From Aneurinibacillus thermoaerophilus (GTDB lineage Bacteria > Bacillota > Bacilli > Aneurinibacillales > Aneurinibacillaceae), in assembly GCF_900099925.1 (NCBI RefSeq), contig NZ_FNDE01000003.1, forward strand, positions 1 to 64,000: 64,000 bases of DNA, given 5' to 3'. Shown in pieces: positions 1 to 64,000 of the stretch. The notes below the pieces were generated by a model, which saw only the letters and a list, made by a program, of their open reading frames with translations, was not told the origin of the DNA and searched no databases. Numbering within the stretch: position 1 is the stretch's first letter; every line of letters begins with the position of its first letter. The position numbers and the translations under genes were made by a program.

Positions 1-203
1 GTTATTACCTTGTGGAGGCTGCCAACTCGGTAAAACGGTATGAACCGGAGTTTCGGGATTACTACCAGAAAAAGTATCGTGAAGTACCGAAACATCAACA
101 CAAAAGAGCCCTCGTTTTAACGGCAAGAAAACTTGTGCGTTTGATCGATGCGCTGCTACGCAACGATCAAATCTACACGCCTGGAAGGAAGGTGAATCGA
201 TAG
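1..203 (+). mobile_element. IS110-family transposase, C-terminal end (cut by window edge)
   Basis: The reading frame is open from the left edge (codons in frame with position 3) to a stop at 201-203. Its start reads as the Leu-Val-Glu-Ala-Ala-Asn-Ser-Val context typical of the C-terminal transposase_20 domain of IS110/IS1111 elements, followed by a basic helical tail ending in an Ile-Tyr-Thr-Pro motif. These transposases use an N-terminal DEDD domain and a C-terminal serine-containing domain for site-specific transposition; only the last 65 or so residues are visible. A short inverted repeat (7 bp arms, about 199-219) overlaps the stop codon and may mark the element's end. The element's left part lies outside the window, so completeness cannot be judged. 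Confidence 0.8.
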
Positions 204-523
204 AGGAAAAGCCCCTCTATTGAATCCTTCATTATATTTCCAGTTTTTAACTATGAAACTGGGTTTTTTAAGTGCTGCCTTTTTTCGATAAATGAGGCAT
301 CTTAATTTCCAATTTCGTAGTTTGAGGAACTTGACATATTACCGCAGGACTTACGAGATTGTTATAATATATTCATAATATAGTAAAATTAGGAAGATAT
401 CAATTAACATATTCCAAATTATTCATAAAATTATAGATTCGGTTGTTTTATGCCTGCTATGTTTATTTTCACGCTAAAAAACCGAAACTAAAAAAACAAT
501 CTGTTAACCGAGGTGAATCTTCC
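204..523. other. AT-rich intergenic region after the IS110 gene
   Basis: No gene seen. A hairpin with a 7-bp stem followed by six T (240-269) looks like an intrinsic terminator reading rightward. A TTGACA at 331-336 and a TATAAT at 363-368 are present but 26 bp apart, too far to be one promoter, so I do not call a promoter. Confidence 0.5.
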
Positions 524-703
524 GTGGGGGCTCCGACGCAAAAAGAATTTCGTAACCGCTTACGCGGCGACATTCCAAGGCTATCCTTTTATAAAATGGT
601 CAAAAGCGAAGAATTCGCGGAACTATGCCGTTTTTACGAGCAAGGCATGATCGACTACTCACAACTCCAACGCTACGCCGGGCAATTGGAGCGCTTGTTC
701 TAG
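524..703 (+). CDS. Small hypothetical protein (59 aa)
   Basis: The frame is open further upstream, but the GTG at 524 is preceded by AGGTGA at 511-516 with 7 bases spacing, a good Bacillus-type ribosome site, so I take that as the start. The product is a soluble, charged 59-residue protein with a Lys/Arg-rich N-terminal half and a predicted helical C-terminal half with several aromatic residues. There is no signal peptide or membrane segment. I do not recognise a family. It stands alone between the IS110 end and a convergent gene, so there is no operon context to suggest a role. Confidence 0.6.
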   Translation: MGAPTQKEFRNRLRGDIPRLSFYKMVKSEEFAELCRFYEQGMIDYSQLQRYAGQLERLF

Positions 704-793
704 CCCGTTGTTTCCCTATCCTGACATAACCTTTATAGCAACCACAAAATCCATCCTTCTTTTCCGGCAAGAAAAATGCAGCGAGTCTCCTCG

Positions 794-1105
794 CTACATT
801 TTATTCCGCCTGCATACCAGCTCTTCAAACCACTGCTCATCTCTGCTATCAAGCGCCATATCAAGCAACGTGTCGTAGTCCTCTCGTTCTAGTTGTAAAT
901 CCTTTATTTTTTCCGCCACATCGAGCGGTACACGAAAATGGCCGCTGCGCGCCGCCGTGGAAAATCCGTCTTTAACTGTCGGAACAAATACCGTCATCAT
1001 CATTTGCACCTTGTTCATTTCTTTCACATAACCGGTAAGAAGCAGTATTCTCCCTTTATCATTGTATGGGAATCTGACCCATTCGCCTACGCTAAAGTGC
1101 TCCAT
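794..1105 (-). CDS. IDEAL-domain protein (103 aa)
   Basis: The last 45 residues match the IDEAL domain of Bacillales (pattern Leu-Leu-Asp-x-Ala-Leu-Asp-x-x-Asp-x-x-x-Phe-x-Glu-Leu), a short helical domain found in small Bacillus proteins such as ComK-regulatory YpiB relatives and usually thought to mediate protein contacts. The first half is rich in beta-type hydrophobic stretches and begins with a Val-Gly-Glu-Trp-Val-Arg-Phe motif suggesting a small beta barrel. The start at 1105 is chosen because an AAGGGG lies 9 bases upstream; a start three codons earlier has no room for a ribosome site. It is a single gene; the molecular role is unknown. Confidence 0.65.
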   Translation of the reverse strand: MEHFSVGEWVRFPYNDKGRILLLTGYVKEMNKVQMMMTVFVPTVKDGFSTAARSGHFRVPLDVAEKIKDLQLEREDYDTLLDMALDSRDEQWFEELVCRRNKM

Positions 1106-1291
1106 ACCTCCCATCCCCTTGTATGACCATTTCGGTTTTCCCTACTACCATCGTAAGCAAAAGACATGTTTTTGTTACAACACAATAGAATAGGAAAATA
1201 AATTTGGGTTTGTACTTTCTCTTTTCTTTTATGAAAGAATGGTACGTGCTATAATTTTTGGAAAAGGATCTGATAAACGGAGGAATAAAGT

Positions 1292-1393
1292 ATGGATGAA
1301 AAGCAATTTGTGCGACGCCTCGTATATATTTTAGCCAGCATTCTTTTGGCATTTATGATTATTTTGTTGATTTTTGCACAGTCGAATGCGTAA
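1292..1393 (+). CDS. Single-span membrane mini-protein (33 aa)
   Basis: An ATG at 1292 follows GGAGG (1279-1283) at 8 bases spacing. The product has a short charged N-terminus (Met-Asp-Glu-Lys, then two Arg) and one continuous hydrophobic segment of about 20 residues, so it should be a single-pass membrane peptide with the N-terminus inside. The stop codon runs directly into a strong intrinsic terminator, giving a compact stand-alone transcription unit. It is too short for standard gene calling, but ribosome site, topology and terminator agree. No family recognised. Confidence 0.6.
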   Translation: MDEKQFVRRLVYILASILLAFMIILLIFAQSNA

Positions 1394-1431
1394 AAAGCAA
1401 GCAGGCTATTCTGACTGCCTGCTTGCTTTTT
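1392..1431 (+). terminator. Intrinsic terminator
   Basis: Perfect 14-bp inverted repeat (arms about 1393-1405 and 1417-1430) with an 11-base loop and a run of T, beginning inside the stop codon of the 33-aa gene. Confidence 0.85.
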
Positions 1432-1435
1432 GCTT

Positions 1436-1588
1436 GGCGGGAACCGTCTCCGGAATCCCTGCCTTTAGCGTCGCTTGCCAGGCCAGATTCCCTTTTCCAC
1501 CGGATTGAAATACGTTTCCGAGGATGACCTCATCCAACCAGTCGACAGCGATGCCAGCTCGCTCCACTATGATTTCTTTTAAAAATAC
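1436..1588 (-). pseudogene. Remnant of an acetyl-CoA acetyltransferase (thiolase)
   Basis: Within an ORF at 1406-1639, about 50 residues match the N-terminal thiolase region: Glu-Arg-Ala-Gly-Ile, then Asp-Glu-Val-Ile-x-Gly-Asn-Val, then a Gln-Ala-x-Leu-Lys-Ala-Gly-Ile-Pro segment. In an intact thiolase (about 390 aa) this stretch precedes the catalytic Cys loop, which would follow directly after Val-Pro-Ala here but is replaced by the arm of the neighbouring terminator. Start, catalytic Cys, and the C-terminal His and Cys are all missing. It is a gene fossil and cannot be functional. Confidence 0.7.
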
Positions 1589-1663
1589 AGGTCTATAAAA
1601 ATACGATTTACATCGAATCATCCAACAGGAATCCAACAAGCCATCGCAAAAGATTTAGTCATG

Positions 1664-2770
1664 TTAAAACGGCGGTTTGTCGTCCTCCGCTATTGCATCC
1701 TCCATGCCCCGCGTTTGTTTTTGCCTGATACGCGCGAGTACATCTTCCAGTTCATCCGGGCGCAGCAATTCAACCGGAGACACTCCTTTTTCAAACTGAA
1801 ACGTATTTCCTTCAATTAATACAACATACCGCTCGCCGAGTCTTGCAATGTGAATATTTTCGCCGAAATCAGCAAGTAACGCTTTAATGGCAATATGGTC
1901 GAGCTTCAGCTTCATTTCCAAATCCGGCCTCTGCTCCACCAACGCGGCCGCCGCTTCAATGACTTGTTCGCTCGACCATTTCTTCTGCAACTCGCGCTTC
2001 TCACTTGCGGCCCACAATTCTATCGCTTCTTCTTCCTGCCGCCGCTCTTCGCTTTCCGCTTCGTACGTCATTTCAATATACTGCTGCACAAGCCCCATGA
2101 CTTGCGTGTTCATAATTTCCGGTAACGATTTTTCATACTGAACAAATTTGAGAAAGTCTTCGAAATAACGGGCATGCGACGCCTGGTGAATTTTCAGCTC
2201 CCACTCCTCCACCATGCCTTCTTCCGGCATATGCGGATATTGGATTGACTTCATATTTTTCGCGCTAATCGCCATTTCCACCTGACTAATTAGGCTGCTC
2301 TCATCGGTGATGGTAGCGATTTTCGGCTCAAAGTCGCATTTCATGATAAATATGAACGCCTTGTCAAAATACTTGTCCAGCTTGGCGCGCGCTACGATTA
2401 ATGCTCCCCCGCGAACCGCGCTCGTGTTCGCATATGCCCGCGCAAGCTCTTCGCTCTGACACCGGAAATCTTCCTTGGTGGTCGCTTCCTGCAAGCGGGC
2501 AAACAGATTATAATTCGGGTTGCTTTCCAGTTCGTAGCCCGATTCTACAATAAAACGGCCGATTTTCGTGGGCGCCTGTTCATTTTTTGGGTTGCGATCC
2601 ACTTTGCGCTTTACAATACGCGCAAACTCTCCATCAAGAAAATCTTTAAGCGCGCTGCCCAGGTAACCTGCCTCATCCAGCGTTTGATAATGTTTGTATC
2701 CGGCGGCTGTTTCGTTTTCATCTGCGCCGCGCACAACAAAAAAAGAAAGGTACTGTACGGTAAAATCCAT
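1664..2770 (-). CDS. DUF3900-type protein (368 aa)
   Basis: Large soluble protein of Firmicutes; I believe it is the DUF3900 family (recalled, not searched). The start at 2770 is chosen because GGGGAG lies 6-7 bases upstream; a codon 10 residues earlier has no ribosome site. Visible features: an N-terminal beta-rich segment, a highly patterned centre including a His-Met-Pro-Glu-Glu-Gly-Met stretch, a Glu/Arg-rich helix around residues 235-275 likely to form a coiled coil, and an acidic C-terminus ending Pro-Pro-Phe. No signal peptide or membrane segment. It is monocistronic, divergent from the DUF4931 gene across about 170 bp. Function unknown. Confidence 0.75.
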   Translation of the reverse strand: MDFTVQYLSFFVVRGADENETAAGYKHYQTLDEAGYLGSALKDFLDGEFARIVKRKVDRNPKNEQAPTKIGRFIVESGYELESNPNYNLFARLQEATTKEDFRCQSEELARAYANTSAVRGGALIVARAKLDKYFDKAFIFIMKCDFEPKIATITDESSLISQVEMAISAKNMKSIQYPHMPEEGMVEEWELKIHQASHARYFEDFLKFVQYEKSLPEIMNTQVMGLVQQYIEMTYEAESEERRQEEEAIELWAASEKRELQKKWSSEQVIEAAAALVEQRPDLEMKLKLDHIAIKALLADFGENIHIARLGERYVVLIEGNTFQFEKGVSPVELLRPDELEDVLARIRQKQTRGMEDAIAEDDKPPF

Positions 2771-2939
2771 GTCTTTCTCCCCGTTTTTGATGATGTCCAC
2801 AGATTTTTATTGTAGCCTGTTTTTTCACTAAATGAAACGTGAAAACCGCCTATGGCACGTACAGACGTTTTCAGATTATCAAAAATTAAGTATGATTTTA
2901 ATACACATATAACATTCTACGGGTGAAAGAAGGTAGGCT

Positions 2940-3719
2940 ATGCATACATATTTGAAATTTCAAACGAACATCGCACGGGAAAAACCTTCAACTCTTCTGA
3001 ACCGGGAAACAAACTGCCCGTTTTGCGATCGGGAGACCATTTTTAAAGAAGGAGTGATTATTAGCCAGCAAGCCCCCTTTTTATTGATTGAAAACAAGTT
3101 TCAGACGCTTGAGCGCGCCTACCAGATGGTACTGATAGAAACAGAGACGTGCGAAGGTGATTTGTCGACATACGGAAAAGAACATCTGCATTCGCTGTTT
3201 GATTTTGCGATACACAACTGGCTCGCAATAGAAAAGAGCGGAAAATACCGCTCTGTTATTTTCTTCAAAAATCACGGCATACACTCTGGTGGTTCGATTT
3301 ATCACGCACATATGCAAATTGTCGGGCTTTATGACGTCGATTACCGCGCACACCTTCTGCCTGAACATTTTCAAGGGATCGTCATCGACCGTTCTCCCGG
3401 CGTCGAATTCAATCTATCGACCCGTCCGCGAGGTGGCTTCACCGAATTTAACGTTGTGTTAAGCGACCTGAAATCGCTTTATAAGATGGGGGATTACGTG
3501 CAGATTGCCGTGCATTTTCTGCTAAATCATATGAATAAAAGATACAAAAGCTACAACATTTTCTTCTATGAATACCAGGGTCACATTATTGCCAAAATTG
3601 TGCTGCGCGCACCGGGTTCACCGTACTTGATGGGGTATTCCATCCTGCAGATTCCCAACAATTTGGACGATACGGTGCAACGCGTCCAGTCGCTTTATTT
3701 TTCCGGTGCAGTCAAATAA
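2940..3719 (+). CDS. DUF4931 protein, HIT/GalT-like fold (259 aa)
   Basis: Residues 111-126 read Asn-His-Gly, then Tyr-His-Ala-His-Met-Gln, resembling the His-x-His-x-Gln active-site loop of HIT hydrolases and galactose-1-phosphate uridylyltransferases; His122 or His124 would be the nucleophile. A Cys-Pro-Phe-Cys pair at 26-29 is likely half of a structural metal site as in GalT-type enzymes. The family in Bacillus is annotated DUF4931. The likely chemistry is nucleotidyl transfer or hydrolysis, but the substrate is unknown and there are no sugar genes beside it. Start ATG follows an AAGAAGG ribosome site. A possible terminator lies about 90 bp downstream. Confidence 0.75.
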   Translation: MHTYLKFQTNIAREKPSTLLNRETNCPFCDRETIFKEGVIISQQAPFLLIENKFQTLERAYQMVLIETETCEGDLSTYGKEHLHSLFDFAIHNWLAIEKSGKYRSVIFFKNHGIHSGGSIYHAHMQIVGLYDVDYRAHLLPEHFQGIVIDRSPGVEFNLSTRPRGGFTEFNVVLSDLKSLYKMGDYVQIAVHFLLNHMNKRYKSYNIFFYEYQGHIIAKIVLRAPGSPYLMGYSILQIPNNLDDTVQRVQSLYFSGAVK

Positions 3720-3808
3720 ACCACGCCCAAAAGCATATTGCTATCCGTCCAAATATGCTTAGAAAATCAAGCGATTATTTTTCATAATTGTAAATTGGGG
3801 CAGCATGG

Positions 3809-3875
3809 GAGTATCCACCTTTTTGGTTCATGGTTGGATACTCACCATTTTTTCCAAACAGGTGGTTTTTTTATT
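3809..3875 (+). terminator. Probable terminator region
   Basis: A perfect 9-bp inverted repeat (3809-3817 with 3835-3843) is followed by a second short hairpin and a run of seven T. This would end the DUF4931 transcript. An ORF called across this stretch (3738-3926) has no ribosome site and is not accepted as a gene. Confidence 0.45.
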
Positions 3876-3944
3876 ACCCATTATTCAGAAATTATGCGTT
3901 TTGCAACACCCTTAGACAAAAAATAAAAATAACCTCCCCTGTTT

Positions 3945-4619
3945 TCAGAAAATGGTATATGCTGCAGTCTTAGCGCCACGCATCCCTAATTCTTCCTGTA
4001 TGGTACCAACTCCAAATACACGATTCGGAATGTCTACTTGTCTTAAACGTTTAAACAACTCAATAATGATAGCGATACCGACCCTATTATCCCAGGCTTT
4101 AGCCATCATTACTTTGGGATTTTTCATTACCGTAAACGGACAAACCGGAATCACGATATCACCAGGAGACACACCAAATTCTATTACCTCTTCCCTGCTG
4201 GTTGCTCCAATATCAATAAACATATCCTTTAATTCAACGGGTTTTCTACGCTCTTCATTTGATAGAACATGAGGTGGAATCGAGCCAATAACCCCATCTA
4301 TTACCTCTTTTTTCGTATGAATTGTTACTCTCTGTGCCAGCATAACCTGATTCCACCACCCACCAAGAGGAAGAAACTTAAGAAAGCCTTCTTGTGTGAT
4401 TGATGTGATTATAAAAGCCACTTCATCAAGATGGGCAGCTACCATGATTTTAGGCCCTCTGTTCCCTATTCGGGCAATCAAGCCTCCCAGATTGTCTGTA
4501 CTTAACTCATCAGCATAATCCCGGATATATCTTTCCATTGCTTTGCGTATAGTTTTCTCATGACCCGGTGCACCTGGTAACTCTGTTAACTCCTTATACA
4601 TTTGTAACCGTTCATCCAT
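3945..4619 (-). pseudogene. M42-family metallo-aminopeptidase, C-terminally truncated (224 aa)
   Basis: The product matches the N-terminal two thirds of M42 peptidases (glutamyl aminopeptidase/endoglucanase-like, about 350 aa, dodecameric, two Zn or Co ions). His63 and Asp65 (Ala-His-Leu-Asp), Asp177 (Ala-Trp-Asp-Asn-Arg) and the Glu209-Glu210 pair are present. The protein stops right after the Gly-Ala-Lys-Thr-Ala-Ala-Tyr motif, so the following metal-binding Asp and the C-terminal His are lost and the two-metal site cannot form. Start 4619 has GGGAGGGG 5 bases upstream. It follows the radical SAM gene by 47 bp on the same strand, probably one former operon. Confidence 0.8.
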
Positions 4620-4666
4620 GCCGACCCCTCCCACCAATATTTGCTTAAGTTATCCTCTCGATTTGG

Positions 4667-5997
4667 TTAAGAAGTCTTCTGAAAAGGTTTATTTCCTTGC
4701 GCCTCAAGAATTTGAATTAGCCCCTCAACATATAGTTCATGTATTTCCCGTTGAGTCAGATTTTTTGTCTCAATGTGTGCGCGCGAAAAAGTGTACTTTT
4801 CCCAGTCCCTACTTAGTATTTTTATTCCATATTTCTCCGGATTATTGAATATGTCCGTACCAGGATATGGTGTAAAAATACTCATTGGGCAGCTTGTAGC
4901 TCCTAATCCAATTAATTTTTTAGCAAAATTTACAGTATCTTTTATTGTTTCTTTCGTATCTTCAGGATGGGCTACCATAAATCCACAAGTAATATGTGGA
5001 ATCCCAGCCTTTCGTACCGCCTTTACAGCTTCCTCTACTTTTTCTAACGTAATTCCTTTCCGTATAGAGCGAAGCACGTAAGGATTTCCAGATTCAACTC
5101 CAAACTGTATAGCTCTACAACCTGCTGCGTATAAAATGTCTGCAAGCTCCTGTGTAATTTGCGTTACACGAGACTGGCAACCAAACTCCCATCCTTTATT
5201 TTCTTTTATTAATAATTTGCATACTTCAATGGCACGATCGGGAAACATGGTAAAGGTGTCATCATGAAATTGAAATTGAGTAATACCATATGTTTCATGC
5301 ATTACCCTTATTTCGGCTATTACGTTCTCAGGGCTACGCGTTCGAATGGTTCTTCCGGCAAATGCACCACAAGAACAGAAAATACATCTTGCAGGGCATC
5401 CTCTACTAGTAACCATCGCCCCTCGTTGGGAATACTTACTCAGTGAAAGGAGATGCCTTGCTGGGAATGGTATTTCATCCAAATTAGTAATATATTCACG
5501 CGGCGGATTGTGAATCACTTGGTCATCAATTTTAAAAGAGATACCTGGAACTTCAGCAAGTGGTTTTTTCGATAGAATTAACGCTTCGTATAAATCAGCA
5601 ATAACAAGCTCACCTTCACCGCGACATACAATATCAATTGATGGGTTTATCAGGGCTTCGTTCGGCAAGGAAGTTGCATGGATTCCACCAAAAACGATAT
5701 ATGTTTGTGGATGTACTGCCTTTATTAAATCAGCGATTCTTACACCATTTGGAAATGTTGGCGTGCCTGTTGAAATGCCCACGACTTGTGGTTGTTCCTT
5801 TTCTATAATAGGAACGATATCTTCTACATTCATTCCTGTTAGATTCATATCTATGATACGTACTTCACATTCCTTTTGCTCGAGTACACTCCTAAATAAG
5901 AAATTCCTAAAGGGGGAGACGAGTTTTCTATAACCTCTGTTGATTTTTCTGAGTATACTCTAGGATTGGGCGGTAACAAAAAAAGAAATTGGGCCAT
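4667..5997 (-). pseudogene. B12-binding-domain radical SAM protein, frameshifted
   Basis: Two reading frames together make one gene. The first (start 5997, AAGGAG upstream) encodes the beginning of a cobalamin-binding-type Rossmann domain (Pro-Pro-Leu-Gly-Ile-Ser-Tyr-Leu-Gly). It hits a stop at 5851. The second frame continues with Ile-Ile-Asp-Met-Asn, the expected next strand, and carries the radical SAM Cys-x3-Cys-x2-Cys cluster (residues 151-158 counted from the ATG at 5848). One missing base around 5862-5870 explains the break; restored, the protein would be about 443 aa, typical for class B methyltransferases, lipid or natural-product modifying enzymes of this group. The substrate cannot be told. 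A sequencing error is possible but the neighbours are also broken. Confidence 0.8.
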
Positions 5998-6042
5998 TTT
6001 AATTCTCCTTCCACCGAATAAACCATTTATATACAATTCCAT

Positions 6043-6219
6043 TTTTTATAAAACTCGTATAATTACTAGTTTTTCGTAAAATAAATTGAATATTTTTTGA
6101 ATTAAATGTTCAATAATTTTTTTCTTAATTTTGGTATAAAAAGGATTGAAATTACATTATTATACAACCGTAAGTTTTTCTGTATTTCTATAAAAAAGAA
6201 GAACGGCAGGTGAAAAAAT
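6043..6219. other. Divergent AT-rich promoter region
   Basis: Very AT-rich spacer between the leftward radical SAM gene and the rightward unknown ORF; it must hold both promoters. No motif is clear enough to call. Confidence 0.3.
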
Positions 6220-6546
6220 ATGTTAAATGTTTGCTGTCTAAAAAGTGAGGAGGATATACTTCATAGAGCACTTGATAAAACATGTAAGTTCCTTACTGCA
6301 ATTGAGATAGACAGCAAGATCAACATTGTAAATGAAATTCCATCCGAAAATACCCATGAACTGTATTTATTTTCTGTCCAAGCTGCTACTTTATTCAAAC
6401 AAAGGGAAATCAGTCATACAGGGGTTCAAAAATCTATTATTTTTTATACAGAGGATCAAGAAGCGACCATTTTTGAGCTTATTTCACTCGGATTTCGCTT
6501 CTATCTTCTGTTTTCTGCAAGCAAAAGATGTTTACCAAGTATATAA
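6220..6546 (+). CDS. Unknown protein, probably frameshifted (108 aa in this frame)
   Basis: ATG at 6220 with AACGGCAGG upstream (weak ribosome site). The product is a mixed alpha/beta protein without Cys clusters, signal or membrane spans; I do not recognise it. The frame stops at 6546, but an overlapping frame (6332-6700) continues with a coding-like stretch up to the ribosome site of the next gene, about residues 'Asp-Val-Tyr-Gln-Val-Tyr-Asn-Thr-Glu' onward. I suspect a one-base shift near 6500-6520 and an original protein of about 150-160 aa. It sits directly before the YbaK-type gene and was probably co-transcribed with it. Confidence 0.4.
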   Translation: MLNVCCLKSEEDILHRALDKTCKFLTAIEIDSKINIVNEIPSENTHELYLFSVQAATLFKQREISHTGVQKSIIFYTEDQEATIFELISLGFRFYLLFSASKRCLPSI

Positions 6547-6686
6547 CACAGAAATTAGTACGAGGGAGAAAAATGTTTTTTTGTATGCTTCAGAACAAAA
6601 GCTGCGACCACATCTTGAACTGATACTGTTAAGCGCCGTGAACTTGCATATAAGAAAATTACCGGTGTTATCAAGGAGGAAATTCT

Positions 6687-7133
6687 ATGGAAAAGGTTAA
6701 ACAAGCATTATCCGATAAAGGAGTTGACTTCGAGTTTATCTATCATAAATCGCCCATATTATCGCTAAAAGACGGCATCGAAATCTTAAAAATTAACAAA
6801 GGGCAGGCCGCCTCTACTCTTGTTTTAAAAGCAGAGGACGAGTACATTGCTGTTATTTCTTCGGGAAACAGTCCAAAACTAGACCTAAATCGAATTAGTG
6901 ATGTTCTAGGATACACTCAAGTCCGTTTAGCCAAATCGGATGAAATTAAAAGCGTTACCGGGTATGAAATCGGCACCATACCGTTGGTAGGAATGGATCT
7001 TCCTTATTTAGTTGATTACCGTCTACAAAGTTATCCATTCATTTATGGGGGTTCTGGTCACCCGAATTATACATTGAAAATCAACCCTCTTCATCTAAAC
7101 AAGGTAAATAAAATTATAGGATTAATCGAATAG
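6687..7133 (+). CDS. YbaK/EbsC-type aminoacyl-tRNA deacylase (148 aa)
   Basis: Full-length member of the YbaK/ProX family, free-standing editing domains that hydrolyse misacylated tRNAs in trans (Cys-tRNA-Pro, Ala-tRNA-Pro and others). Typical elements: an N-terminal Leu-x3-Gly-Val-Asp-Phe-Glu region, Lys-Gly-Gln-Ala-Ala-Ser-Thr-Leu-Val-Leu-Lys (the catalytic-Lys strand), an Arg-Leu-Ala helix and a Gly-Thr-Ile-Pro-x-x-Gly loop. AGGAGG precedes the ATG at good distance, overlapping the end of the upstream ORF. The Gly-Gly-Ser-Gly-x-x-x-x-Thr C-terminal motif is present. The substrate tRNA cannot be told. It is the only intact gene in the 3.9-8.0 kb block. Confidence 0.8.
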   Translation: MEKVKQALSDKGVDFEFIYHKSPILSLKDGIEILKINKGQAASTLVLKAEDEYIAVISSGNSPKLDLNRISDVLGYTQVRLAKSDEIKSVTGYEIGTIPLVGMDLPYLVDYRLQSYPFIYGGSGHPNYTLKINPLHLNKVNKIIGLIE

Positions 7134-7214
7134 AAGTAGAACAAATAGACCCCTTCAAACAAGGATTTTCTCGTTCGTTGGGGTCAAACTTTCTCCTAAA
7201 GTTATAAGATGCGA

Positions 7215-7989
7215 CTAGTAGTAAACTCCTGCAGCCTTTAACATCTTTTCAATGTGACTTTCACTGTGTTCTCTCATCTTTTTTAATCCGTTATCTAAAA
7301 CATTTTGAATATAATCGGGATGTTTAATAATCTCTGCAAACTTTTTCCGTATTGGATTTAACTCTTTATTTATTGACAAAAACAGCATTTCGCGAACACC
7401 GTCACAATCAATCTCATTGTTTTTAAGGCTTGCACTAATTGAATCATATTCTTCCATCGAGCTAAAAGTCGACAATAAGCTTAACAAGGAACACGTAAAA
7501 TGTTTCCATACATATTATTAAATCGCTCAGCCAAATTTTTAATAAACGCCAGGCCGTTTTTGTGGTCCACTTCAACGAATACATAATCTGCATTAACCAT
7601 GAGCGTATCAGAAGCCATCAGCAAAGGATACATGTAGCTCAGAAAATCCATGCCCTGGTTGTTCTGTCTATCCATTAATTCATCCACTTCTTCGGGAGAT
7701 GTACATGCAGACAAAACAGACATGATACGGGTTAGCTCTTTCGCCTGTGATGTCTCCAGATTATAGATTTCTCTACATTAATGCCACAGGCCAGGTAGCA
7801 GGCAGTAATAGTCAGGATATTTTGTTCTAAAATATCAGCTTTTTTCACATGTGAAACTGCGTGTAAATCCTCCACAACCTGAAAAAACGTATGTTCATTT
7901 TGCAAATCAATGATTGGTTTTATAGACCCTACATAGTTTCCTAGGTGCGGTATTCCTGTTGCACGTATTCCTGTAATGACATGTCCCAT
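7215..7989 (-). pseudogene. trpS: Second tryptophanyl-tRNA synthetase, broken and lacking the KMSKS segment
   Basis: Three consecutive minus-strand fragments align to one TrpRS. 7989-7732 is the N-terminal Rossmann part with the Thr-Gly-x-x-Ala-Thr-Gly and Pro-x-Leu-Gly-Asn-Tyr signature. A frameshift near 7735 leads into 7481-7723 with the Pro-Leu-Leu-Met-Ala-Ser-Asp and Asp-x-Lys strand and the Leu-Ala-Glu-Arg-Phe-Asn helix. The last part, 7215-7487, is the anticodon-side helical C-terminus. Between the second and third parts about 60 residues including the KMSKS loop are deleted. TrpRS is normally about 330 aa; this cannot charge tRNA. A diverged extra TrpRS in Bacillales is often an accessory or antibiotic-resistance copy (general knowledge). 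Confidence 0.85.
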
Positions 7990-8528
7990 ATCGTTCTCTC
8001 CTCTAAAGTTTTATAAGCTATGCATCTAGTTTTGCTGATCAAGCAAACAAACCGCACTTTTTAACTATTAGTTTACCGTAGCTAAATAATAGAGTTTACT
8101 TTTATCCACCTCCCTAGTATCCATCCGCAAGTTAACTAAATAGTAGGTAATTTATCTGGAATTTTAAACAATAAATATATAATTTTAACATTTTATACAA
8201 ATATTGATGTTGTTGCGAAACTAATATAAAAATCCAACTTTGCCCGCCTTTTCGCGGGTGGTACCTCTGAAAGCCCAACAGTAAAACCCCAGTAAGAATG
8301 AGAGCGTTCAAGAAGTACACTTCCGTAAGAAAACAACACTAAAGTAGGATTGAAGCAAGAAGCATGTAAGCAGTACTTTGCGTGGGATTCTCGGTCTTCC
8401 TGTTCGATAAGCAGGCTCTATATATAAAAGCAACTTTCTGATGTTCGTGCATATAATACAACACTAGATCATTGCATAGTATTATAGAGGGAAAACTTTT
8501 TATACCATAAAGAAAGGATTGAATCTCC
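7990..8528. other. Gene-poor region with an orphan T-box-like core
   Basis: No convincing gene. The leftward part must contain the former trpS promoter. At 8256-8265 the plus strand reads GGGTGGTACC, the T-box core, inside a small GC hairpin (about 8242-8261). There is no following terminator hairpin and no aminoacyl-tRNA or amino-acid gene downstream, so an intact T-box riboswitch is not supported. A TATAAT-like box lies near 8452-8458, 70 bp before the next gene, without a clear -35. Confidence 0.4.
8256..8265 (+). promoter_or_regulatory. T-box-like core sequence, probably a remnant
   Basis: Ten of ten bases of the T-box core (GGGTGGTACC). The normal CGCG after it is replaced by TCTG and no antiterminator/terminator pair follows. 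I regard it as a chance match or relic of a lost leader. Confidence 0.25.
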
Positions 8529-8789
8529 ATGCAATTTGCCGAAAACATTAAAAAATTGTTAAACGGAGAAAAGAAAGTTGAAGAAATTCAAGTGAAATTC
8601 AAGAACGGTAAAGAAAAAAAATACGACCTAGAGGAATCGTCAGAAGACACGATTAAAAGTATGTTTGCTGAAGTTGATTGGACTGAAGTAGCAGAAGTAG
8701 ACGTCGAATTCGAAGATGGAGATAAAGTGGAGTTGGAATTGGAAGAATCTGAAGATGAGGCAGACGAAGAGGAAGAGGAAGACAAATAA
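8529..8789 (+). CDS. Small highly acidic protein (86 aa)
   Basis: Lys-rich first 40 residues are followed by an increasingly acidic second half ending in a near-continuous Glu/Asp run of about 20 residues, so the net charge is strongly negative. No signal peptide, Cys or membrane span. The first 65 residues could form a small beta/alpha domain with repeated Val-Glu-x-Phe-x-x-Gly strands (two similar strands near residues 20-32 and 56-70). AAAGGA lies about 12 bases before the ATG, and a good terminator follows immediately. Monocistronic. Family not recognised; acidic tails of this kind are seen in chaperone-like or nucleic-acid-mimicking proteins, but that is only an analogy. Confidence 0.65.
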   Translation: MQFAENIKKLLNGEKKVEEIQVKFKNGKEKKYDLEESSEDTIKSMFAEVDWTEVAEVDVEFEDGDKVELELEESEDEADEEEEEDK

Positions 8790-8793
8790 TATC

Positions 8794-8829
8794 AAAAGAG
8801 GGGGCTCCGAAATAACGGGCACCCTCTTC
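8794..8829 (+). terminator. Intrinsic terminator of the acidic-protein gene
   Basis: GC-rich stem of about 12 bp with one mismatch, 8-base loop, then CTTCTATT. Starts 5 bases after the stop codon. Confidence 0.75.
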
Positions 8830-8932
8830 TATTCATCTATGTTTAAAAAAGGATGAAGCTAATCAACGTCCGATAACATGAATGATAGTAAACCCATCAA
8901 TAACAAAATCCCCGAATTCGGTTAAAATCATC

Positions 8933-8953
8933 AAATGTTAAAAATTAACATTT
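8933..8953. repeat. Perfect 9-bp dyad, operator-like
   Basis: AAATGTTAA and its reverse complement separated by AAA, 150 bp upstream of the secreted-protein gene at 9104. AT-rich dyads of this size often bind dimeric regulators; no regulator gene is adjacent. Confidence 0.4.
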
Positions 8954-9103
8954 AGCTTTCGCAAAGCTCTCACATAAAACATAAGGAACGTTCTCAAAAT
9001 ATAGATGTATTACGGCTGTTACTCATCCAACTATTTATCATATGAAGTGAATAAGCAACATCTGTGAAACGTTCTTTCAAATATTATGCTAAGGTGAGAG
9101 TCA

Positions 9104-9712
9104 ATGAAACAATTATGTAAGCATTTTGTTTGTATCTTTTTGCTTTTGGGATGTGATCTACCCGCAACGGCCCAATATAATATGATTCCAAAATTTATTA
9201 TCAACAGTCAACCTACAACAAACGTAAAAGAGTTGATAAATAGTTCAACCATCATCGCCTTCGGAAAGTTCGATGCCGCGAACCAGAAGCAGCCAACAGG
9301 AAAACGGGTTGAAGGTGGTGAATTGGTCAATTTTGTGCAGAGTTTTCATGTAAAAAAATTTTTGAAAGGAACTGGCCCGCGCTCGATTCGTGTCTTATCG
9401 ACCGGGATTGAACCGCTCCCTGATCCCTCGCATCCTCTAAATAAAGTTTATCCAGGTCCGATGGCAGAAGGAGAATACGTATGTTTTCTTACATCCGTTG
9501 CAGGAACTCATTTATACACGATCATTGGAGGCTGGCAGGGAGTATATCCCGTCCATGAAGGAAAAGTAATTTCCCTAGAACAATCAGGATATTCGGAATT
9601 CAATCAGTTAACTCTACAAGAATTAGAAAAGAAAATTCAAGCGGCGGTATTCATCGAGCGACCATACACCTTCCGACCCGTTGACTTTTTGCATCATGTG
9701 CCGCGCACCTGA
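9104..9712 (+). CDS. Exported hypothetical protein, probably with an altered C-terminus (202 aa)
   Basis: N-terminus is basic then hydrophobic for 14 residues with a Leu-Leu-Leu-Gly-Cys motif at about 14-18, followed by Pro-Ala-Thr-Ala-Gln; it could be a lipoprotein signal (Cys18) or a type I site after Ala. The mature part has beta-type strands and a Gly-Gly-Trp-Gln-Gly motif. The GTGAG ribosome site lies 7 bases upstream. The last about 20 codons run antisense through the glgB remnant, which suggests that the original 3' end was replaced in a rearrangement near 9640. No family recognised. Confidence 0.55.
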
Positions 9713-9882
9713 CCAGCCATAAAATCGCCCACGACGCTGACCTGCTTTGCGCGCGGTGCCCATACGGCAAATCGCACACCTGCCTTGTTTTGTTCGCAGC
9801 ACAGATGCGCACCAAACACCCGGTAACCGCGAAATAAGCTGCCTTCGTGAAACAAATATAAATCCCATCCATCCGAATGCAT
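9645..9882 (-). pseudogene. glgB: Remnant of 1,4-alpha-glucan branching enzyme N-terminus
   Basis: From an ATG at 9882 with GGGGAGA upstream, the frame reads Leu-Tyr-Leu-Phe-His-Glu-Gly-Ser, then [11 protein letters not shown] and Val-Val-Gly-Asp-Phe, the N-terminal E-set domain of GlgB. A frameshift near 9715 is followed in another frame by Trp-Ser-Gly-Ala-Arg-His-Met-Met and Gly-Val-Trp-Ser. After about 75 residues homology ends where the 9104-9712 ORF ends on the opposite strand. An intact GlgB is about 640 aa. No other glycogen gene is in the window. Confidence 0.7.
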
Positions 9883-10113
9883 GACGTCTCCCCCTGCGCT
9901 TTTTATCGCTTTGGAATGCTTTTTGCTTCTATCATGAATTATTTAATAATTTCGATAACAAAAGAAACCTTCCTGCCTAATTTCAAAAAAAACCACTCAC
10001 ATAATACATAGGACGTCATTCATGCAAAAGAAGCCGTCGTTAATCTACGGCTTCAAAACATCACCCAAAGCAAAGAAATGATTGAAAAAGAGGTACCGGA
10101 AATATAAAAGCAA
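9883..10113. other. Intergenic region with a short coding-like fragment
   Basis: A plus-strand frame 10012-10107 is open for 31 codons and reads like the amphipathic helical end of a protein, with no start codon; probably a gene fossil of unknown origin. Inside it an 8-bp inverted repeat (about 10032-10056) forms a hairpin without a T run. Confidence 0.3.
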
Positions 10114-10455
10114 TCATTCGTGAAATCCTGACTCTGCGTTCACGTTAACCAAGCGGGCTTCTCGCAGATCGCGGATACTGACTCGTCCCGTGCGATTCGT
10201 ATCCAAAAATTTGACCCTGGCGTCTACAGGCATTCCGGTTTCATCCTGTATAAACCCGATGACAATACAGTGCCGGCCCCGATGCTTCTTTTTTAACGCG
10301 TTAAGCGGTTGCACTACATACTCTTTGCCCAACTCGATTTTTATCGCATGATATTTTTCATCGTTAACGTATGTATTTACCATGCAGGCTGTTATCCTTC
10401 CCCGCCGGTCCGTAAAATAATCAACGTAACTCGATGTCAACGTACGTTCCCTCAC
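10114..10455 (-). CDS. Hypothetical protein (113 aa)
   Basis: Starts at GTG 10455 with a weak AGGTAG 4 bases upstream; a TTG six codons later is an alternative. The sequence is a small beta-rich soluble protein with many basic residues: Lys-Lys-Lys-His-Arg-Gly-Arg-His around residue 55-62, then Cys-Ile-Val-Ile-Gly-Phe and a Phe-Leu-Asp-Thr-Asn-Arg-Thr-Gly-Arg-Val strand near residues 83-92, resembling a small SH3/OB-like barrel. No signal or membrane span. It stands alone. Family not recognised. Confidence 0.5.
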   Translation of the reverse strand: MRERTLTSSYVDYFTDRRGRITACMVNTYVNDEKYHAIKIELGKEYVVQPLNALKKKHRGRHCIVIGFIQDETGMPVDARVKFLDTNRTGRVSIRDLREARLVNVNAESGFHE

Positions 10456-10583
10456 TCTCTACCTGTATGATTCTTTATACCTAATTAAAAATCTTAGGTA
10501 ATTCATAAGTCCATAATATCTTATTTTTCTCTTCGAATTCCATATCTTTTTACACTGTATAAACGTTCCAAAGTACATATAAA

Positions 10584-10608
10584 CAAAAAAGAACCCTTAG
10601 AAGGGCTC
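10584..10608 (-). terminator. Intrinsic terminator
   Basis: Read on the minus strand: 8-bp stem, tiny loop and six T, just after the 74-aa gene. Confidence 0.7.
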
Positions 10609-10630
10609 AGGTAAAGTACAGGAGGGAACG

Positions 10631-10855
10631 CTACGTCAAAGTTTCAAAGCGGCCAACGATTTCTCCGCTTTCGTAACTTTTTAGCGCATCATGATATGTC
10701 ACCAGATTGTTATCTTTCAAAAATGCCGCGAATTCAGAGGAAGAAAGACGGCCAATAAGCGCGTCATCCTGAAGGGAAAACGAGAAGCGCCCACCTTTTA
10801 CAGCGCCAAAATACATAATATGCGAACAAGCAGGTTGCAATTTGACTTCAATCAT
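10631..10855 (-). CDS. Hypothetical protein (74 aa)
   Basis: ATG 10855 is preceded by AAGGAGGGG at 6-7 bases, a very strong ribosome site, and the gene ends in its own terminator. Small soluble protein: an N-terminal beta strand, a Cys at 10, Gly-Gly-Arg-Phe-Ser-Phe, and a C-terminal helix with Tyr-His-Asp-Ala-Leu-Lys-Ser-Tyr. No known family recognised. It is divided from the lipoprotein gene to its right by only 64 bp on the same strand, so the two may share a promoter. Confidence 0.6.
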   Translation of the reverse strand: MIEVKLQPACSHIMYFGAVKGGRFSFSLQDDALIGRLSSSEFAAFLKDNNLVTYHDALKSYESGEIVGRFETLT

Positions 10856-10919
10856 AAAAGAGCCCCTCCTTGTCCCGTATTTTTCCCTAATAGCTATTAA
10901 ATATACGGGAAGGAAGGGC

Positions 10920-11324
10920 CTATGCTTTGCGTATGAATTTGAGCGTAAACATTTCTTTGCGGTTCGGGCTCCACTCCACGGTTAGCGTAAATGTATCCCT
11001 TTCGCCTGCAAGCTTGCATCCTTGGCATACGATGCGGCGGGTGATGGCACTTTTATTGTTCATATTATCTTCGCTGCCCTTGATTTCCCGCGGTACCCCC
11101 GCAAGCGTGTAGCTTACATCATAGACAGAATCAATGTCAGGCGATTTGTATGACAGGCGAAGCACCTGCGTTTCTTTGTCTGAACCTGGGGTGTGAATGG
11201 CCGTAAGCATCGCTTTCCAATTCTTGGATTCACCTAAGTATACCATTTTTTCCTGCCGCTCCGTACATCCAGCCGCTACAAGTGCTATAAGCAAAAAGCA
11301 GCAGATCCAGATCCGCTGTTTCAT
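10920..11324 (-). CDS. Lipoprotein (134 aa)
   Basis: Classic lipoprotein signal: Met-Lys-Gln-Arg, about 14 hydrophobic residues and a Val-Ala-Ala-Gly-Cys lipobox with Cys20 as the lipidated residue. The mature 115 residues look beta-rich (immunoglobulin-like) with a Cys-Gln-Gly-Cys pair about residues 100-103 that may form a disulfide or bind a metal. It should be anchored on the outer face of the membrane. No family name can be given. It lies downstream of the aspartokinase and the small ORF at 11350 on the same strand. Confidence 0.65.
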   Translation of the reverse strand: MKQRIWICCFLLIALVAAGCTERQEKMVYLGESKNWKAMLTAIHTPGSDKETQVLRLSYKSPDIDSVYDVSYTLAGVPREIKGSEDNMNNKSAITRRIVCQGCKLAGERDTFTLTVEWSPNRKEMFTLKFIRKA

Positions 11325-11349
11325 CTTCTACCCCCGTTCCCCGTTTGTC

Positions 11350-11508
11350 TCACAAACTCATTACTTCTCGCACGAGCTTGATATTTTGTGCGCCTTCCTT
11401 CTTTTTTTCGACGGCAAACGCTTTTGCTTCGTCCAAGGTAGAGAATGCTTCGACCTTTTTGTACAGGAACCCAAAATCCGTTATCGCATCGTAAATGACC
11501 ATATACAT
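11350..11508 (-). CDS. Small hypothetical protein (52 aa from ATG; perhaps 67 aa)
   Basis: A coding-like minus-strand frame ends at 11350. The first ATG (11508) has no ribosome site. A perfect AAGGAGG (about 11563-11569) sits 7 bases before an in-frame GTA codon (11551-11553), and codons 11553-11509 also look coding (Val-Glu-Pro-Ala-Arg-Phe-Asp-Leu-Val-Gly). The true gene may once have begun there with GTG. The protein has a beta-strand start (Met-Val-Ile-Tyr-Asp-Ala), a Lys-Lys-Val-Glu-Ala-Phe strand and a C-terminal amphipathic helix rich in Lys. It follows the aspartokinase gene by about 40 bp and is probably co-transcribed. Confidence 0.5.
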   Translation of the reverse strand: MYMVIYDAITDFGFLYKKVEAFSTLDEAKAFAVEKKKEGAQNIKLVREVMSL

Positions 11509-11594
11509 ATCGATACGCGCAGGGCCGACTAGATCAAATCGTGCCGGCTCTACGCTTCCCCCTCCTTTTTATTCGATTTTTATGGCTAATCCGC

Positions 11595-12995
11595 TTATCG
11601 GTTCGTTACTGTTTCTTTTTCGAGTGCGTGCTTTTTTTCGGGGCCGCTTTGAAAAAACTCTTCATAAATGGCACGCACCGCTTTTTCCTCGTCTACCGCT
11701 TGCACACCGAACATCATGCTGACTTCGGAAGATCCTTGGTTAATCATCTCGATATTAACGTGTGCTCGCGCCAGCGCACCAGCCGCCCGTGCCGTCGTGC
11801 CAACATTGTGGCGCATGCCTTCGCCTACGACCATGATCATAGACAATCCGCGCTGCACGACGACATCATCTACAGCCAATTCCTTGCGAATACGCTCTAC
11901 CACGCGTTTCTCAATCTCTGCATCGAATCTATCTTCCTTCAAAATGACCGAGATATCGTCAATGCCGGACGGAATATGTTCGTACGACAGGTTTTCATCT
12001 TCGAGAATGTGCAGCAGCCGACGGCCAAACCCAATCTCACGGTTCATCAAATATTTACTGACGTAAATACTGACAAAACCGTCCGCGCTGGCAATGCCAA
12101 CCACAGGATTCCCATTCGGCTCACGCTCAAACACGATCATTGTGCCCCGAGCTGAGGGATTGTTTGTATTTTTAATACAAACAGGGATACCCGCGCGAAA
12201 AGCCGGGATTAGCGCTTCGTCATGGAACACGGAGAAGCCAGCGTATGACAATTCCCGCATTTCACGGTACGTAAGTTTTTCAATCGGTTGCGGATTTTTT
12301 ACCATGTTCGGATTGGCGGAAAATACGGAATCCACATCCGTGAAGTTCTCGTACAAATCCGCCTTGACGGCCGCGGCCAAAATTGAGCCAGTAATATCCG
12401 AGCCGCCGCGTGAGAATGTCACTAGTTCTCCGGCCGGAGAATATCCGAAAAAGCCCGGAAAAATAAGAATACCTTCCCGTTCCCGGAGCGTGCGCAAATA
12501 TTCGTACGATTCCGGGAGCACTTGAGCATTGCCGTGCTCATCGCTGACCAAAAGCCCCGCCTCTTTCGGGTTGACATAGCTGGCCGCAACGCCTTTGCTT
12601 TGCAGATAGCGTGCTACAACTTTGGCGTTGTTGTCTTCCCCGCTCGCTTTCAGGGCATCCATAAACATCTCAGGTCGGCTGCGATCCAATTTTAAGCGTT
12701 CGCGCAGATCCGCTTCGATTACATCCACAATCTCTTCTGACAATTCAAGACCTCGGGCGATTTCTCGATAACGCTCCACTACTGCCGCCAATTCCGCCTC
12801 CGCTTCGCCTTCCGCTAAATACCTCTCCGCCAAGGCGATAAGCAAATCGGTTACTTTCGTGTCATTTCTATCTCTTTTTCCTGGCGCGGATACGACGATA
12901 ATTTTCCGATCCGGATCCGCAAGCACAATATCGCACACTTTTCTAATTTGTTCGGCATTCGCTAAAGACGTACCTCCGAACTTTGCTACTTTCAT
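11595..12995 (-). CDS. thrD: Aspartate kinase, class III type (466 aa)
   Basis: Phosphorylates L-aspartate with ATP, the first step to lysine, threonine, methionine and diaminopimelate. The N-terminus Val-Ala-Lys-Phe-Gly-Gly-Thr-Ser is the kinase signature, followed by Val-Val-Ser-Ala-Pro-Gly-Lys; a Phe-Ser-Arg-Gly-Gly-Ser-Asp-Ile-Thr-Gly motif lies near residue 190-200. The C-terminal 150 residues form the two ACT domains used for amino-acid feedback. Length and N-terminus fit the monofunctional YclM/ThrD isozyme of Bacillus rather than the alpha/beta LysC type with an internal start. No lysine riboswitch is seen upstream, unlike lysP at 49 kb, so the effector is more likely threonine, but this is inference. 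Confidence 0.9.
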   Translation of the reverse strand: MKVAKFGGTSLANAEQIRKVCDIVLADPDRKIIVVSAPGKRDRNDTKVTDLLIALAERYLAEGEAEAELAAVVERYREIARGLELSEEIVDVIEADLRERLKLDRSRPEMFMDALKASGEDNNAKVVARYLQSKGVAASYVNPKEAGLLVSDEHGNAQVLPESYEYLRTLREREGILIFPGFFGYSPAGELVTFSRGGSDITGSILAAAVKADLYENFTDVDSVFSANPNMVKNPQPIEKLTYREMRELSYAGFSVFHDEALIPAFRAGIPVCIKNTNNPSARGTMIVFEREPNGNPVVGIASADGFVSIYVSKYLMNREIGFGRRLLHILEDENLSYEHIPSGIDDISVILKEDRFDAEIEKRVVERIRKELAVDDVVVQRGLSMIMVVGEGMRHNVGTTARAAGALARAHVNIEMINQGSSEVSMMFGVQAVDEEKAVRAIYEEFFQSGPEKKHALEKETVTNR

Positions 12996-13100
12996 TTCTT
13001 AATCCCCCACTTCTGTCGTCCATCACTGTCACAATACGACTTTTTCTATATTTCCGAATACTCATATCTTATACTAAAATATCTGAACATGCCAGTTTTT

Positions 13101-13255
13101 TCACAGTTGCTTGCGGCTTACGATAAATTCTCCGCGCAACGCCTGCCCGGCTAGCGCGTCCGCCTCATTGTTCGACTCTATGGATTGAGCGGCTTCGTTT
13201 TTCCGAATGCAGTACGACCTGCCGCTTTGTATGTCCATTCAATGCTGACCTTCAT
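13101..13255 (-). pseudogene. Remnant of an RNase H-like (YpeP-type) gene
   Basis: From an ATG at 13255 with a good AGGAGGAAAG upstream, the frame begins Met-Lys-Val-Ser-Ile-Glu-Trp-Thr-Tyr-Lys, the typical start of Bacillus YpeP-like RNase HI family proteins. After about 25 codons it stops. In another frame the DNA continues as Arg-Lys-Asn-Glu, then Asn-Asn-Glu-Ala-Asp-Ala-Leu-Ala-Gly-Gln-Ala-Leu, the C-terminal RNase H motif with the last active-site Asp, and ends at 13101. About 150 central residues are deleted, so only both ends remain. Confidence 0.6.
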
Positions 13256-13296
13256 GCCGCGCTTTCCTCCTGTTCACTTCATGGCTTGAAACTACG

Positions 13297-13329
13297 AAAA
13301 AATCCCGTCCGAATCGGCGGGATTTTTTA
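13297..13329. terminator. Bidirectional intrinsic terminator
   Basis: AAAAAATCCCG and its reverse complement around a 10-base centre. It ends the 212-aa gene on the minus strand, 5 bases after its stop. Confidence 0.8.
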
Positions 13330-13333
13330 CTAC

Positions 13334-13972
13334 TTATTTTACGACACGCAAATACTGTTTGCGAATGTTTGCGAACCGTTTATATACTTCGGAAATTTCT
13401 TCAAGCACATCCCATGTAAAAATTTCATCCGCATCCTGCTCCACACGCACAATTTCTTTATCGGTCAGTGCCATAATGCAATGCTCAAATTCGTCGCTCT
13501 CCGCCTTATAATTGGCTTCACCTTCACGGTATCGAGCAAGAGCAACATATTTTTCTTCTCCGGGAACTTGAAGCAAATATACATCCTCGTTCATCACGAC
13601 CATAACCGGATTTCCGTCCAAATCGGGAAAATCTTTGGCAATGATAACAACGCCTGCGTTTTTCTCAAGAACCTCCCACTCGACGAAGCTTTCTGTAAGC
13701 TCTTTATCCATCGCTTGTTCGAACCGGCTGCGGAGCATTTCTTTAATGATGTCGCGCACTTCTTCCGCTTCCTCGCGGGTCGCAAAATACACTTCGTTTC
13801 CGTTCTCAACAAATCCTCCGTGCGCAAACGCGATATCTCGGTAGCTTGTGCCAAGCAATTTATCGATATGATCATTGCGAAGGAGTCCTTCTCTTGCATT
13901 AACCGATACGAGATAATATGTCACTTCTTTTAATGCATCGACATACCTGTTCACTTTGACCGTAATTTCCAT
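13334..13972 (-). CDS. Hypothetical protein (212 aa)
   Basis: Start 13972 is chosen because AGGAGG lies 7 bases upstream; the longer ORF (to 14131) runs through the terminator region of the eut cluster. The protein is soluble, acidic and helix-rich: a Val-Lys-Val-Asn-Arg-Tyr start, an Arg-Glu-Glu-Ala-Glu-Glu-Val-Arg helix around residue 65-75, and a C-terminal Glu-Val-Tyr-Lys-Arg-Phe-Ala-Asn-Ile-Arg-Lys tail. No Cys cluster, Walker motif, signal or membrane span. Not recognised. It is directly downstream of eutH, but the strong terminator between them argues that it is a separate unit. Confidence 0.65.
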   Translation of the reverse strand: MEITVKVNRYVDALKEVTYYLVSVNAREGLLRNDHIDKLLGTSYRDIAFAHGGFVENGNEVYFATREEAEEVRDIIKEMLRSRFEQAMDKELTESFVEWEVLEKNAGVVIIAKDFPDLDGNPVMVVMNEDVYLLQVPGEEKYVALARYREGEANYKAESDEFEHCIMALTDKEIVRVEQDADEIFTWDVLEEISEVYKRFANIRKQYLRVVK

Positions 13973-14085
13973 CCATAAACCTCCTAAAAAATGCCGCATT
14001 GTACAACGCATCCAAAAATAACTTACATTGCATTTTACCATTTTCTGCGCCACTGTTTCAAATGCCTGGTTCCGCAAATGCCACA

Positions 14086-14152
14086 GAAAAATCAGCAAGC
14101 ACGCTCCCTTTTTCCGTCTTGCCGGAAACATGTGGGAAGCGGCTTGCTGATT
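14086..14152 (-). terminator. Terminator of the eut cluster
   Basis: Read on the minus strand: long arms (about 20 paired bases, GCAAGC/GCTTGC core) with an inner hairpin, then five T. Lies about 25 bases after the eutH stop. Confidence 0.8.
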
Positions 14153-14175
14153 CTTTCACACCAATATACAAAATG

Positions 14176-15477
14176 TTAGAGCCCGCTTAGCTTCGGATCA
14201 TATGGTTGCTCGTCGCCTTCAAGTGGAACATCCACCCTGTCGCTCATCTCTTTGTATTCATGTTCTCCAATCACACCAAGGGCGCGATCCTGTTCTTCCA
14301 GTTCCAGCGCCTTCGGTACAGAAAGCCAGTACGCAAGTGCGATCGCAATGATCCCTGCGCCGATTTTGCCCAACATAATCGGTAGAATTAGTGTCGGCTG
14401 AAAGTTGGCGGTAAAGGACAGATGATCGCCAAACAAAAATGCTGCACATACTGCGAATGAAATATTCACCACTTTATCTTTCGGCGGCATTGATTTTACA
14501 AGGCGGAACATCGCCAGAATGTTAGCGACGGTAGCAAGCAACCCGGCGCTGCCAATAGCGCTCAGGCCAAGCCGGCGTCCAACCGCCTCCAGCGGCCTTG
14601 CCCCATATTTCCGGAGCATATAAACGAGCGGAAAAGCGCCCGCTAACATAATACCAATATAACCGGCAACTTCAAGACCACGCACCTGGTTTTCCGCATC
14701 CGCGATAATCGGATCAAAGCCCCAGCTGCCAAGCAGCTTCGTAAATACGCCCGTAAAATATTCAACGATAGAGAATACAAGCACAAGCTTAATAAATGCA
14801 TCCATAATCCGGCCGAACCAAATAAATCCCTTAATCATCATATCCGGTAAGAAACGTAAACCGAGCGCAATCAGCACAACGAAAATCACGAGCGGACCCA
14901 GATTGAGAAAAATCTGGCCAAAGCTCAGCGCAAGCTGATACGTTGCCTCGCCGTCCGTCGCAATTATCTTCCTCACTTTCGCATCGGACAAAACAATCAA
15001 AAGACTGGAAATAAATACACCGATAGGAACAGTCAAAATCCCTGACATCACTCCGAGCGCCATATATTTATGATCGCGCTTGTCCAACATAGCAAGTCCC
15101 ATCGGAATGGAAAATACGATCGTCGCGCCCGCCATATAGCCCGTGATCATCGCCATAATCCAGCTTTCCTTCGTCTCCGCCAGTTTCTCTGCCAATTGAT
15201 ATCCACCCATATCGACCGCGATAATGGAAGTAGCAGCAAGGGCCGGATCCGCACCCACCATATTATATAAAGGCCCAAATATGGCTTCGATGACCTGCGA
15301 CAAATAAGGAATCGCTGCCATAATGCCAGCAGATGGAACAAAAATATAGCCGATGGAATGCAGACCTTCCATAAATTCGCGGCCCAATCCTTTTTCGCTG
15401 TCACGAATGGCCGCAATCGCTCCGATAACTGCGGAAGCCATTAGCAAATAGATAACATACGTACCGAGTTGCGCCAC
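14176..15477 (-). CDS. eutH: EutH ethanolamine transporter (433 aa)
   Basis: Integral membrane protein with 10-11 hydrophobic segments over its whole length, followed by a hydrophilic cytoplasmic C-terminal tail of about 45 residues. The N-terminal half matches EutH: an Arg-Glu-Phe-x-Glu-Gly-Leu-x-Ser-Ile-Gly-Tyr-Ile-Phe-Val-Pro-x-Ala-Gly stretch and an Asp-Met-Gly-Gly-Tyr-Gln-Leu-Ala loop. EutH facilitates ethanolamine uptake when the amine is scarce or mostly protonated. It is the last gene of the cluster, 40 bp after the second eutC, and ends in a terminator. Length is normal for the family (about 400-420) plus the tail. Confidence 0.93.
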   Translation of the reverse strand: MAQLGTYVIYLLMASAVIGAIAAIRDSEKGLGREFMEGLHSIGYIFVPSAGIMAAIPYLSQVIEAIFGPLYNMVGADPALAATSIIAVDMGGYQLAEKLAETKESWIMAMITGYMAGATIVFSIPMGLAMLDKRDHKYMALGVMSGILTVPIGVFISSLLIVLSDAKVRKIIATDGEATYQLALSFGQIFLNLGPLVIFVVLIALGLRFLPDMMIKGFIWFGRIMDAFIKLVLVFSIVEYFTGVFTKLLGSWGFDPIIADAENQVRGLEVAGYIGIMLAGAFPLVYMLRKYGARPLEAVGRRLGLSAIGSAGLLATVANILAMFRLVKSMPPKDKVVNISFAVCAAFLFGDHLSFTANFQPTLILPIMLGKIGAGIIAIALAYWLSVPKALELEEQDRALGVIGEHEYKEMSDRVDVPLEGDEQPYDPKLSGL

Positions 15478-15517
15478 GTTAATCCCCCTTTATAAATAAA
15501 GCAATCCTCCCGATAGA

Positions 15518-16399
15518 CTAACTATTCTGACTATTCTTCTTTTGCATATACTTTACGCCGCTCGCTTGATGACGAATAATGTCTTCTATTAAATCAGCCA
15601 GATACGCGCCCGCTTCCAAAGGTGGAAAACCACCCTTATGAATGTTAGAAATAACCGTTCGATCCGCTTCTACCGTTTTTTCGTTCGGGCGATATATCAT
15701 ATACGCGCTTAAACTTTCCGCTGTGGCAAGCCCTGGACGTTCGCCAATAAGGGATATAACGACATCGCAATCTACAATGGAAGCAATATGATCTTGCACC
15801 CAGACGCGCGCCCGTTTCACAAATAGCGGCTTGGCCATGCTCAAATTTTTTAGCGTAAGACCCTGTGTCAAAGATGCAAGCAAATCGCGGGCATTCGCTT
15901 CTACCGCGGAAGAGCTGAGACCATCGCAAACGAGAATCTGTACGTTTTTCCGCTTATCGCCGTTCTCTTCCAGCCAGCGGGCTGATTCATCAGACAACTT
16001 TCTTCCTTTATCCAAATCCATCAAATAAGTGGCCATATCTTCCGCACAAGTATGGAGGACAGGCAAATCAAGGGAAGCAAGAAACGAATCAGACACATCT
16101 TTCATGACTGCGTCCTGCGCCGCCGCATGATCGATACGAAATTGCAGGTAGTCTTTCGTCCGCATGCGCGTGCCAGCGCGACCAATGCCGATACGGGCCG
16201 GCGTCACCTGCTGCGCCCGTTCAATCGCGGCCCGATTGTGCGGGTGTTTTACCCCGATTTCTTTTTGCTCTGAAAAATAAATGGTCTCGGCATGGGTGAT
16301 TTCCTGCGACTCAGGCGCTTCCGCTCGTTCATCCTGAAGCTTTTTCGTCAATTCCCGCAGCACTTGTTCGACGACCTGTTCAATTTTTTCCTGATTCAT
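15518..16399 (-). CDS. eutC: EutC ethanolamine ammonia-lyase small subunit, second copy (293 aa)
   Basis: Small subunit of the adenosylcobalamin-dependent lyase that splits ethanolamine into acetaldehyde and ammonia. The EutC core begins near residue 65 (Pro-Ala-Arg-Ile-Gly-Ile-Gly-Arg-Ala-Gly-Thr-Arg) and contains Phe-Arg-x-Asp-His-Ala-Ala-Ala, Ser-Asp-Gly-Leu-Ser and Ile-Gly-Glu-Arg-Pro-Gly-Leu. The first 22 residues form an amphipathic helix (Ile-Glu-Gln-Val-Val-Glu-Gln-Val-Leu-Arg-Glu-Leu) joined by a variable linker, which fits a microcompartment encapsulation peptide. Start 16399 chosen for its GGGGTGAGG site; the ORF extends further into eutB but without a ribosome site. It follows the second eutB by 13 bp. 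Confidence 0.93.
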   Translation of the reverse strand: MNQEKIEQVVEQVLRELTKKLQDERAEAPESQEITHAETIYFSEQKEIGVKHPHNRAAIERAQQVTPARIGIGRAGTRMRTKDYLQFRIDHAAAQDAVMKDVSDSFLASLDLPVLHTCAEDMATYLMDLDKGRKLSDESARWLEENGDKRKNVQILVCDGLSSSAVEANARDLLASLTQGLTLKNLSMAKPLFVKRARVWVQDHIASIVDCDVVISLIGERPGLATAESLSAYMIYRPNEKTVEADRTVISNIHKGGFPPLEAGAYLADLIEDIIRHQASGVKYMQKKNSQNS

Positions 16400-16412
16400 A
16401 TCCTCACCCCGC

Positions 16413-17774
16413 CTAATCGAATATGGAAAGATCGCCCGCACGTTCGGTGAGCCTTCCATTTTCCATAATGCCCATCTTCTCAAGCCATTTTTCAAACTCT
16501 CGCAACGGACGCAAGCCTAGCATTTCCCGCAGGCTCGCATCATCGTGGTAGCTTGTATCCTGGTAATTTAACATCACATCGTCTCCGGCAGGCACCCCCA
16601 TATAAAAATTCGCGCCCGCCAAAGCGGTCAGCATACCAGCAATTTCCTGATCATTCTGGTCAGCATACATATGGTTCGTATACGTCGGAGCAATCCCCAT
16701 TGGCAAACCGTGCAATTTGCCCATAAACAAATCTTCCAGATCAGCGCGGATCATCTGGCGCCCATCATAAAGCGTCTCGGGGCCGATAAAGCCGGATACA
16801 TTGTTCACCATGAACGGTTGCCAGTTGCGGGCATAACCATACGTACGGGCTTCAAGCGTCTGCATGTCCACGCCGTGTGCAGCGTCCAGCGACACTTCCG
16901 AACCCTGCCCGGTTTCAAAATACATAACGTTCGGGCCTGCGGCTGTGCCAAGGCGACGCATCATAGCCAGCCCTTCATCAAGCAATTTCTTATCAACACC
17001 AAACGCTTCATTCGCCTTTTGCGTCCCCGCTAAACTTTGAAACATGAGTGCGATCGGGGCACCTTTTTCCAGCGCTTTCATCTGTGTTGTAATATGGGCC
17101 AGCACACAATTTTGCGTCGGAATCTCCCATTTCATTATAAAGTCATGTGACATGTGCAGCAGCCGCGATACTGACTCTACTGTATCTACATTGGGATTAA
17201 TCCCGATAACTGCATCTCCTGAGCCGTATGACAGACCTTCTTTAATCGAAAAAAGAATCCCTTCCGGTGAATCAGTCGGGTGGTTCGGTTGGCAACGAAA
17301 CGCCAGCCTTCCTTCTTCGCCAATAAGCGTATTACAGTGAGCGGTAGGGCGAATTTTCTGTGAGGCCATTACCAGGTCAATGCTTGACATGAGTTTGGCG
17401 ACCGCCGCAATCATTTCGCTCGTCAACCCACGACCTAAGCGCTGCAACTCGTGTGCCCCAGTCCTGTGAGACAATATATAATCCCGTAACTCTCCAACGC
17501 TCCAGTCTTTTATCTCGTTATAAATGGACAGGTTTATTCCGTCATAAATAACCCGCGTTACCTCATCTTTCTCATAAGGAATCACCGGATTTTCATAAAT
17601 ATCCGCAAGCCGCATTTCGCTAAGCACCACTTTGGCCGCCATCCGTTCGAGCGAAGACTCAGCCGCGATTTTTGCCATTTTGTCGCCGGACTTTTCCTCA
17701 CTTGCTTTTGCCAGCACTTCTTTTACGGACGAGAAAGAATAGCTCGTGTTTTTGATTACACACGAAAGTTTCAA
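16413..17774 (-). CDS. eutB: EutB ethanolamine ammonia-lyase large subunit, second copy (453 aa)
   Basis: TIM-barrel catalytic subunit that binds ethanolamine and, with EutC, the corrinoid cofactor. Family landmarks: Glu-Glu-Lys-Ser-Gly-Asp near residue 26-31, Leu-Thr-Ser-Glu-Met-Ile-Ala-Ala, Gln-Pro-Asn-His-Pro-Thr-Asp-Ser near 175, Gly-Asp-Ala-Val-Ile-Gly-Ile-Asn-Pro, Phe-Glu-Thr-Gly-Gln-Gly-Ser-Glu, and Asp-Asp-x-Met-Leu-Asn-Tyr-Gln. Length equals the usual 453. It is clearly diverged from the copy at 22913-24277 but keeps the conserved active-site segments, so it is expected to be active. The gene begins directly after the tailed shell protein (30 bp). Confidence 0.95.
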   Translation of the reverse strand: MKLSCVIKNTSYSFSSVKEVLAKASEEKSGDKMAKIAAESSLERMAAKVVLSEMRLADIYENPVIPYEKDEVTRVIYDGINLSIYNEIKDWSVGELRDYILSHRTGAHELQRLGRGLTSEMIAAVAKLMSSIDLVMASQKIRPTAHCNTLIGEEGRLAFRCQPNHPTDSPEGILFSIKEGLSYGSGDAVIGINPNVDTVESVSRLLHMSHDFIMKWEIPTQNCVLAHITTQMKALEKGAPIALMFQSLAGTQKANEAFGVDKKLLDEGLAMMRRLGTAAGPNVMYFETGQGSEVSLDAAHGVDMQTLEARTYGYARNWQPFMVNNVSGFIGPETLYDGRQMIRADLEDLFMGKLHGLPMGIAPTYTNHMYADQNDQEIAGMLTALAGANFYMGVPAGDDVMLNYQDTSYHDDASLREMLGLRPLREFEKWLEKMGIMENGRLTERAGDLSIFD

Positions 17775-17804
17775 TGATTTTCCCTCCTTTCCACCCAGAG
17801 CCTC

Positions 17805-18266
17805 TTACCGTTTACCTGACGGCTTACCTGTATCTTCTGAACCGTTTGCGTCGCCACCCTGATCTTTTGATAAGGAAATGTCTGGTGCTGCTACGACCTG
17901 CGGCTGCGCTGCGTCTTTTGCTTCTTTTTTGCGTCGTGTTCCGGCACCGCCCGCTTTCGCTTCTTTTTCTGGGGCAGAAGGCTTAGCAGGCGGATCAGAC
18001 TTTTTTAGCACCGCGCGCACCTCTTCATCGGGACGCGGAATAAAATGCCATGATACAAGTTCGCCGACGCGTTCCGCCGCGGCTTTACCTGCTTCCAGTG
18101 CGGCCTGTACCGCACCTACGTCTCCCTCAATAAATACGCTCACGAGCGCGGCGTCCACTTTCTCCTGGGCAAGCAACTTCACATCAGCCGCCTTCACCAT
18201 TGCGTCCGCCGCTTCGATCGAACCGATCAACCCTCTCGTTTCAATCATACCAAGCGCTTGTGCCAT
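17805..18266 (-). CDS. BMC-domain shell protein with long C-terminal tail (153 aa)
   Basis: Residues 1-90 are a single bacterial microcompartment domain (Ala-Leu-Gly-Met-Ile-Glu-Thr-Arg-Gly-Leu, Ala-Ala-Asp-Ala-Met-Val-Lys-Ala-Ala, Gly-Asp-Val-Gly-Ala-Val) that forms flat hexamers, closely similar to EutM/PduA. Residues 95-153 are a low-complexity tail rich in Lys, Ala, Pro, Gly and Ser with an Arg-Arg-Lys-Lys stretch, predicted disordered. Salmonella EutK also joins a BMC domain to a C-terminal extension, but that one folds as a helix-turn-helix-like domain; this tail does not look like it. Lies between eutN and the second eutB. Confidence 0.88.
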   Translation of the reverse strand: MAQALGMIETRGLIGSIEAADAMVKAADVKLLAQEKVDAALVSVFIEGDVGAVQAALEAGKAAAERVGELVSWHFIPRPDEEVRAVLKKSDPPAKPSAPEKEAKAGGAGTRRKKEAKDAAQPQVVAAPDISLSKDQGGDANGSEDTGKPSGKR

Positions 18267-18273
18267 TTATCTT

Positions 18274-18546
18274 TCACCTGCTTTCCACATCTATTGAATC
18301 CACAATGCCAATAACTACGGCATCAATCGGCACATCTTTTTCCGAAATGACAAACCGGGCGGCGCTGCCGAGCGTGACCATTACCGTATCGCCGATTCCT
18401 GCCCCAATGCGGTCAGCGGCGATCAGCGGAACATCTACCGGCACGCCTTTTGTGTCCTCCAACTGTACAAATAAAAATTTAAGCCCGGTTAATCCGTCTT
18501 CTTTGCGTGTTGCCCACACGTTGCCAACTACGGTTCCTATGCGCAC
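18274..18546 (-). CDS. eutN: EutN/CcmL-type pentameric vertex protein (90 aa)
   Basis: Small beta-barrel protein that caps the twelve vertices of the icosahedral microcompartment shell. The N-terminus Met-Arg-Ile-Gly-Thr-Val-Val-Gly-Asn-Val-Trp-Ala-Thr-Arg-Lys is the family signature, followed by Leu-Thr-Gly-Leu-Lys-Phe-Leu and an Ala-Asp-Arg-Ile-Gly-Ala-Gly-Ile-Gly-Asp loop; the C-terminus has Val-Val-Gly-Ile-Val-Asp. Length is normal. Gene spacing is 6 bp to the upstream gene and 7 bp to the next, consistent with translational coupling in one operon. Confidence 0.95.
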   Translation of the reverse strand: MRIGTVVGNVWATRKEDGLTGLKFLFVQLEDTKGVPVDVPLIAADRIGAGIGDTVMVTLGSAARFVISEKDVPIDAVVIGIVDSIDVESR

Positions 18547-18552
18547 GGTGCA

Positions 18553-19275
18553 TCACCCCTCATCCACTTGAATCGTAACGCCCCCTGCACGCGCTGCATC
18601 ACGAGCTAACGGTGTAATCACCGTGGACGGGGATACGTAAATCACACCTTCTTTCGCCTGCTGCACATCGCTGTGGGTCAGCACTTTCCCTTCAAATACT
18701 ACAGGGCGCAAACGCGGCATTCCTCCCTTTTCTGCTCTTTCTTCCATCCGTGCCTCCTCGTCAGCCAACGCCAGTACATCCGCAATAGAGCCAAGGGTAG
18801 CACCAAAGGAACGAAGCGTGTCTGTATAGGCGCGAATATGCTGTCTGTAGCGCTTGGCCGACTGGGAGAGCACCGCGTCTCCCGTTTTTGGATGAAGAAG
18901 CCATTTCAAGGAAACGCACGGGACAAGCAACGCAGGAATGCCCGCCAGCAACGCTTCCGCAAGCAACCGGCTTTCCACGGTTCCAGTAAGCCCTAACGCG
19001 CCCTGAACAATTAAATCTTGACTTGTCTCAAGAAATACCGTTTGCTTCACATCACGGTGCAAAGACACATGCTCGATTTCTTCCACCCGCGCATGATATA
19101 CATTCCATCCTGCCTGCAATTCTTTTTCAATAATATCAACGGCTTTCGCTTCCAGTTCGCCCGGATAGACGAGCAAAAGTCCAGGTTTGACCGGCCGCGT
19201 AGGTTCAGCGGCCGGATAGAGCCTGGCGAGCACCTCTTCAACGATGCGCTCAAGAATCGCTTTATCGGTAATCAT
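18553..19275 (-). CDS. Microcompartment-associated protein of unknown function, TIGR02536-like (240 aa)
   Basis: This type of protein occurs in Firmicute eut operons as 'ethanolamine utilization protein, putative'; I assign it from context and general resemblance. Residues 1-20 form an amphipathic helix (Ile-Leu-Glu-Arg-Ile-Val-Glu-Glu-Val-Leu-Ala-Arg-Leu) like the encapsulation peptides on EutC and Pdu enzymes, followed by a Pro-rich linker. The core has Rossmann-like strands (Gly-Leu-Leu-Leu-Val-Tyr-Pro-Gly and Gly-Ile-Pro-Ala-Leu-Leu-Val-Pro-Cys-Val-Ser), resembling a flavoprotein fold, and a C-terminal Thr-Val-Ile-Thr-Pro-Leu-Ala-Arg-Asp. It is probably a lumen protein. Start overlaps the eutM stop by one base. 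Confidence 0.75.
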   Translation of the reverse strand: MITDKAILERIVEEVLARLYPAAEPTRPVKPGLLLVYPGELEAKAVDIIEKELQAGWNVYHARVEEIEHVSLHRDVKQTVFLETSQDLIVQGALGLTGTVESRLLAEALLAGIPALLVPCVSLKWLLHPKTGDAVLSQSAKRYRQHIRAYTDTLRSFGATLGSIADVLALADEEARMEERAEKGGMPRLRPVVFEGKVLTHSDVQQAKEGVIYVSPSTVITPLARDAARAGGVTIQVDEG

Positions 19276-19571
19276 TATGAATCAAGCTGCGCCTTCGGCA
19301 GGATGCTTTCGAGTTCGTTGTGCGGGCGCGGGATAACATGGACGGAAAGAAGTTCACCAACGCGCTGCGCCGCGGCTGCTCCAGCATCCGTCGCCGCTTT
19401 CACCGCTCCGACGTCACCGCGCACCAGCACGGTTACTAAGCCGCCGCCAACATGCACCTTCCCGATAAGATGAACATTCGCCGCCTTGACCATTGCGTCC
19501 GCAGCTTCTACGGATGCAACCAAGCCTTTCGTCTCAATCATTCCCAGGGCTGTTAATTCTCTTGCCATCAT
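19275..19571 (-). CDS. eutM: EutM hexameric shell protein (98 aa)
   Basis: Single BMC-domain protein that builds most of the shell facets; hexamers leave a small central pore for ethanolamine and small metabolites. The sequence has [12 protein letters not shown], [10 protein letters not shown] and Val-Arg-Gly-Asp-Val-Gly-Ala-Val, and the usual short C-terminal helix with Val-Ile-Pro-Arg-Pro-His. Length is typical. A GAGGAGGAA ribosome site lies before the start. A 120-bp spacer upstream carries a weak possible promoter, so the shell genes may have extra transcription. Confidence 0.95.
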
Positions 19572-19633
19572 TTATTCCTCCTCATATATTGTAATCTGTA
19601 AAAATAACATCCTTTTGCATATAGATCTTGCTT

Positions 19634-19664
19634 ACTATACCGACACACTCTCAGCACAAGTCAA
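19634..19664 (-). promoter_or_regulatory. Possible weak promoter before eutM
   Basis: On the minus strand, TTGACT (19659-19664) and TATAGT (19634-19639) separated by 19 bp. The spacing is longer than ideal. No ANTAR hairpin is seen in this spacer. Confidence 0.3.
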
Positions 19665-19691
19665 TGCCGATGCGTCAAATCGGTGATAAAT

Positions 19692-21233
19692 TTATAGTTG
19701 CGCGAGCACTTTATCCACAATAGCAGCCACCGTCTGCTTGTCCATCCGACCAACCGGTCCGACTTGGGCCAGCACCTGAGCTACCACTTCCTTGATTTGC
19801 CCTGTTTCGCTTTTCTCTTTAGCGCTCGCTGTACGAACGTCTACAGTGCCGTTTCCCGGCTTCGGTACGGTCACATCTTTCGCATGGTAGGCCAACCGCT
19901 TTATACTCATCAGGTGATGCGCCGTAATATTATCTCCGGTAATATTACCGCCGAACGTTCCGCAGCCAAGCGTCATCGATGCGGTAAGTCCCGTTGTTGC
20001 CCCGACTGCGCCGATGGAAGACGGGGTGTTGACAAGAATGCGTGATACAGGCAGACGCAGGGCAAACGTCCGCGCCACTTCGTCGTCTTCCGTATGCAGC
20101 ACCAGCGTATGACCGCGACCGCCAAGCGCCAGCAACCTCTCACATAAATCGCTTGCTTCCTGCCAACCGTTCACCGTGTACAATGCGAGAATCGGAGACA
20201 ATTTTTCGATCGAGAACGGTATCTCTTTGCCGACCTGCGTTTCTTCCGCAAGCAAGAGCATTGTTTCCTGCGGAACCCGGATGCCGGCCATTTCCGCGAT
20301 CACTGACGCGCTCTTGCCTACGATCGCCGGATTCAGCTTGCCGCGCATGGGAGAGATAACATGTTCAACTTTTTTCTTTTCCTCTTCGTTTAACACGTAT
20401 GCTCCATTATTTTTGAATGCGCGCAGCGTCTGCTCCCGTACATTACGATCAACGATAACCGACTGTTCCGAGGCGCAAATGGTACCGTTGTCAAACGTTT
20501 TACTATCAATAATACGTTGAACGGCCTGCGCCACTTTCGCCGTTTTCTCAATGTAGGCTGGTACGTTGCCCGGGCCAACGCCGTATGCTGGCTTACCCGA
20601 ACTGTAAGCAGCACGTACCAGCCCGCTGCCGCCCGTCGCCAGAATCAAATGTACATCCGGGTGTTTCATCAGCCCTTCCGTTGCTCCCATGGTCGGCTCT
20701 TCAATCCAACCAATGATGCCTTCCGGCGCTCCGGCTTTCACAGCCGCTTCATAGCAGACGCGGGCTGCTTCCACCGTGCACCTCGTCGCGGACGGATGCG
20801 GACTGAAAACAATGGCGTTCCGTGCTTTAAGAGCGATCAAACTTTTAAAAATCGCGGTCGAAGTCGGATTGGTAACTGGTACGATCCCGGCGATGACACC
20901 GAACGGCGCGGCGATCTCCACCACCTTTTCCTCCGGGACTTCCCGGATGACACCAACCGTTTTGACACCGGCAATTGATTCATATACCCCTTTGGATCCA
21001 ACCTGATTTTTAATCACCTTATGCTCGATAACGCCAAGCCCGGTTTCCTCTACAGCCAGGCAAGCCAAATCGTACGCTTTTTCGTACGCCGCATCGGCCA
21101 TGGCTTTGACAATGCGATCCACCTGCTCCTGTGAGTAACCTTTAAACTCCTGCTGGGCTTGTTTCGCTCGACGCACGGCGTTTCGCATTGTCTGCACCGA
21201 TTGCAAATCTCGATCCAACTGCAAACTGCTCAC
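19692..21233 (-). CDS. eutE: EutE acetylating acetaldehyde dehydrogenase (513 aa)
   Basis: Oxidises acetaldehyde to acetyl-CoA with NAD+ and CoA inside the compartment. Aldehyde-dehydrogenase superfamily: Val-Thr-Asn-Pro-Thr-Ser-Thr near residue 120, Ala-Thr-Gly-Gly-Ser-Gly near 198, and the catalytic Cys in Asn-Gly-Thr-Ile-Cys-Ala-Ser-Glu-Gln at about residue 253. The protein is about 45 residues longer than Salmonella EutE (467). The additional C-terminal part is a linker plus two short amphipathic helices, the last ending [11 protein letters not shown], which resembles an encapsulation peptide moved to the C-terminus. Sits between eutL and eutM. Confidence 0.95.
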
Positions 21234-21248
21234 TCCTTTCCTGCTCGC

Positions 21249-21902
21249 TTACCAGACAAGGGGCTGACGGGCGATTTGAATAATGCTGTCACGAAAAGCG
21301 GCCGCTGCTGCCTGGCAAGCTGATTGCGTTCCGGTAAGAAGCCCGCCGCCAAAGTTCGTTTCGGACGGCGGCCCATAAAATGCGGCCAGTTTCACATCCG
21401 CTGCCTTCAGCGCGGCGTCTAGCCCATACATCGCCTCCAGGGGCGGGGCAATTAAGTACGCCAGCGGCTCCCCTTCGTTAATGCCCGCCACTTTCGACAG
21501 ATAGCTTCCGGTGCGAGCCACTACATGTGCATATAAGGTGTGCGTGCCTTCATCATTCAACGCCTCAAAATATGCGTCGTAGCGGATGGTATTTTCGATC
21601 GCTTCAATACCGCTGGCCACTTCGTCCGGATTAGGGCCTGCGATAATACCGATAAATTCACCGGACAGCGGACCGGACGCGTGCGCCGCGCCTGCGTAAA
21701 ACGAACGAGCATATACAACTTCCACTTCCGCCCGCTTGGTTGCTTCGTCAAGCGCAGTGTAACCTACGTCGTCAATGGTGGTTGTAATCATTCCCAAACT
21801 TCGCTGGCCCGGCTTTAGTTTGAACTGCTCGGCCAGCGCCTCGTCTACATTCGGAATCATGCGCACCGCCAGCACTTCTGCTCGAATCGGCTGAAGTTCC
21901 AC
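21249..21902 (-). CDS. eutL: EutL tandem-BMC trimeric shell protein (217 aa)
   Basis: Two BMC domains in one chain (about residues 1-110 and 111-217) that form a pseudohexameric trimer with a gated central pore. Landmarks: Leu-Ala-Val-Arg-Met-Ile-Pro-Asn-Val-Asp, an Asp-Asp-Val-Gly-Tyr-Thr-Ala-Leu-Asp-Glu-Ala-Thr-Lys segment, Ser-Gly-Glu-Phe-Ile-Gly-Ile-Ile-Ala-Gly-Pro and Tyr-Gly-Pro-Pro-Ser-Glu-Thr-Asn-Phe-Gly-Gly-Gly. Start is a GTG at 21902 with AGGAGGTGGGGAG upstream. Length is as expected. It follows the first eutC by 15 bp. Confidence 0.95.
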   Translation of the reverse strand: MELQPIRAEVLAVRMIPNVDEALAEQFKLKPGQRSLGMITTTIDDVGYTALDEATKRAEVEVVYARSFYAGAAHASGPLSGEFIGIIAGPNPDEVASGIEAIENTIRYDAYFEALNDEGTHTLYAHVVARTGSYLSKVAGINEGEPLAYLIAPPLEAMYGLDAALKAADVKLAAFYGPPSETNFGGGLLTGTQSACQAAAAAFRDSIIQIARQPLVW

Positions 21903-21917
21903 TTCTCCCCACCTCCT

Positions 21918-22901
21918 CTATTTTTCTTTCTGCACGAGGGATACGCCGCTCGCTTCATACTTCAGAATTTTTTGGACTACATTGCCGAGGTACGCTCCCG
22001 CTTCTACCGGCGGAATCCCGCCCGCATGAATATTGGAAATAACCATGCGATCCGCTTCCACTGTCCCTTTCCGCGGACGATAGCACAAGTACGCGCTCAA
22101 ACTCTCCGCGCTAACCAGTCCGGGACGCTCACCGATAAGCAATACGACTACGTCCGGTTCAAGCACCTCGCCGATGTCGTCCATCACCGCTACGCGACCT
22201 TTCTCTACAAAGAAAGGTGTGCCAGTTTCAATGCCAAGGTTTTTCAGCGATTGCATAAGAGCTAAGTACGTATCTTCCGCATTCGTATCGACCGCCTGTG
22301 AACTCAACCCGTCAGAGAGAACAATCTGTACTTTCGGCTTATATTTGCAGCGTTCACGCAGCGTCTTTTTCGCCTCTTCACTCAAACGGCGCCCTAAATC
22401 TGGCCTAAGAATATACTCTTCTTTGCTGCTTACGCAGGTGGCTACGCTGAACAGGTTCAGCCGTTTCAACAGCTCCGGATTCACCGTACCGTACACGGCG
22501 TCCACCGCGGCCGCATGGTCAAGGCGAAACGTAAGCCACGTGTCCGTCTTCGGTCTAAGTCCGGCGCGTCCGATGCCGATCCGGGCCGGAGTCTGCTTCA
22601 TCAAGGTTAACAGTTGTTCTTTATTTTGCGGCTTTTCAATCCCTGTTTTCCTACCACCGTTAGCACCAGTCGCCGAAGGTTCCACCGGCTTCGTCTGCCG
22701 GGCGGTAGATTCCGTTACAGGGGTGACTGGATTCTCCGTGATTTTCTCCCGTCCGGATGCTACATGATCCCATACTTTCACGGAGCCATAACTTCTCGTT
22801 TCTGCTTTCAGCTTCGGTTCTTTAAGAGGCTGTTGCGCTTCCACCGCTTTCAATTTTTCCATGACAAGACGGGTTACGGTTTCAATTAGCTGCTGATCCA
22901 C
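21918..22901 (-). CDS. eutC: EutC ethanolamine ammonia-lyase small subunit, first copy (327 aa)
   Basis: The EutC core starts near residue 105 (Pro-Ala-Arg-Ile-Gly-Ile-Gly-Arg-Ala-Gly) with the Phe-Arg-Leu-Asp-His-Ala-Ala-Ala, Ser-Asp-Gly-Leu-Ser and Ile-Gly-Glu-Arg-Pro-Gly-Leu-Val motifs. In front of it are an amphipathic helix (residues 2-20, Leu-Ile-Glu-Thr-Val-Thr-Arg-Leu-Val-Met-Glu-Lys-Leu) and a Pro/Thr/Lys-rich linker of about 80 residues, some 35 longer than in the second copy. The helix fits an encapsulation peptide, the linker a flexible tether. Together with the upstream eutB (11 bp away) it forms a complete lyase pair. Confidence 0.93.
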   Translation of the reverse strand: MDQQLIETVTRLVMEKLKAVEAQQPLKEPKLKAETRSYGSVKVWDHVASGREKITENPVTPVTESTARQTKPVEPSATGANGGRKTGIEKPQNKEQLLTLMKQTPARIGIGRAGLRPKTDTWLTFRLDHAAAVDAVYGTVNPELLKRLNLFSVATCVSSKEEYILRPDLGRRLSEEAKKTLRERCKYKPKVQIVLSDGLSSQAVDTNAEDTYLALMQSLKNLGIETGTPFFVEKGRVAVMDDIGEVLEPDVVVLLIGERPGLVSAESLSAYLCYRPRKGTVEADRMVISNIHAGGIPPVEAGAYLGNVVQKILKYEASGVSLVQKEK

Positions 22902-22912
22902 TTTCTCTCCTC

Positions 22913-24277
22913 CTAACGTGCAAAAATCGTCGGATCGCCGGCCCGTTTGCTTAAGTTACCGCCTTCCGTAATTCCCATCTCTTCCAGCCAGGCTGCAAAC
23001 TTCGGCGCCGGCTTCTTGCCCATCGTCTGACGCAATGTCGCGATATCGTGATAGCTCATCGACTGGTAATTTAGCATACAGTCATCTCCCATTGGGGTGG
23101 CAATAATAAAGTTGACGCCGGCCGCCGTCAGCAGCACACCAAGTTCTTCCATGTCGTTCTGGTCAGCACGAATATGGTTGGTGTAACAAATATCTACCCC
23201 CATCGAAATGCCATGCATCTTGCCCATAAAATGATCTTCCAGCCCGGCACGAATGACCTGTTTACTGTCGTATAAATATTCCGGTCCGATAAAGCCGACA
23301 ACCGTGTTGACAATATACGGATCAAACTTTCGGGCAAAACCGTAGTTTCGCGCCTCCAGCGTCATTTGATCGATGCCGTGGTGCGCTTCCGCTGACAATT
23401 CCGAGCCTTGGCCTGTTTCAAAATACAGACGCTGCGGCCCCTGGCTCATCCCTTTTTCAGCGATCATTTGCTTCGCCTCTTCCAACATCGCGGCGGTAAT
23501 CCCGAAGGAACGGTTAGCCGCTTCCGTCCCAGCGATGCTTTGGAAAATCATATCGGCAGGCGCACCGCGTTCAATCGCTTTCATCTGAGTAGTAACATGG
23601 GCAAGCACACAGTTTTGTGTCGGAATTTTCCATTCTCTAATAAACTCATGTGTCACTTGCAGGAGCCGTTTTACACTGTCCACCGAATCGTCTACCGGAT
23701 TGATGCCGATAACTGCGTCGCCTACACCATAAGACAATCCTTCTTTCAGCGAAGCAAGAATACCGTCCACGCTATCGGTCGGATGATTCGGCTGCAGGCG
23801 GGACGCGAGCGTGCCTTTCTGTCCAATGGCGATATTGCAACGGGAAATCACCTCGATTTTATTCGCAGCGTGAATTAAATCGAGGTTGGACATTAGCTTT
23901 GCGGCCGCTGCGATCATTTCGCTTGTCAGCCCGCGGCTCAGCCGCTTCAATTCCCTGTCCCCTACCCGATCGTTCAAAATGTACTCCCGCAGTTTTGCCA
24001 CTGTCCAACCTTTAATGTCCTGAAAAATGGTCTCGTTGACCTGTTCATCAATGATGCGAGACACTTCATCTTCGTCCGGTGGAAGCAAAGGGTTGTAGCG
24101 AATATCCTCAAGCGTCAATCCGGCGAGCACCTGCTTGGCTGCGATGCGCTCCTGCACCGTTTCGGCGGCTAGGCCTGCAAGCCGGTCACCTGATTTCTCC
24201 TCATTTGCCTTGGCAAATACTTCTTTTAAATCTTTAAACTCATATACCTGGTTTTGCAGCGTCGTCTTCAACCTCAT
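22913..24277 (-). CDS. eutB: EutB ethanolamine ammonia-lyase large subunit, first copy (454 aa)
   Basis: Catalytic TIM-barrel subunit with all the landmarks seen in the second copy: Glu-Glu-Lys-Ser-Gly-Asp, Gly-Leu-Thr-Ser-Glu-Met-Ile-Ala-Ala, Gln-Pro-Asn-His-Pro-Thr-Asp-Ser, Val-Ile-Gly-Ile-Asn-Pro, Phe-Glu-Thr-Gly-Gln-Gly-Ser-Glu, Asp-Asp-Cys-Met-Leu-Asn-Tyr-Gln-Ser-Met-Ser-Tyr-His-Asp. Start 24277 is used because GGAAGGTG lies 6 bases upstream; the longer ORF overlaps eutA without a ribosome site. It directly follows eutA, whose product repairs the enzyme, and precedes its own eutC, the standard eutABC order. Confidence 0.95.
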   Translation of the reverse strand: MRLKTTLQNQVYEFKDLKEVFAKANEEKSGDRLAGLAAETVQERIAAKQVLAGLTLEDIRYNPLLPPDEDEVSRIIDEQVNETIFQDIKGWTVAKLREYILNDRVGDRELKRLSRGLTSEMIAAAAKLMSNLDLIHAANKIEVISRCNIAIGQKGTLASRLQPNHPTDSVDGILASLKEGLSYGVGDAVIGINPVDDSVDSVKRLLQVTHEFIREWKIPTQNCVLAHVTTQMKAIERGAPADMIFQSIAGTEAANRSFGITAAMLEEAKQMIAEKGMSQGPQRLYFETGQGSELSAEAHHGIDQMTLEARNYGFARKFDPYIVNTVVGFIGPEYLYDSKQVIRAGLEDHFMGKMHGISMGVDICYTNHIRADQNDMEELGVLLTAAGVNFIIATPMGDDCMLNYQSMSYHDIATLRQTMGKKPAPKFAAWLEEMGITEGGNLSKRAGDPTIFAR

Positions 24278-24294
24278 CGGTACACCTTCCTTTC

Positions 24295-25746
24295 TCAAGA
24301 ATGGAACGCGAGCGTTTTGACAACGACAGGCACAACCTCTGATTGCAGCACCCGTCCGATATCAAGATAATCCCCGTTTTCCACATGTATCTGATCGATA
24401 CAAAGCACACTGCGCTCCGCTTTCATAGCCATGAGCGATTGCCCAAGCACTTTGGCCATATCGTTTTCCACGACAATGACAAGCGGCTGACCTTGATCCG
24501 GCTGCTTGCAGAATGCTTCCAGAATCGCGGCCGCTACTTCCTGCACCTCGTAAAACCTGAGCATCGGCACATCGGACAGATAGAGGGCGAAATTCCGTCC
24601 TTCCCTGTTCGGATCATACAAGGCAATCGCCTGCTCCACCGCCCGAAATATTTTCTCGCGCGTGCCGTTCGATTCATTTTCAAATGATAGACGGTAAACA
24701 GGTAAATTCTTAATCGGCAACGATTCCTTCTCGACCTGAATCGTTGCGCCGCTGATTTCTGTCGTCTGCGTTCCCGCGCCAAGTACGGTCGCCCGCACAG
24801 TCTCCTTAGGCTGAATCCATCTCCAGCGTGCAAGCGCCGGATGACGGCGAAGTTCTTCGGACAACTGTACGCCTAAATCGTTGTAGACAGGCATACCGGT
24901 TTCTTCCTCACGTTTTTCCAAATGGTATATGCACTCACCCACACCGCCTGAGAACATAATGTCTTCTACCGGAACATTCCAGTCCGGCGGGTGACCGAGC
25001 AGCAACGGCTCGTCTTCCAGCTCCACTTTTCCATCTAAAATCCGGCCGAGCGTGTCCGCCATCGCCACCGTCACTTCACGGATGGCCAAAGAGTCCGCCG
25101 CATCTCCCAGGGCCAGTTGAATTCCTTTTTGTGCGATCAACTTCTGTACAGGCGACGAAATCTTTTTTACCTGTCCATCCTCATATTCAATGAGCCGGCC
25201 ACCGATATGAAGCGTACACGTTCCTTTAAATATACCTGCCTGGTAAACGGCGATATTGGCTGTTCCGCCTCCAATATCAATATTGGCCACCGTTCTGCCT
25301 GTCACTTTCGAATATTCATAGGCTCCGGAACCTTTGGCCGCAATCATCCCTTCCAAATCTGGTCCTGCAGTGGCGACGAGAAACTCACCTGCCTCATCGG
25401 ACAAGCGGCGTACCATTTCTTCAGCATTTTCTTTGGTCGCTGTCTCGCCAGTAATAATCACCGCACCTGTCTGAATATCTTCCGCACGGATACCCGCTTT
25501 TGCATACTCCATGCGCACCAAGGAAAATACGGCGGGAATGTCAATCAAATAATCTGCGCTGAGCGGAGTACGGTAAATCGGGCTTTTATGGATAATTTCG
25601 GTGTCAATAATTTCAATGCGCGGCACCTGGCTGGCTCCAGCCGTGTTCATCAGAGAAAAGCGGCTAATCACCAATTTTGTGGTGCTGGTCCCAATGTCGA
25701 TACCTGCGCTAATAATCTGTTCAACTTCTCGCTCAACCCGGCGCAT
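24295..25746 (-). CDS. eutA: EutA ethanolamine ammonia-lyase reactivating factor (483 aa)
   Basis: Actin/Hsp70-fold ATPase that releases damaged cobalamin from inactivated EutBC. Phosphate-binding loops are visible: Gly-Ile-Asp-Ile-Gly-Thr-Ser-Thr-Thr-Lys near residues 15-24 and Asn-Ile-Asp-Ile-Gly-Gly-Gly-Thr-Ala-Asn near 155; a Phe-Ser-Gly-Gly-Val-Gly-Glu motif lies near 275. Start 25746 is chosen over an ORF start 21 codons earlier because GGGGGG(A) lies just upstream and because the longer form would run through the leader terminator. The gene is preceded by an ANTAR hairpin overlapping a strong terminator, so its expression should depend on EutV. Confidence 0.93.
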   Translation of the reverse strand: MRRVEREVEQIISAGIDIGTSTTKLVISRFSLMNTAGASQVPRIEIIDTEIIHKSPIYRTPLSADYLIDIPAVFSLVRMEYAKAGIRAEDIQTGAVIITGETATKENAEEMVRRLSDEAGEFLVATAGPDLEGMIAAKGSGAYEYSKVTGRTVANIDIGGGTANIAVYQAGIFKGTCTLHIGGRLIEYEDGQVKKISSPVQKLIAQKGIQLALGDAADSLAIREVTVAMADTLGRILDGKVELEDEPLLLGHPPDWNVPVEDIMFSGGVGECIYHLEKREEETGMPVYNDLGVQLSEELRRHPALARWRWIQPKETVRATVLGAGTQTTEISGATIQVEKESLPIKNLPVYRLSFENESNGTREKIFRAVEQAIALYDPNREGRNFALYLSDVPMLRFYEVQEVAAAILEAFCKQPDQGQPLVIVVENDMAKVLGQSLMAMKAERSVLCIDQIHVENGDYLDIGRVLQSEVVPVVVKTLAFHS

Positions 25747-25770
25747 GATTCCCCCCCTTTCTTTGTATCC

Positions 25771-25825
25771 AAAAAACGCCCTATACGACGGAATGTAGGG
25801 GTCCGTCACATAGGGCGCCTTTGCC
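25771..25825 (-). promoter_or_regulatory. ANTAR antitermination leader of eutA (hexaloop hairpin plus terminator)
   Basis: On the minus strand the leader has GGC-AAAGGC-GCC (25814-25825), a hairpin with a hexaloop with A at position 1 and G at position 4 as needed for ANTAR binding. Its 3' arm is shared with a very stable terminator (stem CGCCCTAT...ATAGGGCG with an inner CGG/CCG part, 25771-25817) ending in six T. Binding of EutV to the small hairpin should block the terminator. A second upstream hexaloop was not found. Confidence 0.75.
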
Positions 25826-25867
25826 TCTGTCTATTCTTTTTTTGTTTTATGAACCAAAACATTGTTG

Positions 25868-26461
25868 TTAAAGAAGCGAATGAATGTCAAGCGCACGGTT
25901 CTTTAAGACGTATTCCGCCACTTCGCCCATCGTTTTGCGCGTATTCATACAGTATGTACGCATCGTTTGATAGGCGCGTTCCTCGTTTAGTTGATAGACA
26001 TCCATCAGAATTCCTTTCGCCTTTTCCACCCGTTTGCGTATCTCCATTTTTTTCTCCATCTCTTTAATGTTGCCGAGGAGCGATTTCACATGCCGGGACT
26101 GGCCGATAGCAACCTCCACCGCCGGAATCAAATCTTTTTCGGTAATCGGTTTGACTAAATATCCGAAAATATGTGCTTCCTTCGCCTCCGCAATGAGCTC
26201 TTCTTCCGTATGCGCGGTCAGCAGAATCGTCGGAATATCAAATGAACGGTAAATAATACGGGCCGCCTTCAATCCATTCATCTTTGGCATTTTTACATCC
26301 ATGACGATTAAGTCAGGACGATGGCGGGCGGCAAGTTCAATCGCGGTTTCCCCATTATTTGCTTCCGCCACCACTTCATATCCAGCTTCCTGTAGCATTT
26401 CCTTAATATCCATGCGCAGGATAGACTCGTCGTCCACGACCATCAATCTGCCTTTACTCAC
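25868..26461 (-). CDS. eutV: EutV response regulator with ANTAR RNA-binding domain (197 aa)
   Basis: Receiver domain (residues 1-120) with acidic pair Asp10-Asp11, phospho-acceptor Asp55 in Val-Met-Asp-Val-Lys-Met-Pro, Thr/Ser in Leu-Leu-Thr-Ala and Lys in Val-Lys-Pro-Ile. A short coiled linker (Ile-Lys-Glu-Met-Glu-Lys-Lys-Met-Glu-Ile) leads to the C-terminal three-helix ANTAR domain (about 135-190: Lys-Gly-Ile-Leu-Met, Glu-Arg-Ala-Tyr-Gln-Thr-Met-Arg). When phosphorylated by EutW it dimerises, binds hexaloop hairpins in leader RNAs and prevents terminator formation. It follows eutW by 3 bp. Confidence 0.95.
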   Translation of the reverse strand: MSKGRLMVVDDESILRMDIKEMLQEAGYEVVAEANNGETAIELAARHRPDLIVMDVKMPKMNGLKAARIIYRSFDIPTILLTAHTEEELIAEAKEAHIFGYLVKPITEKDLIPAVEVAIGQSRHVKSLLGNIKEMEKKMEIRKRVEKAKGILMDVYQLNEERAYQTMRTYCMNTRKTMGEVAEYVLKNRALDIHSLL

Positions 26462-26464
26462 CCG

Positions 26465-27907
26465 TCACTCCCCCTGTTCTGCCGGAAAGGAGACGCTTGC
26501 TCGCGTGCCTCCCCCTTCATTTTGCATAATCTCAAATGCTCCACACAGGTCAAAGTGCGTTAAATTTCGCACAATTTCAAGCCCGAGCTGGTCGGTTGCT
26601 GACTGCGCTTCAAATCCTTTCCCATCGTCTTCTACACAAAGGCAGAGCTCATTTCCATGCTTATAAAAATGGATGCGAACAACGCCTGAGGAACGTCCCG
26701 CAAACCCGTGCTTTAAACTGTTCTGAACCAACTCTGTCAGGATCAGCGCAAGCGATACCGCCTGTTTGGACTGGAGAGCGATTTCCTCAATTTCCATGAC
26801 AACATCCACTTTGCATTCTTCAGACGCCATATTGTAAACGAGCATGCGCGCGATCTTTTCGATGACTTGGTTCATCGCTACCTGTTCGATTCCGTTGTAT
26901 GACAGTACCTCATGAACGGTTGCGATGCTAATAATCCGGTTCAAGCATTCCTGATACAGCCCCTTTGCTTCATCGGGAACTCCCCGTCTCATTTGCAGAC
27001 GCAACAGCCCGGCTACCGTCTGCAAATTGTTTTTCACCCGGTGGTGAATCTCCTGGATAACCGCTGATTTAACCATTAACTGGCGCTCCTTATCCCGTAA
27101 ATCGGTAATATCTCGCAAATAAAGAAGCAGGCGCCGTCTCTTATCTTTTTGCTGCAGGCAAATGCTGCGCAGAACGTACACCATGCCTTGGTCGTGTACC
27201 TCTCGCTGAATGACCCCGTCATGGAGATAATCGCTCTCAGCAATGAACGGAAAAATTTCGTCCACTTTTTTATCCGTGTAATTTTGTCTCGTGAGACCGC
27301 TGCGCGATTCGATCAGGCCGATCGCAAAATTGTTTGCGTACAGAATTGTCCCATCTTCGCGCAATAGAAGTAGCGCTTCTTCGATTACATCCGGAATCGA
27401 CTGTTCTTTAGAAATCAAATCCCAGAACGTGCGGCTGAATTCCTGCGTTGTTTCCGATAAAAGAGCCAATTCCTTTTCATGCTTTACCTGCAGTGTAATA
27501 TCCTGCTCCAAAATCAGCATACCGATCGTTTGCCCTTTGCCGTTCTTAATCGGTACCACATTTTGCTTAACGTGGTGCCCCTCCTGAGTCAACGCCCGGT
27601 TCATAATCGCGGGCTTTCCTGTCCGATAGGCACGAAACACACCAGGCTCGTACGATTCGAACACTTCTTTTCCCACAACGCTCTCCTTATACAATGAGTG
27701 CGTGGTTGTGGGAGCCGCTTCCGCCACCACAATGACAGCGCTCCGATCTTTCACCGGGCAGTCGATAAAAACGTTCGCTTGGGAAACATCCGCTATCATT
27801 TGTAGCGCTTCACTTTTTCCGATAATAATTCGAATATCTTCTTCGCTAAGAGGAGTGTACTGCTGGCATAAATGGTAGATTCGTTTTGCTTCTGCGACAT
27901 CAATCAT
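26465..27907 (-). CDS. eutW: EutW sensor histidine kinase (480 aa)
   Basis: Soluble kinase, no membrane spans. N-terminal sensor region (about 1-150; H_kinase_N/GAF-like, probable ethanolamine sensor), then a PAS domain (about 165-270) and a HisKA_2-type dimerisation segment with Glu-Ile-His288-His289-Arg-Val-Lys-Asn-Asn-Leu-Gln. A HATPase domain follows with Glu-Leu-Val-Gln-Asn-Ser-Leu-Lys-His and Asp-Asp-Gly-Lys-Gly-Phe. Start 27907 chosen for AAAGGAG upstream. The kinase phosphorylates EutV in response to ethanolamine (known for Enterococcus EutW). Its gene has its own ANTAR-controlled terminator upstream, giving positive feedback. Confidence 0.93.
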   Translation of the reverse strand: MIDVAEAKRIYHLCQQYTPLSEEDIRIIIGKSEALQMIADVSQANVFIDCPVKDRSAVIVVAEAAPTTTHSLYKESVVGKEVFESYEPGVFRAYRTGKPAIMNRALTQEGHHVKQNVVPIKNGKGQTIGMLILEQDITLQVKHEKELALLSETTQEFSRTFWDLISKEQSIPDVIEEALLLLREDGTILYANNFAIGLIESRSGLTRQNYTDKKVDEIFPFIAESDYLHDGVIQREVHDQGMVYVLRSICLQQKDKRRRLLLYLRDITDLRDKERQLMVKSAVIQEIHHRVKNNLQTVAGLLRLQMRRGVPDEAKGLYQECLNRIISIATVHEVLSYNGIEQVAMNQVIEKIARMLVYNMASEECKVDVVMEIEEIALQSKQAVSLALILTELVQNSLKHGFAGRSSGVVRIHFYKHGNELCLCVEDDGKGFEAQSATDQLGLEIVRNLTHFDLCGAFEIMQNEGGGTRASVSFPAEQGE

Positions 27908-27929
27908 ACTTGAAAGACTCCTTTTACGT

Positions 27930-27986
27930 AAAAAAGGCTCCTCCAACAACACGCACACTTCCTCATTGTTGATAGGCGCCTTTGCC
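27930..27986 (-). promoter_or_regulatory. ANTAR antitermination leader of eutW
   Basis: Minus strand: GGC-AAAGGC-GCC (27975-27986) with the same hexaloop as before eutA, overlapping a terminator (27930-27977) with paired CAACAA/TTGTTG and GGC/GCC parts and six T. An AU-rich long hairpin (27990-28037) stands directly upstream but has no hexaloop with A1/G4. The gene pair eutWV would therefore need its own product for full expression. Confidence 0.75.
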
Positions 27987-28044
27987 TGTCAGATATTCAT
28001 TTTATTATCTTAATGATAATAGAAATAAAATTATCTGTAAAGGG

Positions 28045-28545
28045 TTACATGTAAGAAATATTTTCTGATTTAGAATTCGCGCAATAATCTTTCATTTCTT
28101 CACGTGAATGGCACGAGATCAACGCTTTCATTTCCTCTAACCCTTCGTTCTTATACGCTGAAACGAACACAATTGGGCCATCCGGAATCGCACGCCGCAA
28201 TTGTCGCGCCGCCCGTTCTCTGTCTGCCTCCGGAGCGTCGGTTTTCGTTACTACCCCGATAGCAAGCTTCGGGATACCTGTTGCAAACCCGGGGGGAAAA
28301 ATGGTCTTTGGGTTCGTCGCATCCTGAATAAAAAGCACATGGGTAACTTCAAGCGCCGTTGCCATGATATTTTTGTAGAACAATGGGTTTTCGGTATATT
28401 CGCCCGGCGTATCTACGATCCAGTCCCGATAGATGAGCGATTGAGTTTTCACAGCGGGCACATCGCGTCCTAAGAGCGCATTGGTAAGCGTGGATTTGCC
28501 TGCCCCGATGGCACCAATCAGCATCGCGCGATGTTTTTTCTGCAT
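28045..28545 (-). CDS. eutP: EutP/PduV-type small GTPase-like protein (166 aa)
   Basis: Ras-like P-loop protein: Ala-Ile-Gly-Ala-Gly-Lys-Ser-Thr at about 12-19, a Val-Asp-Thr-Pro-Gly-Glu-Tyr switch near 45-51 and Thr-Lys-Thr-Asp near 116 (the guanine motif). Members of this family occur in eut and pdu operons; PduV is linked to compartment movement and Salmonella EutP was reported to have acetate kinase activity. Slightly longer than usual because of a polar C-terminal tail. It follows eutS by 16 bp and precedes the eutW leader. Confidence 0.9.
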   Translation of the reverse strand: MQKKHRAMLIGAIGAGKSTLTNALLGRDVPAVKTQSLIYRDWIVDTPGEYTENPLFYKNIMATALEVTHVLFIQDATNPKTIFPPGFATGIPKLAIGVVTKTDAPEADRERAARQLRRAIPDGPIVFVSAYKNEGLEEMKALISCHSREEMKDYCANSKSENISYM

Positions 28546-28561
28546 TTCCTTTCCTCCCTGA

Positions 28562-28903
28562 CTATGATTTCGTAATCATGGCCGGCGTATAACCGAGATT
28601 GTGCGCTAAGAATTCATTAATGCGCTGCATTGCGGTTTCCACTTCTGACACGCTGCCGACCAAGACGAGACTGCCGGTAAACCGGTCAAGGAAGCCGATC
28701 GTTACACTGGCCGCCTTCGTCGCCAAATCGCCGGCAATAATCACCGTCTCGCTCGGGGTCAGCGTCAGAATACCGATGGAACCCCCTTGTGGAATTCCCA
28801 GCTTGTCAAACATATCTTCATCCGGATTGGCGATTAAATGGCTTAATGTTACCTGTTTGCCCGGCACAAATTCCTGGATAAACCGCTTTTTCTCTTCTGC
28901 CAT
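28562..28903 (-). CDS. eutS: EutS circularly permuted BMC shell protein (113 aa)
   Basis: Hexameric shell protein with a permuted BMC fold; its hexamer is bent and is thought to form shell edges. The N-terminal [19 protein letters not shown] is characteristic, followed by [10 protein letters not shown] and a Gly-Phe-Leu-Asp-Arg-Phe-x-Gly-Ser-Leu-Val turn. Start 28903 (9 bases after AGGAGG) is preferred to an ATG two codons earlier. It is the first gene of the cluster, behind a sigma-A promoter and an ANTAR attenuator. Confidence 0.93.
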
Positions 28904-28927
28904 GCACATTTTCCTCCTCGCAAACGC

Positions 28928-28965
28928 AAAAAGCCCCTGCCAAATATGACAGTGGCTCCGTTGCC
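28928..28965 (-). promoter_or_regulatory. ANTAR antitermination leader of eutS
   Basis: Minus strand: GGC-AACGGA-GCC (28954-28965), hexaloop with A1 and G4, overlapping a terminator (28928-28957; GCC/GGC, CTG/CAG parts, five T). The hairpin starts only about 12 bases after the predicted transcription start, so there is no room for a second upstream hexaloop in this transcript. Confidence 0.7.
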
Positions 28966-28983
28966 GCACAATTTTTTCTATAT

Positions 28984-29011
28984 ATTATAGCATAGTGATA
29001 AATAAATACAA
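28984..29011 (-). promoter_or_regulatory. Sigma-A promoter of the eut cluster
   Basis: Minus strand: -35 TTGTAT (29006-29011), 16-bp spacer, -10 TATAAT (28984-28989). Transcription would begin near 28977, just before the ANTAR hairpin. Confidence 0.65.
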
Positions 29012-29063
29012 GCATCTATGACTACTGGTCAGTCCGCGCCCCATTTCTGTGACATACGCGCAC

Positions 29064-29276
29064 CTACCTTTCCAACCTCTCTTTCAACTTTTCCAGCTTG
29101 ACAAACGGGTTTTTTCTCCCTACTGGTTTCATTTTATGCCTTTTGCTGCACACATTGCACAAGAACCCAGCTACGTTTTTCTCTTCTTCTTTGTTTTCGG
29201 CGGCGCTGCGATAAACAGCATATACTCGTTCTTGAATCGGCTTACCGCACGCCATACAAGTCTCATCGCGGTTCAT
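29064..29276 (-). CDS. Small zinc-ribbon-like protein (70 aa)
   Basis: Start 29276 has AAAGGA 9 bases upstream; an in-frame extension to 29315 lacks one. Two Cys pairs (Cys-Met-Ala-Cys near the N-terminus and Cys-Asn-Val-Cys about residue 40) separated by about 32 residues fit a treble-clef or zinc-ribbon metal site. The C-terminus is Lys/Arg-rich (Lys-Pro-Val-Gly-Arg-Lys-Asn-Pro then a basic helix), suggesting RNA or protein binding. Stands upstream of the eut promoter on the same strand with only about 50 bp between, but there is no sign that it belongs to the eut system. Family unknown. Confidence 0.6.
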   Translation of the reverse strand: MNRDETCMACGKPIQERVYAVYRSAAENKEEEKNVAGFLCNVCSKRHKMKPVGRKNPFVKLEKLKERLER

Positions 29277-29414
29277 CGTTTCCAATCCTTTTAAAAAATA
29301 ATGCATATATATCAAAAAAACTTTGCTTCACTTACCTGATAGCCGCTTACAATCCCTTTCTTAATTGCCTATTCTACGCTAGTATACGCCCAATGTCCAG
29401 AAGGCATGTCGCTG

Positions 29415-29452
29415 AAATAAGTTGCCAAGACATATACCTAGCAACTTATTTT
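29415..29452. terminator. Bidirectional intrinsic terminator
   Basis: Perfect 11-bp arms (AAATAAGTTGC and its complement) around a 15-base centre, directly after the PIG-L gene on the minus strand. Confidence 0.75.
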
Positions 29453-29458
29453 TATAGA

Positions 29459-30154
29459 TTACCTGTCATCTGTTAAGAACGTTTCCTTCTTATTCGGCCA
29501 ATATACGCCTCGCTCCCAGGCTAAAACAAACGATTCGAATCTAAATCCACTCAGCGGTTCCTGCAAATCCCCAAATACCCTTTTGACAGACCCAATTTGT
29601 GACTCATGAGCCAATAATGCTTTTACCTTTACTTCCCAATGAATTTGACTATCAAATTTCACAGTTGGAGAATGACCTGCTTCTTTTAGTGCTCGACTAG
29701 CAACATAATATAATTTTTGTACAGTTGGACATTCCCCACTTAGTATGGCTTCACGCGTAGCATGATGAATTGCGGTATGATCCGGATGTCCAGAAATACC
29801 ATCTTCCGAAAAAGTGATAACAATTTGCGCCTGCTGATCATTAAGAAACGTGACAATATCATTTACCAATTGATAACGATCTATGCTAGCTAATTTCCCA
29901 TCAGGATAATTTAAATGATGGATTGCAAATATACCCATGACATCTGCTGCCTTTTGCAATTCCTGTTTCCGTTTTGCCGCCAGCTCTTCTTTAGTCATGG
30001 GGCCCAAACGCCCCGTTTTCCCGGCTTCACCTAGGGTTGCCACACAAAGTACAACATGATTCCCTCGAACAACTAGTTCACGAATCGTTGACGCACATGC
30101 AAATGATTCATCATCCGGGTGTGCAAAAACGAAGGCAATCGTATTTTTTTTCAA
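29459..30154 (-). CDS. PIG-L/BshB2-like deacetylase (231 aa)
   Basis: Zn-dependent N-acetylglucosaminyl-type deacetylase. The metal motif Ala-His12-Pro-Asp-Asp15-Glu is at the N-terminus and the second part Gly-His-Pro-Asp-His is near residue 118-122. In Bacillus such proteins (BshB1/BshB2) remove the acetyl group from GlcNAc-malate in bacillithiol synthesis or from bacillithiol S-conjugates; this length and the Arg-Leu-Gly-Pro-Met-Thr loop fit BshB2 best. Monocistronic with its own terminator. The exact substrate is not proven by sequence. Confidence 0.85.
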   Translation of the reverse strand: MKKNTIAFVFAHPDDESFACASTIRELVVRGNHVVLCVATLGEAGKTGRLGPMTKEELAAKRKQELQKAADVMGIFAIHHLNYPDGKLASIDRYQLVNDIVTFLNDQQAQIVITFSEDGISGHPDHTAIHHATREAILSGECPTVQKLYYVASRALKEAGHSPTVKFDSQIHWEVKVKALLAHESQIGSVKRVFGDLQEPLSGFRFESFVLAWERGVYWPNKKETFLTDDR

Positions 30155-30523
30155 CGCATTCCCTCCTCCTTATGTACTGTCATTTACATATTCATACACC
30201 GCGGTATAAACACAGTATTCCCTTTACTTTACCAAACTTATTTAATAGAAGCTGCCATCCATTTGAAAAGAAATATTTGAGATGAATTCATGAAATATCC
30301 CCCTATTGCAGATGCAATCACCCAAACATTCAAGAAAAATGACAAGGCTGTGCTCCATATTACAAATTACAAAAGCCCGATAACGTGCTGTTCTCTCGAC
30401 AAATGAAAGATACACTGGAAAAAGTTTTATTTGTCAGCTTGCTTTTGGCATAATGAAAAGTAGGAAGACATCATACACATGCATCGAGAAGATGATGAAC
30501 CATGAAAGGGGCTTTGGAACGGA
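30155..30523. other. Intergenic region before tkt with gene debris
   Basis: Two short coding-like fragments on the plus strand in different frames: 30293-30406 (38 codons from an ATG without ribosome site) and a stretch ending at 30452 (Lys-Pro-Asp-Asn-Val-Leu-Phe-Ser-Arg-Gln-Met-Lys onward). They look like pieces of one small broken gene of unknown family. The tkt promoter must lie within the last 150 bp; no clear motif. Confidence 0.3.
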
Positions 30524-32530
30524 ATGAACAACCAAACGCTTGACCAGCTCGCAGTCAACACCCTACGTGTTCTTTCGATTGAAGCGGTAGAAAAAGCGAA
30601 GTCCGGTCATCCCGGCCTTCCAATGGGAGCAGCGCCAATGGCGTACACGCTCTGGACGCGTTTTATGAAGCATAACCCCGCCAATCCAAGCTGGGCGAAT
30701 CGAGATCGGTTTGTGCTGTCGGCAGGACATGGTTCCATGCTATTGTATAGCCTGCTGCACCTGACCGGATATGATGTGTCACTTGATGATTTACAGAACT
30801 TTCGCCAATGGGGCAGTCCTACGCCGGGACATCCGGAATACGGTCACACACCGGGCGTGGAAGCAACGACTGGCCCGCTTGGACAGGGAATCGCGATGGC
30901 GGTCGGCATGGCGATGACCGAACGCCACCTTGCCGCAAAATACAACCGCGAAAACCATAATATTGTTGATCATTACACATACGTCCTCTGTGGGGATGGC
31001 GATCTGATGGAAGGTGTAGCGGCTGAGGCCATTTCCCTTGCTGGCCATTTGAAACTGGGGCGCCTGATTGTGTTATACGATTCCAATGATATTAGCCTTG
31101 ACGGAGAATTAAGCCTTGCATTCTCTGAAAATGTGAAACAGCGGTTTGAAGCATGCGGTTGGCATGTCTTGCGTGTGGAAGATGGTAACGATATCGAAGC
31201 CATTTCCTGCGCGATTGCCAAGGCGAAAAACGAAACAGAACACCCGACGCTAATTGAAATTCGCACAACGATCGGGTACGGAAGCCCGAACAAAGCAGGA
31301 AAATCGGAAGCGCACGGTGCGCCGCTCGGCGCCGAAGAAATCGAACTGGTACGCAAAGCGTATGATTGGGAACATGAACCGTTTACAGTCCCGGAAGAAG
31401 TGCGAGCTCACTTCTTGGAAGTCAAGATGAGAGGGCAGCGGGCCGAACAGGAATGGAACGAGAAGTTTGCAGCGTACAAACAAGCTCATCCGGATCTTGC
31501 CAAACAATTCGAACAAGCGATGCGCGGAGAATTGCCCGTAGGCTGGGACAGCGAATTGCCTTCCTTCGCTCCAGAAGATGGAAAAGTCGCAACGCGTGAA
31601 GCGTCGGGCCAAGTGATTAACGTGATTGCAAAAACCGTGCCATTCTTTCTCGGCGGTTCTGCTGATCTGGCGTCATCCAACAAGACGATGATTAAAGACG
31701 AGCCGAACTTTATGCCCGGCCAGTATGAAGGCCGCAATATCTGGTTCGGCGTGCGCGAGCATGCAATGGCTGCTATCATGAACGGAATGGCGCTGCACGG
31801 CGGCGTCAAAGTATATGGCGGCACTTTTCTCGTATTTGCCGATTATCTCCGTCCGGCCATGCGACTTTCGGCGCTGATGGATGTACCTGTCATTTATGTA
31901 TTCACGCATGATAGCATCGCCGTTGGTGAAGACGGACCAACGCATGAACCGATTGAGCATTTGCCTGCGCTGCGCGCGATTCCAAACTTAACTGTGCTGC
32001 GTCCAGCTGATGCCAATGAAACAATCGCCGCCTATCGTTACGCGGTAAGCCGCAGCAAAGGGCCGATCGCGATGATTCTGTCCCGCCAAGGCCTGCCTAT
32101 ACTTGAAGGAACAAAAGAAAAAGCGACTGAATCGGTAGCGCGCGGCGCGTACATACTCTCTGATACGGACGGTACACCGGATTTGTTGCTTATTGCCTCC
32201 GGTTCAGAAGTAAGCCTAGCGCTTTCGGCCAAGCAAAAGCTTGAAACGAAAGGCCGCCGCATCCGCGTAATCAGCATGCCGAGCTGGGAACTGTTTGAAC
32301 AGCAGCCGCAAGAGTATAAAGATAAAGTGTTGCCACCGGACGTGAAAGCTCGCGTCGCTATCGAAATGGCGCATCCGCTTGGTTGGGAACGCTACGTAGG
32401 CGATAAAGGCAAGGTGCTTGGCATTACTAGGTTCGGTGCATCCGCTCCTGGCACAAAATTGATGGAAGAGTACGGGTTCACACCGGAGCATGTGGTAGCT
32501 ATTGCGGAAAAAGTAATAGCTACATCATAA
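30524..32530 (+). CDS. tkt: Transketolase (668 aa)
   Basis: Thiamine-diphosphate enzyme of the pentose phosphate pathway moving two-carbon units between sugar phosphates. Landmarks: Gly-His-Pro-Gly-Leu-Pro-Met-Gly at about 27-34, Gly-Pro-Leu-Gly-Gln-Gly-Ile-Ala near 117, the ThDP motif Cys-Gly-Asp-Gly-Asp-Leu-Met-Glu-Gly near 155 and [14 protein letters not shown] near 465. Full length. Monocistronic: no gene within 350 bp upstream and a terminator directly behind it. Confidence 0.97.
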
Positions 32531-32541
32531 ACATGATGCTC

Positions 32542-32576
32542 AGCGGTCTCCCACATAAGGGAGATCGCTTTTTTTG
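32542..32576 (+). terminator. Terminator of tkt
   Basis: 11-bp stem (one wobble) with an ACATAA-type loop and seven T, 12 bases after the stop. Confidence 0.85.
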
Positions 32577-32683
32577 TTAAGAAGTGAGCTTTTAGCTTTA
32601 CAGTTTTTGTAGGAGTATGATATTTTATGCGAGATGAAAGGAAAGAAAGTTGTATGTTGCATTGAAACAGGAGGGGCAAAACA

Positions 32684-33196
32684 ATGGAACAGCTGCTCAT
32701 TATTTTTACCATTAATATTGTGTATGTATCGTTTTTTACTATCCGAATGATTATGGTGATGAAGGGACAGAAGCTGTTAGCCTCCCTCGTCAGTATGGTG
32801 GAAGTGTTCGTATATTTGATGGGTCTTTCTCTTGTGCTTGGTAATCTTAATAATCCGTTCAATCTTGCGGCTTATTGTATTGGCTGGGGCACCGGCGTAT
32901 ATATGGGTAGCAAAATCGAGGAACTGTTAGCGCTTGGCTATGTAACTGTGCAAATTGTACTTGATTCATCTCAGAATGATATTAGCCGTATCCTGCGTGA
33001 AAAAGGATATGGGGTAACCAGTTGGCAAGCAAACGGTAAAGATGGGCAGCGTGTTGTAATGAATGTACTCGCGAAACGAAGAAACGAGAAGAAGTTGTAC
33101 CAGACGATTAAAGAATTGGCGCCGAAAGCGTTTGTGATTTCGTACGAACCGAGATTTTTTTACGGTGGCTTTTGGACAAACCGAATTACAAAATAG
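32684..33196 (+). CDS. UPF0316 (DUF5698-DUF2179) membrane protein, YebE-like (170 aa)
   Basis: Three hydrophobic segments in the first 80 residues (DUF5698 part) followed by a soluble C-terminal domain of about 80 residues (DUF2179, Val-Gln-Ile-Val-Leu-Asp and Ile-Leu-Arg-Glu-Lys-Gly-Tyr-Gly-Val-Thr). This matches Bacillus YebE-type UPF0316 proteins; function unknown, the DUF2179 domain has been suggested to bind small ligands. AGGAGGGG lies 8 bases before the ATG. Monocistronic between tkt and ilvA. Confidence 0.85.
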   Translation: MEQLLIIFTINIVYVSFFTIRMIMVMKGQKLLASLVSMVEVFVYLMGLSLVLGNLNNPFNLAAYCIGWGTGVYMGSKIEELLALGYVTVQIVLDSSQNDISRILREKGYGVTSWQANGKDGQRVVMNVLAKRRNEKKLYQTIKELAPKAFVISYEPRFFYGGFWTNRITK

Positions 33197-33357
33197 TACA
33201 ATAGGAAAATCTAACATATCGGAACAAGTTTGATGATACATTTGACTTAAATTCCAGTTTTCCTGTTCTCTTGCCGCCGAAGGGAATGGGAATCCATCGA
33301 CGTTCGTATCATTATAATTAAAGGCACCATCTATTTCTTACGGAAGGACGGATTCAC

Positions 33358-34566
33358 ATGATTACACTCGACGGGATCCGGCAGGCAAGAGCTATCCTTC
33401 AACCTGTCGTCCGCTACACTCCGCTCGACTACTCGACCACATTCAGCGAACTGGCCGAAAACCAGCTTTATTTAAAGCTAGAAAATCTGCAAAAAACCGG
33501 GTCTTTCAAAGTACGTGGTGCTTATAACAAAATCGCTTCCCTAAGCGAAGAAGAAAAAGCGTGCGGGGTAGTGGCGGCCTCCGCTGGCAATCACGCGCAG
33601 GGTGTTGCTTTCAGCAGTACAAAAGCTGGCATCACAAGCACCATCGTTATGCCTGAAGGCGCCCCGCTCAGCAAAGTGCAGGCTACGCAAAAGTACGGCG
33701 CACAGGTCATTTTACACGGTCAGTCATTTGATGAAGCATTAGAAAGAGCGTTTGAAGTGCAAAAAGTGAGCGGAGCTACATTTTTGCACCCCTTCGATGA
33801 TCCGCGTGTTATCGAAGGCCAGGGAACCATCGGGCTGGAAGTGCTTGAGCAATTGCCTGATGTGGATGCCATCGTCTGTCCGATTGGCGGTGGAGGACTT
33901 ATCGCCGGAATTGCGGCAGCGATAAAAACGCTTAAGCCTCATGTGAAGGTTTATGGCGTAGAAGCCGCGGCATGCGCCAGTATGGCCGCATCGTTAAGCC
34001 AGGGACAACCGGTACTTGTAGAAAGCACCGGGACGATTGCTGATGGTATTGCAGTCAAGAAACCAGGTACCCTAACGTATCAATTGGTGCAAAAATACGT
34101 GGATGACGTGTTTCTAGCTGAAGATATCGAAATCTCGCGCGTAATGTTGTATCTGCTGGAACGCAGCAAACTGCTCGTCGAAGGGTCCAGCGCCGCCGCA
34201 CTCGTGCCGCTCTTGTACCGCCGCATACCGTTGACCAATAAAAAAGTGGCCGTCATTTTGAGCGGCGGAAATGTAGATGTGACATTCATGTCACGCATCA
34301 TCGAACACGGTCTTATCGAATCAGGCCGGTATATACGCATTGCGACGACCGTGCATGATAAGCCGGGCAACCTTAATCGCCTGCTATCGATCCTGGCGCA
34401 AGAAGGCGCCAATGTTATTTCCATCCATCACCACCGTATCAGCCCGCGCATTGTTCCAGGTCAAGCAGAAGTGGAACTGGAGCTGGAAACAAACAACCGC
34501 GCACATATCGAACGCATTGAAAAACGCTTGGTGCGTGAAGGATATCCTGTTAACGAACGAATGTGA
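33358..34566 (+). CDS. ilvA: Threonine ammonia-lyase with ACT domain (402 aa)
   Basis: PLP enzyme converting L-threonine to 2-oxobutyrate and ammonia. The PLP Lys is Lys51 in Gly-Ser-Phe-Lys-Val-Arg-Gly-Ala; Ser-Ala-Gly-Asn-His-Ala-Gln-Gly and the phosphate loop Gly-Gly-Gly-Gly-Leu near 180 are present. The last about 75 residues form a single ACT domain (Thr-Val-His-Asp-Lys-Pro-Gly-Asn-Leu). Length and single ACT fit the TIGR01127 type, between catabolic TdcB (no ACT) and long biosynthetic IlvA. It can supply isoleucine precursors or allow threonine catabolism. GGAAGGA is upstream; no T-box leader seen. Confidence 0.93.
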   Translation: MITLDGIRQARAILQPVVRYTPLDYSTTFSELAENQLYLKLENLQKTGSFKVRGAYNKIASLSEEEKACGVVAASAGNHAQGVAFSSTKAGITSTIVMPEGAPLSKVQATQKYGAQVILHGQSFDEALERAFEVQKVSGATFLHPFDDPRVIEGQGTIGLEVLEQLPDVDAIVCPIGGGGLIAGIAAAIKTLKPHVKVYGVEAAACASMAASLSQGQPVLVESTGTIADGIAVKKPGTLTYQLVQKYVDDVFLAEDIEISRVMLYLLERSKLLVEGSSAAALVPLLYRRIPLTNKKVAVILSGGNVDVTFMSRIIEHGLIESGRYIRIATTVHDKPGNLNRLLSILAQEGANVISIHHHRISPRIVPGQAEVELELETNNRAHIERIEKRLVREGYPVNERM

Positions 34567-34621
34567 AAAAGACGGCGGGACGGCACCTGCTGAGTTGGAC
34601 TCGCATGATATCCACTCTGCG

Positions 34622-34786
34622 TTACCACATATAGCGGACGCCATAGCGCCCGTCTTTTACCCGAAAAATTTCAATGACACGAGGACTCCTGTATCCTTTT
34701 GTCCACCAGTCTTCCTCCATCCGCTTCACAAGGCAGCTCGCTTGGAATTTTGTGTTGAATAGCGCCATCCAATAAATCCATTTCAT
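34622..34786 (-). CDS. Small hypothetical protein (54 aa)
   Basis: Start 34786 has GGAGGG 9 bases upstream. The product is basic and rich in Trp, Tyr and Arg (Met-Lys-Trp-Ile-Tyr-Trp-Met start, Trp-Trp-Thr-Lys-Gly-Tyr in the centre, Tyr-Gly-Val-Arg-Tyr end). One Cys; no signal peptide or clear membrane span. Conserved-looking composition, but I do not recognise a family. It lies head-on to ilvA and downstream of the padR gene on the same strand, separated by about 95 bp. Confidence 0.5.
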   Translation of the reverse strand: MKWIYWMALFNTKFQASCLVKRMEEDWWTKGYRSPRVIEIFRVKDGRYGVRYMW

Positions 34787-34879
34787 GCCCTGTTTTCCCT
34801 CCTTATGATTGCTACAATCTCTCTGCACGCTTACAATCCCTCTTACATGTCTCCTTTATTTTTACAGGGAACCGGGATA

Positions 34880-35410
34880 TCATGTGTCCCGTCTCTGTTT
34901 TTTCAAAAGGTGAGCAATTGTGTCCTGAAGCCAATCCCGATCGCTTTTAAGCAAGCGAAGGCGGCGATCGATGGTTAGGTCTACGCTTGGATTATGCTCA
35001 TGCTTCGGCACTCTTTCATACACTTTAATCTGTTCCTCCAGATTTTTGAGCCTTGCTTGAAGGCAACATATCACTTCGTACGGCGAAAGATGATCAAGAA
35101 ACATCAACCCGATATCGCCCGGCAGCGTGACCTGCTCCAAATGCGAAAGATTCTCTTGCAAGAGGCGGTAAAACTCCTTCTCTCCTTCTTTCGTAATCGA
35201 ATACACCTTGCGCGGCGGACGATTCTCCTCCTGCTCCATACGCAACGTCACATAGCCGGCCTCATGCAGTCGGTTTAGAATGGCGTACGCCGTCGCTTTT
35301 TTCAAATTCATAATCTGACTTACATTTCGTTCGATAAATTCGTTAATTTGATAACCGTGCTGGCTCTGATTCTTTAATAAACCTAACAGCAATAACGCTC
35401 GTTCATCCAT
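34880..35410 (-). CDS. PadR-family transcriptional regulator (176 aa)
   Basis: N-terminal winged helix (residues 1-85: Leu-Leu-Leu-Gly-Leu-Leu, His-Gly-Tyr-Gln-Ile-Asn-Glu-Phe, Ala-Thr-Ala-Tyr-Ala-Ile-Leu-Asn-Arg-Leu, Pro-Pro-Arg-Lys-Val-Tyr-Ser-Ile-Thr) and a C-terminal helical dimerisation domain of the Vir_C type. PadR proteins repress genes for phenolic acid or multidrug responses. Neighbouring candidate targets are the YuiF-like transporter (divergent-side, 350 bp away) or its own gene. Ligand unknown. Confidence 0.88.
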   Translation of the reverse strand: MDERALLLLGLLKNQSQHGYQINEFIERNVSQIMNLKKATAYAILNRLHEAGYVTLRMEQEENRPPRKVYSITKEGEKEFYRLLQENLSHLEQVTLPGDIGLMFLDHLSPYEVICCLQARLKNLEEQIKVYERVPKHEHNPSVDLTIDRRLRLLKSDRDWLQDTIAHLLKKQRRDT

Positions 35411-35758
35411 TCCTATGTTCCCCTTTATGAATTTCCTTTGTTATCTTACCTATCCTGTAGCAAAGGATAGTGGAATCTAACCCCGAACCGCAAAAGAATA
35501 GGCATGCAATCTATCACACTTTATTATCATTATCTGTCATTATAGCTAAACTATATAACGATTGTGTGAATATAACCAAACTTGACTATGTAAACGTCCA
35601 AGGATCATTCCGATGCGCCTGCTACCTCGCGAGCCCGTCTGTACTCATCGCAGGCATTGCGCTGGTCGTCAACCACAATTTTTTCAGACAATATAGCCAA
35701 AGGCGATGGCTGCCTGCACACACGCACGACACCATCGCCTTTTTATTTTATTTATCAA
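35411..35758. other. Intergenic region between padR and the transporter
   Basis: AT-rich padR promoter half, then a GC-richer stretch with an open plus-strand frame (35470-35772) that I do not accept as a gene because it has no ribosome site or recognisable product. A strong terminator is at 35699-35749. Confidence 0.35.
35699..35749. terminator. Intrinsic terminator downstream of the transporter
   Basis: 11-bp perfect arms (AAAGGCGATGG and complement) around a 22-base centre with five T on the plus strand and A-rich complement; it can act on the leftward transporter transcript. Confidence 0.6.
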
Positions 35759-37069
35759 TTATAGTACCATAGCCGCAATGAATCCAAATATAAATAAAGG
35801 AATATTGTAATGCAAAAACGTCGGGACGCACGTATCCCATATATGATCATGCTGTCCGTCTGCGTTTAGGCCAGACGTCGGCCCGAGCGTACTATCAGAA
35901 GCCGGCGATCCAGCATCGCCAAGCGCACCCGCTGTCCCGATAAGCGCTGCGGTCGCAAGAGACGAAAAGCCAAGCTCGGCGCATAGCGGTACGTAAATCG
36001 TTGCAATAATCGGCACTGTACCAAAAGAAGAGCCGATGCCCATCGTAATAAGAAGTCCGATCAGCAACATAATAGCGGCAGCCAGCATTTTGTTACTTCC
36101 AAGCCATGCGCCACTCGCCGCTACAAGCCCTTTGACCGCCCCGGTTTCTTGCAGCACAGACGCGTAACCGGACGCCAGCAACATAACAAATGCAATAAAT
36201 CCCATCATGACCACGCCGCGCTGTACAACCTCATCGCCTTCGTTCCAGCAAACAATACGGAATATAAACATCAACAGAATTCCAGTTAATGTACCAAGCA
36301 CAAGGGATTCCATCCATAGTTGCACGCCAAGCGCCCCTAGAATCGCCGTCAGGGTAAGCGCGTGCTTACCGGTAAAAGCTGTTGTTGCATGTTCATTTTT
36401 TGTTGATAACACAAGCGTATTTTCTTTTTCAACATACGTTCTTTCTTTGCGATATGAAATAAACAACGCAATAAAAAGCCCGAAAATCATCCCGAGCCCC
36501 GGAATCAGCATCACTTTCGGAAACATGGATACATCAATTGGCATCCCGTTTTTTCCCATCTCTTTTGCCACAATACCGTGATAGATAAGTCCGAAACCAG
36601 CAGGAATCATAATATACGGAGCCTGTAGACCAAATGTAAGCGCCGAAGCAACAGCCCTGCGGTCAATTTTCATCTGATTGAACAGAGAAAGCAGCGGCGG
36701 AATAAGAATAGGAATAAATGCGATATGCACCGGCACAACATTTTGTGATAACGATGCCACAAACGCAATCGTGACAAGCAAAACACCGCGCTTTCCCTTC
36801 AGTATACTAATTAACTTCTTTAGGAGAATGGACGTAATATTAGAACGAGCAATCATGACTGCGAACATGCCAAGCAACACATAGCTGAGCGCCGTTTCCA
36901 TTTGTCCGCTCATCCCTTCAATCATTGTGGAAACTGCCTCTTTCAGCGAGAGTCCCCCCATTAAACCAGCCGTTATCGCCGCGGCGATTAATGCAAAAAT
37001 AACATTAATCCGCAAAAGCGACAGCACAACGATAACAAGCACAGATACAACCACTGCATTTAACAACAC
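35759..37069 (-). CDS. Na+/H+ antiporter-family transporter, YuiF-like (436 aa)
   Basis: Polytopic membrane protein with about 11-12 spans. Conserved segments: Ser-Leu-Ser-Gln-Asn-Val-Val-Pro-Val-His-Ile-Ala-Phe-Ile-Pro-Ile in the middle and Gly-Asp-Ala-Gly-Ser-Pro-Ala-Ser-Asp-Ser-Thr-Leu-Gly-Pro-Thr-Ser-Gly near residue 385-400, typical of the YuiF group of the NhaC/ion transporter superfamily. Members are proposed to import amino acids such as histidine or exchange Na+; the substrate here is unknown. AGGAGG precedes the start. Monocistronic. Confidence 0.85.
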   Translation of the reverse strand: MLLNAVVVSVLVIVVLSLLRINVIFALIAAAITAGLMGGLSLKEAVSTMIEGMSGQMETALSYVLLGMFAVMIARSNITSILLKKLISILKGKRGVLLVTIAFVASLSQNVVPVHIAFIPILIPPLLSLFNQMKIDRRAVASALTFGLQAPYIMIPAGFGLIYHGIVAKEMGKNGMPIDVSMFPKVMLIPGLGMIFGLFIALFISYRKERTYVEKENTLVLSTKNEHATTAFTGKHALTLTAILGALGVQLWMESLVLGTLTGILLMFIFRIVCWNEGDEVVQRGVVMMGFIAFVMLLASGYASVLQETGAVKGLVAASGAWLGSNKMLAAAIMLLIGLLITMGIGSSFGTVPIIATIYVPLCAELGFSSLATAALIGTAGALGDAGSPASDSTLGPTSGLNADGQHDHIWDTCVPTFLHYNIPLFIFGFIAAMVL

Positions 37070-37272
37070 TGTTTCCTCCTTTAGTATGGTAGACAGATGA
37101 AGTTATATCATACGAAAGGATTTCTGACAAGAAGAAGAAATCAAATCAAATACAACGCAAGCCTCCGAAAAATTCCGGGGGTTTTTCTTAGACTTCTATT
37201 TTTGCTTGCTTTCGGCTTATACTTATAGGACAGGTACATTGGGAAAAAACATGGAAGGAAGGAAGAGAGTCC

Positions 37273-37881
37273 ATGAAAAAAATGGCGGTACTTCTTGTAT
37301 TGCTTGTGCTTATTGGCGGCATGCTCTACAGCACGCTCAGTAAAAAAGAAGAAACACAGACCGGCGCTGAGACGACAGCAAATAAAACAGTGACAAGGAA
37401 AGAAATAGAGCCAAAGACAGAACAAGAAACACAGCGCGTAGAAATAGGGGTGCAGGAAGGCAAGAAGGCGCCGGATTTTACGTTGGAGACACTGGACGGC
37501 AAAACCATGCACTTGTCCGACTTGCGAGGAAAGATCGTCATTTTGAATATATGGGCGACCTGGTGCCCTCCGTGTCGTGAGGAAATTCCTGATATGGTAA
37601 AATTTTATCGTGCTTATAAAGAGAAAAATGTAGAAATTCTAGCTGTCAATCTTACGGAAACGGAAAGCAGCGTGCCGAATGTCAAACGGTTTGCCCAAGG
37701 AATGAATATGCAGTTTCCAGTGCTGCTTGACCGGAAGTCGCATGTGGCTGACATGTATCAAGTTACTATTGTTCCCACTAGTTTTATTATCGACGCGGAC
37801 GGAATCATCCGCCAGCATGTTATGGGTCCAATGACATATTCAACTATGGAAAAATTCATAGAAAACATAAAGCAAAAATAA
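37273..37881 (+). CDS. Membrane-anchored thioredoxin-like protein, ResA/TlpA type (202 aa)
   Basis: N-terminal membrane anchor (residues 4-20), a Lys/Glu/Thr-rich linker to about residue 60, then a thioredoxin fold with Trp-Ala-Thr-Trp-Cys98-Pro-Pro-Cys101 and the cis-Pro in Val-Pro-Thr-Ser. The protein would sit outside the membrane and reduce or exchange disulfides, as ResA does in cytochrome c maturation or StoA in spore cortex formation. No ccs genes are adjacent, so the partner is unknown. GGAAGGAAG lies upstream of the start. Convergent with pepF. Confidence 0.9.
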   Translation: MKKMAVLLVLLVLIGGMLYSTLSKKEETQTGAETTANKTVTRKEIEPKTEQETQRVEIGVQEGKKAPDFTLETLDGKTMHLSDLRGKIVILNIWATWCPPCREEIPDMVKFYRAYKEKNVEILAVNLTETESSVPNVKRFAQGMNMQFPVLLDRKSHVADMYQVTIVPTSFIIDADGIIRQHVMGPMTYSTMEKFIENIKQK

Positions 37882-37901
37882 TGTATGAAGATGATCTATC
37901 A

Positions 37902-39821
37902 TTATTTTTGGCTTATCAGTTTTTCCAATTCATTTAATGTTTCTGCAAACACTTTCAATGCATCGTCGATTGGTTTAGATGTAGATACATCAACACCTGC
38001 TTCCCGTAATATTTCAATCGGCGCTTTGGAATTACCCGCAGATAGAAACTTCTCCCGAATCCGATCCACGGCAGGTCTGCCCTCTTTCAACACCTGCTCA
38101 GCCAGCGCTGTGGAAGCGGCAAAGCTGGTCGCGTACTGATAGACATAGAAATTGTAATAAAAATGCGGAATGCGTCCCCATTCCATCGCAATTTCTTTAT
38201 CATTCACCATGGCTGCTCCATAATATTTTTTATTGATATCAATATACATTTTCTTAAGCGCTTCCGCATTCAACGACTCGCCTGCCTGTTCTTTTTCATG
38301 AATCAGTTTTTCGAATTCAGCAAACTGTGTCTGACGAAATAGCGTTGTCCGAAAATTTTCGAGGCGCTGATTCAACAAATATATTTTTTCTTGCTTTGTT
38401 TTCGCCTTAGCATACATGCTTTCAAATAGCAATGCCTCATTTAGTGTAGAAGCGACTTCCGCGGTAAATATCGGATAATTGGCTGTAATATACGGTTGGG
38501 TTCGATTTGTATAATATGTGTGCATAGCATGCCCAAGCTCATGCGCAATCGTAAATATATCATCAGTCGTACCCTGATAATTTAATAGCACATATGGATG
38601 TGTGTCGTACGCGCCTGATTGGTATGCGCCGGAACGCTTGTCAGCGGTCGAATACACATCGATCCACCCGCTTGTGAACGCCTTGCTTAGCACTTTGCCG
38701 TACTCCTCACCAAGCGGCTTAAGCCCTTCCAGCACCCGTTGTTGCGCTTCTTCGTACGGAATATACGATGAATTCGCCTCTACAATCGGTGTATAGATAT
38801 CGTACATGTGCAGCTCTTTGACGCCGAGCATCCTCTTTTTCAGTTCCATATAGCGATGCAAAAGCGGCAACCCCTTGTTGACGCTTTGAATCAACTGGTC
38901 ATACACTTTTACCGGCACATTGTTTGGCGTTAAGCTCGCTTCCAACGCGTTGCGATACTTTCGTACCTTGGCGTACGTATTATTCGCTTTTACTTTTCCA
39001 GAAAGCACCTGAGCAAATGTATCCTGATACTCTTCAAGCGTTCTGTAATACGCTTCGAATGCCGCTTTCCGGACATTGCGATTTTTGCTTTCCATATAAG
39101 CCGTAAAATTGGCACGCGTCAATTGCACTTCTTTTCCGTTCTCGTCTTTAATTTTCGGAAATTTCACATCCTTGCTGAGCAACGAATACACATTTTCTGG
39201 ATTCTGTCCGAGCGGTGAAAACTGGGCCAGCAGTGCTTCCGTTTCTTTGTTCAGCGTATGGGGCTTAATCCGTTCCAAATCTTCAAGAAACGGCTTATAC
39301 GGGGCAACCTCCTTTTTGGCCAGATACGCTTTTCTTTTGTTTGGTGGAATGGCCAGCACTTCCGGTGTAAACCAAGACGTTTTTTCCGAAACGAGCACGC
39401 TTGCTTTCTCCGCCTTATCAAACAATTCTTTCAATGAAGAATTGGAGGCATTAACATCAAAGCCCATGGATGCGTATACGTATACCTTATCGCGCAACCG
39501 CATAAGATCACTTAAATCATTAAGCGCTTTCAAAAACACAGCATATGATTCCGCCAATTTCCCCTGATGGGCCGGGAACGCGTTTGCCATTCTTTCCAGT
39601 TTCTTAAGATCGGCTGTCCAGGCCTCTTTGCTTATATAAATGTCTTCTAAGTTCCACTTGTACCTCGCTGGAATATCCGCACGCGTCTTATATTCCGGCC
39701 GCTGCGCCTTTTTAATCATCTCGGTCGTGTTCATGACTTCGCTGCCAAGCACAACCGGCATGGGGAAGACGGACACCGCAAACGTCACCGCTGTTACAGT
39801 GGTAACGAACTTTCGTTTCAT
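37902..39821 (-). CDS. pepF: Oligoendopeptidase F, M3 family, with signal peptide (639 aa)
   Basis: Zn metallopeptidase cleaving short peptides. The His-Glu-Leu-Gly-His zinc motif lies at about residue 426-430, followed by Met-His-Thr-Tyr-Tyr and the third-ligand Glu in Glu-Val-Ala-Ser-Thr-Leu-Asn-Glu. N-terminus Met-Lys-Arg-Lys and a hydrophobic stretch to about residue 25 (Pro-Val-Val-Leu-Gly-Ser) is a likely export signal, unusual for a family normally cytoplasmic; the rest aligns over the whole PepF length (about 600). AGGTGTGAAAC precedes the start. Monocistronic. Confidence 0.92.
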   Translation of the reverse strand: MKRKFVTTVTAVTFAVSVFPMPVVLGSEVMNTTEMIKKAQRPEYKTRADIPARYKWNLEDIYISKEAWTADLKKLERMANAFPAHQGKLAESYAVFLKALNDLSDLMRLRDKVYVYASMGFDVNASNSSLKELFDKAEKASVLVSEKTSWFTPEVLAIPPNKRKAYLAKKEVAPYKPFLEDLERIKPHTLNKETEALLAQFSPLGQNPENVYSLLSKDVKFPKIKDENGKEVQLTRANFTAYMESKNRNVRKAAFEAYYRTLEEYQDTFAQVLSGKVKANNTYAKVRKYRNALEASLTPNNVPVKVYDQLIQSVNKGLPLLHRYMELKKRMLGVKELHMYDIYTPIVEANSSYIPYEEAQQRVLEGLKPLGEEYGKVLSKAFTSGWIDVYSTADKRSGAYQSGAYDTHPYVLLNYQGTTDDIFTIAHELGHAMHTYYTNRTQPYITANYPIFTAEVASTLNEALLFESMYAKAKTKQEKIYLLNQRLENFRTTLFRQTQFAEFEKLIHEKEQAGESLNAEALKKMYIDINKKYYGAAMVNDKEIAMEWGRIPHFYYNFYVYQYATSFAASTALAEQVLKEGRPAVDRIREKFLSAGNSKAPIEILREAGVDVSTSKPIDDALKVFAETLNELEKLISQK

Positions 39822-39995
39822 GTTTCACACCTCTTTTCCAAAAATGTGTAACTACTTTATGGTATGCACATCTTCCTAGGTATCATACCAGGAAATTCAT
39901 GTTAATTACTCAACTTTGGCAGCATAAAATCCCCAGGCATCCCTGCTTTAGGAGTACTTATTTCCACTTATTGTAAAGCGATTCATAAGAGGTAG

Positions 39996-40022
39996 AAAAA
40001 AGCCCTCCGTAAAGGAGGGCTG
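39996..40022 (-). terminator. Terminator of the aldo/keto reductase gene
   Basis: Minus strand: GCCCTCC stem, TTTAC-type loop and six T, 7 bases after the stop. Confidence 0.85.
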
Positions 40023-40028
40023 TAGTCA

Positions 40029-40853
40029 TCAGAAAAATTGATCCGGATCAGGGCCGAAACGGTGATCCTTGTTCAGACCATCGAGTGCCGCCATATCCTC
40101 AAGCGAAAGCTCGAAGTCGAAGATGTCCGCATTTTCGCGGATGCGCTCTTCTTTGGTCGACTTCGGGATTGTCACCACACCGTGCTGCAAATCCCAGCGC
40201 AGAACGATTTGTGCCGGCGTTTTGCCGTATTTGCCGGCCAGTTCGGTCAGAACCGGCAAATCGAGATGTCCCTGCATAAGCGGGCTCCACGCTTCAAGCT
40301 GAATCCGGTGCTCCTTGCAGAAATGGCGCAGCTCCTGCTGCGTCAGCAGCGGGTGAAACTCGACCTGATTCACCATCGGCACTACTTCGCAGTCAGCCAT
40401 CAGCTCTTCCAGATGGTGCACTTTAAAATTGCTTACCCCGATTGCGCGGACAAGCCCGTCTTTGTACAATTTTTCAAGAGCTTTCCACGTTTCCTTGAAC
40501 TTGCTCGTTCCCGGCCAATGGATCAGATACAGATCGACATACTCGAGACCCAGCTTGTTTCGGCTTTCTTCGAAAGCCTTCAGCGTGGAATCGTAACCTT
40601 GATCTTTGTTCCACACTTTCGTTGTAATAAACAATTGTTCACGGGGTACGCCGCACTCCTTGATCGCCTTGCCCACGCCTGCTTCGTTGCCATAGACGGC
40701 CGCGGTATCAATGCTTCGGTACCCTGCACGAACCGCCGCCTTGACAGCCTGTTCCACCTCGCCGCCTTCGCTCATCTTCCATACGCCTAGCCCGAGCCAC
40801 GGCATTTTGACGCCGTTCGCCAGGACCGCGTTGTTCGACATGCTGTGAATCAT
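40029..40853 (-). CDS. Aldo/keto reductase (274 aa)
   Basis: NADPH-dependent oxidoreductase of the AKR superfamily (AKR5-like, as Bacillus YtbE/YvgN, which reduce glyoxal and methylglyoxal). Catalytic tetrad Asp49, Tyr54, Lys79 and His112 are visible in [10 protein letters not shown], Thr-Thr-Lys-Val-Trp and Leu-Ile-His-Trp-Pro-Gly; the cofactor motif Ile-Pro-Lys-Ser-Thr is near residue 235. Start 40853 has AGGAGG 8 bases upstream. Monocistronic with its own terminator. Confidence 0.93.
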
Positions 40854-41029
40854 GCTCAATTCCTCCTGTCTGCCCGAAAGTATTGACATAACGATGATAA
40901 CATAACAGCGGCACCTGTTTCCATGATAAGCGAAAATTTGAAAATTCCATCCGGAGCTGCTCTATCCAGCTCACGTACCTGTTTCCGGTTATTAAATTCG
41001 ATTCCACAAATCTGCGTCTCGTAAGTCGC

Positions 41030-41467
41030 CTAACGCGCGCCTTTGAAAATTTCCCTCAACGCAAGCAAAAACAACTTCGAGAACAACAGACCGAGTCCGA
41101 TGCCAACGGTGGTCGCCAAAGCAGCGATAACCATCGTTTCCGTCAGCACCATTCGCCGGATTTGGCCATTCGTCATGCCGAACAGCGACAGCAAACCGAA
41201 TTCCTTGCTCCGTGACTTTAGGAACGCCGACAGTGAGTACAACACAAAGAAGAAGGAGAAGATGACGATAATGTATTCGCAGGCAACCATTCCTTGTTTC
41301 ACGTAATTGGCTGCCTGCAGCTTCCCCCCCCCCACGACATCCGGGTGCAATATGAACTGGGCGTAAAGGAAAAAGATCATAACCGAGAAAACGCTGCTAA
41401 AAAAGAACGCTGTATACTGGCGCCAGTTGCCTCGAATGTTGCTAGTTGCGAGATGCCGAAACTTCAC
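41030..41467 (-). pseudogene. Bce-type ABC transporter permease, truncated to N-terminal 145 aa
   Basis: Matches only the first quarter of FtsX-like permeases of the BceB/YxdM/YvcS group (about 630-670 aa, ten spans with a large outside domain after span six). Present: the start Met-Lys-Phe-Arg-His-Leu-Ala-Thr-Ser-Asn-Ile, spans 1-3 and the Lys-Glu-Phe-Gly-Leu-Leu cytoplasmic motif. It ends after Lys-Leu-Phe-Leu-Leu-Ala-Leu-Arg. The extracellular domain that binds peptide antibiotics and the last spans are missing. A run of ten G lies in the coding strand near codon 45. Overlaps the ATPase gene end by 26 bp. Confidence 0.85.
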
Positions 41468-42254
41468 TGAAATTCCCTCCCAGGACGCTCAGCGCATCAA
41501 GAATATGCTGAAAGAATACCTGTCGGTTATCTCCTCTGCGGATCTCCGAGAACAACTTGCCGTCTTTGATAAAGAGGACGCGCTTGCAAAAGCTGGCCGC
41601 GAACGGGTCGTGCGTCACCATCAGAATCGTTGCGCCGCGCTGCTCGTTCATGTCCTTCAGAGCGCTCATGACATCGTGAGCCGCCTTAGAGTCGAGGTTG
41701 CCGGTCAGTTCGTCCGCCAACACGAGGGCAGGATCGTGGATCAACGCCCGGGCGATCGCTGTCCGCTGCTGCTGTCCACCCGACACCTCGTACGTCCGCT
41801 TATCGAGAATTTGGCTGATGTTCAGGTGGCGGGCAAGTTCTTCCAGTTTTGTTTCCATAACCTTCGATTTCGCATTATCAAGCACCAGCGGAAGCAAAAT
41901 ATTCTCCCGGATCGAGAGCGTGTCGAGCAGGTTGAAATCCTGGAAAACGAAACCGAGCTGACGGCGGCGGAACAGCGCGAGTTCCTTCGCGCTCATGGTT
42001 GCAGGGTTCATTCCGTTTATCGTCACCCTGCCCGACGTCGGCCGGTCGATCGTCGCCAACAGATTGAGGAGCGTCGTCTTGCCGCTACCGGATGGCCCCA
42101 TGATGCCGACAAATTCGCCGGGATACACTTTCAGATTTACCTCGTCCAGCGCTTTGTGGAGAACGGCATTTTTCGCTGAACCGTAAATTTTGGTCAATGC
42201 TTCAGCGTGCAAAACCGGTGCGGCGGCTCCGGATGCTTTTGTGTGCAATTGCAT
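41442..42254 (-). CDS. Bce-type ABC transporter ATP-binding protein (270 aa)
   Basis: ATPase of peptide-antibiotic detoxification/sensing transporters (BceA/YxdL/YvcR type). Walker A Gly-Pro-Ser-Gly-Ser-Gly-Lys-Thr-Thr near residue 54-62, Q loop in Phe-Val-Phe-Gln-Asp-Phe-Asn-Leu-Leu, signature Val-Ser-Gly-Gly-Gln-Gln-Gln-Arg near 158 and Walker B Leu-Val-Leu-Ala-Asp-Glu. Itself intact, with a Leu-Asp-Ala-Leu-Ser C-terminal extension. Because its permease is truncated it probably has no working partner here. It follows the kinase gene by about 150 bp. Confidence 0.93.
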   Translation of the reverse strand: MQLHTKASGAAAPVLHAEALTKIYGSAKNAVLHKALDEVNLKVYPGEFVGIMGPSGSGKTTLLNLLATIDRPTSGRVTINGMNPATMSAKELALFRRRQLGFVFQDFNLLDTLSIRENILLPLVLDNAKSKVMETKLEELARHLNISQILDKRTYEVSGGQQQRTAIARALIHDPALVLADELTGNLDSKAAHDVMSALKDMNEQRGATILMVTHDPFAASFCKRVLFIKDGKLFSEIRRGDNRQVFFQHILDALSVLGGNFSEVSASRN

Positions 42255-42403
42255 GGTATCTTCCTCCTATCATTACTTCCTTCTTTACATTTTGGCTATC
42301 TGTTGGCTCCATTATAGTACCGCAACCGGTCATTTTTTACATTGCTCAAGCTTACAAAACGAAAGACGAACCTTACAATTTTGCAAGGTTCGCCTGGATT
42401 TTG

Positions 42404-43247
42404 TCATGTCAATTTTGTCAGCGACCGCGTTTCGAACACGATCGTCACGGTCGTACCTTCCCCCGGGCAAGACGATACTTCAATGCGGCGCCCCAGCCGG
42501 TCGAGCACCTGTTTGACCAGGTATAGTCCCATGCCGCTCGCCTCCTTCGTCAGACGACCGTTCTCGCCTGTGAAGAACGGTTCGAAGATACGCGGCAAAT
42601 CTTCCGGGGGTATACCAACCCCCTCGTCCTCAACCTGAAGCAAAACAGCGCGGCCTTCCCGGCGAACCCGAAGGTCGAGGGACAGCCCGGTGCGTCCGGT
42701 TAACCTCGAATACTTCAGCGCATTCGAGATCAACTGCTGCAGCATGAAATGCAGCCATTTCCTGTCCGTTTCCACTTGGATGCGCTCCGGTTCCGCCGTA
42801 TCTGGAGGCTGCTGCAGAAGAAGGGCGATGACGGACACGGGCGTTTTCATTTGGTGTACCCACATCTGGACGTATTCGAGATGGCGCTCCTGACTCTGCC
42901 GGTGCTTCAACAGTTCGGTCGCATACACGCGATGCATGTCATGCAAACGGCGCACCAATGCTTCTTCCTCGCCGGTGACCGGACTCATGATGCGCAGCAC
43001 ATCATCGAAATCTTTGCCAGAGGTCTTCAACTGTCTGTAGAGCAGCCGATGCCGAATGTAGTCATAAGCGAGATACAGGAACGCGGCGAAAGCTTGCAAA
43101 ATCGCCATGTATGCAATCTCGGATACTGTCAGGCCCACCCCGCGAAAGTGCAAACCTAACCACAGAAACCAATAGCACCAATGCGGACGAGCCCGAGTAT
43201 AGCAACAAAAGTGGCAGACGATCGCAAAGAAAGCGGGCCAGGGTCAC
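42404..43247 (-). pseudogene. Bce-type sensor histidine kinase, frameshifted
   Basis: Start GTG 43247 overlaps the response-regulator stop by 4 bases (GTGA). The first frame encodes span 1 (Leu-Pro-Leu-Leu-Leu-Leu-Tyr-Ser-Gly). The second span continues in a different frame (Trp-Leu-Gly-Leu-His then Gly-Leu-Thr-Val-Ser-Glu-Ile-Ala-Tyr), so one extra base lies around 43165-43185. The rest is intact: His-Gln-Met-Lys-Thr-Pro phospho-His motif, Leu-Ile-Ser-Asn-Ala-Leu-Lys-Tyr N box, Asp-Glu-Gly-Val-Gly-Ile G1 box. Such intramembrane-sensing kinases (BceS) lack an outer domain and work with the transporter. Could be a sequencing error, but the module's permease is also damaged. Confidence 0.82.
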
Positions 43248-43975
43248 GGTTCCTCTCCTCCCATCCACGCTGCTTGTTCATCCGCCCATTGAACGTTCAA
43301 CTTGTACCCGTGTCTGCGAATCGTTTCGATGCAGTCCCCCAGGCCAAGTTCTTCTAACTTTTTGCGAAGACGAGTTACATTCACCGTCAACGTGTTATCA
43401 TCCACAAATGTAGTGTCATCCCATAGCGTCTCCAGCAGTGTCTCCCGGCTTACGGCCTGTCCCGCTTTTCGTGCCAGCCCCTCCAACAGCTGAAACTCGG
43501 TCTTGCTCAGATGGATCGATCTGTCTCTGAACTCCGCGGTAAAACGAGAACGATCGAGCACCAGCCCGGACAGATCGAGGATGTCTGAAGAAGAAACCGA
43601 GTAGGCGTATTCACCGTAGGTGCGACGCAACAAACTCTTCAGCTTTGCAAGTACGACGTCGAGATGAAACGGTTTGGTCAAATAGTCGTCCCCGCCGTTT
43701 TCGATTGCCATCACTTGATCCATCTCGCCCGAACGGGCCGACACGTAAACGATCGGCACATTGGACACCGTGCGGATTTGCCTGCACCAGTAAAACCCGT
43801 CGAAATAAGGCAGGTTAATGTCCAAAAGAACAAGATGCGGGCGAACCTCCAGAAACTCTTGCTTCAAATTTTTGAAATTGCAGGCAACATACGGTTGATA
43901 TCCGTACTTTTCCAGATGAGCGGCCAGCATTTCAGCGATTTTTGGTTCATCCTCGACTATGAACACTTTATACAA
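43244..43975 (-). CDS. BceR-type response regulator (243 aa)
   Basis: OmpR-family regulator: receiver domain with Glu-Asp-Glu at 8-10, phospho-acceptor Asp52 in Leu-Leu-Asp-Ile-Asn-Leu-Pro and Lys in Thr-Lys-Pro-Phe; C-terminal winged helix (about 150-235) with Leu-Ser-Lys-Thr-Glu-Phe-Gln-Leu-Leu-Glu and Val-Asp-Asp-Asn-Thr-Leu-Thr-Val-Asn-Val-Thr-Arg-Leu-Arg-Lys-Lys. This pattern is typical for BceR, which activates the cognate transporter genes when peptide antibiotics are detected. Intact, first gene of the module. AGGAGATCC precedes the start. Confidence 0.93.
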   Translation of the reverse strand: MYKVFIVEDEPKIAEMLAAHLEKYGYQPYVACNFKNLKQEFLEVRPHLVLLDINLPYFDGFYWCRQIRTVSNVPIVYVSARSGEMDQVMAIENGGDDYLTKPFHLDVVLAKLKSLLRRTYGEYAYSVSSSDILDLSGLVLDRSRFTAEFRDRSIHLSKTEFQLLEGLARKAGQAVSRETLLETLWDDTTFVDDNTLTVNVTRLRKKLEELGLGDCIETIRRHGYKLNVQWADEQAAWMGGEEP

Positions 43976-44283
43976 CGGATCTCCTCCTTAATCTTCAAAA
44001 ATTGTATCACAGGTAATCCCGAAGTTCATTAACCACGTTGCCCGCGTTCCGGAAAACTCCCTGTCGAAAACCGGGGAACCGTTCTTTGCAATCAATCGAG
44101 AATGAAGGTGGCCTTGGATAATCAACAAACGTATTTCTCGAACGATAAAAAAAAGCCCTGTTTCCAGGGCGAAAAATGTGCCACACTAACTACCACGATA
44201 GAATGGCTAAAAGGGGACATGCTTTATAACTTTTTTTATTATACAACGTTATATAATTTTTGCATAGTGTTTATATCACTTTT
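43976..44283. other. Intergenic region upstream of the Bce module
   Basis: No gene. It holds the module's promoter (not resolved) and the terminator of the dynamin gene at 44146-44170. An open frame 44102-44287 has no ribosome site and runs over the terminator. Confidence 0.4.
44146..44170 (-). terminator. Terminator downstream of the dynamin gene
   Basis: Minus strand: GCCCTG/CAGGGC stem, GAAA loop, eight T. Confidence 0.85.
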
Positions 44284-47200
44284 TTAAGTGGATGCTGTTC
44301 GTCTAGGGCGCGAATGATAAAGTCTTTGCAATAATTCATACGCATCGTCAAGCGCTTGAATGTTAGTGGTCATTCCAAGCGCAGTTAGCTTACCCGTATA
44401 GTATTCTTCCACCTTTCGTCGTATCTCCTGACATATCCGAGCCACCTCTTCATCAAAGGCTGGAAGGTACGCCCGCTTCATCCGCACCTCGCAATCCGTC
44501 ACATATTCGCTTACCGGTTCCCGCAACCGAACTTCGAGCGCATCGCGCAATCTAAGGTTCCCTTCTTCCACAAAAAAAGCATTGCGGCTTTTATATGGGG
44601 CGAGTAAATCAGCAAACGCTGAGGCGTTCAACTCATGCAAGCCAGCCGGAAAAGACAGCGCAGCAAATTCCGGCGCTTCATACACCGGAAGCGCGAACCC
44701 TCCATCCACTTCCTTGAGTTCTCGTTCCACCCGGAGACGAATCCCGCCCAAAATACGTGCAAGAAAGTTTTCAATCCTAAGCGAAGTCGCCCGCATCTCC
44801 TGCGCTAAATCGAACGCAACAAAGCGGAGCATCTCGTTTGTATAGCGACGCAACAGGGTCTGCATTTCCTCTTTTTCATCCGAAAACGCCGCCGCGTTAA
44901 AAATGATCTTAAACTCGTCAAAGTACCGGTAAAATACGCGTTGTTTCACATAATAGAGCAATTCTTCAATTTCCTGCTCGACTAGCCCGCGCTCAATCTC
45001 TGTATCCAATCGATTGACTACATCCAACGAATCGCGTCTTGCCCTATCGGCCTGTACTCGTTTTTCCTGCCGTTCTTTTTCTCCGGCCCGTGCCTCCATG
45101 CGCCAAGCGTCCAGAATTGCAAGCGCGCGTCCGATCTCTTCATATGCCGCGTCCACCGCCGCCTCGGTCAATTCATCCATTACAAACCGATAAAAATCTT
45201 CCTCAAACAACGTAATCCCGGAAAAAAACCGTCCTTCCGCGCCATTAAGGGGAACTTCGTCCGATCCCGTACCCGTTAGCTTGCGGTACAGCGCTGCTTC
45301 CTGTTCCGTCAATTCCCCACGTGCGTGCCGTTCGGCCAATACGGCGATTTGGCTTGATACTGGATATAGGCGGGCTCCTCTAATCCCACAGGCAAGCAGA
45401 TTGCGTTCCACATGAGCCAATACGTCGTCGATCTCGTCTTCAGAACCAGCTAGGTCAGCCGCATTGACGATGAAAAACATTTTGTCTTTGGCGAAATGCT
45501 CTTTTACGCGGCCTAGCTGAATAAGGAATTCACGATCCGCGCGCGAAAACGCGTGGTTATAGTAGGTTACAAACACGACCGCATCCGCATGCTTTATGTG
45601 ATTGAACGCGACCTCTGTGTGGCGCGCATTCAGCGAACCGGAGCCCGGCGTATCTATGAGAATAACGCCTTGACGCGCCAGCGGACTATCGTAATACAGC
45701 TGCACCTGTTCCACGAAACAGGCACGTTCCTCCACGGCGACGAACGCAGGCATTTCCTCCAGCGTCGCTTTCTGTTCCGTTCCAAAGCGACCCTGCATCC
45801 AAGCAAGCCCGTTTCGCACCGCCTTTAAGAAAAAGAGATGTTCATCCCGTAACAATTCCAACGGGTCACGCTCTTCTTCGGCTTCCGCCTGTCCGCTTTC
45901 TTGCCCCATAGCGCCCGGTTCCCGTTCCGCCTTCACCCGTTTTTCCTTCCTTTTCCGCATGAATGTTTCATGCGCGTCGAGCAGTGCTTCCAATTCAGCG
46001 AACGAAGACACATGCCGCTCCGAAAGCTCGAGCGCCTGATTCATATCGCTCAACATCTGTTTTTCGCTTTTAAATTTAACCACGACCGTACCATGCGGAT
46101 GCCCTTCCGCCGGCGGAAGCACGTAGTTAATCGTCGCGGTTGTCGGATGTGGTGATACAGGCAATACCATGTCTTTTAACAAGGCATTAGCGAACGATGA
46201 TTTTCCGGCGCTAAATGCACCGAACAAGGCGATCGTATACTGCCGCCTTCTCATCCGATCCGCACGCGCCGCAAGCTCTTGCGCCGTCTCATGGAAACCG
46301 GGTAAAGACGTAAGCAGGCGGGCGCTTTCTTCAAGGGCTTGCACCGCAGCGCCAGCACGCGCTTTTATTTGCCCGGCATTTTCTTTGCGCGAGCGTCTGT
46401 TTGTTCCCTGTTTGCGCCCGATATGTACCCGTGCTCTTGCCCTTTCCCGTCTTCCACGCGAGGCAAACGCCAGGAATGCGGCGGACACATCCCCTACCTC
46501 TTCTTCAATCGGATGGTATTCATCCCGCGCTCCGTCAAGCGCGGCCATCATCTGTTTTAAGGCGCGCACCTGTCCTTCCGCTATCGTCCGCAGCGTCCGC
46601 GCTGCCGTGAGCTTTTCGGTAAGCTTCCTGCGCGCTGCCGCCAGCGCGTCCGCTTTTTTCTGTCGGTTTTTCTTTAAATTAGCCAGCGCTGCTTCCATTT
46701 TCTCCTTTGCCATTTCAGAATACAGCCTGCGAATCGCGTCTGCGACAACAGAAGTATAGCGCATGACAGACTCGCGGTTAAACAGCGCGCCCCTATTTAG
46801 CAAAACGGTTAACCATTCTTTCGTAATCGGCACTTTCATTTCGTAAATGGAGCGACGCAGCTTTTCGTCTTCCACCCCGTATACTTCCAGATGTTCAAGC
46901 ATCATTTTTTTAAGGTGAATATCAATATATGTCGCCGCATTCTCACATACCTCTTTGTGAAAGCGCGCAAGCCGCCGCTCCCGCTCGATCCTAGTCCGGC
47001 GACCCGAAAACAAGTGACCGACACGAAAACTCACTTGCGTTGATTCAACGAACGCACGCGCCAGTTCGCGCGTATGATATGGCATCAAATTCGCGTTGTT
47101 AAGCAACCGCTCAAGTTGGGCCAAAAATTCCTGTTCAAACCGCTCGGTTTCCTCGGAAAGCGCCGCTTCACGCTCTTTTGCTTCTCTCAACTCACGGGCG

Positions 47201-48183
47201 ATGCGTTCTTCATCTTCCATCCGATATGTGCCAAGTTTCGCATGACATGCGTCAATCTCCGGCCGCCGCGTCGCTTCGCGCCACATTAAATGATCGCGCA
47301 TCAGCAAACAAGCTGCTGTAAGCACGGTTTCCACGATCCGACGCCGCTTCTTGACGATCGCATCCGCCAATCGATGCTTTACAAGCGGCAAATCATTGTG
47401 CGGATGATCCGGCTCACGCACTGTCGTAAAAAAAAGCGGAAAAGCGTCCGTTTCCTGCCCTGTAAACACGTCCTCAACTTTGCTCCGAAATTCGGCAAAC
47501 CGCACTTCGAACGCCACGTGTTTATCGATCTGGTTGACCAAGAGCCAGGTTGGTTTCATTTGCTCTCGCAGCGTTTCGATAAACTCCTTGTTCACCCGAG
47601 ATTGGACATGGTTGTAATCCATGATATACAGTACAAGGTCAGCCGTATGCAACTGCGATTCCGCCGCCACCCGGTGCGCATCCTCTGTCGAATCAATACC
47701 TGGCGTATCGAGAATTGTCACCCCCGGCGGAAGCTGGTCATTTGGGTAACTGATTTCCACCCGGTCTACCCGATCACCATCCGTACAATATGCCTGAATT
47801 TCTTGCATATCATACGGGTAGGTAACATTCACTTCCCCCTGTTCTTTAAACGTCACTGTCACGCGCGCAGGCCCTGTCTTGACTTTCACCACATTAGCGC
47901 TTGTCGGAATTGGATTTGTTGGCAATAAATCATGTCCTATCAACTCATTAATCATCGTCGATTTGCCAGCCGAAAAATGACCGCAAAATGCGATGACAAA
48001 CTCGGATGCTTCCGCTTTGTCGAGCAAATCCCGGCATCGCTCCGCACGCTTTTTGTCCCCCGCAAGCTCAAACTGGTATAGCAATTCCCGCAAACGTCCC
48101 GCAACTTGAACAAGCGAAATATTCTGATTTTCAACCCATTTTCGAATGGCTGATTGCGCGAAAGTATCTGGAGGTATAAACAT
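44284..48183 (-). CDS. dynA: Double dynamin-like GTPase, DynA type (1299 aa)
   Basis: Bacterial dynamin with two GTPase-stalk units in one chain, as in Bacillus DynA/YpbR (about 1190 aa), which binds and fuses membranes and helps membrane repair under phage or antibiotic stress. P-loops: Gly-His-Phe-Ser-Ala-Gly-Lys-Ser-Thr near residue 67 and Gly-Ala-Phe-Ser-Ala-Gly-Lys-Ser-Ser near 652. Switch motifs Asp-Thr-Pro-Gly occur near 160 and again near 850 (Ile-Asp-Thr-Pro-Gly-Ser-Gly-Ser), and Asn-Gln-Ile-Asp after the first. Between and after them are long Arg/Lys/Glu-rich coiled regions. About 100 residues longer than DynA, mainly a charged insert around 740-780. Monocistronic. Confidence 0.92.
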   Translation of the reverse strand: MFIPPDTFAQSAIRKWVENQNISLVQVAGRLRELLYQFELAGDKKRAERCRDLLDKAEASEFVIAFCGHFSAGKSTMINELIGHDLLPTNPIPTSANVVKVKTGPARVTVTFKEQGEVNVTYPYDMQEIQAYCTDGDRVDRVEISYPNDQLPPGVTILDTPGIDSTEDAHRVAAESQLHTADLVLYIMDYNHVQSRVNKEFIETLREQMKPTWLLVNQIDKHVAFEVRFAEFRSKVEDVFTGQETDAFPLFFTTVREPDHPHNDLPLVKHRLADAIVKKRRRIVETVLTAACLLMRDHLMWREATRRPEIDACHAKLGTYRMEDEERIARELREAKEREAALSEETERFEQEFLAQLERLLNNANLMPYHTRELARAFVESTQVSFRVGHLFSGRRTRIERERRLARFHKEVCENAATYIDIHLKKMMLEHLEVYGVEDEKLRRSIYEMKVPITKEWLTVLLNRGALFNRESVMRYTSVVADAIRRLYSEMAKEKMEAALANLKKNRQKKADALAAARRKLTEKLTAARTLRTIAEGQVRALKQMMAALDGARDEYHPIEEEVGDVSAAFLAFASRGRRERARARVHIGRKQGTNRRSRKENAGQIKARAGAAVQALEESARLLTSLPGFHETAQELAARADRMRRRQYTIALFGAFSAGKSSFANALLKDMVLPVSPHPTTATINYVLPPAEGHPHGTVVVKFKSEKQMLSDMNQALELSERHVSSFAELEALLDAHETFMRKRKEKRVKAEREPGAMGQESGQAEAEEERDPLELLRDEHLFFLKAVRNGLAWMQGRFGTEQKATLEEMPAFVAVEERACFVEQVQLYYDSPLARQGVILIDTPGSGSLNARHTEVAFNHIKHADAVVFVTYYNHAFSRADREFLIQLGRVKEHFAKDKMFFIVNAADLAGSEDEIDDVLAHVERNLLACGIRGARLYPVSSQIAVLAERHARGELTEQEAALYRKLTGTGSDEVPLNGAEGRFFSGITLFEEDFYRFVMDELTEAAVDAAYEEIGRALAILDAWRMEARAGEKERQEKRVQADRARRDSLDVVNRLDTEIERGLVEQEIEELLYYVKQRVFYRYFDEFKIIFNAAAFSDEKEEMQTLLRRYTNEMLRFVAFDLAQEMRATSLRIENFLARILGGIRLRVERELKEVDGGFALPVYEAPEFAALSFPAGLHELNASAFADLLAPYKSRNAFFVEEGNLRLRDALEVRLREPVSEYVTDCEVRMKRAYLPAFDEEVARICQEIRRKVEEYYTGKLTALGMTTNIQALDDAYELLQRLYHSRPRRTAST

Positions 48184-48308
48184 ATAATCCCCATATTCTT
48201 GAATAATTTTTTAAAAAAACAAAAACCCTAGTGCCAAAAGGTATAAATTCTGCTATGCTGTGGCATGGCTAGAACAAAACTCATGTTCAAAACGAAAGAG
48301 GTTTAACA

Positions 48309-48614
48309 ATGATGATGCAAATTCTTTGTATCTTCTTCATGTTCAGTATCATTATCGGCTTTTCGTATGTGGCGTACAAAGACGAACAAAAGCGCAAAAT
48401 GGTCTATGTGACGGATGAAATGCTGAAAAAACCACTCACCGATCAGGCAGTCAGGCATTATATCGCGTTCTTGAAGACAGCTCCAGAGCGCAATAACGCG
48501 TCCTACTGGCATTCGCTATGCCGGGCATACGAGCAGATCATGAAAGCGAAGACGATTGACCCGCGCCTGAAAAAAGAACTGAAAAAAACGTTGAGAAAAC
48601 AAGTGATCGTATAA
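48309..48614 (+). CDS. Small membrane-anchored protein (101 aa)
   Basis: Three Met at the start; AAAGAGGT lies 6-8 bases upstream. Residues 2-22 form one membrane span, followed by a basic soluble domain: Lys-Asp-Glu-Gln-Lys-Arg-Lys, then a helical part with Ala-Val-Arg-His-Tyr-Ile-Ala-Phe-Leu-Lys and a very Lys-rich C-terminus (Leu-Lys-Lys-Glu-Leu-Lys-Lys-Thr-Leu-Arg-Lys). Topology N-out or cytoplasmic domain inside by the positive-inside rule. Divergent from dynA across 125 bp. Family not recognised. Confidence 0.6.
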   Translation: MMMQILCIFFMFSIIIGFSYVAYKDEQKRKMVYVTDEMLKKPLTDQAVRHYIAFLKTAPERNNASYWHSLCRAYEQIMKAKTIDPRLKKELKKTLRKQVIV

Positions 48615-48631
48615 AAGCAGGACACATGGCT

Positions 48632-48673
48632 CCTTTTTTGTTTTTATTGTATCATACAATAAAACAAAAAAGG
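48632..48673. repeat. Long AT-rich near-perfect hairpin
   Basis: Arms of 21 and 20 bases (one bulged T) with almost no loop, beginning with CCTTTTTTG and ending with CAAAAAAGG. It lies 18 bases after the stop of the 101-aa gene. The arm itself contains the T run, so it may act as a bidirectional terminator of unusual shape. Confidence 0.6.
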
Positions 48674-48919
48674 CAGGAGGAGTGAAAAAGAGAAGCGGAT
48701 GCACCTTGCGCGAAGCAGGTAGTATCCATTCTCGTCCTGCTTACTTTTGTCTTCGAAAGAAACACATTCAATGATAAGTATTTCCATTAACATGTATCAA
48801 TTCTGTATGATATAAGCCCCTTCCAATCATCTCTATCAAAATTTATTTTACAAACGGTTATTACACCCTACCGGATGTACGCATCTTCGGGTCAATAATT
48901 CATTCCAAATTTTCAAGTA
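48674..48919. other. Intergenic region, no gene seen
   Basis: A weaker 8-bp hairpin (about 48712-48742, GAAGCAGG/CCTGCTT) followed by ACTTTTGT may be a second terminator. The remainder is AT-rich and leads into the lysP promoter. Confidence 0.4.
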
Positions 48920-48948
48920 TTGATTTATCATTCAACTTCTACTATACT
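48920..48948 (+). promoter_or_regulatory. Sigma-A promoter of the lysine riboswitch-lysP unit
   Basis: TTGATT (48920-48925), 17-bp spacer, TATACT (48943-48948). Start of transcription near 48955, about 40 bases before the aptamer. Confidence 0.6.
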
Positions 48949-48995
48949 TATTTTTGTTTATGTAAATTCATAGAAAAAATCCTCATCATCATATA

Positions 48996-49183
48996 GATGA
49001 GGTAGAGGTCGCGGTTTTTATAAGTACGGCGGGAGAGACGCGGAGAACGTCTATGAATTCGTCGGAAAGGAAAAATCGCCGAAGTCTGTGTGCGTTCTCC
49101 GTGCGCGCGGGCTGGGGCTGTCACCGAACAGGGGCAGAACTGTCACGTTTGCTTTCTGAACGAACGTGATGCGCTATCTTCAT
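48996..49183 (+). promoter_or_regulatory. Lysine riboswitch (L box) aptamer
   Basis: The conserved blocks occur in the right order: AGAGGTCGCG at about 49004, GGAAAGG then TCGCCGAAG near 49060-49085, GGCTGGGGCTGTCA near 49110-49125, GGGCAGAACTGTCACG near 49131-49146, and a closing arm near 49174-49183. The five-stem aptamer binds L-lysine and, when occupied, allows the following terminator to form. It is linked to a lysine permease, a well known L-box target. Confidence 0.92.
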
Positions 49184-49210
49184 GGAAGGTATGATGCGGA
49201 TTTTACGTAA

Positions 49211-49248
49211 TGCCGCCGGAGATTTCCTTCCGGCGGCATTTTTTATTT
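49211..49248 (+). terminator. Riboswitch expression-platform terminator
   Basis: GCCGCCGGA/TTCCGGCGGC stem with a short loop and ATTTTTTATTT tail. Its formation at high lysine would stop transcription before lysP. Confidence 0.9.
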
Positions 49249-49305
49249 CGCACTCCTTCCTTTAGTTTAGCATCATACCACAACAGTAAAAGGAGTGTTT
49301 TTGCG

Positions 49306-50811
49306 ATGCAAATAACAACGGAGAATTCCTCACAGCCACGCGAGCAAGCGTCTGCAGGACAGTTGCGACGCGGACTTAAAGCCCGCCATCTTACCATGAT
49401 TTCTCTCGGTGGTTCGATCGGTACCGGTCTGTTTCTCGCAAGCGGAAGCGCGATTCATGACGCCGGTCCGGGCGGCGCGCTCACCGCATACATCGCGATT
49501 GGCATCATGGTATATTTTCTTATGACAAGCCTTGGCGAGCTGGCTACATTTATGCCAATATCCGGTTCGTTCAGCACCTACGCGTCCCGGTTTGTCGATC
49601 CGGCGCTTGGGTTCGCGCTAGGCTGGAACTATTGGTATAACTGGGCGATTACGATCGCGGCAGAACTCTCTGCGGGAACGTTGCTCATGAAATTCTGGTT
49701 TCCGGATAGCCCGTCCTTGCTCTGGAGTGCTTTATTTCTTCTTCTGATGTTCGGCTTAAACTATTTATCAGTAAAAGGATACGGGGAATCGGAATATTGG
49801 TTCGCGCTGATTAAAGTAACGACCGTCATTATTTTTATCGTTATTGGTCTGCTCATGATTATTGGTATTATGGGCGGTGAAGCGATAGGATTTAAAAACT
49901 TTACCGTAGATGACGCACCATTCCACGGCGGCTTTATGGCTATGCTTGGCATTTTCATGGCCGCGGGCTTTTCGTTCCAGGGAACGGAACTGCTTGGCGT
50001 TGCGGCCGGCGAAAGCGATAATCCGAGAGAAAATGTGCCAAAAGCAATTCGGCAAGTGTTTTGGCGCATCTTGCTGTTTTATGTGTTGGCGATTCTGGTT
50101 ATTGGTCTGCTTATTCCGTACAACAACGAAAACCTGGTTCATGATGGCATCGAAGACATTGCCATGAGTCCATTTACGATCGTGTTTGAAAAAGCAGGGC
50201 TTGCCTTCGCGGCATCGGTCATGAACGCCGTGATTTTGACGGCTGTACTATCCGCTGGCAACTCCGGCATGTACGCTTCCACACGCATTCTGTGGGCACT
50301 CGCCAAAGAAGGGAAAGCCCCAAAATTGTTCGCAAAAGTGAACCGACGCGGCGTTCCGGTATACTCCCTGCTTTTAACATCATTCGTAGGTGCAGCCGCA
50401 TTCCTTGCTTCTGTATTTGGAGATGGCGTCGTGTATACGTGGCTTTTAAACGCATCCGGCATGTCAGGCTTCATTGCCTGGATCGGGATCGCCATAAGCC
50501 ATTACCGCTTCCGCAAAGCTTATCTCGCGCAAGGGTACGATGTAAACAAGCTACCTTATAGGGCGAAATGGTTCCCGTTCGGTCCAATTTTTGCTTTCGT
50601 CCTCTGTCTTATTGTCATCCTCGGCCAAAATTACTCAGCGTTTACGGGAGAAACCATTGACTGGAATGGCGTGCTCGTCTCTTACATTGGACTACCGCTA
50701 TTCATCGTGCTGTGGCTCAGCTATAAATTCGCCAAAAACACAAAAGTCATTCCTCTCAAGGAATGCCAAATATACGGCGACGAAACGCTCCCGTCCTCCC
50801 GCCAAATGTAA
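49306..50811 (+). CDS. lysP: Lysine-specific permease (501 aa)
   Basis: Amino acid/polyamine/organocation transporter with 12 spans. After a polar N-terminal tail of about 20 residues comes Leu-Arg-Arg-Gly-Leu-Lys-Ala-Arg-His-Leu-Thr-Met-Ile-Ser-Leu-Gly-Gly-Ser-Ile-Gly-Thr-Gly, the family hallmark; Phe-Gln-Gly-Thr-Glu-Leu lies in the middle. Specificity for lysine is supported by the lysine riboswitch in its leader. Start 49306 has AAAGGAG upstream; the longer ORF would begin inside the terminator. Length matches LysP (about 490). Confidence 0.93.
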   Translation: MQITTENSSQPREQASAGQLRRGLKARHLTMISLGGSIGTGLFLASGSAIHDAGPGGALTAYIAIGIMVYFLMTSLGELATFMPISGSFSTYASRFVDPALGFALGWNYWYNWAITIAAELSAGTLLMKFWFPDSPSLLWSALFLLLMFGLNYLSVKGYGESEYWFALIKVTTVIIFIVIGLLMIIGIMGGEAIGFKNFTVDDAPFHGGFMAMLGIFMAAGFSFQGTELLGVAAGESDNPRENVPKAIRQVFWRILLFYVLAILVIGLLIPYNNENLVHDGIEDIAMSPFTIVFEKAGLAFAASVMNAVILTAVLSAGNSGMYASTRILWALAKEGKAPKLFAKVNRRGVPVYSLLLTSFVGAAAFLASVFGDGVVYTWLLNASGMSGFIAWIGIAISHYRFRKAYLAQGYDVNKLPYRAKWFPFGPIFAFVLCLIVILGQNYSAFTGETIDWNGVLVSYIGLPLFIVLWLSYKFAKNTKVIPLKECQIYGDETLPSSRQM

Positions 50812-50820
50812 GTAACTACC

Positions 50821-50857
50821 CCCTCCCCGCCTTATTCCGTGTAGGCGGGGGGCTTTG
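50821..50857. terminator. Shared terminator between lysP and the NlpC/P60 gene
   Basis: CCTCCCCGCC/GGCGGGG stem with a 12-base loop; weak T run. Located between convergent stop codons. Confidence 0.65.
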
Positions 50858-50858
50858 T

Positions 50859-51863
50859 CTACTTTAAGTAGCGCCGCGCGCCGGCAAATTCTTTCGCGTA
50901 CTCTGGCGTATCTACAGGAATGATTTCCACCGTACGCGCCGAATTCGGCGAATGAATCATCATACCATCCCCGGCATACATTGCCACATGATGAACTTTG
51001 CCTTTCCCCTGATTATACGCAAAAAACAGAAGATCCCCCGGCTTAAGTTTTTCTTTCGCCACCGGCGTTCCGTATTTCGCCTGTACGGATGAATCGCGCG
51101 GAATAGTTATGCCGTGCGACTGATATACCGTAAACGTAAAGCCGGAACAATCGAATCCAAAACCGCTCATTCCTGCCCATAAATACGGCAAACCAAGAAA
51201 CTTCTTACCCGTCTTCACAAATTGCTCTCCGGTCGGTTTCGGGATAGCTTTCATTGACGCGTACACTTTAGCGTCCTGCTTCTTCACCCAAGCATGCTTA
51301 CCGTCCGGCTTCAGTACTTGATAGGCGTCTTTCGTTTCGTGTTCGTAAGGCAGGCGCGTATTATAGCTAATTTCCATTTCCTCATGTTTTAAAGTAGCCG
51401 AGTTGTACAACTTCGCTGTCGGAGACGTGATCAGCACAAACGGCTGGCCATCTTTTGCGGCAAAGCGTTCGTTATATGTCAGTTGGGTAGCCAGCATCCA
51501 GCCGGGATATCCTTGTGCATTGCGTGGAGTGGGTTGACCGTGTACCGCCACTTTCACCCACTTTCCTTTTCGTTCCAAAATTGTGACCTTGTTTCCGTAC
51601 AATGCCTGTGTCTCCAGTTTTGGAACCAAGCCAAGTTTTTCTTCCAGCGTCATGGAGCGCGTCCACTTCCACATATCGACAGGATGTGTGAGCGACGGAG
51701 CATCAACAGGGCGGACAATATCCGGTTTTATCCACAAGGTAGCCACCGCCACATCCACATAGGCGCTCTTTTTCGACGCGGCGCTTTCCGCACCAACGGG
51801 AAAACCATTCCCCAGCAACGCCAATAGCACAGCCAAAAACATCAAAGACAACGGCTTCATCAC
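50859..51863 (-). CDS. Secreted NlpC/P60 endopeptidase with SH3 domains, YkfC-like (334 aa)
   Basis: Signal peptide (residues 1-26, Val-Gly-Ala-Glu-Ser cleavage region). Then two bacterial SH3-like regions (about 35-125 and 140-205) and a NlpC/P60 peptidase domain (212-334). Catalytic Cys239 is in Phe-Asp-Cys-Ser-Gly-Phe, His292 in His-His-Val-Ala-Met-Tyr-Ala-Gly and a third polar residue His304 follows. It resembles YkfC, which cleaves gamma-D-Glu-diaminopimelate bonds in cell-wall peptides. Start GTG 51863 or the next ATG; AGGAGG is 8-11 bases upstream. No ykf neighbours (epimerase, dipeptide transporter). Confidence 0.9.
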   Translation of the reverse strand: MMKPLSLMFLAVLLALLGNGFPVGAESAASKKSAYVDVAVATLWIKPDIVRPVDAPSLTHPVDMWKWTRSMTLEEKLGLVPKLETQALYGNKVTILERKGKWVKVAVHGQPTPRNAQGYPGWMLATQLTYNERFAAKDGQPFVLITSPTAKLYNSATLKHEEMEISYNTRLPYEHETKDAYQVLKPDGKHAWVKKQDAKVYASMKAIPKPTGEQFVKTGKKFLGLPYLWAGMSGFGFDCSGFTFTVYQSHGITIPRDSSVQAKYGTPVAKEKLKPGDLLFFAYNQGKGKVHHVAMYAGDGMMIHSPNSARTVEIIPVDTPEYAKEFAGARRYLK

Positions 51864-52000
51864 TTAGTGCTCCTCCTTGTTACCGTTTTTTATTTTTGCT
51901 TAGCGGTAACACCAATGCCCAAAGATGCGGGCAGATCTACCGTTTTGCCGCAGTAAATCAGGGCTGTTAGCTCTTCTGCCAAGTTACTTTTCCTGGCGTC
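51864..52000. other. Spacer with an in-frame open stretch after the dehydrogenase stop
   Basis: Directly after the TAA of the 295-aa dehydrogenase the same minus-strand frame stays open for about 36 codons (to about 51894) and contains a possible TTG start, with coding-like composition (Leu-Ala-Glu-Glu-Leu-Thr-Ala-Leu-Ile-Tyr). Ribosome site is poor. I do not call a gene. Confidence 0.3.
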
Positions 52001-52888
52001 TTATAACTGCTGGTCTATCAATTTGTATAATGCCTGGGTGCCGCTATTTGCCTCGCCTTTCTCCGCAAGCTCGTCGTACAGCGACTTGGCCAGCTTCAAC
52101 CCCGGCGTCATCATTCCCATTTCTTCTGCGGCTTCTAGCGCGATCCCCATATCTTTAATAAAGTGTTTAATATAAAAGCCCGGCGCAAAGTCACCTTTCA
52201 ACATGCGCGGCGCCAGATTGCTAAGCGACCAGCTTCCAGCCGCGCCGGTGGCAATACTTTTCAAAACATTTTCCGGGTCAAGACCTGCTCGCTTCGCATA
52301 TACCATTGCTTCACATACGCCAATCATGCCGGACGCAATAGCGATCTGATTGCACATTTTCGTATGCTGTCCGGAGCCGGCTTCTCCCTGGTAGACGATA
52401 TTCGTCCCCATTTGCTCAAAAATCGGCTTCATCCTTTCAAATGCTTCTTTTTCCCCACCAACCATAATAGCCAGTTTTGCCTGGCGTGCCCCGATGTCAC
52501 CGCCGGATACCGGTGCATCCAGCGCATGAATGTCCTTTTTCTTCGCTTCTTCATAGATTTTCTTTGCCAGAAGCGGACTCGATGTAGTCATATCGATAAC
52601 ATATGTACCGGGTTTGGCGTGCGGCAAAATCCCGTTCTCACCTAGATACGTCTCCTCAACATCTTTCGGATAACCAACCATCGTGATAATAACGTCAGCT
52701 TCTTGCGCCAGTTCAGCAACCGTGTCTTTCCAAACCGCTCCGGCCGCAATCAGTTCTTCTGCCTTGGCCTTGGTGCGGTTGTAGACAAGCAACGGATAAC
52801 CGGTTTTCAACAAATGACCGGCCATGCTTCTGCCCATAACCCCGGTGCCGACAAAACCAATCGTAGTCTTTTTCACATCCTGTGCCAT
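52001..52888 (-). CDS. 3-Hydroxyisobutyrate dehydrogenase-family oxidoreductase (295 aa)
   Basis: Beta-hydroxyacid dehydrogenase family (HIBADH, tartronate semialdehyde reductase, succinic semialdehyde/glyoxylate reductases). Rossmann motif Gly-Phe-Val-Gly-Thr-Gly-Val-Met-Gly at 11-19, substrate loop Asp-Ala-Pro-Val-Ser-Gly-Gly-Asp near 122-129, catalytic Lys in Gly-Ser-Gly-Gln-His-Thr-Lys-Met-Cys-Asn near 172. Start 52888 has AAGGAG 8 bases upstream. No valine-degradation genes adjacent, so the substrate stays open (YkwC-like in Bacillus). Confidence 0.9.
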   Translation of the reverse strand: MAQDVKKTTIGFVGTGVMGRSMAGHLLKTGYPLLVYNRTKAKAEELIAAGAVWKDTVAELAQEADVIITMVGYPKDVEETYLGENGILPHAKPGTYVIDMTTSSPLLAKKIYEEAKKKDIHALDAPVSGGDIGARQAKLAIMVGGEKEAFERMKPIFEQMGTNIVYQGEAGSGQHTKMCNQIAIASGMIGVCEAMVYAKRAGLDPENVLKSIATGAAGSWSLSNLAPRMLKGDFAPGFYIKHFIKDMGIALEAAEEMGMMTPGLKLAKSLYDELAEKGEANSGTQALYKLIDQQL

Positions 52889-53020
52889 GCTTTTCACTCC
52901 TTCACTTTGTGTATAACGAACCACTTTTTCATAATAAAACAAATGCCATAAAACGTATAGGCGAATCACCAATTTCTCGTTTCCTCAATATGATAAGTAA
53001 GGAAGCGGGAGGTGAAAAAA

Positions 53021-53452
53021 TTGGCTGTTGTACGTGCAACAGAAGAGGACGTTAAATTGCTGGCCCGGCTTATACGCGCGGAAGCAGAAGGCGAAGGTAA
53101 TTTAGGCATGCTTATGGTCGGAAATGTCGGCGTTAATCGCGTAAGAGCGAATTGCCTTGATTTCCAACCCATTACCGACATTCGACAAATGGTATTTCAG
53201 TATCCTGGTGGTTTCGAAGCTACACAAAAGGGATATTTTTATCAACGGGCAAGAGCGAATGAGATTCGTCTAGCAAGAAAAGTAATTAATGGAGAGCGAT
53301 ACCATCCGGCAAGCTTCTCTTTGTGGTTCTTTAAACCGACAGAAGATTGTCCTGCTCAATGGTTCAACCAACCGAATGCTGGCCGGTATAAATCTCATTG
53401 CTTTTTCCAGCCCGTTCCGGAGAATTGTCCTGCAGTATACCAAACGTATTAA
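53021..53452 (+). CDS. cwlJ: Spore cortex-lytic enzyme CwlJ (143 aa)
   Basis: SleB-family hydrolase that degrades spore cortex peptidoglycan during germination, activated by Ca-dipicolinate. The start at TTG 53021 gives Met-Ala-Val-Val-Arg-Ala-Thr, the same N-terminus as Bacillus subtilis CwlJ, with GGGAGGTG 6 bases upstream. Motifs: Ala-Arg-Leu-Ile-Arg-Ala-Glu-Ala-Glu-Gly-Glu-Gly (catalytic Glu), Gly-Asn-Val-Gly-Val-Asn-Arg, Phe-Tyr-Gln-Arg-Ala-Arg and Cys-Pro-Ala-Gln-Trp-Phe-Asn-Gln-Pro. No signal peptide, as expected for a mother-cell coat protein. gerQ follows by 11 bp. Confidence 0.96.
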   Translation: MAVVRATEEDVKLLARLIRAEAEGEGNLGMLMVGNVGVNRVRANCLDFQPITDIRQMVFQYPGGFEATQKGYFYQRARANEIRLARKVINGERYHPASFSLWFFKPTEDCPAQWFNQPNAGRYKSHCFFQPVPENCPAVYQTY

Positions 53453-53463
53453 GGAGGAGCAAT

Positions 53464-53904
53464 ATGTATTATCCGTATTATACAATTGAAAATCGCCAAA
53501 CGTATCCACAATATTTATACGGATGGAACATTCCGCAAAACCAAACACCCGGTGTAAGTCAAAGTCCTACGCCTACAACTCCGACCGCCCCGCCGCAAGC
53601 ACAGCTACAAGTGCCTATGCCAAGCATGCTGCCGCTGGAACAGTCTTATATTGAAAACATTTTGCGTCTCAACCGCGGGAAAGTAGCAACCGTATACATG
53701 ACATTTGAGCGGGGCGGCACCAGCGAATCAAAAGTGTTTAAAGGCGTGATTGAAGCTGCTGGCCGCGATCATATCATTCTCAGCGATCCCGAAACAGGAA
53801 CACGGTATTTGTTGCTCATGGTATACCTTGATTATGTTACGTTTGATGAACCGATTGAATACAGTTACCCGCTTGGCCAAATGGCAACATATCCACCGCG
53901 ATAA
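53464..53904 (+). CDS. gerQ: Spore coat protein GerQ (146 aa)
   Basis: Coat protein needed for CwlJ localisation in the spore; cross-linked by transglutaminase in Bacillus. N-terminal 55 residues are Tyr/Pro/Thr/Gln-rich and disordered (Met-Tyr-Tyr-Pro-Tyr-Tyr start). The conserved C-terminal domain begins near residue 60 (Leu-Glu-Gln-Ser-Tyr-Ile-Glu-Asn-Ile-Leu-Arg-Leu-Asn-Arg-Gly-Lys) and includes Val-Tyr-Met-Thr-Phe and Gly-Val-Ile-Glu-Ala-Ala-Gly-Arg-Asp-His. Operon with cwlJ; AAGGAGGAG is upstream and a terminator follows. The pair is direct evidence of a spore former. Confidence 0.96.
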   Translation: MYYPYYTIENRQTYPQYLYGWNIPQNQTPGVSQSPTPTTPTAPPQAQLQVPMPSMLPLEQSYIENILRLNRGKVATVYMTFERGGTSESKVFKGVIEAAGRDHIILSDPETGTRYLLLMVYLDYVTFDEPIEYSYPLGQMATYPPR

Positions 53905-53916
53905 ACGCAAAAAACA

Positions 53917-53954
53917 TAAAGGTGCGGGAAACAAAAATTTCCCACACCTCTTTC
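53917..53954. terminator. Terminator of cwlJ-gerQ
   Basis: AAGGTG(c)GGGAAA stem with its complement and loop CAAAAA, then CTCTTTCT. It also lies downstream of the leftward MaoC gene. Confidence 0.75.
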
Positions 53955-54069
53955 TACTAAAAATATTTTTTACACCCACAATCCAATCGTTAGCACAGGT
54001 ACCAGTCAAATAAGATGCCATCTAGCACGGTACGCAGCCGTACAGCGCCTTTTACAATCCCGCCGCTAC

Positions 54070-54501
54070 TTAGGCGCGTGGAAGCAATGCTTCGCACATC
54101 CCTTTCACTTTTACTTCACCTTTCTGATCTACGGCCTGAAGTTTAATTTTAATGAATGTCCCTTCATCCGTTTCTTCCTTCGCGGTCAATTGTCCGCGCA
54201 CGGTAATCTGATCGCCCGGGCGGGTAATGGCAGAAAATCGGACACCAAATTTTTTAATCGATGCACGTGGCACCCACGTAGCAAGCGCCTGGCCAGCAAA
54301 CCCCATAATCAGCATCCCATGGGCGATAACACCACCAAGCGCGGCCTCCTGCGCCACGCTTTCCACAGTATGTATTGGATTAAAATCACCTGACGCACCG
54401 GCGAACTTAATGAGTTGCATCCGGGTAATCGGCGGTTTTTCAAGCGGCGGCAGTTCGGTCCCCACCTGCACATCACGATTCGCAAGCAAATATGGTTCCA
54501 T
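54070..54501 (-). CDS. MaoC-like dehydratase, C-subunit type (143 aa)
   Basis: Hot-dog fold hydratase. Catalytic motif Ala-Gly-Ala-Ser-Gly-Asp-Phe-Asn-Pro-Ile-His at about residues 34-44 (Asp and His), and Gly-Val-Ile-Ala-His-Gly-Met-Leu-x-Met-Gly-Phe near 58. Together with the upstream gene it forms a two-gene pair like HadA/HadB or FabZ-type enoyl-ACP/CoA hydratases, each polypeptide providing one hot dog. Likely role: (R)-3-hydroxyacyl-CoA or -ACP dehydration. Gap to upstream gene 11 bp. Confidence 0.9.
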   Translation of the reverse strand: MEPYLLANRDVQVGTELPPLEKPPITRMQLIKFAGASGDFNPIHTVESVAQEAALGGVIAHGMLIMGFAGQALATWVPRASIKKFGVRFSAITRPGDQITVRGQLTAKEETDEGTFIKIKLQAVDQKGEVKVKGMCEALLPRA

Positions 54502-54512
54502 ATTCTTCCTCC

Positions 54513-54956
54513 TTACGGCGTTTTGACCAACATCATGCGGGCGGCCATTACTTTTTCGTTGTTTTGATTTCTGTATATCGTCTCAAGCGTGTAAAACGCC
54601 ATACCGTTTCGCTTTGTTTTTACATCGGTGACTTTTGTCTCGGCGTAAATCATATCCCCTGCGTATACAGGAGCGAAATATTCGTATTCCTGTTCACCGT
54701 GCAGCAATTTTTTCATGTCAATGTCAAGCTGCTCCATCAAATCTTCAAAGCTTGACCCATACCACATGTCGATTACTTCCATGAATGTAGGCTGGATCGG
54801 AATGGCGTCGAGCCCTTCCTCTTTCGCTTTCGCTTCATCGGTATAGATCGGATTGTCGTCGCCGAGCGCCAGCGCAAGTTCACGGATTTTGCCCGCTTCC
54901 ACTCTGCCAGAGTACGGCGCAAACGTATACCCTTTTTTATCCTCTGGATTTGCCAC
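54513..54956 (-). CDS. MaoC N-terminal-type dehydratase subunit (147 aa)
   Basis: FAS1-dehydratase-region protein, the non-catalytic or N-terminal hot-dog partner in MaoC pairs. The start GTG 54956 follows AAAGGAG at 9 bases. It begins Val-Ala-Asn-Pro and has the family motif Gly-Asp-Asp-Asn-Pro-Ile-Tyr near residue 32, Pro-Ile-Gln-Pro-Thr-Phe, and Gly-Glu-Gln-Glu-Tyr-Glu-Tyr-Phe-Ala-Pro-Val-Tyr-Ala-Gly-Asp near 80-95, typical of the HadA-like subunit. Operon with the next gene; nadE ends 106 bp upstream. Substrate not determined. Confidence 0.88.
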   Translation of the reverse strand: MANPEDKKGYTFAPYSGRVEAGKIRELALALGDDNPIYTDEAKAKEEGLDAIPIQPTFMEVIDMWYGSSFEDLMEQLDIDMKKLLHGEQEYEYFAPVYAGDMIYAETKVTDVKTKRNGMAFYTLETIYRNQNNEKVMAARMMLVKTP

Positions 54957-55062
54957 TATCTTGTTCTCCTTTCTTTGATATGTATTAGCCCTGCAAAATT
55001 TCCTCGATCGGCTTAAGATTTTCCGAACGGTCGACGGACTTCCCTTTCCGCACCTTGGCGCT

Positions 55063-55893
55063 CTATTTTCTCCACCACGTATCAAAAGGTGATACCGGAA
55101 GATGACGCTTATGGCGCGTTTTCATATAATGGCGCTCGATTGCCTCCGCCGCTTTCGAATCCACTGCCTTGCCTTCGAGGTAGTCGTCAATTTCCTCGTA
55201 AGAAACACCCAGCGCCACCTCGTCCGGGAGCAGCGGTTTATCGTCCTCTAAATCCGCGGTTGGAACTTTCATATAAATCTGTTCGTCCGCTCCCATATGC
55301 TTTAACAATTCGCGCCCCTGGCGCTTGGTAAGTCCTGTCAGCGGAGTCACATCGCACGCGCCGTCCCCGTATTTGGTAAAAAAGCCGGTCACCGCCTCCG
55401 CGGCATGATCCGTACCGATCACAAGCAATCGATAATGCGCGCCAATATCATACTGTACTTTCATACGTTCTCTTGCTTTTATATTGCCTTTTAAAAAGTC
55501 GGACAACGTCTCTCCCGTCGCTGCCTTAAAAGCTTCGTATGCGGCGTCCACCGCCGGTTTAATATTCACTGTAATCGTTTTGTCCGGTTTAATAAAGTCA
55601 AGCGCGCGCTGCGCGTCTTCCTCGTCTTTTTGCACGCCATACGGCAGACGAACGGCGACAAATAGATACTCTTTGTTCGTCTCACGACGCAGTTCTTCCA
55701 TCGCGCGCTGCGCCAAGCGGCCAGCCAGCGAAGAATCCTGGCCGCCAGAAATTCCGAGCACATATCCTTTCATCCCGGTCTGAATGACATATGCTTTCAG
55801 AAAATCAATCCGCCGCCTTTCTTCATCAGCCGGTACAATGGTAGGGCTGACATGCAATTCTCGAAGGATTTGTTGCTGAAGCTGATGAGTCAT
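55063..55893 (-). CDS. nadE: NH3-dependent NAD+ synthetase (276 aa)
   Basis: Last step of NAD synthesis: amidation of nicotinate adenine dinucleotide with ATP. PP-loop motif Gly-Ile-Ser-Gly-Gly-Gln-Asp-Ser-Ser near residue 49, Val-Arg-Leu-Pro-Tyr-Gly-Val-Gln, Gly-Asn-Ile-Lys-Ala-Arg-Glu-Arg-Met, [19 protein letters not shown] and a Trp-Trp near the C-terminus as in Bacillus NadE. The start at 55893 matches Bacillus NadE best ([11 protein letters not shown]); ATGs 5 and 10 codons earlier are less likely. No glutaminase domain. Confidence 0.95.
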
Positions 55894-56150
55894 AAGTATC
55901 TTTCGCATCCTTTCTTTGTGCATCGTTCTGCTTCTCTATCTATTATAACCTTTCTTTTCCCTAATTCGCTTCCCTCGAATACAAAAAACAAGAGCGGCCG
56001 TCTCTTTGTTTCCCATACCTTATTTTCACCATTTTTTTTGCGGATTCCTGCCGGGTTTGCTAGCAAAATCAAAATAATAATCGTGACGTATATGGAATAA
56101 GAATATTCATTTTGCTATGATGAAAGAAAAAGTAAGGATTTTATTTATAT

Positions 56151-58205
56151 ATGATGACATATTCAAAAACCTTGTACCGAATTTTTAAACGGGATGGAAT
56201 CCTTTCCAAGCATGTGCCCGCCTATCAACCGCGACGGGCGCAATTTGAAATGGCCAATCTCGTGCTGCGTTGCCTGAAGCAGGAAACACATGGCCTTATT
56301 GAAGCGGGAACAGGTACCGGCAAATCGTTCGGCTACACGCTACCGGCTGTATGGTGGGCGCTCAAAAACGAAAAGCGTGTCATTATCTCCACCAATACGA
56401 TCACGCTGCAACAACAGCTACTCGAAAAAGAACTGCCGATGGCACATAAAGTCATCCGCGAACTTGCGCCGGAATTAGCTGAAGAGTTTCGCTACGAGTT
56501 GGCCAAAGGCCGCAGTCATTACATATGCAAACGGCGACTGGAGGAGCTTTGGCAAGACAGTTTAACGACAGAAACGCCGGAGCGGGAAATAGTAAGGCAG
56601 CTGAGAGAACAGCTCCCGGCGATGAAAAAGGGAGACCGCGAAGAAATTCCACTGCCGGTTCCGCCTGCGCTGTTTCAGGCGATCCAGGGCGACAGCGATG
56701 ACTGTCTTGGCAAAAACAGTCCGTTCTATAAACAATGCTTTATTCAAAACGCCCGTAAAAAATTACAAAATGCGCAAATTATCGTAGTAAACCATGCGCT
56801 ATTCTTTACTCATTTGATCCTAAGACGCCAAGGCGCGAGCATTCTACCGGAATACGATGCAGTCATTATGGACGAAGCGCACCGGGTGGAAGATCAGGTC
56901 ACAAAACAGTATACATACCATGTAAGTATCGAAGAAATAAACATATTATTCAACCGCTTTCTGAAAAAACGGGCGCACTGGGCGCGGGAACTGGATTCGT
57001 CAGATTTACAGCAGCAAACGGAAAGCATCCGAGCGCGACTCGTAGCAAAGCTTGTGGAACTGTTCGCCCCGCTGGCACGCGCACTCGCCGAACGGCCACA
57101 AAACGAATATTTGCTAAAAAAAAGCATCATCGCAAACAACGAAGTGGCTCCGCTTTTTAAAGAGTGGAAAACGTTGTTCGCCGATAAACATAAAGAATTG
57201 AAAGCAGCGGGAGGCGAAGAGGAAACCGTTATCGGACTCAGCCGCTACATTTCCCAAATCGAACAAATGGAACGAATGGTTACACATGTGCTGTGCAACG
57301 AGTCTCCCGATGAATGGGCAACATGGGTTGCATACGAAGAACCCGGGGCCGAAGGGCATCGCTCGCTCATTCGCGATGATTTTGCCTGGGCTTCGCTATT
57401 GCATCTGTACTCGGCCCCAATCGACGTGAGCGAACTGCTACGCGAAGAGTTATTTACACAAAAAACGGTGATTATGACATCCGCCACCCTAACAACACAG
57501 GGCGATTTTTCGTTCGTGGCGAACCGGATGGGCATCGACGAATACGAAGCGTTAGAAACGCCAAGTCCGTTCCGCTATGAACAGCAGGCGATCCTGCTTG
57601 TACCTAATGAAGCTCCCTCTCCTGCGGAAAAAGAGTTCGAAGCTTTTTTGATCGCGTCAATGAAAGAAATTGTCATGACGACACGCGGAAGGACATTTCT
57701 TCTGTTTACGTCATACAGCCAGATGAACCGAGTATATGAAGCGATGATACCCTGGCTTAAACGACACGGACTAACCGGCCTGTTACACCGACCGGAATTA
57801 TCACGTGACACGCTTCTGCAACAATTCCGTTCACAACCAAATCACGTTCTCTTTGGATGTGAATCATTCTGGGAAGGGGTCGACGTGCCGGGTGACGATT
57901 TAATATGCGTCGTAATCGTCAAGTTGCCGTTTCCAGTACCAACCGATCCGCTTACTAAAGCCCGCATGAACCGTCTCGATAAACGAGGCCAGAACAGCTT
58001 CAGGGAATATATGTTGCCGTTTTCCATCTTGCGGCTCAAACAAGGATTCGGGCGGCTGATCCGAACGCGAAGCGACCGCGGCGTGGTCGTGATTCTCGAT
58101 TCGCGCCTGCATACAAAGCCGTACGGCTCCGAAATTCTCGCAAGCCTGCCTCCCGCCCGCCTAACGAAAAGCATGGACGAACTGCATCGCTTTTTTACAA
58201 GCTAA
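56151..58205 (+). CDS. DinG/XPD-like ATP-dependent helicase, YpvA type (684 aa)
   Basis: Superfamily 2 helicase of the DinG/YoaA group. Walker A Gly-Thr-Gly-Thr-Gly-Lys-Ser at 53-59, DEAH box at 241-244 (Met-Asp-Glu-Ala-His), and in the C-terminal half Thr-Ser-Ala-Thr-Leu, Phe-Leu-Leu-Phe-Thr-Ser and Gln-Gly-Phe-Gly-Arg-Leu-Ile-Arg (motif VI). In DinG proteins four Cys bind a 4Fe-4S cluster; here Cys126, Cys185 and Cys196 align but the third ligand is Ser190. There is no N-terminal exonuclease domain. Likely function: unwinding of damaged or R-loop DNA. Monocistronic. Confidence 0.88.
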   Translation: MMTYSKTLYRIFKRDGILSKHVPAYQPRRAQFEMANLVLRCLKQETHGLIEAGTGTGKSFGYTLPAVWWALKNEKRVIISTNTITLQQQLLEKELPMAHKVIRELAPELAEEFRYELAKGRSHYICKRRLEELWQDSLTTETPEREIVRQLREQLPAMKKGDREEIPLPVPPALFQAIQGDSDDCLGKNSPFYKQCFIQNARKKLQNAQIIVVNHALFFTHLILRRQGASILPEYDAVIMDEAHRVEDQVTKQYTYHVSIEEINILFNRFLKKRAHWARELDSSDLQQQTESIRARLVAKLVELFAPLARALAERPQNEYLLKKSIIANNEVAPLFKEWKTLFADKHKELKAAGGEEETVIGLSRYISQIEQMERMVTHVLCNESPDEWATWVAYEEPGAEGHRSLIRDDFAWASLLHLYSAPIDVSELLREELFTQKTVIMTSATLTTQGDFSFVANRMGIDEYEALETPSPFRYEQQAILLVPNEAPSPAEKEFEAFLIASMKEIVMTTRGRTFLLFTSYSQMNRVYEAMIPWLKRHGLTGLLHRPELSRDTLLQQFRSQPNHVLFGCESFWEGVDVPGDDLICVVIVKLPFPVPTDPLTKARMNRLDKRGQNSFREYMLPFSILRLKQGFGRLIRTRSDRGVVVILDSRLHTKPYGSEILASLPPARLTKSMDELHRFFTS

Positions 58206-58382
58206 AGGAGAAAGGCAGCAATAACTAAAAGCCTTGCGCCATCTCTGAATGAACCAAAAGTACGCTCATAGCCGTAGCTCCCCTTGCTCCTACAAATCAC
58301 AAATTGGCTCTTTCCTTCATATGGTATGTAAGATAGGAAAGTGGAATTTTGCGAACAAAAAGGGAGAGTGCAAAAGGAGTGA

Positions 58383-59357
<975 letters not shown>

Positions 59358-59373
59358 CAACCCGTTACCATGC

Positions 59374-59416
59374 AAAAAGCCAGTGTTTCCTTCCTCCGGG
59401 AAATCTGGCTTCTTTT
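59374..59416 (+). terminator. Terminator of gmd
   Basis: AAGCCAG and its complement with inner TTTCC/GGGAAA pairing and a TTCTTTTC tail, 16 bases after the stop. Confidence 0.8.
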
Positions 59417-59430
59417 CATGTTTATGCTCT

Positions 59431-60219
59431 TTATGCCTCCGCTTTTTTTATAATAAGACCGATGGAAGTAGACACAAACTGGCCAATTTGCAGCTTCAGG
59501 TGGTACTGGCTTGTATAAGGCGGAACATCGATAAATGAATCGATCTGCCCATTCCCAAGAGAATAATCAATGTCAATGGAGTGTCCTGCTGCCCGTAACG
59601 TTTCCACCATCCATTCAATATCCCTTTTTCTAAAAAGGACGGTTATGCCATATTCCAATGTCTCATCGTTAGAAGAAACATTGAATTCTGTGGTATGAAT
59701 CGCTATGCCACCGGGACGTAAACATTTCATCTGATTGATAATAAAATTCTTTCCTAATTCAATGGAACCACAATGTTCGAATGCGCATGACGACCATGTG
59801 AAATCGAAGCGATTCTCGTATTTATCAGGAATATGATTCATATCCACATTTTCAAAGGTGACGAATTTGCAGAACTGTTCCGCATCGCACAATCCGTATT
59901 GATTTAATTCATCAAGATGATTGCTATGTTGATTCGAGTCTACCCACCCTTGCACTTTCGCTCTATCAACATCCAAATCGGTCGCCACAATCTGGCATCC
60001 ATGTGCTGCAAAAAGGGATACAAGCCGCTCTTTGCCGACGCCAAACCCCAATCCTTTTTTACCAGAAGCAAGCATCCCACGTTCAAGAAGCCCTTGATAA
60101 ATGTAACAAAACTCCCATAATTTTCGATGATACACATGAGGATGCTGCAACTGCGTGCAAGCGTTCTTAAACCACTCTGTTTCAAAGTCCTGTTCTTTAC
60201 ACAGTTGAGAGATTAACAT
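59431..60219 (-). CDS. SAM-dependent methyltransferase-like protein (262 aa)
   Basis: Class I methyltransferase fold: motif I-like Gly-Leu-Gly-Phe-Gly-Val-Gly near residue 57-63, acidic end of strand 2 in Val-Ala-Thr-Asp-Leu-Asp, Phe-Thr-Trp-Ser-Ser-Cys-Ala-Phe-Glu-His after strand 4, and Leu-Arg-Pro-Gly-Gly near 167. Proteins like this are common in bacterial glycan clusters. Its start overlaps the stop of the upstream FkbM-type gene, so the two are translationally coupled. Acceptor substrate unknown; a sugar methyl group at the end of a glycan chain is plausible. Confidence 0.8.
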   Translation of the reverse strand: MLISQLCKEQDFETEWFKNACTQLQHPHVYHRKLWEFCYIYQGLLERGMLASGKKGLGFGVGKERLVSLFAAHGCQIVATDLDVDRAKVQGWVDSNQHSNHLDELNQYGLCDAEQFCKFVTFENVDMNHIPDKYENRFDFTWSSCAFEHCGSIELGKNFIINQMKCLRPGGIAIHTTEFNVSSNDETLEYGITVLFRKRDIEWMVETLRAAGHSIDIDYSLGNGQIDSFIDVPPYTSQYHLKLQIGQFVSTSIGLIIKKAEA

Positions 60220-60989
60220 AAAGCTTTACTCCTTCCAATCTTTAGATCGAGGTGTTCGGGTCTTGAATACATCGCCAGTGCCTCGACAGTTGTTGGAACA
60301 AGTTGACTATCATATCCAATAATATGAAAACTGAAACCACGTTCGGCGAATTTTTGCAAAATAGGTAAAGGATGATACCCGCCTGCACTCCACAGAACCG
60401 GGCAGTATTCCATGATAATTTGGATTTCATCATTACTATCAATAAGCTGGAATAAGCCATCCATCATCAGCGGTTCCGACCCATCTATATCAATCTTGAT
60501 CACATCTATCTTCTGTTTCGGGAAATATTCCGAGAACACAACGGTTTGTACTTTCACTTCTGCTGTCCCTGGAGTCCCTGGGTTATAAATGCTAGCTCCT
60601 CCTGTTCCAGGAATATATAGCATCGTTTCACCATTTGTATTTGTTAATGCTACTTTGTGTAACTCAACATGCGTAAACCCGTTTATCGCTATACTCTTCA
60701 TGAAATTATCATGATGAAATGGATTCGGCTCGAACGCATGAACTTTTCCCTGTGGGCCAACATGCATTGCAGCTAGGAGGGAATAATAACCACAATTGGC
60801 GCCGATATCTAACACCGTCATCCCTGGTTTTACCAGACCTAAAAAAGTATCCGTTACCCACTTTTCCCAAAAACCGTGTTGGATGATAAGATTTTGTAAA
60901 ACATCCCTTTGATCTAAATAGATATAAGGTCCATGTAACAAAGTTGTTAGTACAGTATGAGCATCTATATATTGAATGGGTCTATTCAT
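60213..60989 (-). CDS. FkbM-family methyltransferase (258 aa)
   Basis: Motif I Val-Leu-Asp-Ile-Gly-Ala-Asn-Cys-Gly-Tyr-Tyr near residue 60-70 and the FkbM signature Val-Ile-Lys-Ile-Asp-Ile-Asp-Gly-Ser-Glu near 165-175 are both clear. FkbM proteins O-methylate sugars or polyketides. Start ATG 60989 (AAGGGGGTG 6 bases upstream) is preferred to a GTG three codons earlier. Forms a two-gene unit with the methyltransferase gene that follows. Located between gmd and manC, so it probably decorates the same cell-surface glycan. Confidence 0.88.
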   Translation of the reverse strand: MNRPIQYIDAHTVLTTLLHGPYIYLDQRDVLQNLIIQHGFWEKWVTDTFLGLVKPGMTVLDIGANCGYYSLLAAMHVGPQGKVHAFEPNPFHHDNFMKSIAINGFTHVELHKVALTNTNGETMLYIPGTGGASIYNPGTPGTAEVKVQTVVFSEYFPKQKIDVIKIDIDGSEPLMMDGLFQLIDSNDEIQIIMEYCPVLWSAGGYHPLPILQKFAERGFSFHIIGYDSQLVPTTVEALAMYSRPEHLDLKIGRSKALC

Positions 60990-61133
60990 ATGTTTCACCC
61001 CCTTACCTCTAAAGCTTATTTATTTTATGCAAAAGGAAAAAAACGGTGAGACCAGCTTACATGTACCACCATCGACGGCAAAAGCCAGTGCCTAATTACG
61101 ATGCGCGAACTGGAGCATTTTGTAGAAGTATTG

Positions 61134-61170
61134 AAAAAGCGTATGAAGCAAGTGCTTCACACGCTTTTTA
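61134..61170. terminator. Bidirectional terminator at the end of manC
   Basis: Long stem (AAAAAGCGTATGAAGCA type, one mismatch) with a 2-base centre, T and A runs on both sides. The stem includes the manC stop codon. Confidence 0.8.
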
Positions 61171-62515
61171 TTTCTTCCCACGTCATACAGAGACGAATAA
61201 TATCTTCTTCCACAAGCTCGCTGCCTATTTGCACTTCAATCAACTCCAGATCGGAGGTTGCTTTGACCCCGTGCTTGGAACCAACAGGAATTTGGAGCAC
61301 ATCTCCCTGTTTTACTCGCGACACCTTTCCATCAAGAATAAATTCGCCTTCTCCGGAAATAATGATCCAGACTTCTTTTCGTTTCAAGTGAATTTGATAA
61401 CTAAGGTTTTTTCCAGCTAGCACTTTGAGTCTTTTGGTTAATGCTTCATTTCCATCTTCAAGCTTTTTATAATCCAAGACACGGTACCAGCCCCAGCGCC
61501 TCTCTTCATACATCGGTCGTTGTCCGATATCTTTCACGATTTCTTTCATGCGCGGGCTGGCTGACTTATTCGCTACCAAAATCCCATCAGGACTTGAAAT
61601 CACGGCAATATTAGATAAACCTAGAACAGCAACAGGGATTTCCAGTTCATTAATCAGATGCGTATTGTTTGAATCAATGCTTACCATTCCTTTCCCGATT
61701 ACATGAGTATCCATCTTCTCTGTTAGCGCATCCCATGTCCCCAGGTCTATCCAATCGCCTTCATAAGGTATGACTACAATCTGATCCGCTTTTTCTACCA
61801 CTTCATAATCAAAACTGCTCTTAGGAAATTCAGCATATCGTGCAACCAGTTCTTCATAGCGAAGCGGAAGCCTTCTTTTGACTAATTGATTCAGCAGGTA
61901 ACTGAGCTTAAACACAAACACTCCACAATTCCATAATGCTTTTTGCTCGATTAGCTTTTGCGCTTTCTCTTTATAAGGCTTTTCAATAAACTTTCGTACT
62001 GTCATATAAGGCATTATCAATTCATGATGAACAGGAACAATGTAACCGTATTTTTCGGAAGGGGAGGTTGGATAAGCTCCGATTAAAGCAATGTCAGCCT
62101 TTGATTCACGAATCGCTTGCTCTACCTCTTCCATCTTCTGAAAGAAGCGATCTTCTACATACGTATCGACAGGCAATACGCATACAATCTCATCCAAACT
62201 TACTTGAGCGAAAGAATAAAGATAACTAGCAGCCAAGGCAATCGCGGGAAATGTATCCCGCCGCTCTGGTTCTACAATTAACCGAATCCTGTCCCCTATT
62301 TGATTTTGAATTATATCCACTTGCTCTTTATTTGTGACAATATAGGTCGCATCTGCTAACTGGGCGGAACATAATTGCCGCCAAATTCTTTGTACCATAG
62401 ATTCTAATTTCGTGCCTTCATGCTTTAAAACTTTCAAAAACTGTTTGGCACGAGAAGGATTGGATAATGGCCATAACCGCTTTCCTGACCCGCCGGATAG
62501 TAAAATTAATTTCAC
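61157..62515 (-). CDS. manC: Mannose-1-phosphate guanylyltransferase (452 aa)
   Basis: Makes GDP-mannose from GTP and mannose 1-phosphate. Start GTG 62515 gives Met-Lys-Leu-Ile-Leu-Leu-Ser-Gly-Gly-Ser-Gly-Lys-Arg-Leu-Trp-Pro-Leu-Ser at the N-terminus, the nucleotide-binding signature, and has AAAGG about 10 bases upstream; the ORF runs longer but without homology. Phe-Ile-Glu-Lys-Pro near residue 165, Asp-Trp-Ile-Asp-Leu-Gly-Thr-Trp near 250. The C-terminal 100 residues form a cupin domain (Glu-Val-Trp-Ile-Ile-Ile-Ser-Gly-Glu-Gly) as in bifunctional PMI/GMP enzymes. Co-directional with the upstream glycosyltransferase gene. Confidence 0.93.
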   Translation of the reverse strand: MKLILLSGGSGKRLWPLSNPSRAKQFLKVLKHEGTKLESMVQRIWRQLCSAQLADATYIVTNKEQVDIIQNQIGDRIRLIVEPERRDTFPAIALAASYLYSFAQVSLDEIVCVLPVDTYVEDRFFQKMEEVEQAIRESKADIALIGAYPTSPSEKYGYIVPVHHELIMPYMTVRKFIEKPYKEKAQKLIEQKALWNCGVFVFKLSYLLNQLVKRRLPLRYEELVARYAEFPKSSFDYEVVEKADQIVVIPYEGDWIDLGTWDALTEKMDTHVIGKGMVSIDSNNTHLINELEIPVAVLGLSNIAVISSPDGILVANKSASPRMKEIVKDIGQRPMYEERRWGWYRVLDYKKLEDGNEALTKRLKVLAGKNLSYQIHLKRKEVWIIISGEGEFILDGKVSRVKQGDVLQIPVGSKHGVKATSDLELIEVQIGSELVEEDIIRLCMTWEEIKSV

Positions 62516-62616
62516 TTTTCTATCAACCTTTTGCCCATATTTTTGCACACGCATGCTCTCTACACATATGACTTGATGTTTCAACATTGTATAGTGGTAA
62601 GAGGATAAGAACCCTC

Positions 62617-64000
62617 TCAACCATAAAAATGTTTCACAAGCTCATCCATTCGCCGGTACATCCGTTCAGCTACTTTTTGTTTTGAGAATGTGTCAAGGAC
62701 ATCTTTTCTCGCCTTCATCCCGACCTGTTTCGCTTGCTCACTATTTTCATATACTTGGCGCATCAAAATTCTTACATGTTTCTCGCTCGGCTCAGCCCAC
62801 TTGTGGCCATCCAACTCTCCGAAATATGGAATGCTCCGCTCAATAGGAACTAGCCCTTCTATATCAATTAAATAACTATTTGTATCGTTCATAAAAGCGG
62901 TCTGTCCACCCCAGCGCGTGCCAATCGTCGGCAAAGCCATCGCCATCGCTTCCATATAGGGACGCCCCCATCCTTCTCCACGTGAAGGCAGTACAAATGC
63001 GTCTACAGCAGCATATAATAGAATCATCTCTTCTTCGGTAAAATAAGAGTCAATGATTTGTACAGGAGGAATGTCGCTTATTCCCATTCTTTTTGCCTGC
63101 TCTAAAATCATTGCGCGAGGGTTTATATTTCCTTCCAGCATCTTACTTACCTTCAAAATCAAACATACATTCTCTTTAGAAGAGAATTCTTTAAAGTAGG
63201 CACTAACCAGTACATCCCAGCCTTTGCGCTTATTCCAATCAAATACTGACAAAAAATTGAATGCGTGCGCACTTGCGAGAGGATAAGGTTGAACTCGTTC
63301 CGGATTATATAGCTTACCATCAATTGTTCCCGGCAAAATAAAGATTCGTTCTTTTTCTACACCTGCCGCTGCAAATGTTTCTCTATTAAATTCAGAGGGC
63401 ACCCATACTTCAGTCAACTCATTCATCTTCTCTACCCAACCGGGCGGAAGTGAGTCTGTTTCAAACATCGTACGGCCAATGGAGATGGGAGCACAAGGAG
63501 AAGAAAACAAATAAGCCGGGGCGGCTTGATAATGAATAAGCGGTTGTTTCAATGTGTTATTTTGCAGAGCTGTTACGTAATTTCTCATCTCAGTGTTTGT
63601 TAATTCAGGCTTTTGCTGATGTTCTGCCGGCTCAATTTTTACTTTTAAAGGGAACGGCTTTAATGCATCCAGAAAAACTTTCTGTTCCTCAGCATATCCA
63701 GAAGCGTTATAAATCGGGGAATGCCATAATACCTCATAAGCACGCTTTTGCGCTACTACATAATAATCATAGTTATTATATTGATAATGGGACTCTTTTA
63801 TCGTTAGCCCGAACGTTTCTAAAATGGATTCTATTAACCGCTTTGGATAGGGGCGAACATGCGTCAAATCCAGCCAAAAGTTCTCAACTACAGGAGGATG
63901 GGCAATATTTGGGGTCAAAATGATGATCTTTCCATTGTTCTTTAAGGATTTGACACATTGAATGAACAAGTTTAACAAATCTTTGGGCGCAAGGTGCTCA
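62617..64000 (-). CDS. Methyltransferase-glycosyltransferase fusion, 5' end outside the window
   Basis: The frame is open to the right edge, so the start is missing. The first visible residues (Glu-His-Leu-Ala-Pro-Lys-Asp-Leu-Leu) and Asn-Asn-Gly-Lys-Ile-Ile-Ile-Leu-Thr-Pro-Asn are the end of a class I SAM methyltransferase domain. From about residue 90 of the visible part a GT-B glycosyltransferase follows: Pro-Ser-Glu-Phe-Asn-Arg-Glu-Thr-Phe, Trp-Asn-Lys-Arg-Lys-Gly-Trp-Asp (GT4 phosphate-site region) and Ser-Arg-Gly-Glu-Gly-Trp-Gly-Arg-Pro-Tyr-Met-Glu-Ala-Met-Ala (the Glu-x7-Glu motif). It ends in a C-terminal helix. Such fusions build and cap surface glycans. manC follows. Confidence 0.85.
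   Translation of the reverse strand, partial: EHLAPKDLLNLFIQCVKSLKNNGKIIILTPNIAHPPVVENFWLDLTHVRPYPKRLIESILETFGLTIKESHYQYNNYDYYVVAQKRAYEVLWHSPIYNASGYAEEQKVFLDALKPFPLKVKIEPAEHQQKPELTNTEMRNYVTALQNNTLKQPLIHYQAAPAYLFSSPCAPISIGRTMFETDSLPPGWVEKMNELTEVWVPSEFNRETFAAAGVEKERIFILPGTIDGKLYNPERVQPYPLASAHAFNFLSVFDWNKRKGWDVLVSAYFKEFSSKENVCLILKVSKMLEGNINPRAMILEQAKRMGISDIPPVQIIDSYFTEEEMILLYAAVDAFVLPSRGEGWGRPYMEAMAMALPTIGTRWGGQTAFMNDTNSYLIDIEGLVPIERSIPYFGELDGHKWAEPSEKHVRILMRQVYENSEQAKQVGMKARKDVLDTFSKQKVAERMYRRMDELVKHFYG

Follow-up and report, generated by a model that had tools for sequence, protein, structure and literature searches.

Terminator leaders with a single hexaloop and no first hairpin in the eut cluster of Aneurinibacillus thermoaerophilus, probable targets of EutV

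The window analyzed here, a stretch of 64,000 nucleotides from Aneurinibacillus thermoaerophilus (contig NZ_FNDE01000003.1), carries on its minus strand an ethanolamine (eut) cluster that begins with eutS (Table 1). EutV is the only ANTAR protein found in the genome (one PF03861 match), and its gene sits between eutW and eutA, that is, between the proposed switches, where an earlier note on this DNA had placed it. It adjoins the gene of the paired kinase EutW, for which the GTG of the listed open reading frame (27958) falls within a terminator, and the ATG at 27907 is preceded by a Shine-Dalgarno-like AAGGAG. EutV matches 6wsh (phmmer, 4.9e-45), which is the Enterococcus faecalis EutV (PMC8934654). 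Of the RNA-contact residues listed in that paper for the E. faecalis protein, R142, K143, K147, Y164, R168, M172, N173, and R175 are kept; position 177 is T instead of R and is also variable in the clade with dual hairpins.

Table 1. Features of the eut cluster and its leaders in the window
Feature	Coordinates	Strand	Basis or remark
eutS promoter, extended -10 TGCTATAAT	28984..28992	-	TRTGNTATAMT in 6 aligned leaders
eutS leader P2-type hexaloop GGC-AACGGA-GCC	28954..28965 (loop 28962-28957)	-	Kept in window, four congeners (L131-L134), L135, L016
eutS intrinsic terminator, hexaloop 3' arm in common	28929..28959	-	-15.4 kcal/mol; T-run from 28933
eutS, microcompartment shell, first gene of the cluster	28562..28924	-	NCBIfam NF012012, above cut-off
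eutP	28045..28545	-	TIGR02528, 2.9e-33, below family cut-off
eutW promoter-like site TTTACA-17-TATCAT	28013..28041	-	10/12 consensus matches
eutW leader box TAAAATGAATA, 10 nt before P2 loop	27994..28004	-	Held-out motif score 5.3 bits, shuffle p 0.009
eutW leader P2 hexaloop AGGC-AAAGGC-GCCT	27974..27987 (loop 27983-27978)	-	Hairpin scan and covariance match
eutW intrinsic terminator, 5' arm from G4 in loop	27931..27980	-	-18.6 kcal/mol; T-run from 27936
EutW, sensor histidine kinase (GAF_PdtaS, HisKA_2, HATPase_c)	26465..27907	-	Domain search
EutV, receiver and ANTAR response regulator	25868..26461	-	Pfam Response_reg 1.2e-29, ANTAR 4.2e-16
eutA leader box AAAAAAGAATA, 9 nt before P2 loop	25832..25842	-	Held-out motif score 5.7 bits, shuffle p 0.032
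eutA leader P2 hexaloop GGC-AAAGGC-GCC	25814..25825 (loop 25822-25817)	-	Hairpin scan and covariance match
eutA intrinsic terminator	25772..25819	-	-27.2 kcal/mol; T-run from 25777
eutA, ammonia-lyase reactivating factor, first gene past the third switch	24295..25746	-	NF007992, 1.5e-142, below cut-off
eutB, ammonia-lyase large subunit, first copy	22913..24277	-	NF011649, 3e-203

The earlier note had described before eutS, eutW, and eutA a minus-strand hairpin whose six-base loop has A at position 1 and G at position 4 (A1/G4), one per leader and with its 3' arm shared with a terminator. All of this holds: the hairpin, with a stem of at least 3 bp (P2), is present in the three leaders, the terminator folds place its 3' arm within the 5' arm of an intrinsic terminator, and the stem scan recovers a single such hairpin in each. 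The combination of an A1/G4 hexaloop with a terminator-like fold is by itself not rare, as a loose scan of the 64 kb gives 9 sites, and each of the 15 alternative combinations of letters at those two loop positions gives 3 to 11. The three leaders stand above chance because they recur in each of the four congeners whose cluster was read, and because their arms covary across the class.

An RNA covariance search had been named as a check on the switches, and the support is present in related genomes, in the arms of P2 as well as in those of the terminator. Across the class, the 3' arm and loop of P2 covary with two partners, the 5' arm of P2 and the 3' arm of the terminator. In 83 of 84 leaders the terminator pairs loop position 6, where shuffling would give 58, and the pair exchanges between C-G (54), U-A (19), and A-U (6). 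When terminator 3' arms were swapped among leaders and the register re-optimized, all 200 swaps scored lower than the observed 13.6 (best swap, 10.3). Within P2, pair 3 is G-C in 35, A-U in 21, and G-U in 3 of 59 leaders, P2 pairs 1 to 3 being paired by construction of the scan.

The known EutV targets use two hairpins, and a search for the missing first one (P1) was likewise suggested in the earlier note. No hairpin of at least 3 bp with an A1/G4 hexaloop was found upstream of P2 in the three leaders of the window, where the stem scores are 1 (eutA), 3 (eutS), and 1 (eutW) against a bar of 8, nor in any of the 17 leaders of the family (0/17 by stem score). In other Bacillales-type clusters, with EutW-EutV gene order, 2 of 69 leaders score, which equals the shuffle background; in Lactobacillales/Clostridia-type clusters, with EutV-EutW order, P1 scores in 23 of 26. 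The upstream fold z is 0.00 for the 86 Bacillales-type leaders versus -2.20 for the 26 sister-clade leaders. The 86 leaders used for both counts were obtained from 99 rows by dropping sites weaker than -13 kcal/mol, identical upstream stretches, L137 eutB and L163 eutM (judged coding or unrelated), and L181 and L182 (sister clade). From the sister set, the rows of L198 and L199, whose P2 loop begins with G and whose scan matches lie off the real P2, and the second register of L047 were left out; L061 and L200 yielded no row, and L062 lies outside the comparison. Three sister-clade leaders fall short of the P1 score; on visual inspection, those of L201 eutA and L202 eutA have a stem with a loop starting in G, and that of L195 has a shorter stem. 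A dual-hairpin covariance model recovers the eutW leader only, at 16.7 bits (E 0.06), and neither the eutA nor the eutS leader. The absence of P1 is thus real and clade-wide. In a EutV tree of 82 rows, the protein of the window falls within a clade of 58 rows (support 97/93) with mostly EutW-EutV gene order. Positions 168 and 175, invariant in 23/23 EutV proteins of the sister clade, have drifted to Q in 15/63 and 21/63 of the Bacillales-type ones; a scan of positions 100-197 for residues that split the two clades returned only 121 above the cut-off, which lies outside the hexaloop contacts.

Bacillales-type leaders without P1 carry instead an 11-nt box, ACAAGTGAATA (AMAAGTNNAYA), whose end lies mostly 8-11 nt before the P2 loop and whose motif score is 231, compared with 30-34 in four shuffled sets. 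With their own family held out, the eutW and eutA leaders still match the motif at that spacing; the eutS leader does not. RNAalifold places no conserved pairing in the box, and its mean unpaired probability is 0.66 over 72 leaders. In the eutW leader of the window the value is 0.32, and the box there can pair with sequence lying mostly upstream of the predicted start. Several other explanations of the box were rejected. Pairing with the downstream 90 nt gives a longest run of 6.4, compared with 6.1 in shuffles. The middle letters form stop codons in many leaders, which suggested the end of the upstream gene, but they are TC, CC, AC, or GC at other sites, and therefore this reading is not general. 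A promoter was set aside by argument, given that eutV and eutA flank the eutA box and that the promoter-like site of eutW is apart from its box. As a separate observation, the box in the eutA leader of the window is preceded by a hairpin without an A1/G4 hexaloop, an insertion absent in congeners.

A covariance model of the box and P2, built with the window held out, matches the eutW leader (27973-28006, 34.9 bits, E 9e-6) and the eutA leader (25812-25844, 33.2 bits, E 2e-5), and at E 0.05 these two alone are returned from the whole genome. Matches elsewhere reach 41.2 bits, so the leaders of the window are not the strongest of their kind. The matches track the regulator: at the order level they occur in 8/8 genomes with EutV and in 0/7 others, and in a class sample 56 of 398 genomes are matched, 50 with EutW and four more with an ANTAR protein, the remaining two matches lying inside DNA polymerase genes. 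The tracking is in part circular, since several of these genomes also went into training the model, from which the window itself was excluded. No match was found in 9 of the 59 EutW genomes. Twenty sites were read outside clusters, 13 before eutH and 5 before an eutB. By the same model, eutH and eutB are likely members of the regulon and so is, in two congeners, a gene resembling phosphorylcholine phosphatase; for its counterpart in this genome, the 500 nt upstream of the match contain no leader of this type. The proposal of ANTAR-type antiterminators is therefore strongly backed before eutW and eutA and moderately before eutS, where the hairpin is kept in 7/7 leaders but neither box nor covariance match is found.

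The eutS leader has neither P1 nor the box by stem and motif scoring, and no match to the box and P2 model in the whole-genome search. Its transcription is predicted, from the conserved extended -10, to start near 28977, about 12 nt before the hexaloop; this element is absent from the list of the two-hexamer promoter scan. Promoter-like sites number 7 in the stretch (4.8 in shuffles). The one upstream of eutW, with its TTTAC and -10 region recognizable in congeners, would begin the RNA near the box.

In common with EutV/EutW of E. faecalis (PMC3369931; PMC8934654), the system has a two-component pair whose output domain is ANTAR, leaders at several points of the eut cluster (there before eutP, eutG, eutS, and eutA), an A1/G4 P2 hexaloop overlapping an intrinsic terminator, and conserved RNA-contact residues. 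It differs in the lack of P1, with the box present in the eutW and eutA leaders and neither element in eutS, in having EutW before EutV and a separate EutV clade, and in that no B12-riboswitch RNA of the EutX kind was seen in the window. The Rfam search of the window returned a lysine riboswitch only, with no cobalamin riboswitch and no ANTAR-like family, and two weak unrelated matches in the leader region (E 6.7 and 7.5); a plasmid search gave no match. Four cobalamin riboswitches lie elsewhere in the genome, one of which (L291) has a lone A1/G4 hairpin of at least 4 bp in the 460 nt that follow; none has two, so a EutX-like RNA with two hairpins was not found among them. The leaders of NasR-nasF and AmiR-amiE, by their description in PMC3369931, likewise combine ANTAR proteins, A1/G4 hexaloops, and terminators, but with dual hairpins and other regulators and pathways. 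Single-hexaloop ANTAR sites, namely the extra hexaloop of EutX and mycobacterial sites, have been proposed in PMC8934654 for situations free of the time limit that a transcribing polymerase imposes, whereas the single hexaloop here lies within a transcription terminator.

We consider it probable that the three leaders are intrinsic-terminator switches on which EutV acts through P2 alone, with the box helping. Without EutV, the nascent RNA would fold the terminator with a 5' arm starting at G4 of the hexaloop, a register taken from the best pairing, and therefore termination would use up the base that ANTAR proteins read. Phosphorylated EutV, signaled by ethanolamine via EutW, would hold the P2 hairpin and withhold its 3' arm and G4 from the terminator, so that polymerase would read into eutS-eutP, eutW-eutV, and eutA-B-C onward; ethanolamine would in this way gate cluster entry, the regulators, and the catalytic genes. 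At most sites of this EutV clade the box, at a near-fixed distance from P2, may substitute for the recruitment hairpin and assist in recruiting EutV to the nascent transcript, the part played by P1 in Enterococcus; the eutS leader would do without even the box. Two points count against antitermination through P2 alone: induction is lost when P1 is deleted in E. faecalis (PMC3369931), and the structural model of 2022 requires both hexaloops for antitermination (PMC8934654). More tentatively, P1 may have been lost and a stemless, sequence-specific box may recruit the EutV dimer, with one 5'-terminal hexaloop sufficing in eutS.

Four alternatives were weighed. It is somewhat unlikely that only eutW and eutA are EutV switches, with the eutS hexaloop arising incidentally from a plain attenuator or terminator: this would fit the missing box, the lack of a covariance match in a search that returned only two genome sites, and the degenerate U-run of the relative L135 (GGGGCTTATC), but all seven leaders compared retain the GGC 5' arm and loop bases A1-A2, neither of which takes part in the terminator. 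We regard as unlikely a box that makes no contact with EutV and acts by slowing the polymerase or as a binding site for a general elongation factor, gaining EutV time to bind P2 alone. A motif without conserved structure at near-fixed spacing is what such a site predicts, and in vitro the isolated P1 and P2 hairpins are bound about equally by E. faecalis EutV (PMC8934654); yet the box and P2, searched jointly, track EutW/ANTAR genes and eut targets, and a box upstream of P2 should not be able to pause polymerase between P2 and the U-run.

It is quite improbable that the leaders are ordinary dual-hexaloop targets whose P1 has decayed, with the box as a P1 hexaloop closed by a single A-U pair and stabilized by EutV. 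The box does resemble the P1 consensus of the sister clade, ACAANGANGT, and its putative loops (AATGAA and AAAGAA in the window, AGTGAA elsewhere) have A1 and G4, the six-mers of the window lying 18 and 17 nt before the P2 loop. Besides the eutW leader, some Bacillales-type leaders reach 16 to 26 bits with the dual-hairpin model (L171, 25.7; L177, 23.2; L028, 22.4), overlapping the weaker sister-clade matches. However, G at the putative loop position 4 reaches only 64%, sites outside clusters read AAGTTCATA, AAGTCCATA, and AAGTACATA, six eutL leaders have C in place of the closing U, RNAalifold leaves the box without any pair, the best P1 stem scores equal those of shuffles, and nothing comparable exists in the eutS leader. 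Finally, simple intercistronic terminators without a regulator, to which the ordinary frequency of A1/G4 loops beside terminator-like folds in the window would point, are very improbable given the conservation, covariation, EutW/ANTAR co-occurrence, and recurrence before eutH and eutB elsewhere.

Returning to EutV acting through P2 with the help of the box, the current model of ANTAR antitermination has two hexaloops, one that recruits and one that blocks the terminator. A clade that keeps P2 but lacks P1 makes this model testable by natural variation, and since its leaders lack the dual hairpin, searches based on that structure could miss or underscore such targets. If the stemless box does recruit EutV and one hexaloop suffices in eutS, this would contradict the two-hexaloop rule and represent a second RNA-reading mode of an ANTAR regulator.

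The three hairpins with an A1/G4 hexaloop that the earlier note had placed before eutS, eutW and eutA, each sharing its 3' arm with an intrinsic terminator, were found at the claimed positions by a scan of the window. As an A1/G4 hexaloop with a terminator-like fold is common in 64 kb (9 sites, with 3 to 11 for other letter pairs), a comparison across genomes was needed to decide. Briefly, eut clusters were gathered by EutV or EutW searches in 61, 15, 398 and 345 genomes and by one scan of named genomes (80 loci). Using the window's genes as queries, 64 loci (52 from the genome searches and 12 from the named-genome scan) were read by tblastn; some of these have EutVW-like genes but no further eut genes, a few organisms are present twice, and two loci (L181 and L182) belong to the other clade. 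For the Lactobacillales/Clostridia/Desulfobacterota kind (the sister clade), 24 loci were read. Leaders were collected on the hexaloop hairpin overlapping the terminator (P2) and the terminator alone, ignoring upstream content, and the Bacillales-type set comprises 97 leader rows, drawn from 54 loci plus the window.

The genome (3.66 Mb, 103 contigs, the window's being G000:C18) has EutV as its sole PF03861 match. Downstream of eutE lie more microcompartment genes, followed by a second eutB-eutC pair and eutH, all on the minus strand. In genomes other than this one, an out-of-cluster eutB has its own leader with P2 and the box described below.

Features of the window around and beyond the eut leaders
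Feature	Position	Strand	Remarks
eut cluster		-	eutS-eutP-(leader)-eutW-eutV-(leader)-eutA-eutB-eutC-eutL-eutE
EutV	25868-26461	-	receiver-ANTAR protein
Second eutB-eutC pair	15518-17678	-	both pass NCBIfam cut-offs; eutH next; cluster common with first pair
240-residue microcompartment-cluster protein	18553-19275	-	no Pfam match; relatives 27-68% identity
70-residue protein, paired CxxC motifs	29064-29276	-	directly upstream of eutS promoter; zinc-finger match sub-threshold only
Lysine riboswitch	48995-49184	+	123 bits

The upstream hairpin of known dual-hexaloop EutV targets (P1) was scored as an A1/G4 hexaloop on a stem with one mismatch tolerated. It was present in 23 of 26 sister-clade leaders (shuffles 5%). 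Among Bacillales-type leaders (shuffles 4%), it was present in none of 17 from the window's family and in two of 69 others. The fold of the 41 nt before P2 had a mean z of -2.20 in the sister clade versus 0.00 in the Bacillales type. Given that sister-clade P1 shows clear covariation, both partners having changed at three of its five pairs, the method is able to detect P1 where present. A dual-hairpin model built from 21 sister-clade leaders reached the window's eutW leader at 16.7 bits (E 0.06) and found neither its eutA nor its eutS leader; among 35 other loci, some Bacillales-type leaders scored 16 to 26 bits, overlapping the weaker sister-clade matches, so that this score does not cleanly separate the two. 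The search in PMC3369931 was run with a model of its own and accepted matches from 10 bits, so some such Bacillales-type leaders may figure among them. Upstream of eutA in L198 and L199, P2 naturally has G for A at loop position 1 (GATGAA between AGC and GCT), and the P1 beside it is intact (33.5 and 34.7 bits on the dual-hairpin model).

In place of P1, the motif learned from 58 nonredundant leaders outside the window's family is an 11-nt box before P2, ACAAGTGAATA, with a likelihood score of 231 versus 30-34 in four dinucleotide-shuffled sets. The distance from box end to P2 loop is 7-12 nt in 53 of the 58 and 8-11 nt in 44. RNAalifold placed no pair inside the box. Averaged over 72 leaders, its probability of being unpaired is 0.66; in the window's eutW leader it is 0.32, and the sequence it pairs with there lies for the most part upstream of the predicted transcription start. 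A promoter-like site there, TTTACA-17-TATCAT, predicts an RNA start near the box. Among the family's held-out leaders, those of eutW and eutA match the box (p 0.002 to 0.089, same-sequence shuffles; 0.009 and 0.032, respectively, in the window), and those of eutS do not (p 0.18 to 0.70). At eutS, TRTGNTATAMT is kept just upstream in six aligned leaders (TGGTATAAT in the relative L135), and the predicted start, about 12 nt before the hexaloop, would leave no room for P1 or box; all seven eutS leaders retain the hairpin GGC-AAYGRA-GCC. The likeness of the box to the sister-clade P1 consensus, ACAANGANGT, suggests descent from P1, though G4 is not conserved.

A covariance model of box and P2 (R1; 59 leaders, window excluded) found two sites in the window's genome at E 0.05, the eutW and eutA leaders. 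Within the order, it matched all eight genomes with EutV (E 1e-55) and none of seven others, one of which (G013) has some ANTAR protein. In the class sample, 56 of 398 genomes were matched at E 0.003: 50 with EutW (E 1e-80), four more with an ANTAR protein and two with neither; the matches in the last two (L283, L284) lie beside or inside DNA polymerase A genes, as chance would lead one to expect. Nine of 59 EutW genomes had no match at this threshold. Of 20 sites chosen from beyond the fetched clusters, 13 are upstream of eutH and five upstream of an eutB, and two are the polymerase matches; the middle two box letters vary at out-of-cluster sites, leaving A-A-G-T-n-n-A-Y-A as the core. Sister-clade loci reached 24.7 bits at most, and the Bacillales-type matches compared with them had at least 30.7 bits in 14 of 15 (L138, 20.9). 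Because R1 was trained on several of the genomes searched, independent evidence comes from the window and the absences only.

In two congeners, a leader with box, P2 and terminator stands outside the eut cluster (L229:3226-3257 in G005; L228:2943-2974 in G003), before a gene whose product, probably secreted, is a HAD phosphatase akin to phosphorylcholine phosphatase (4as2, E 1.5e-13) and might liberate choline or ethanolamine. No such leader precedes the copy in the window's genome (G000:C58:47374). L230 (G014:C10) carries an element resembling these leaders 306 nt upstream of the phosphatase's start codon; its loop reads GAAGGC, its terminator is strong, and it is perhaps a decayed target.

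One strand serves both P2 and the terminator. Pair 3 of P2 is G-C in 35, A-U in 21 and G-U in three of 59 Bacillales-type leaders, although the scan itself demands pairing at positions 1-3. Across 84 leaders, the 3' arm of the terminator pairs with the P2 3' arm and with loop positions 5 and 6, and these pairs show compensatory exchanges (position 6: C-G 54, U-A 19, A-U 6); swapping 3' arms among leaders, with the register re-optimised, gave a mean of 9.6 and a maximum of 10.3 versus 13.6 observed. Loop position 4 is terminator-paired in 84/84 in the best-pairing register (G-C 57, G-U 27), without covariation of its own, the letter being G in every leader and its partner C or U throughout. In E. 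faecalis, the position-4 G stacks on Tyr164 of EutV (PMC8934654); with this base paired in the terminator, EutV recognition would be in competition with termination for it.

A midpoint-rooted tree of 82 EutV rows has on one side the 23 rows with EutV-EutW order (Lactobacillales, Clostridia, Desulfobacterales; dual-hairpin leaders) and on the other the EutW-EutV rows; the latter side also holds three opposite-order rows (L018, L164, L168) and, without order label, the window and two further rows. At the base of the EutW-EutV side branches L061 (Acidaminobacter, EutW-EutV order), with a dual hairpin by eye and 22.9 bits on the dual-hairpin model. With this root, and allowing for the long L061 branch, the simplest reading would be a single loss of P1 after L061 split off.

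The window's EutV retains the hexaloop-contact residues, although in other members of its clade positions 168 and 175 drift. On the best reading of these sequences, phospho-EutV would hold P2 and thereby prevent the terminator, with the box assisting its recruitment at eutW and eutA. In open-access full texts, we found nothing recognisable on P1-less Bacillales eut leaders or the box; within that scope, and with caution, P1-less leaders with box and P2 appear new among the known EutV-type leaders. Deleting P1 in E. faecalis is reported to abolish induction (PMC3369931), and both hexaloops are held necessary there, though either binds alone (PMC8934654). Whereas the E. faecalis targets are held to need P1 and P2, the leaders of the window's clade have P2 without P1, and the clade thus offers a natural exception on which that need can be tested.
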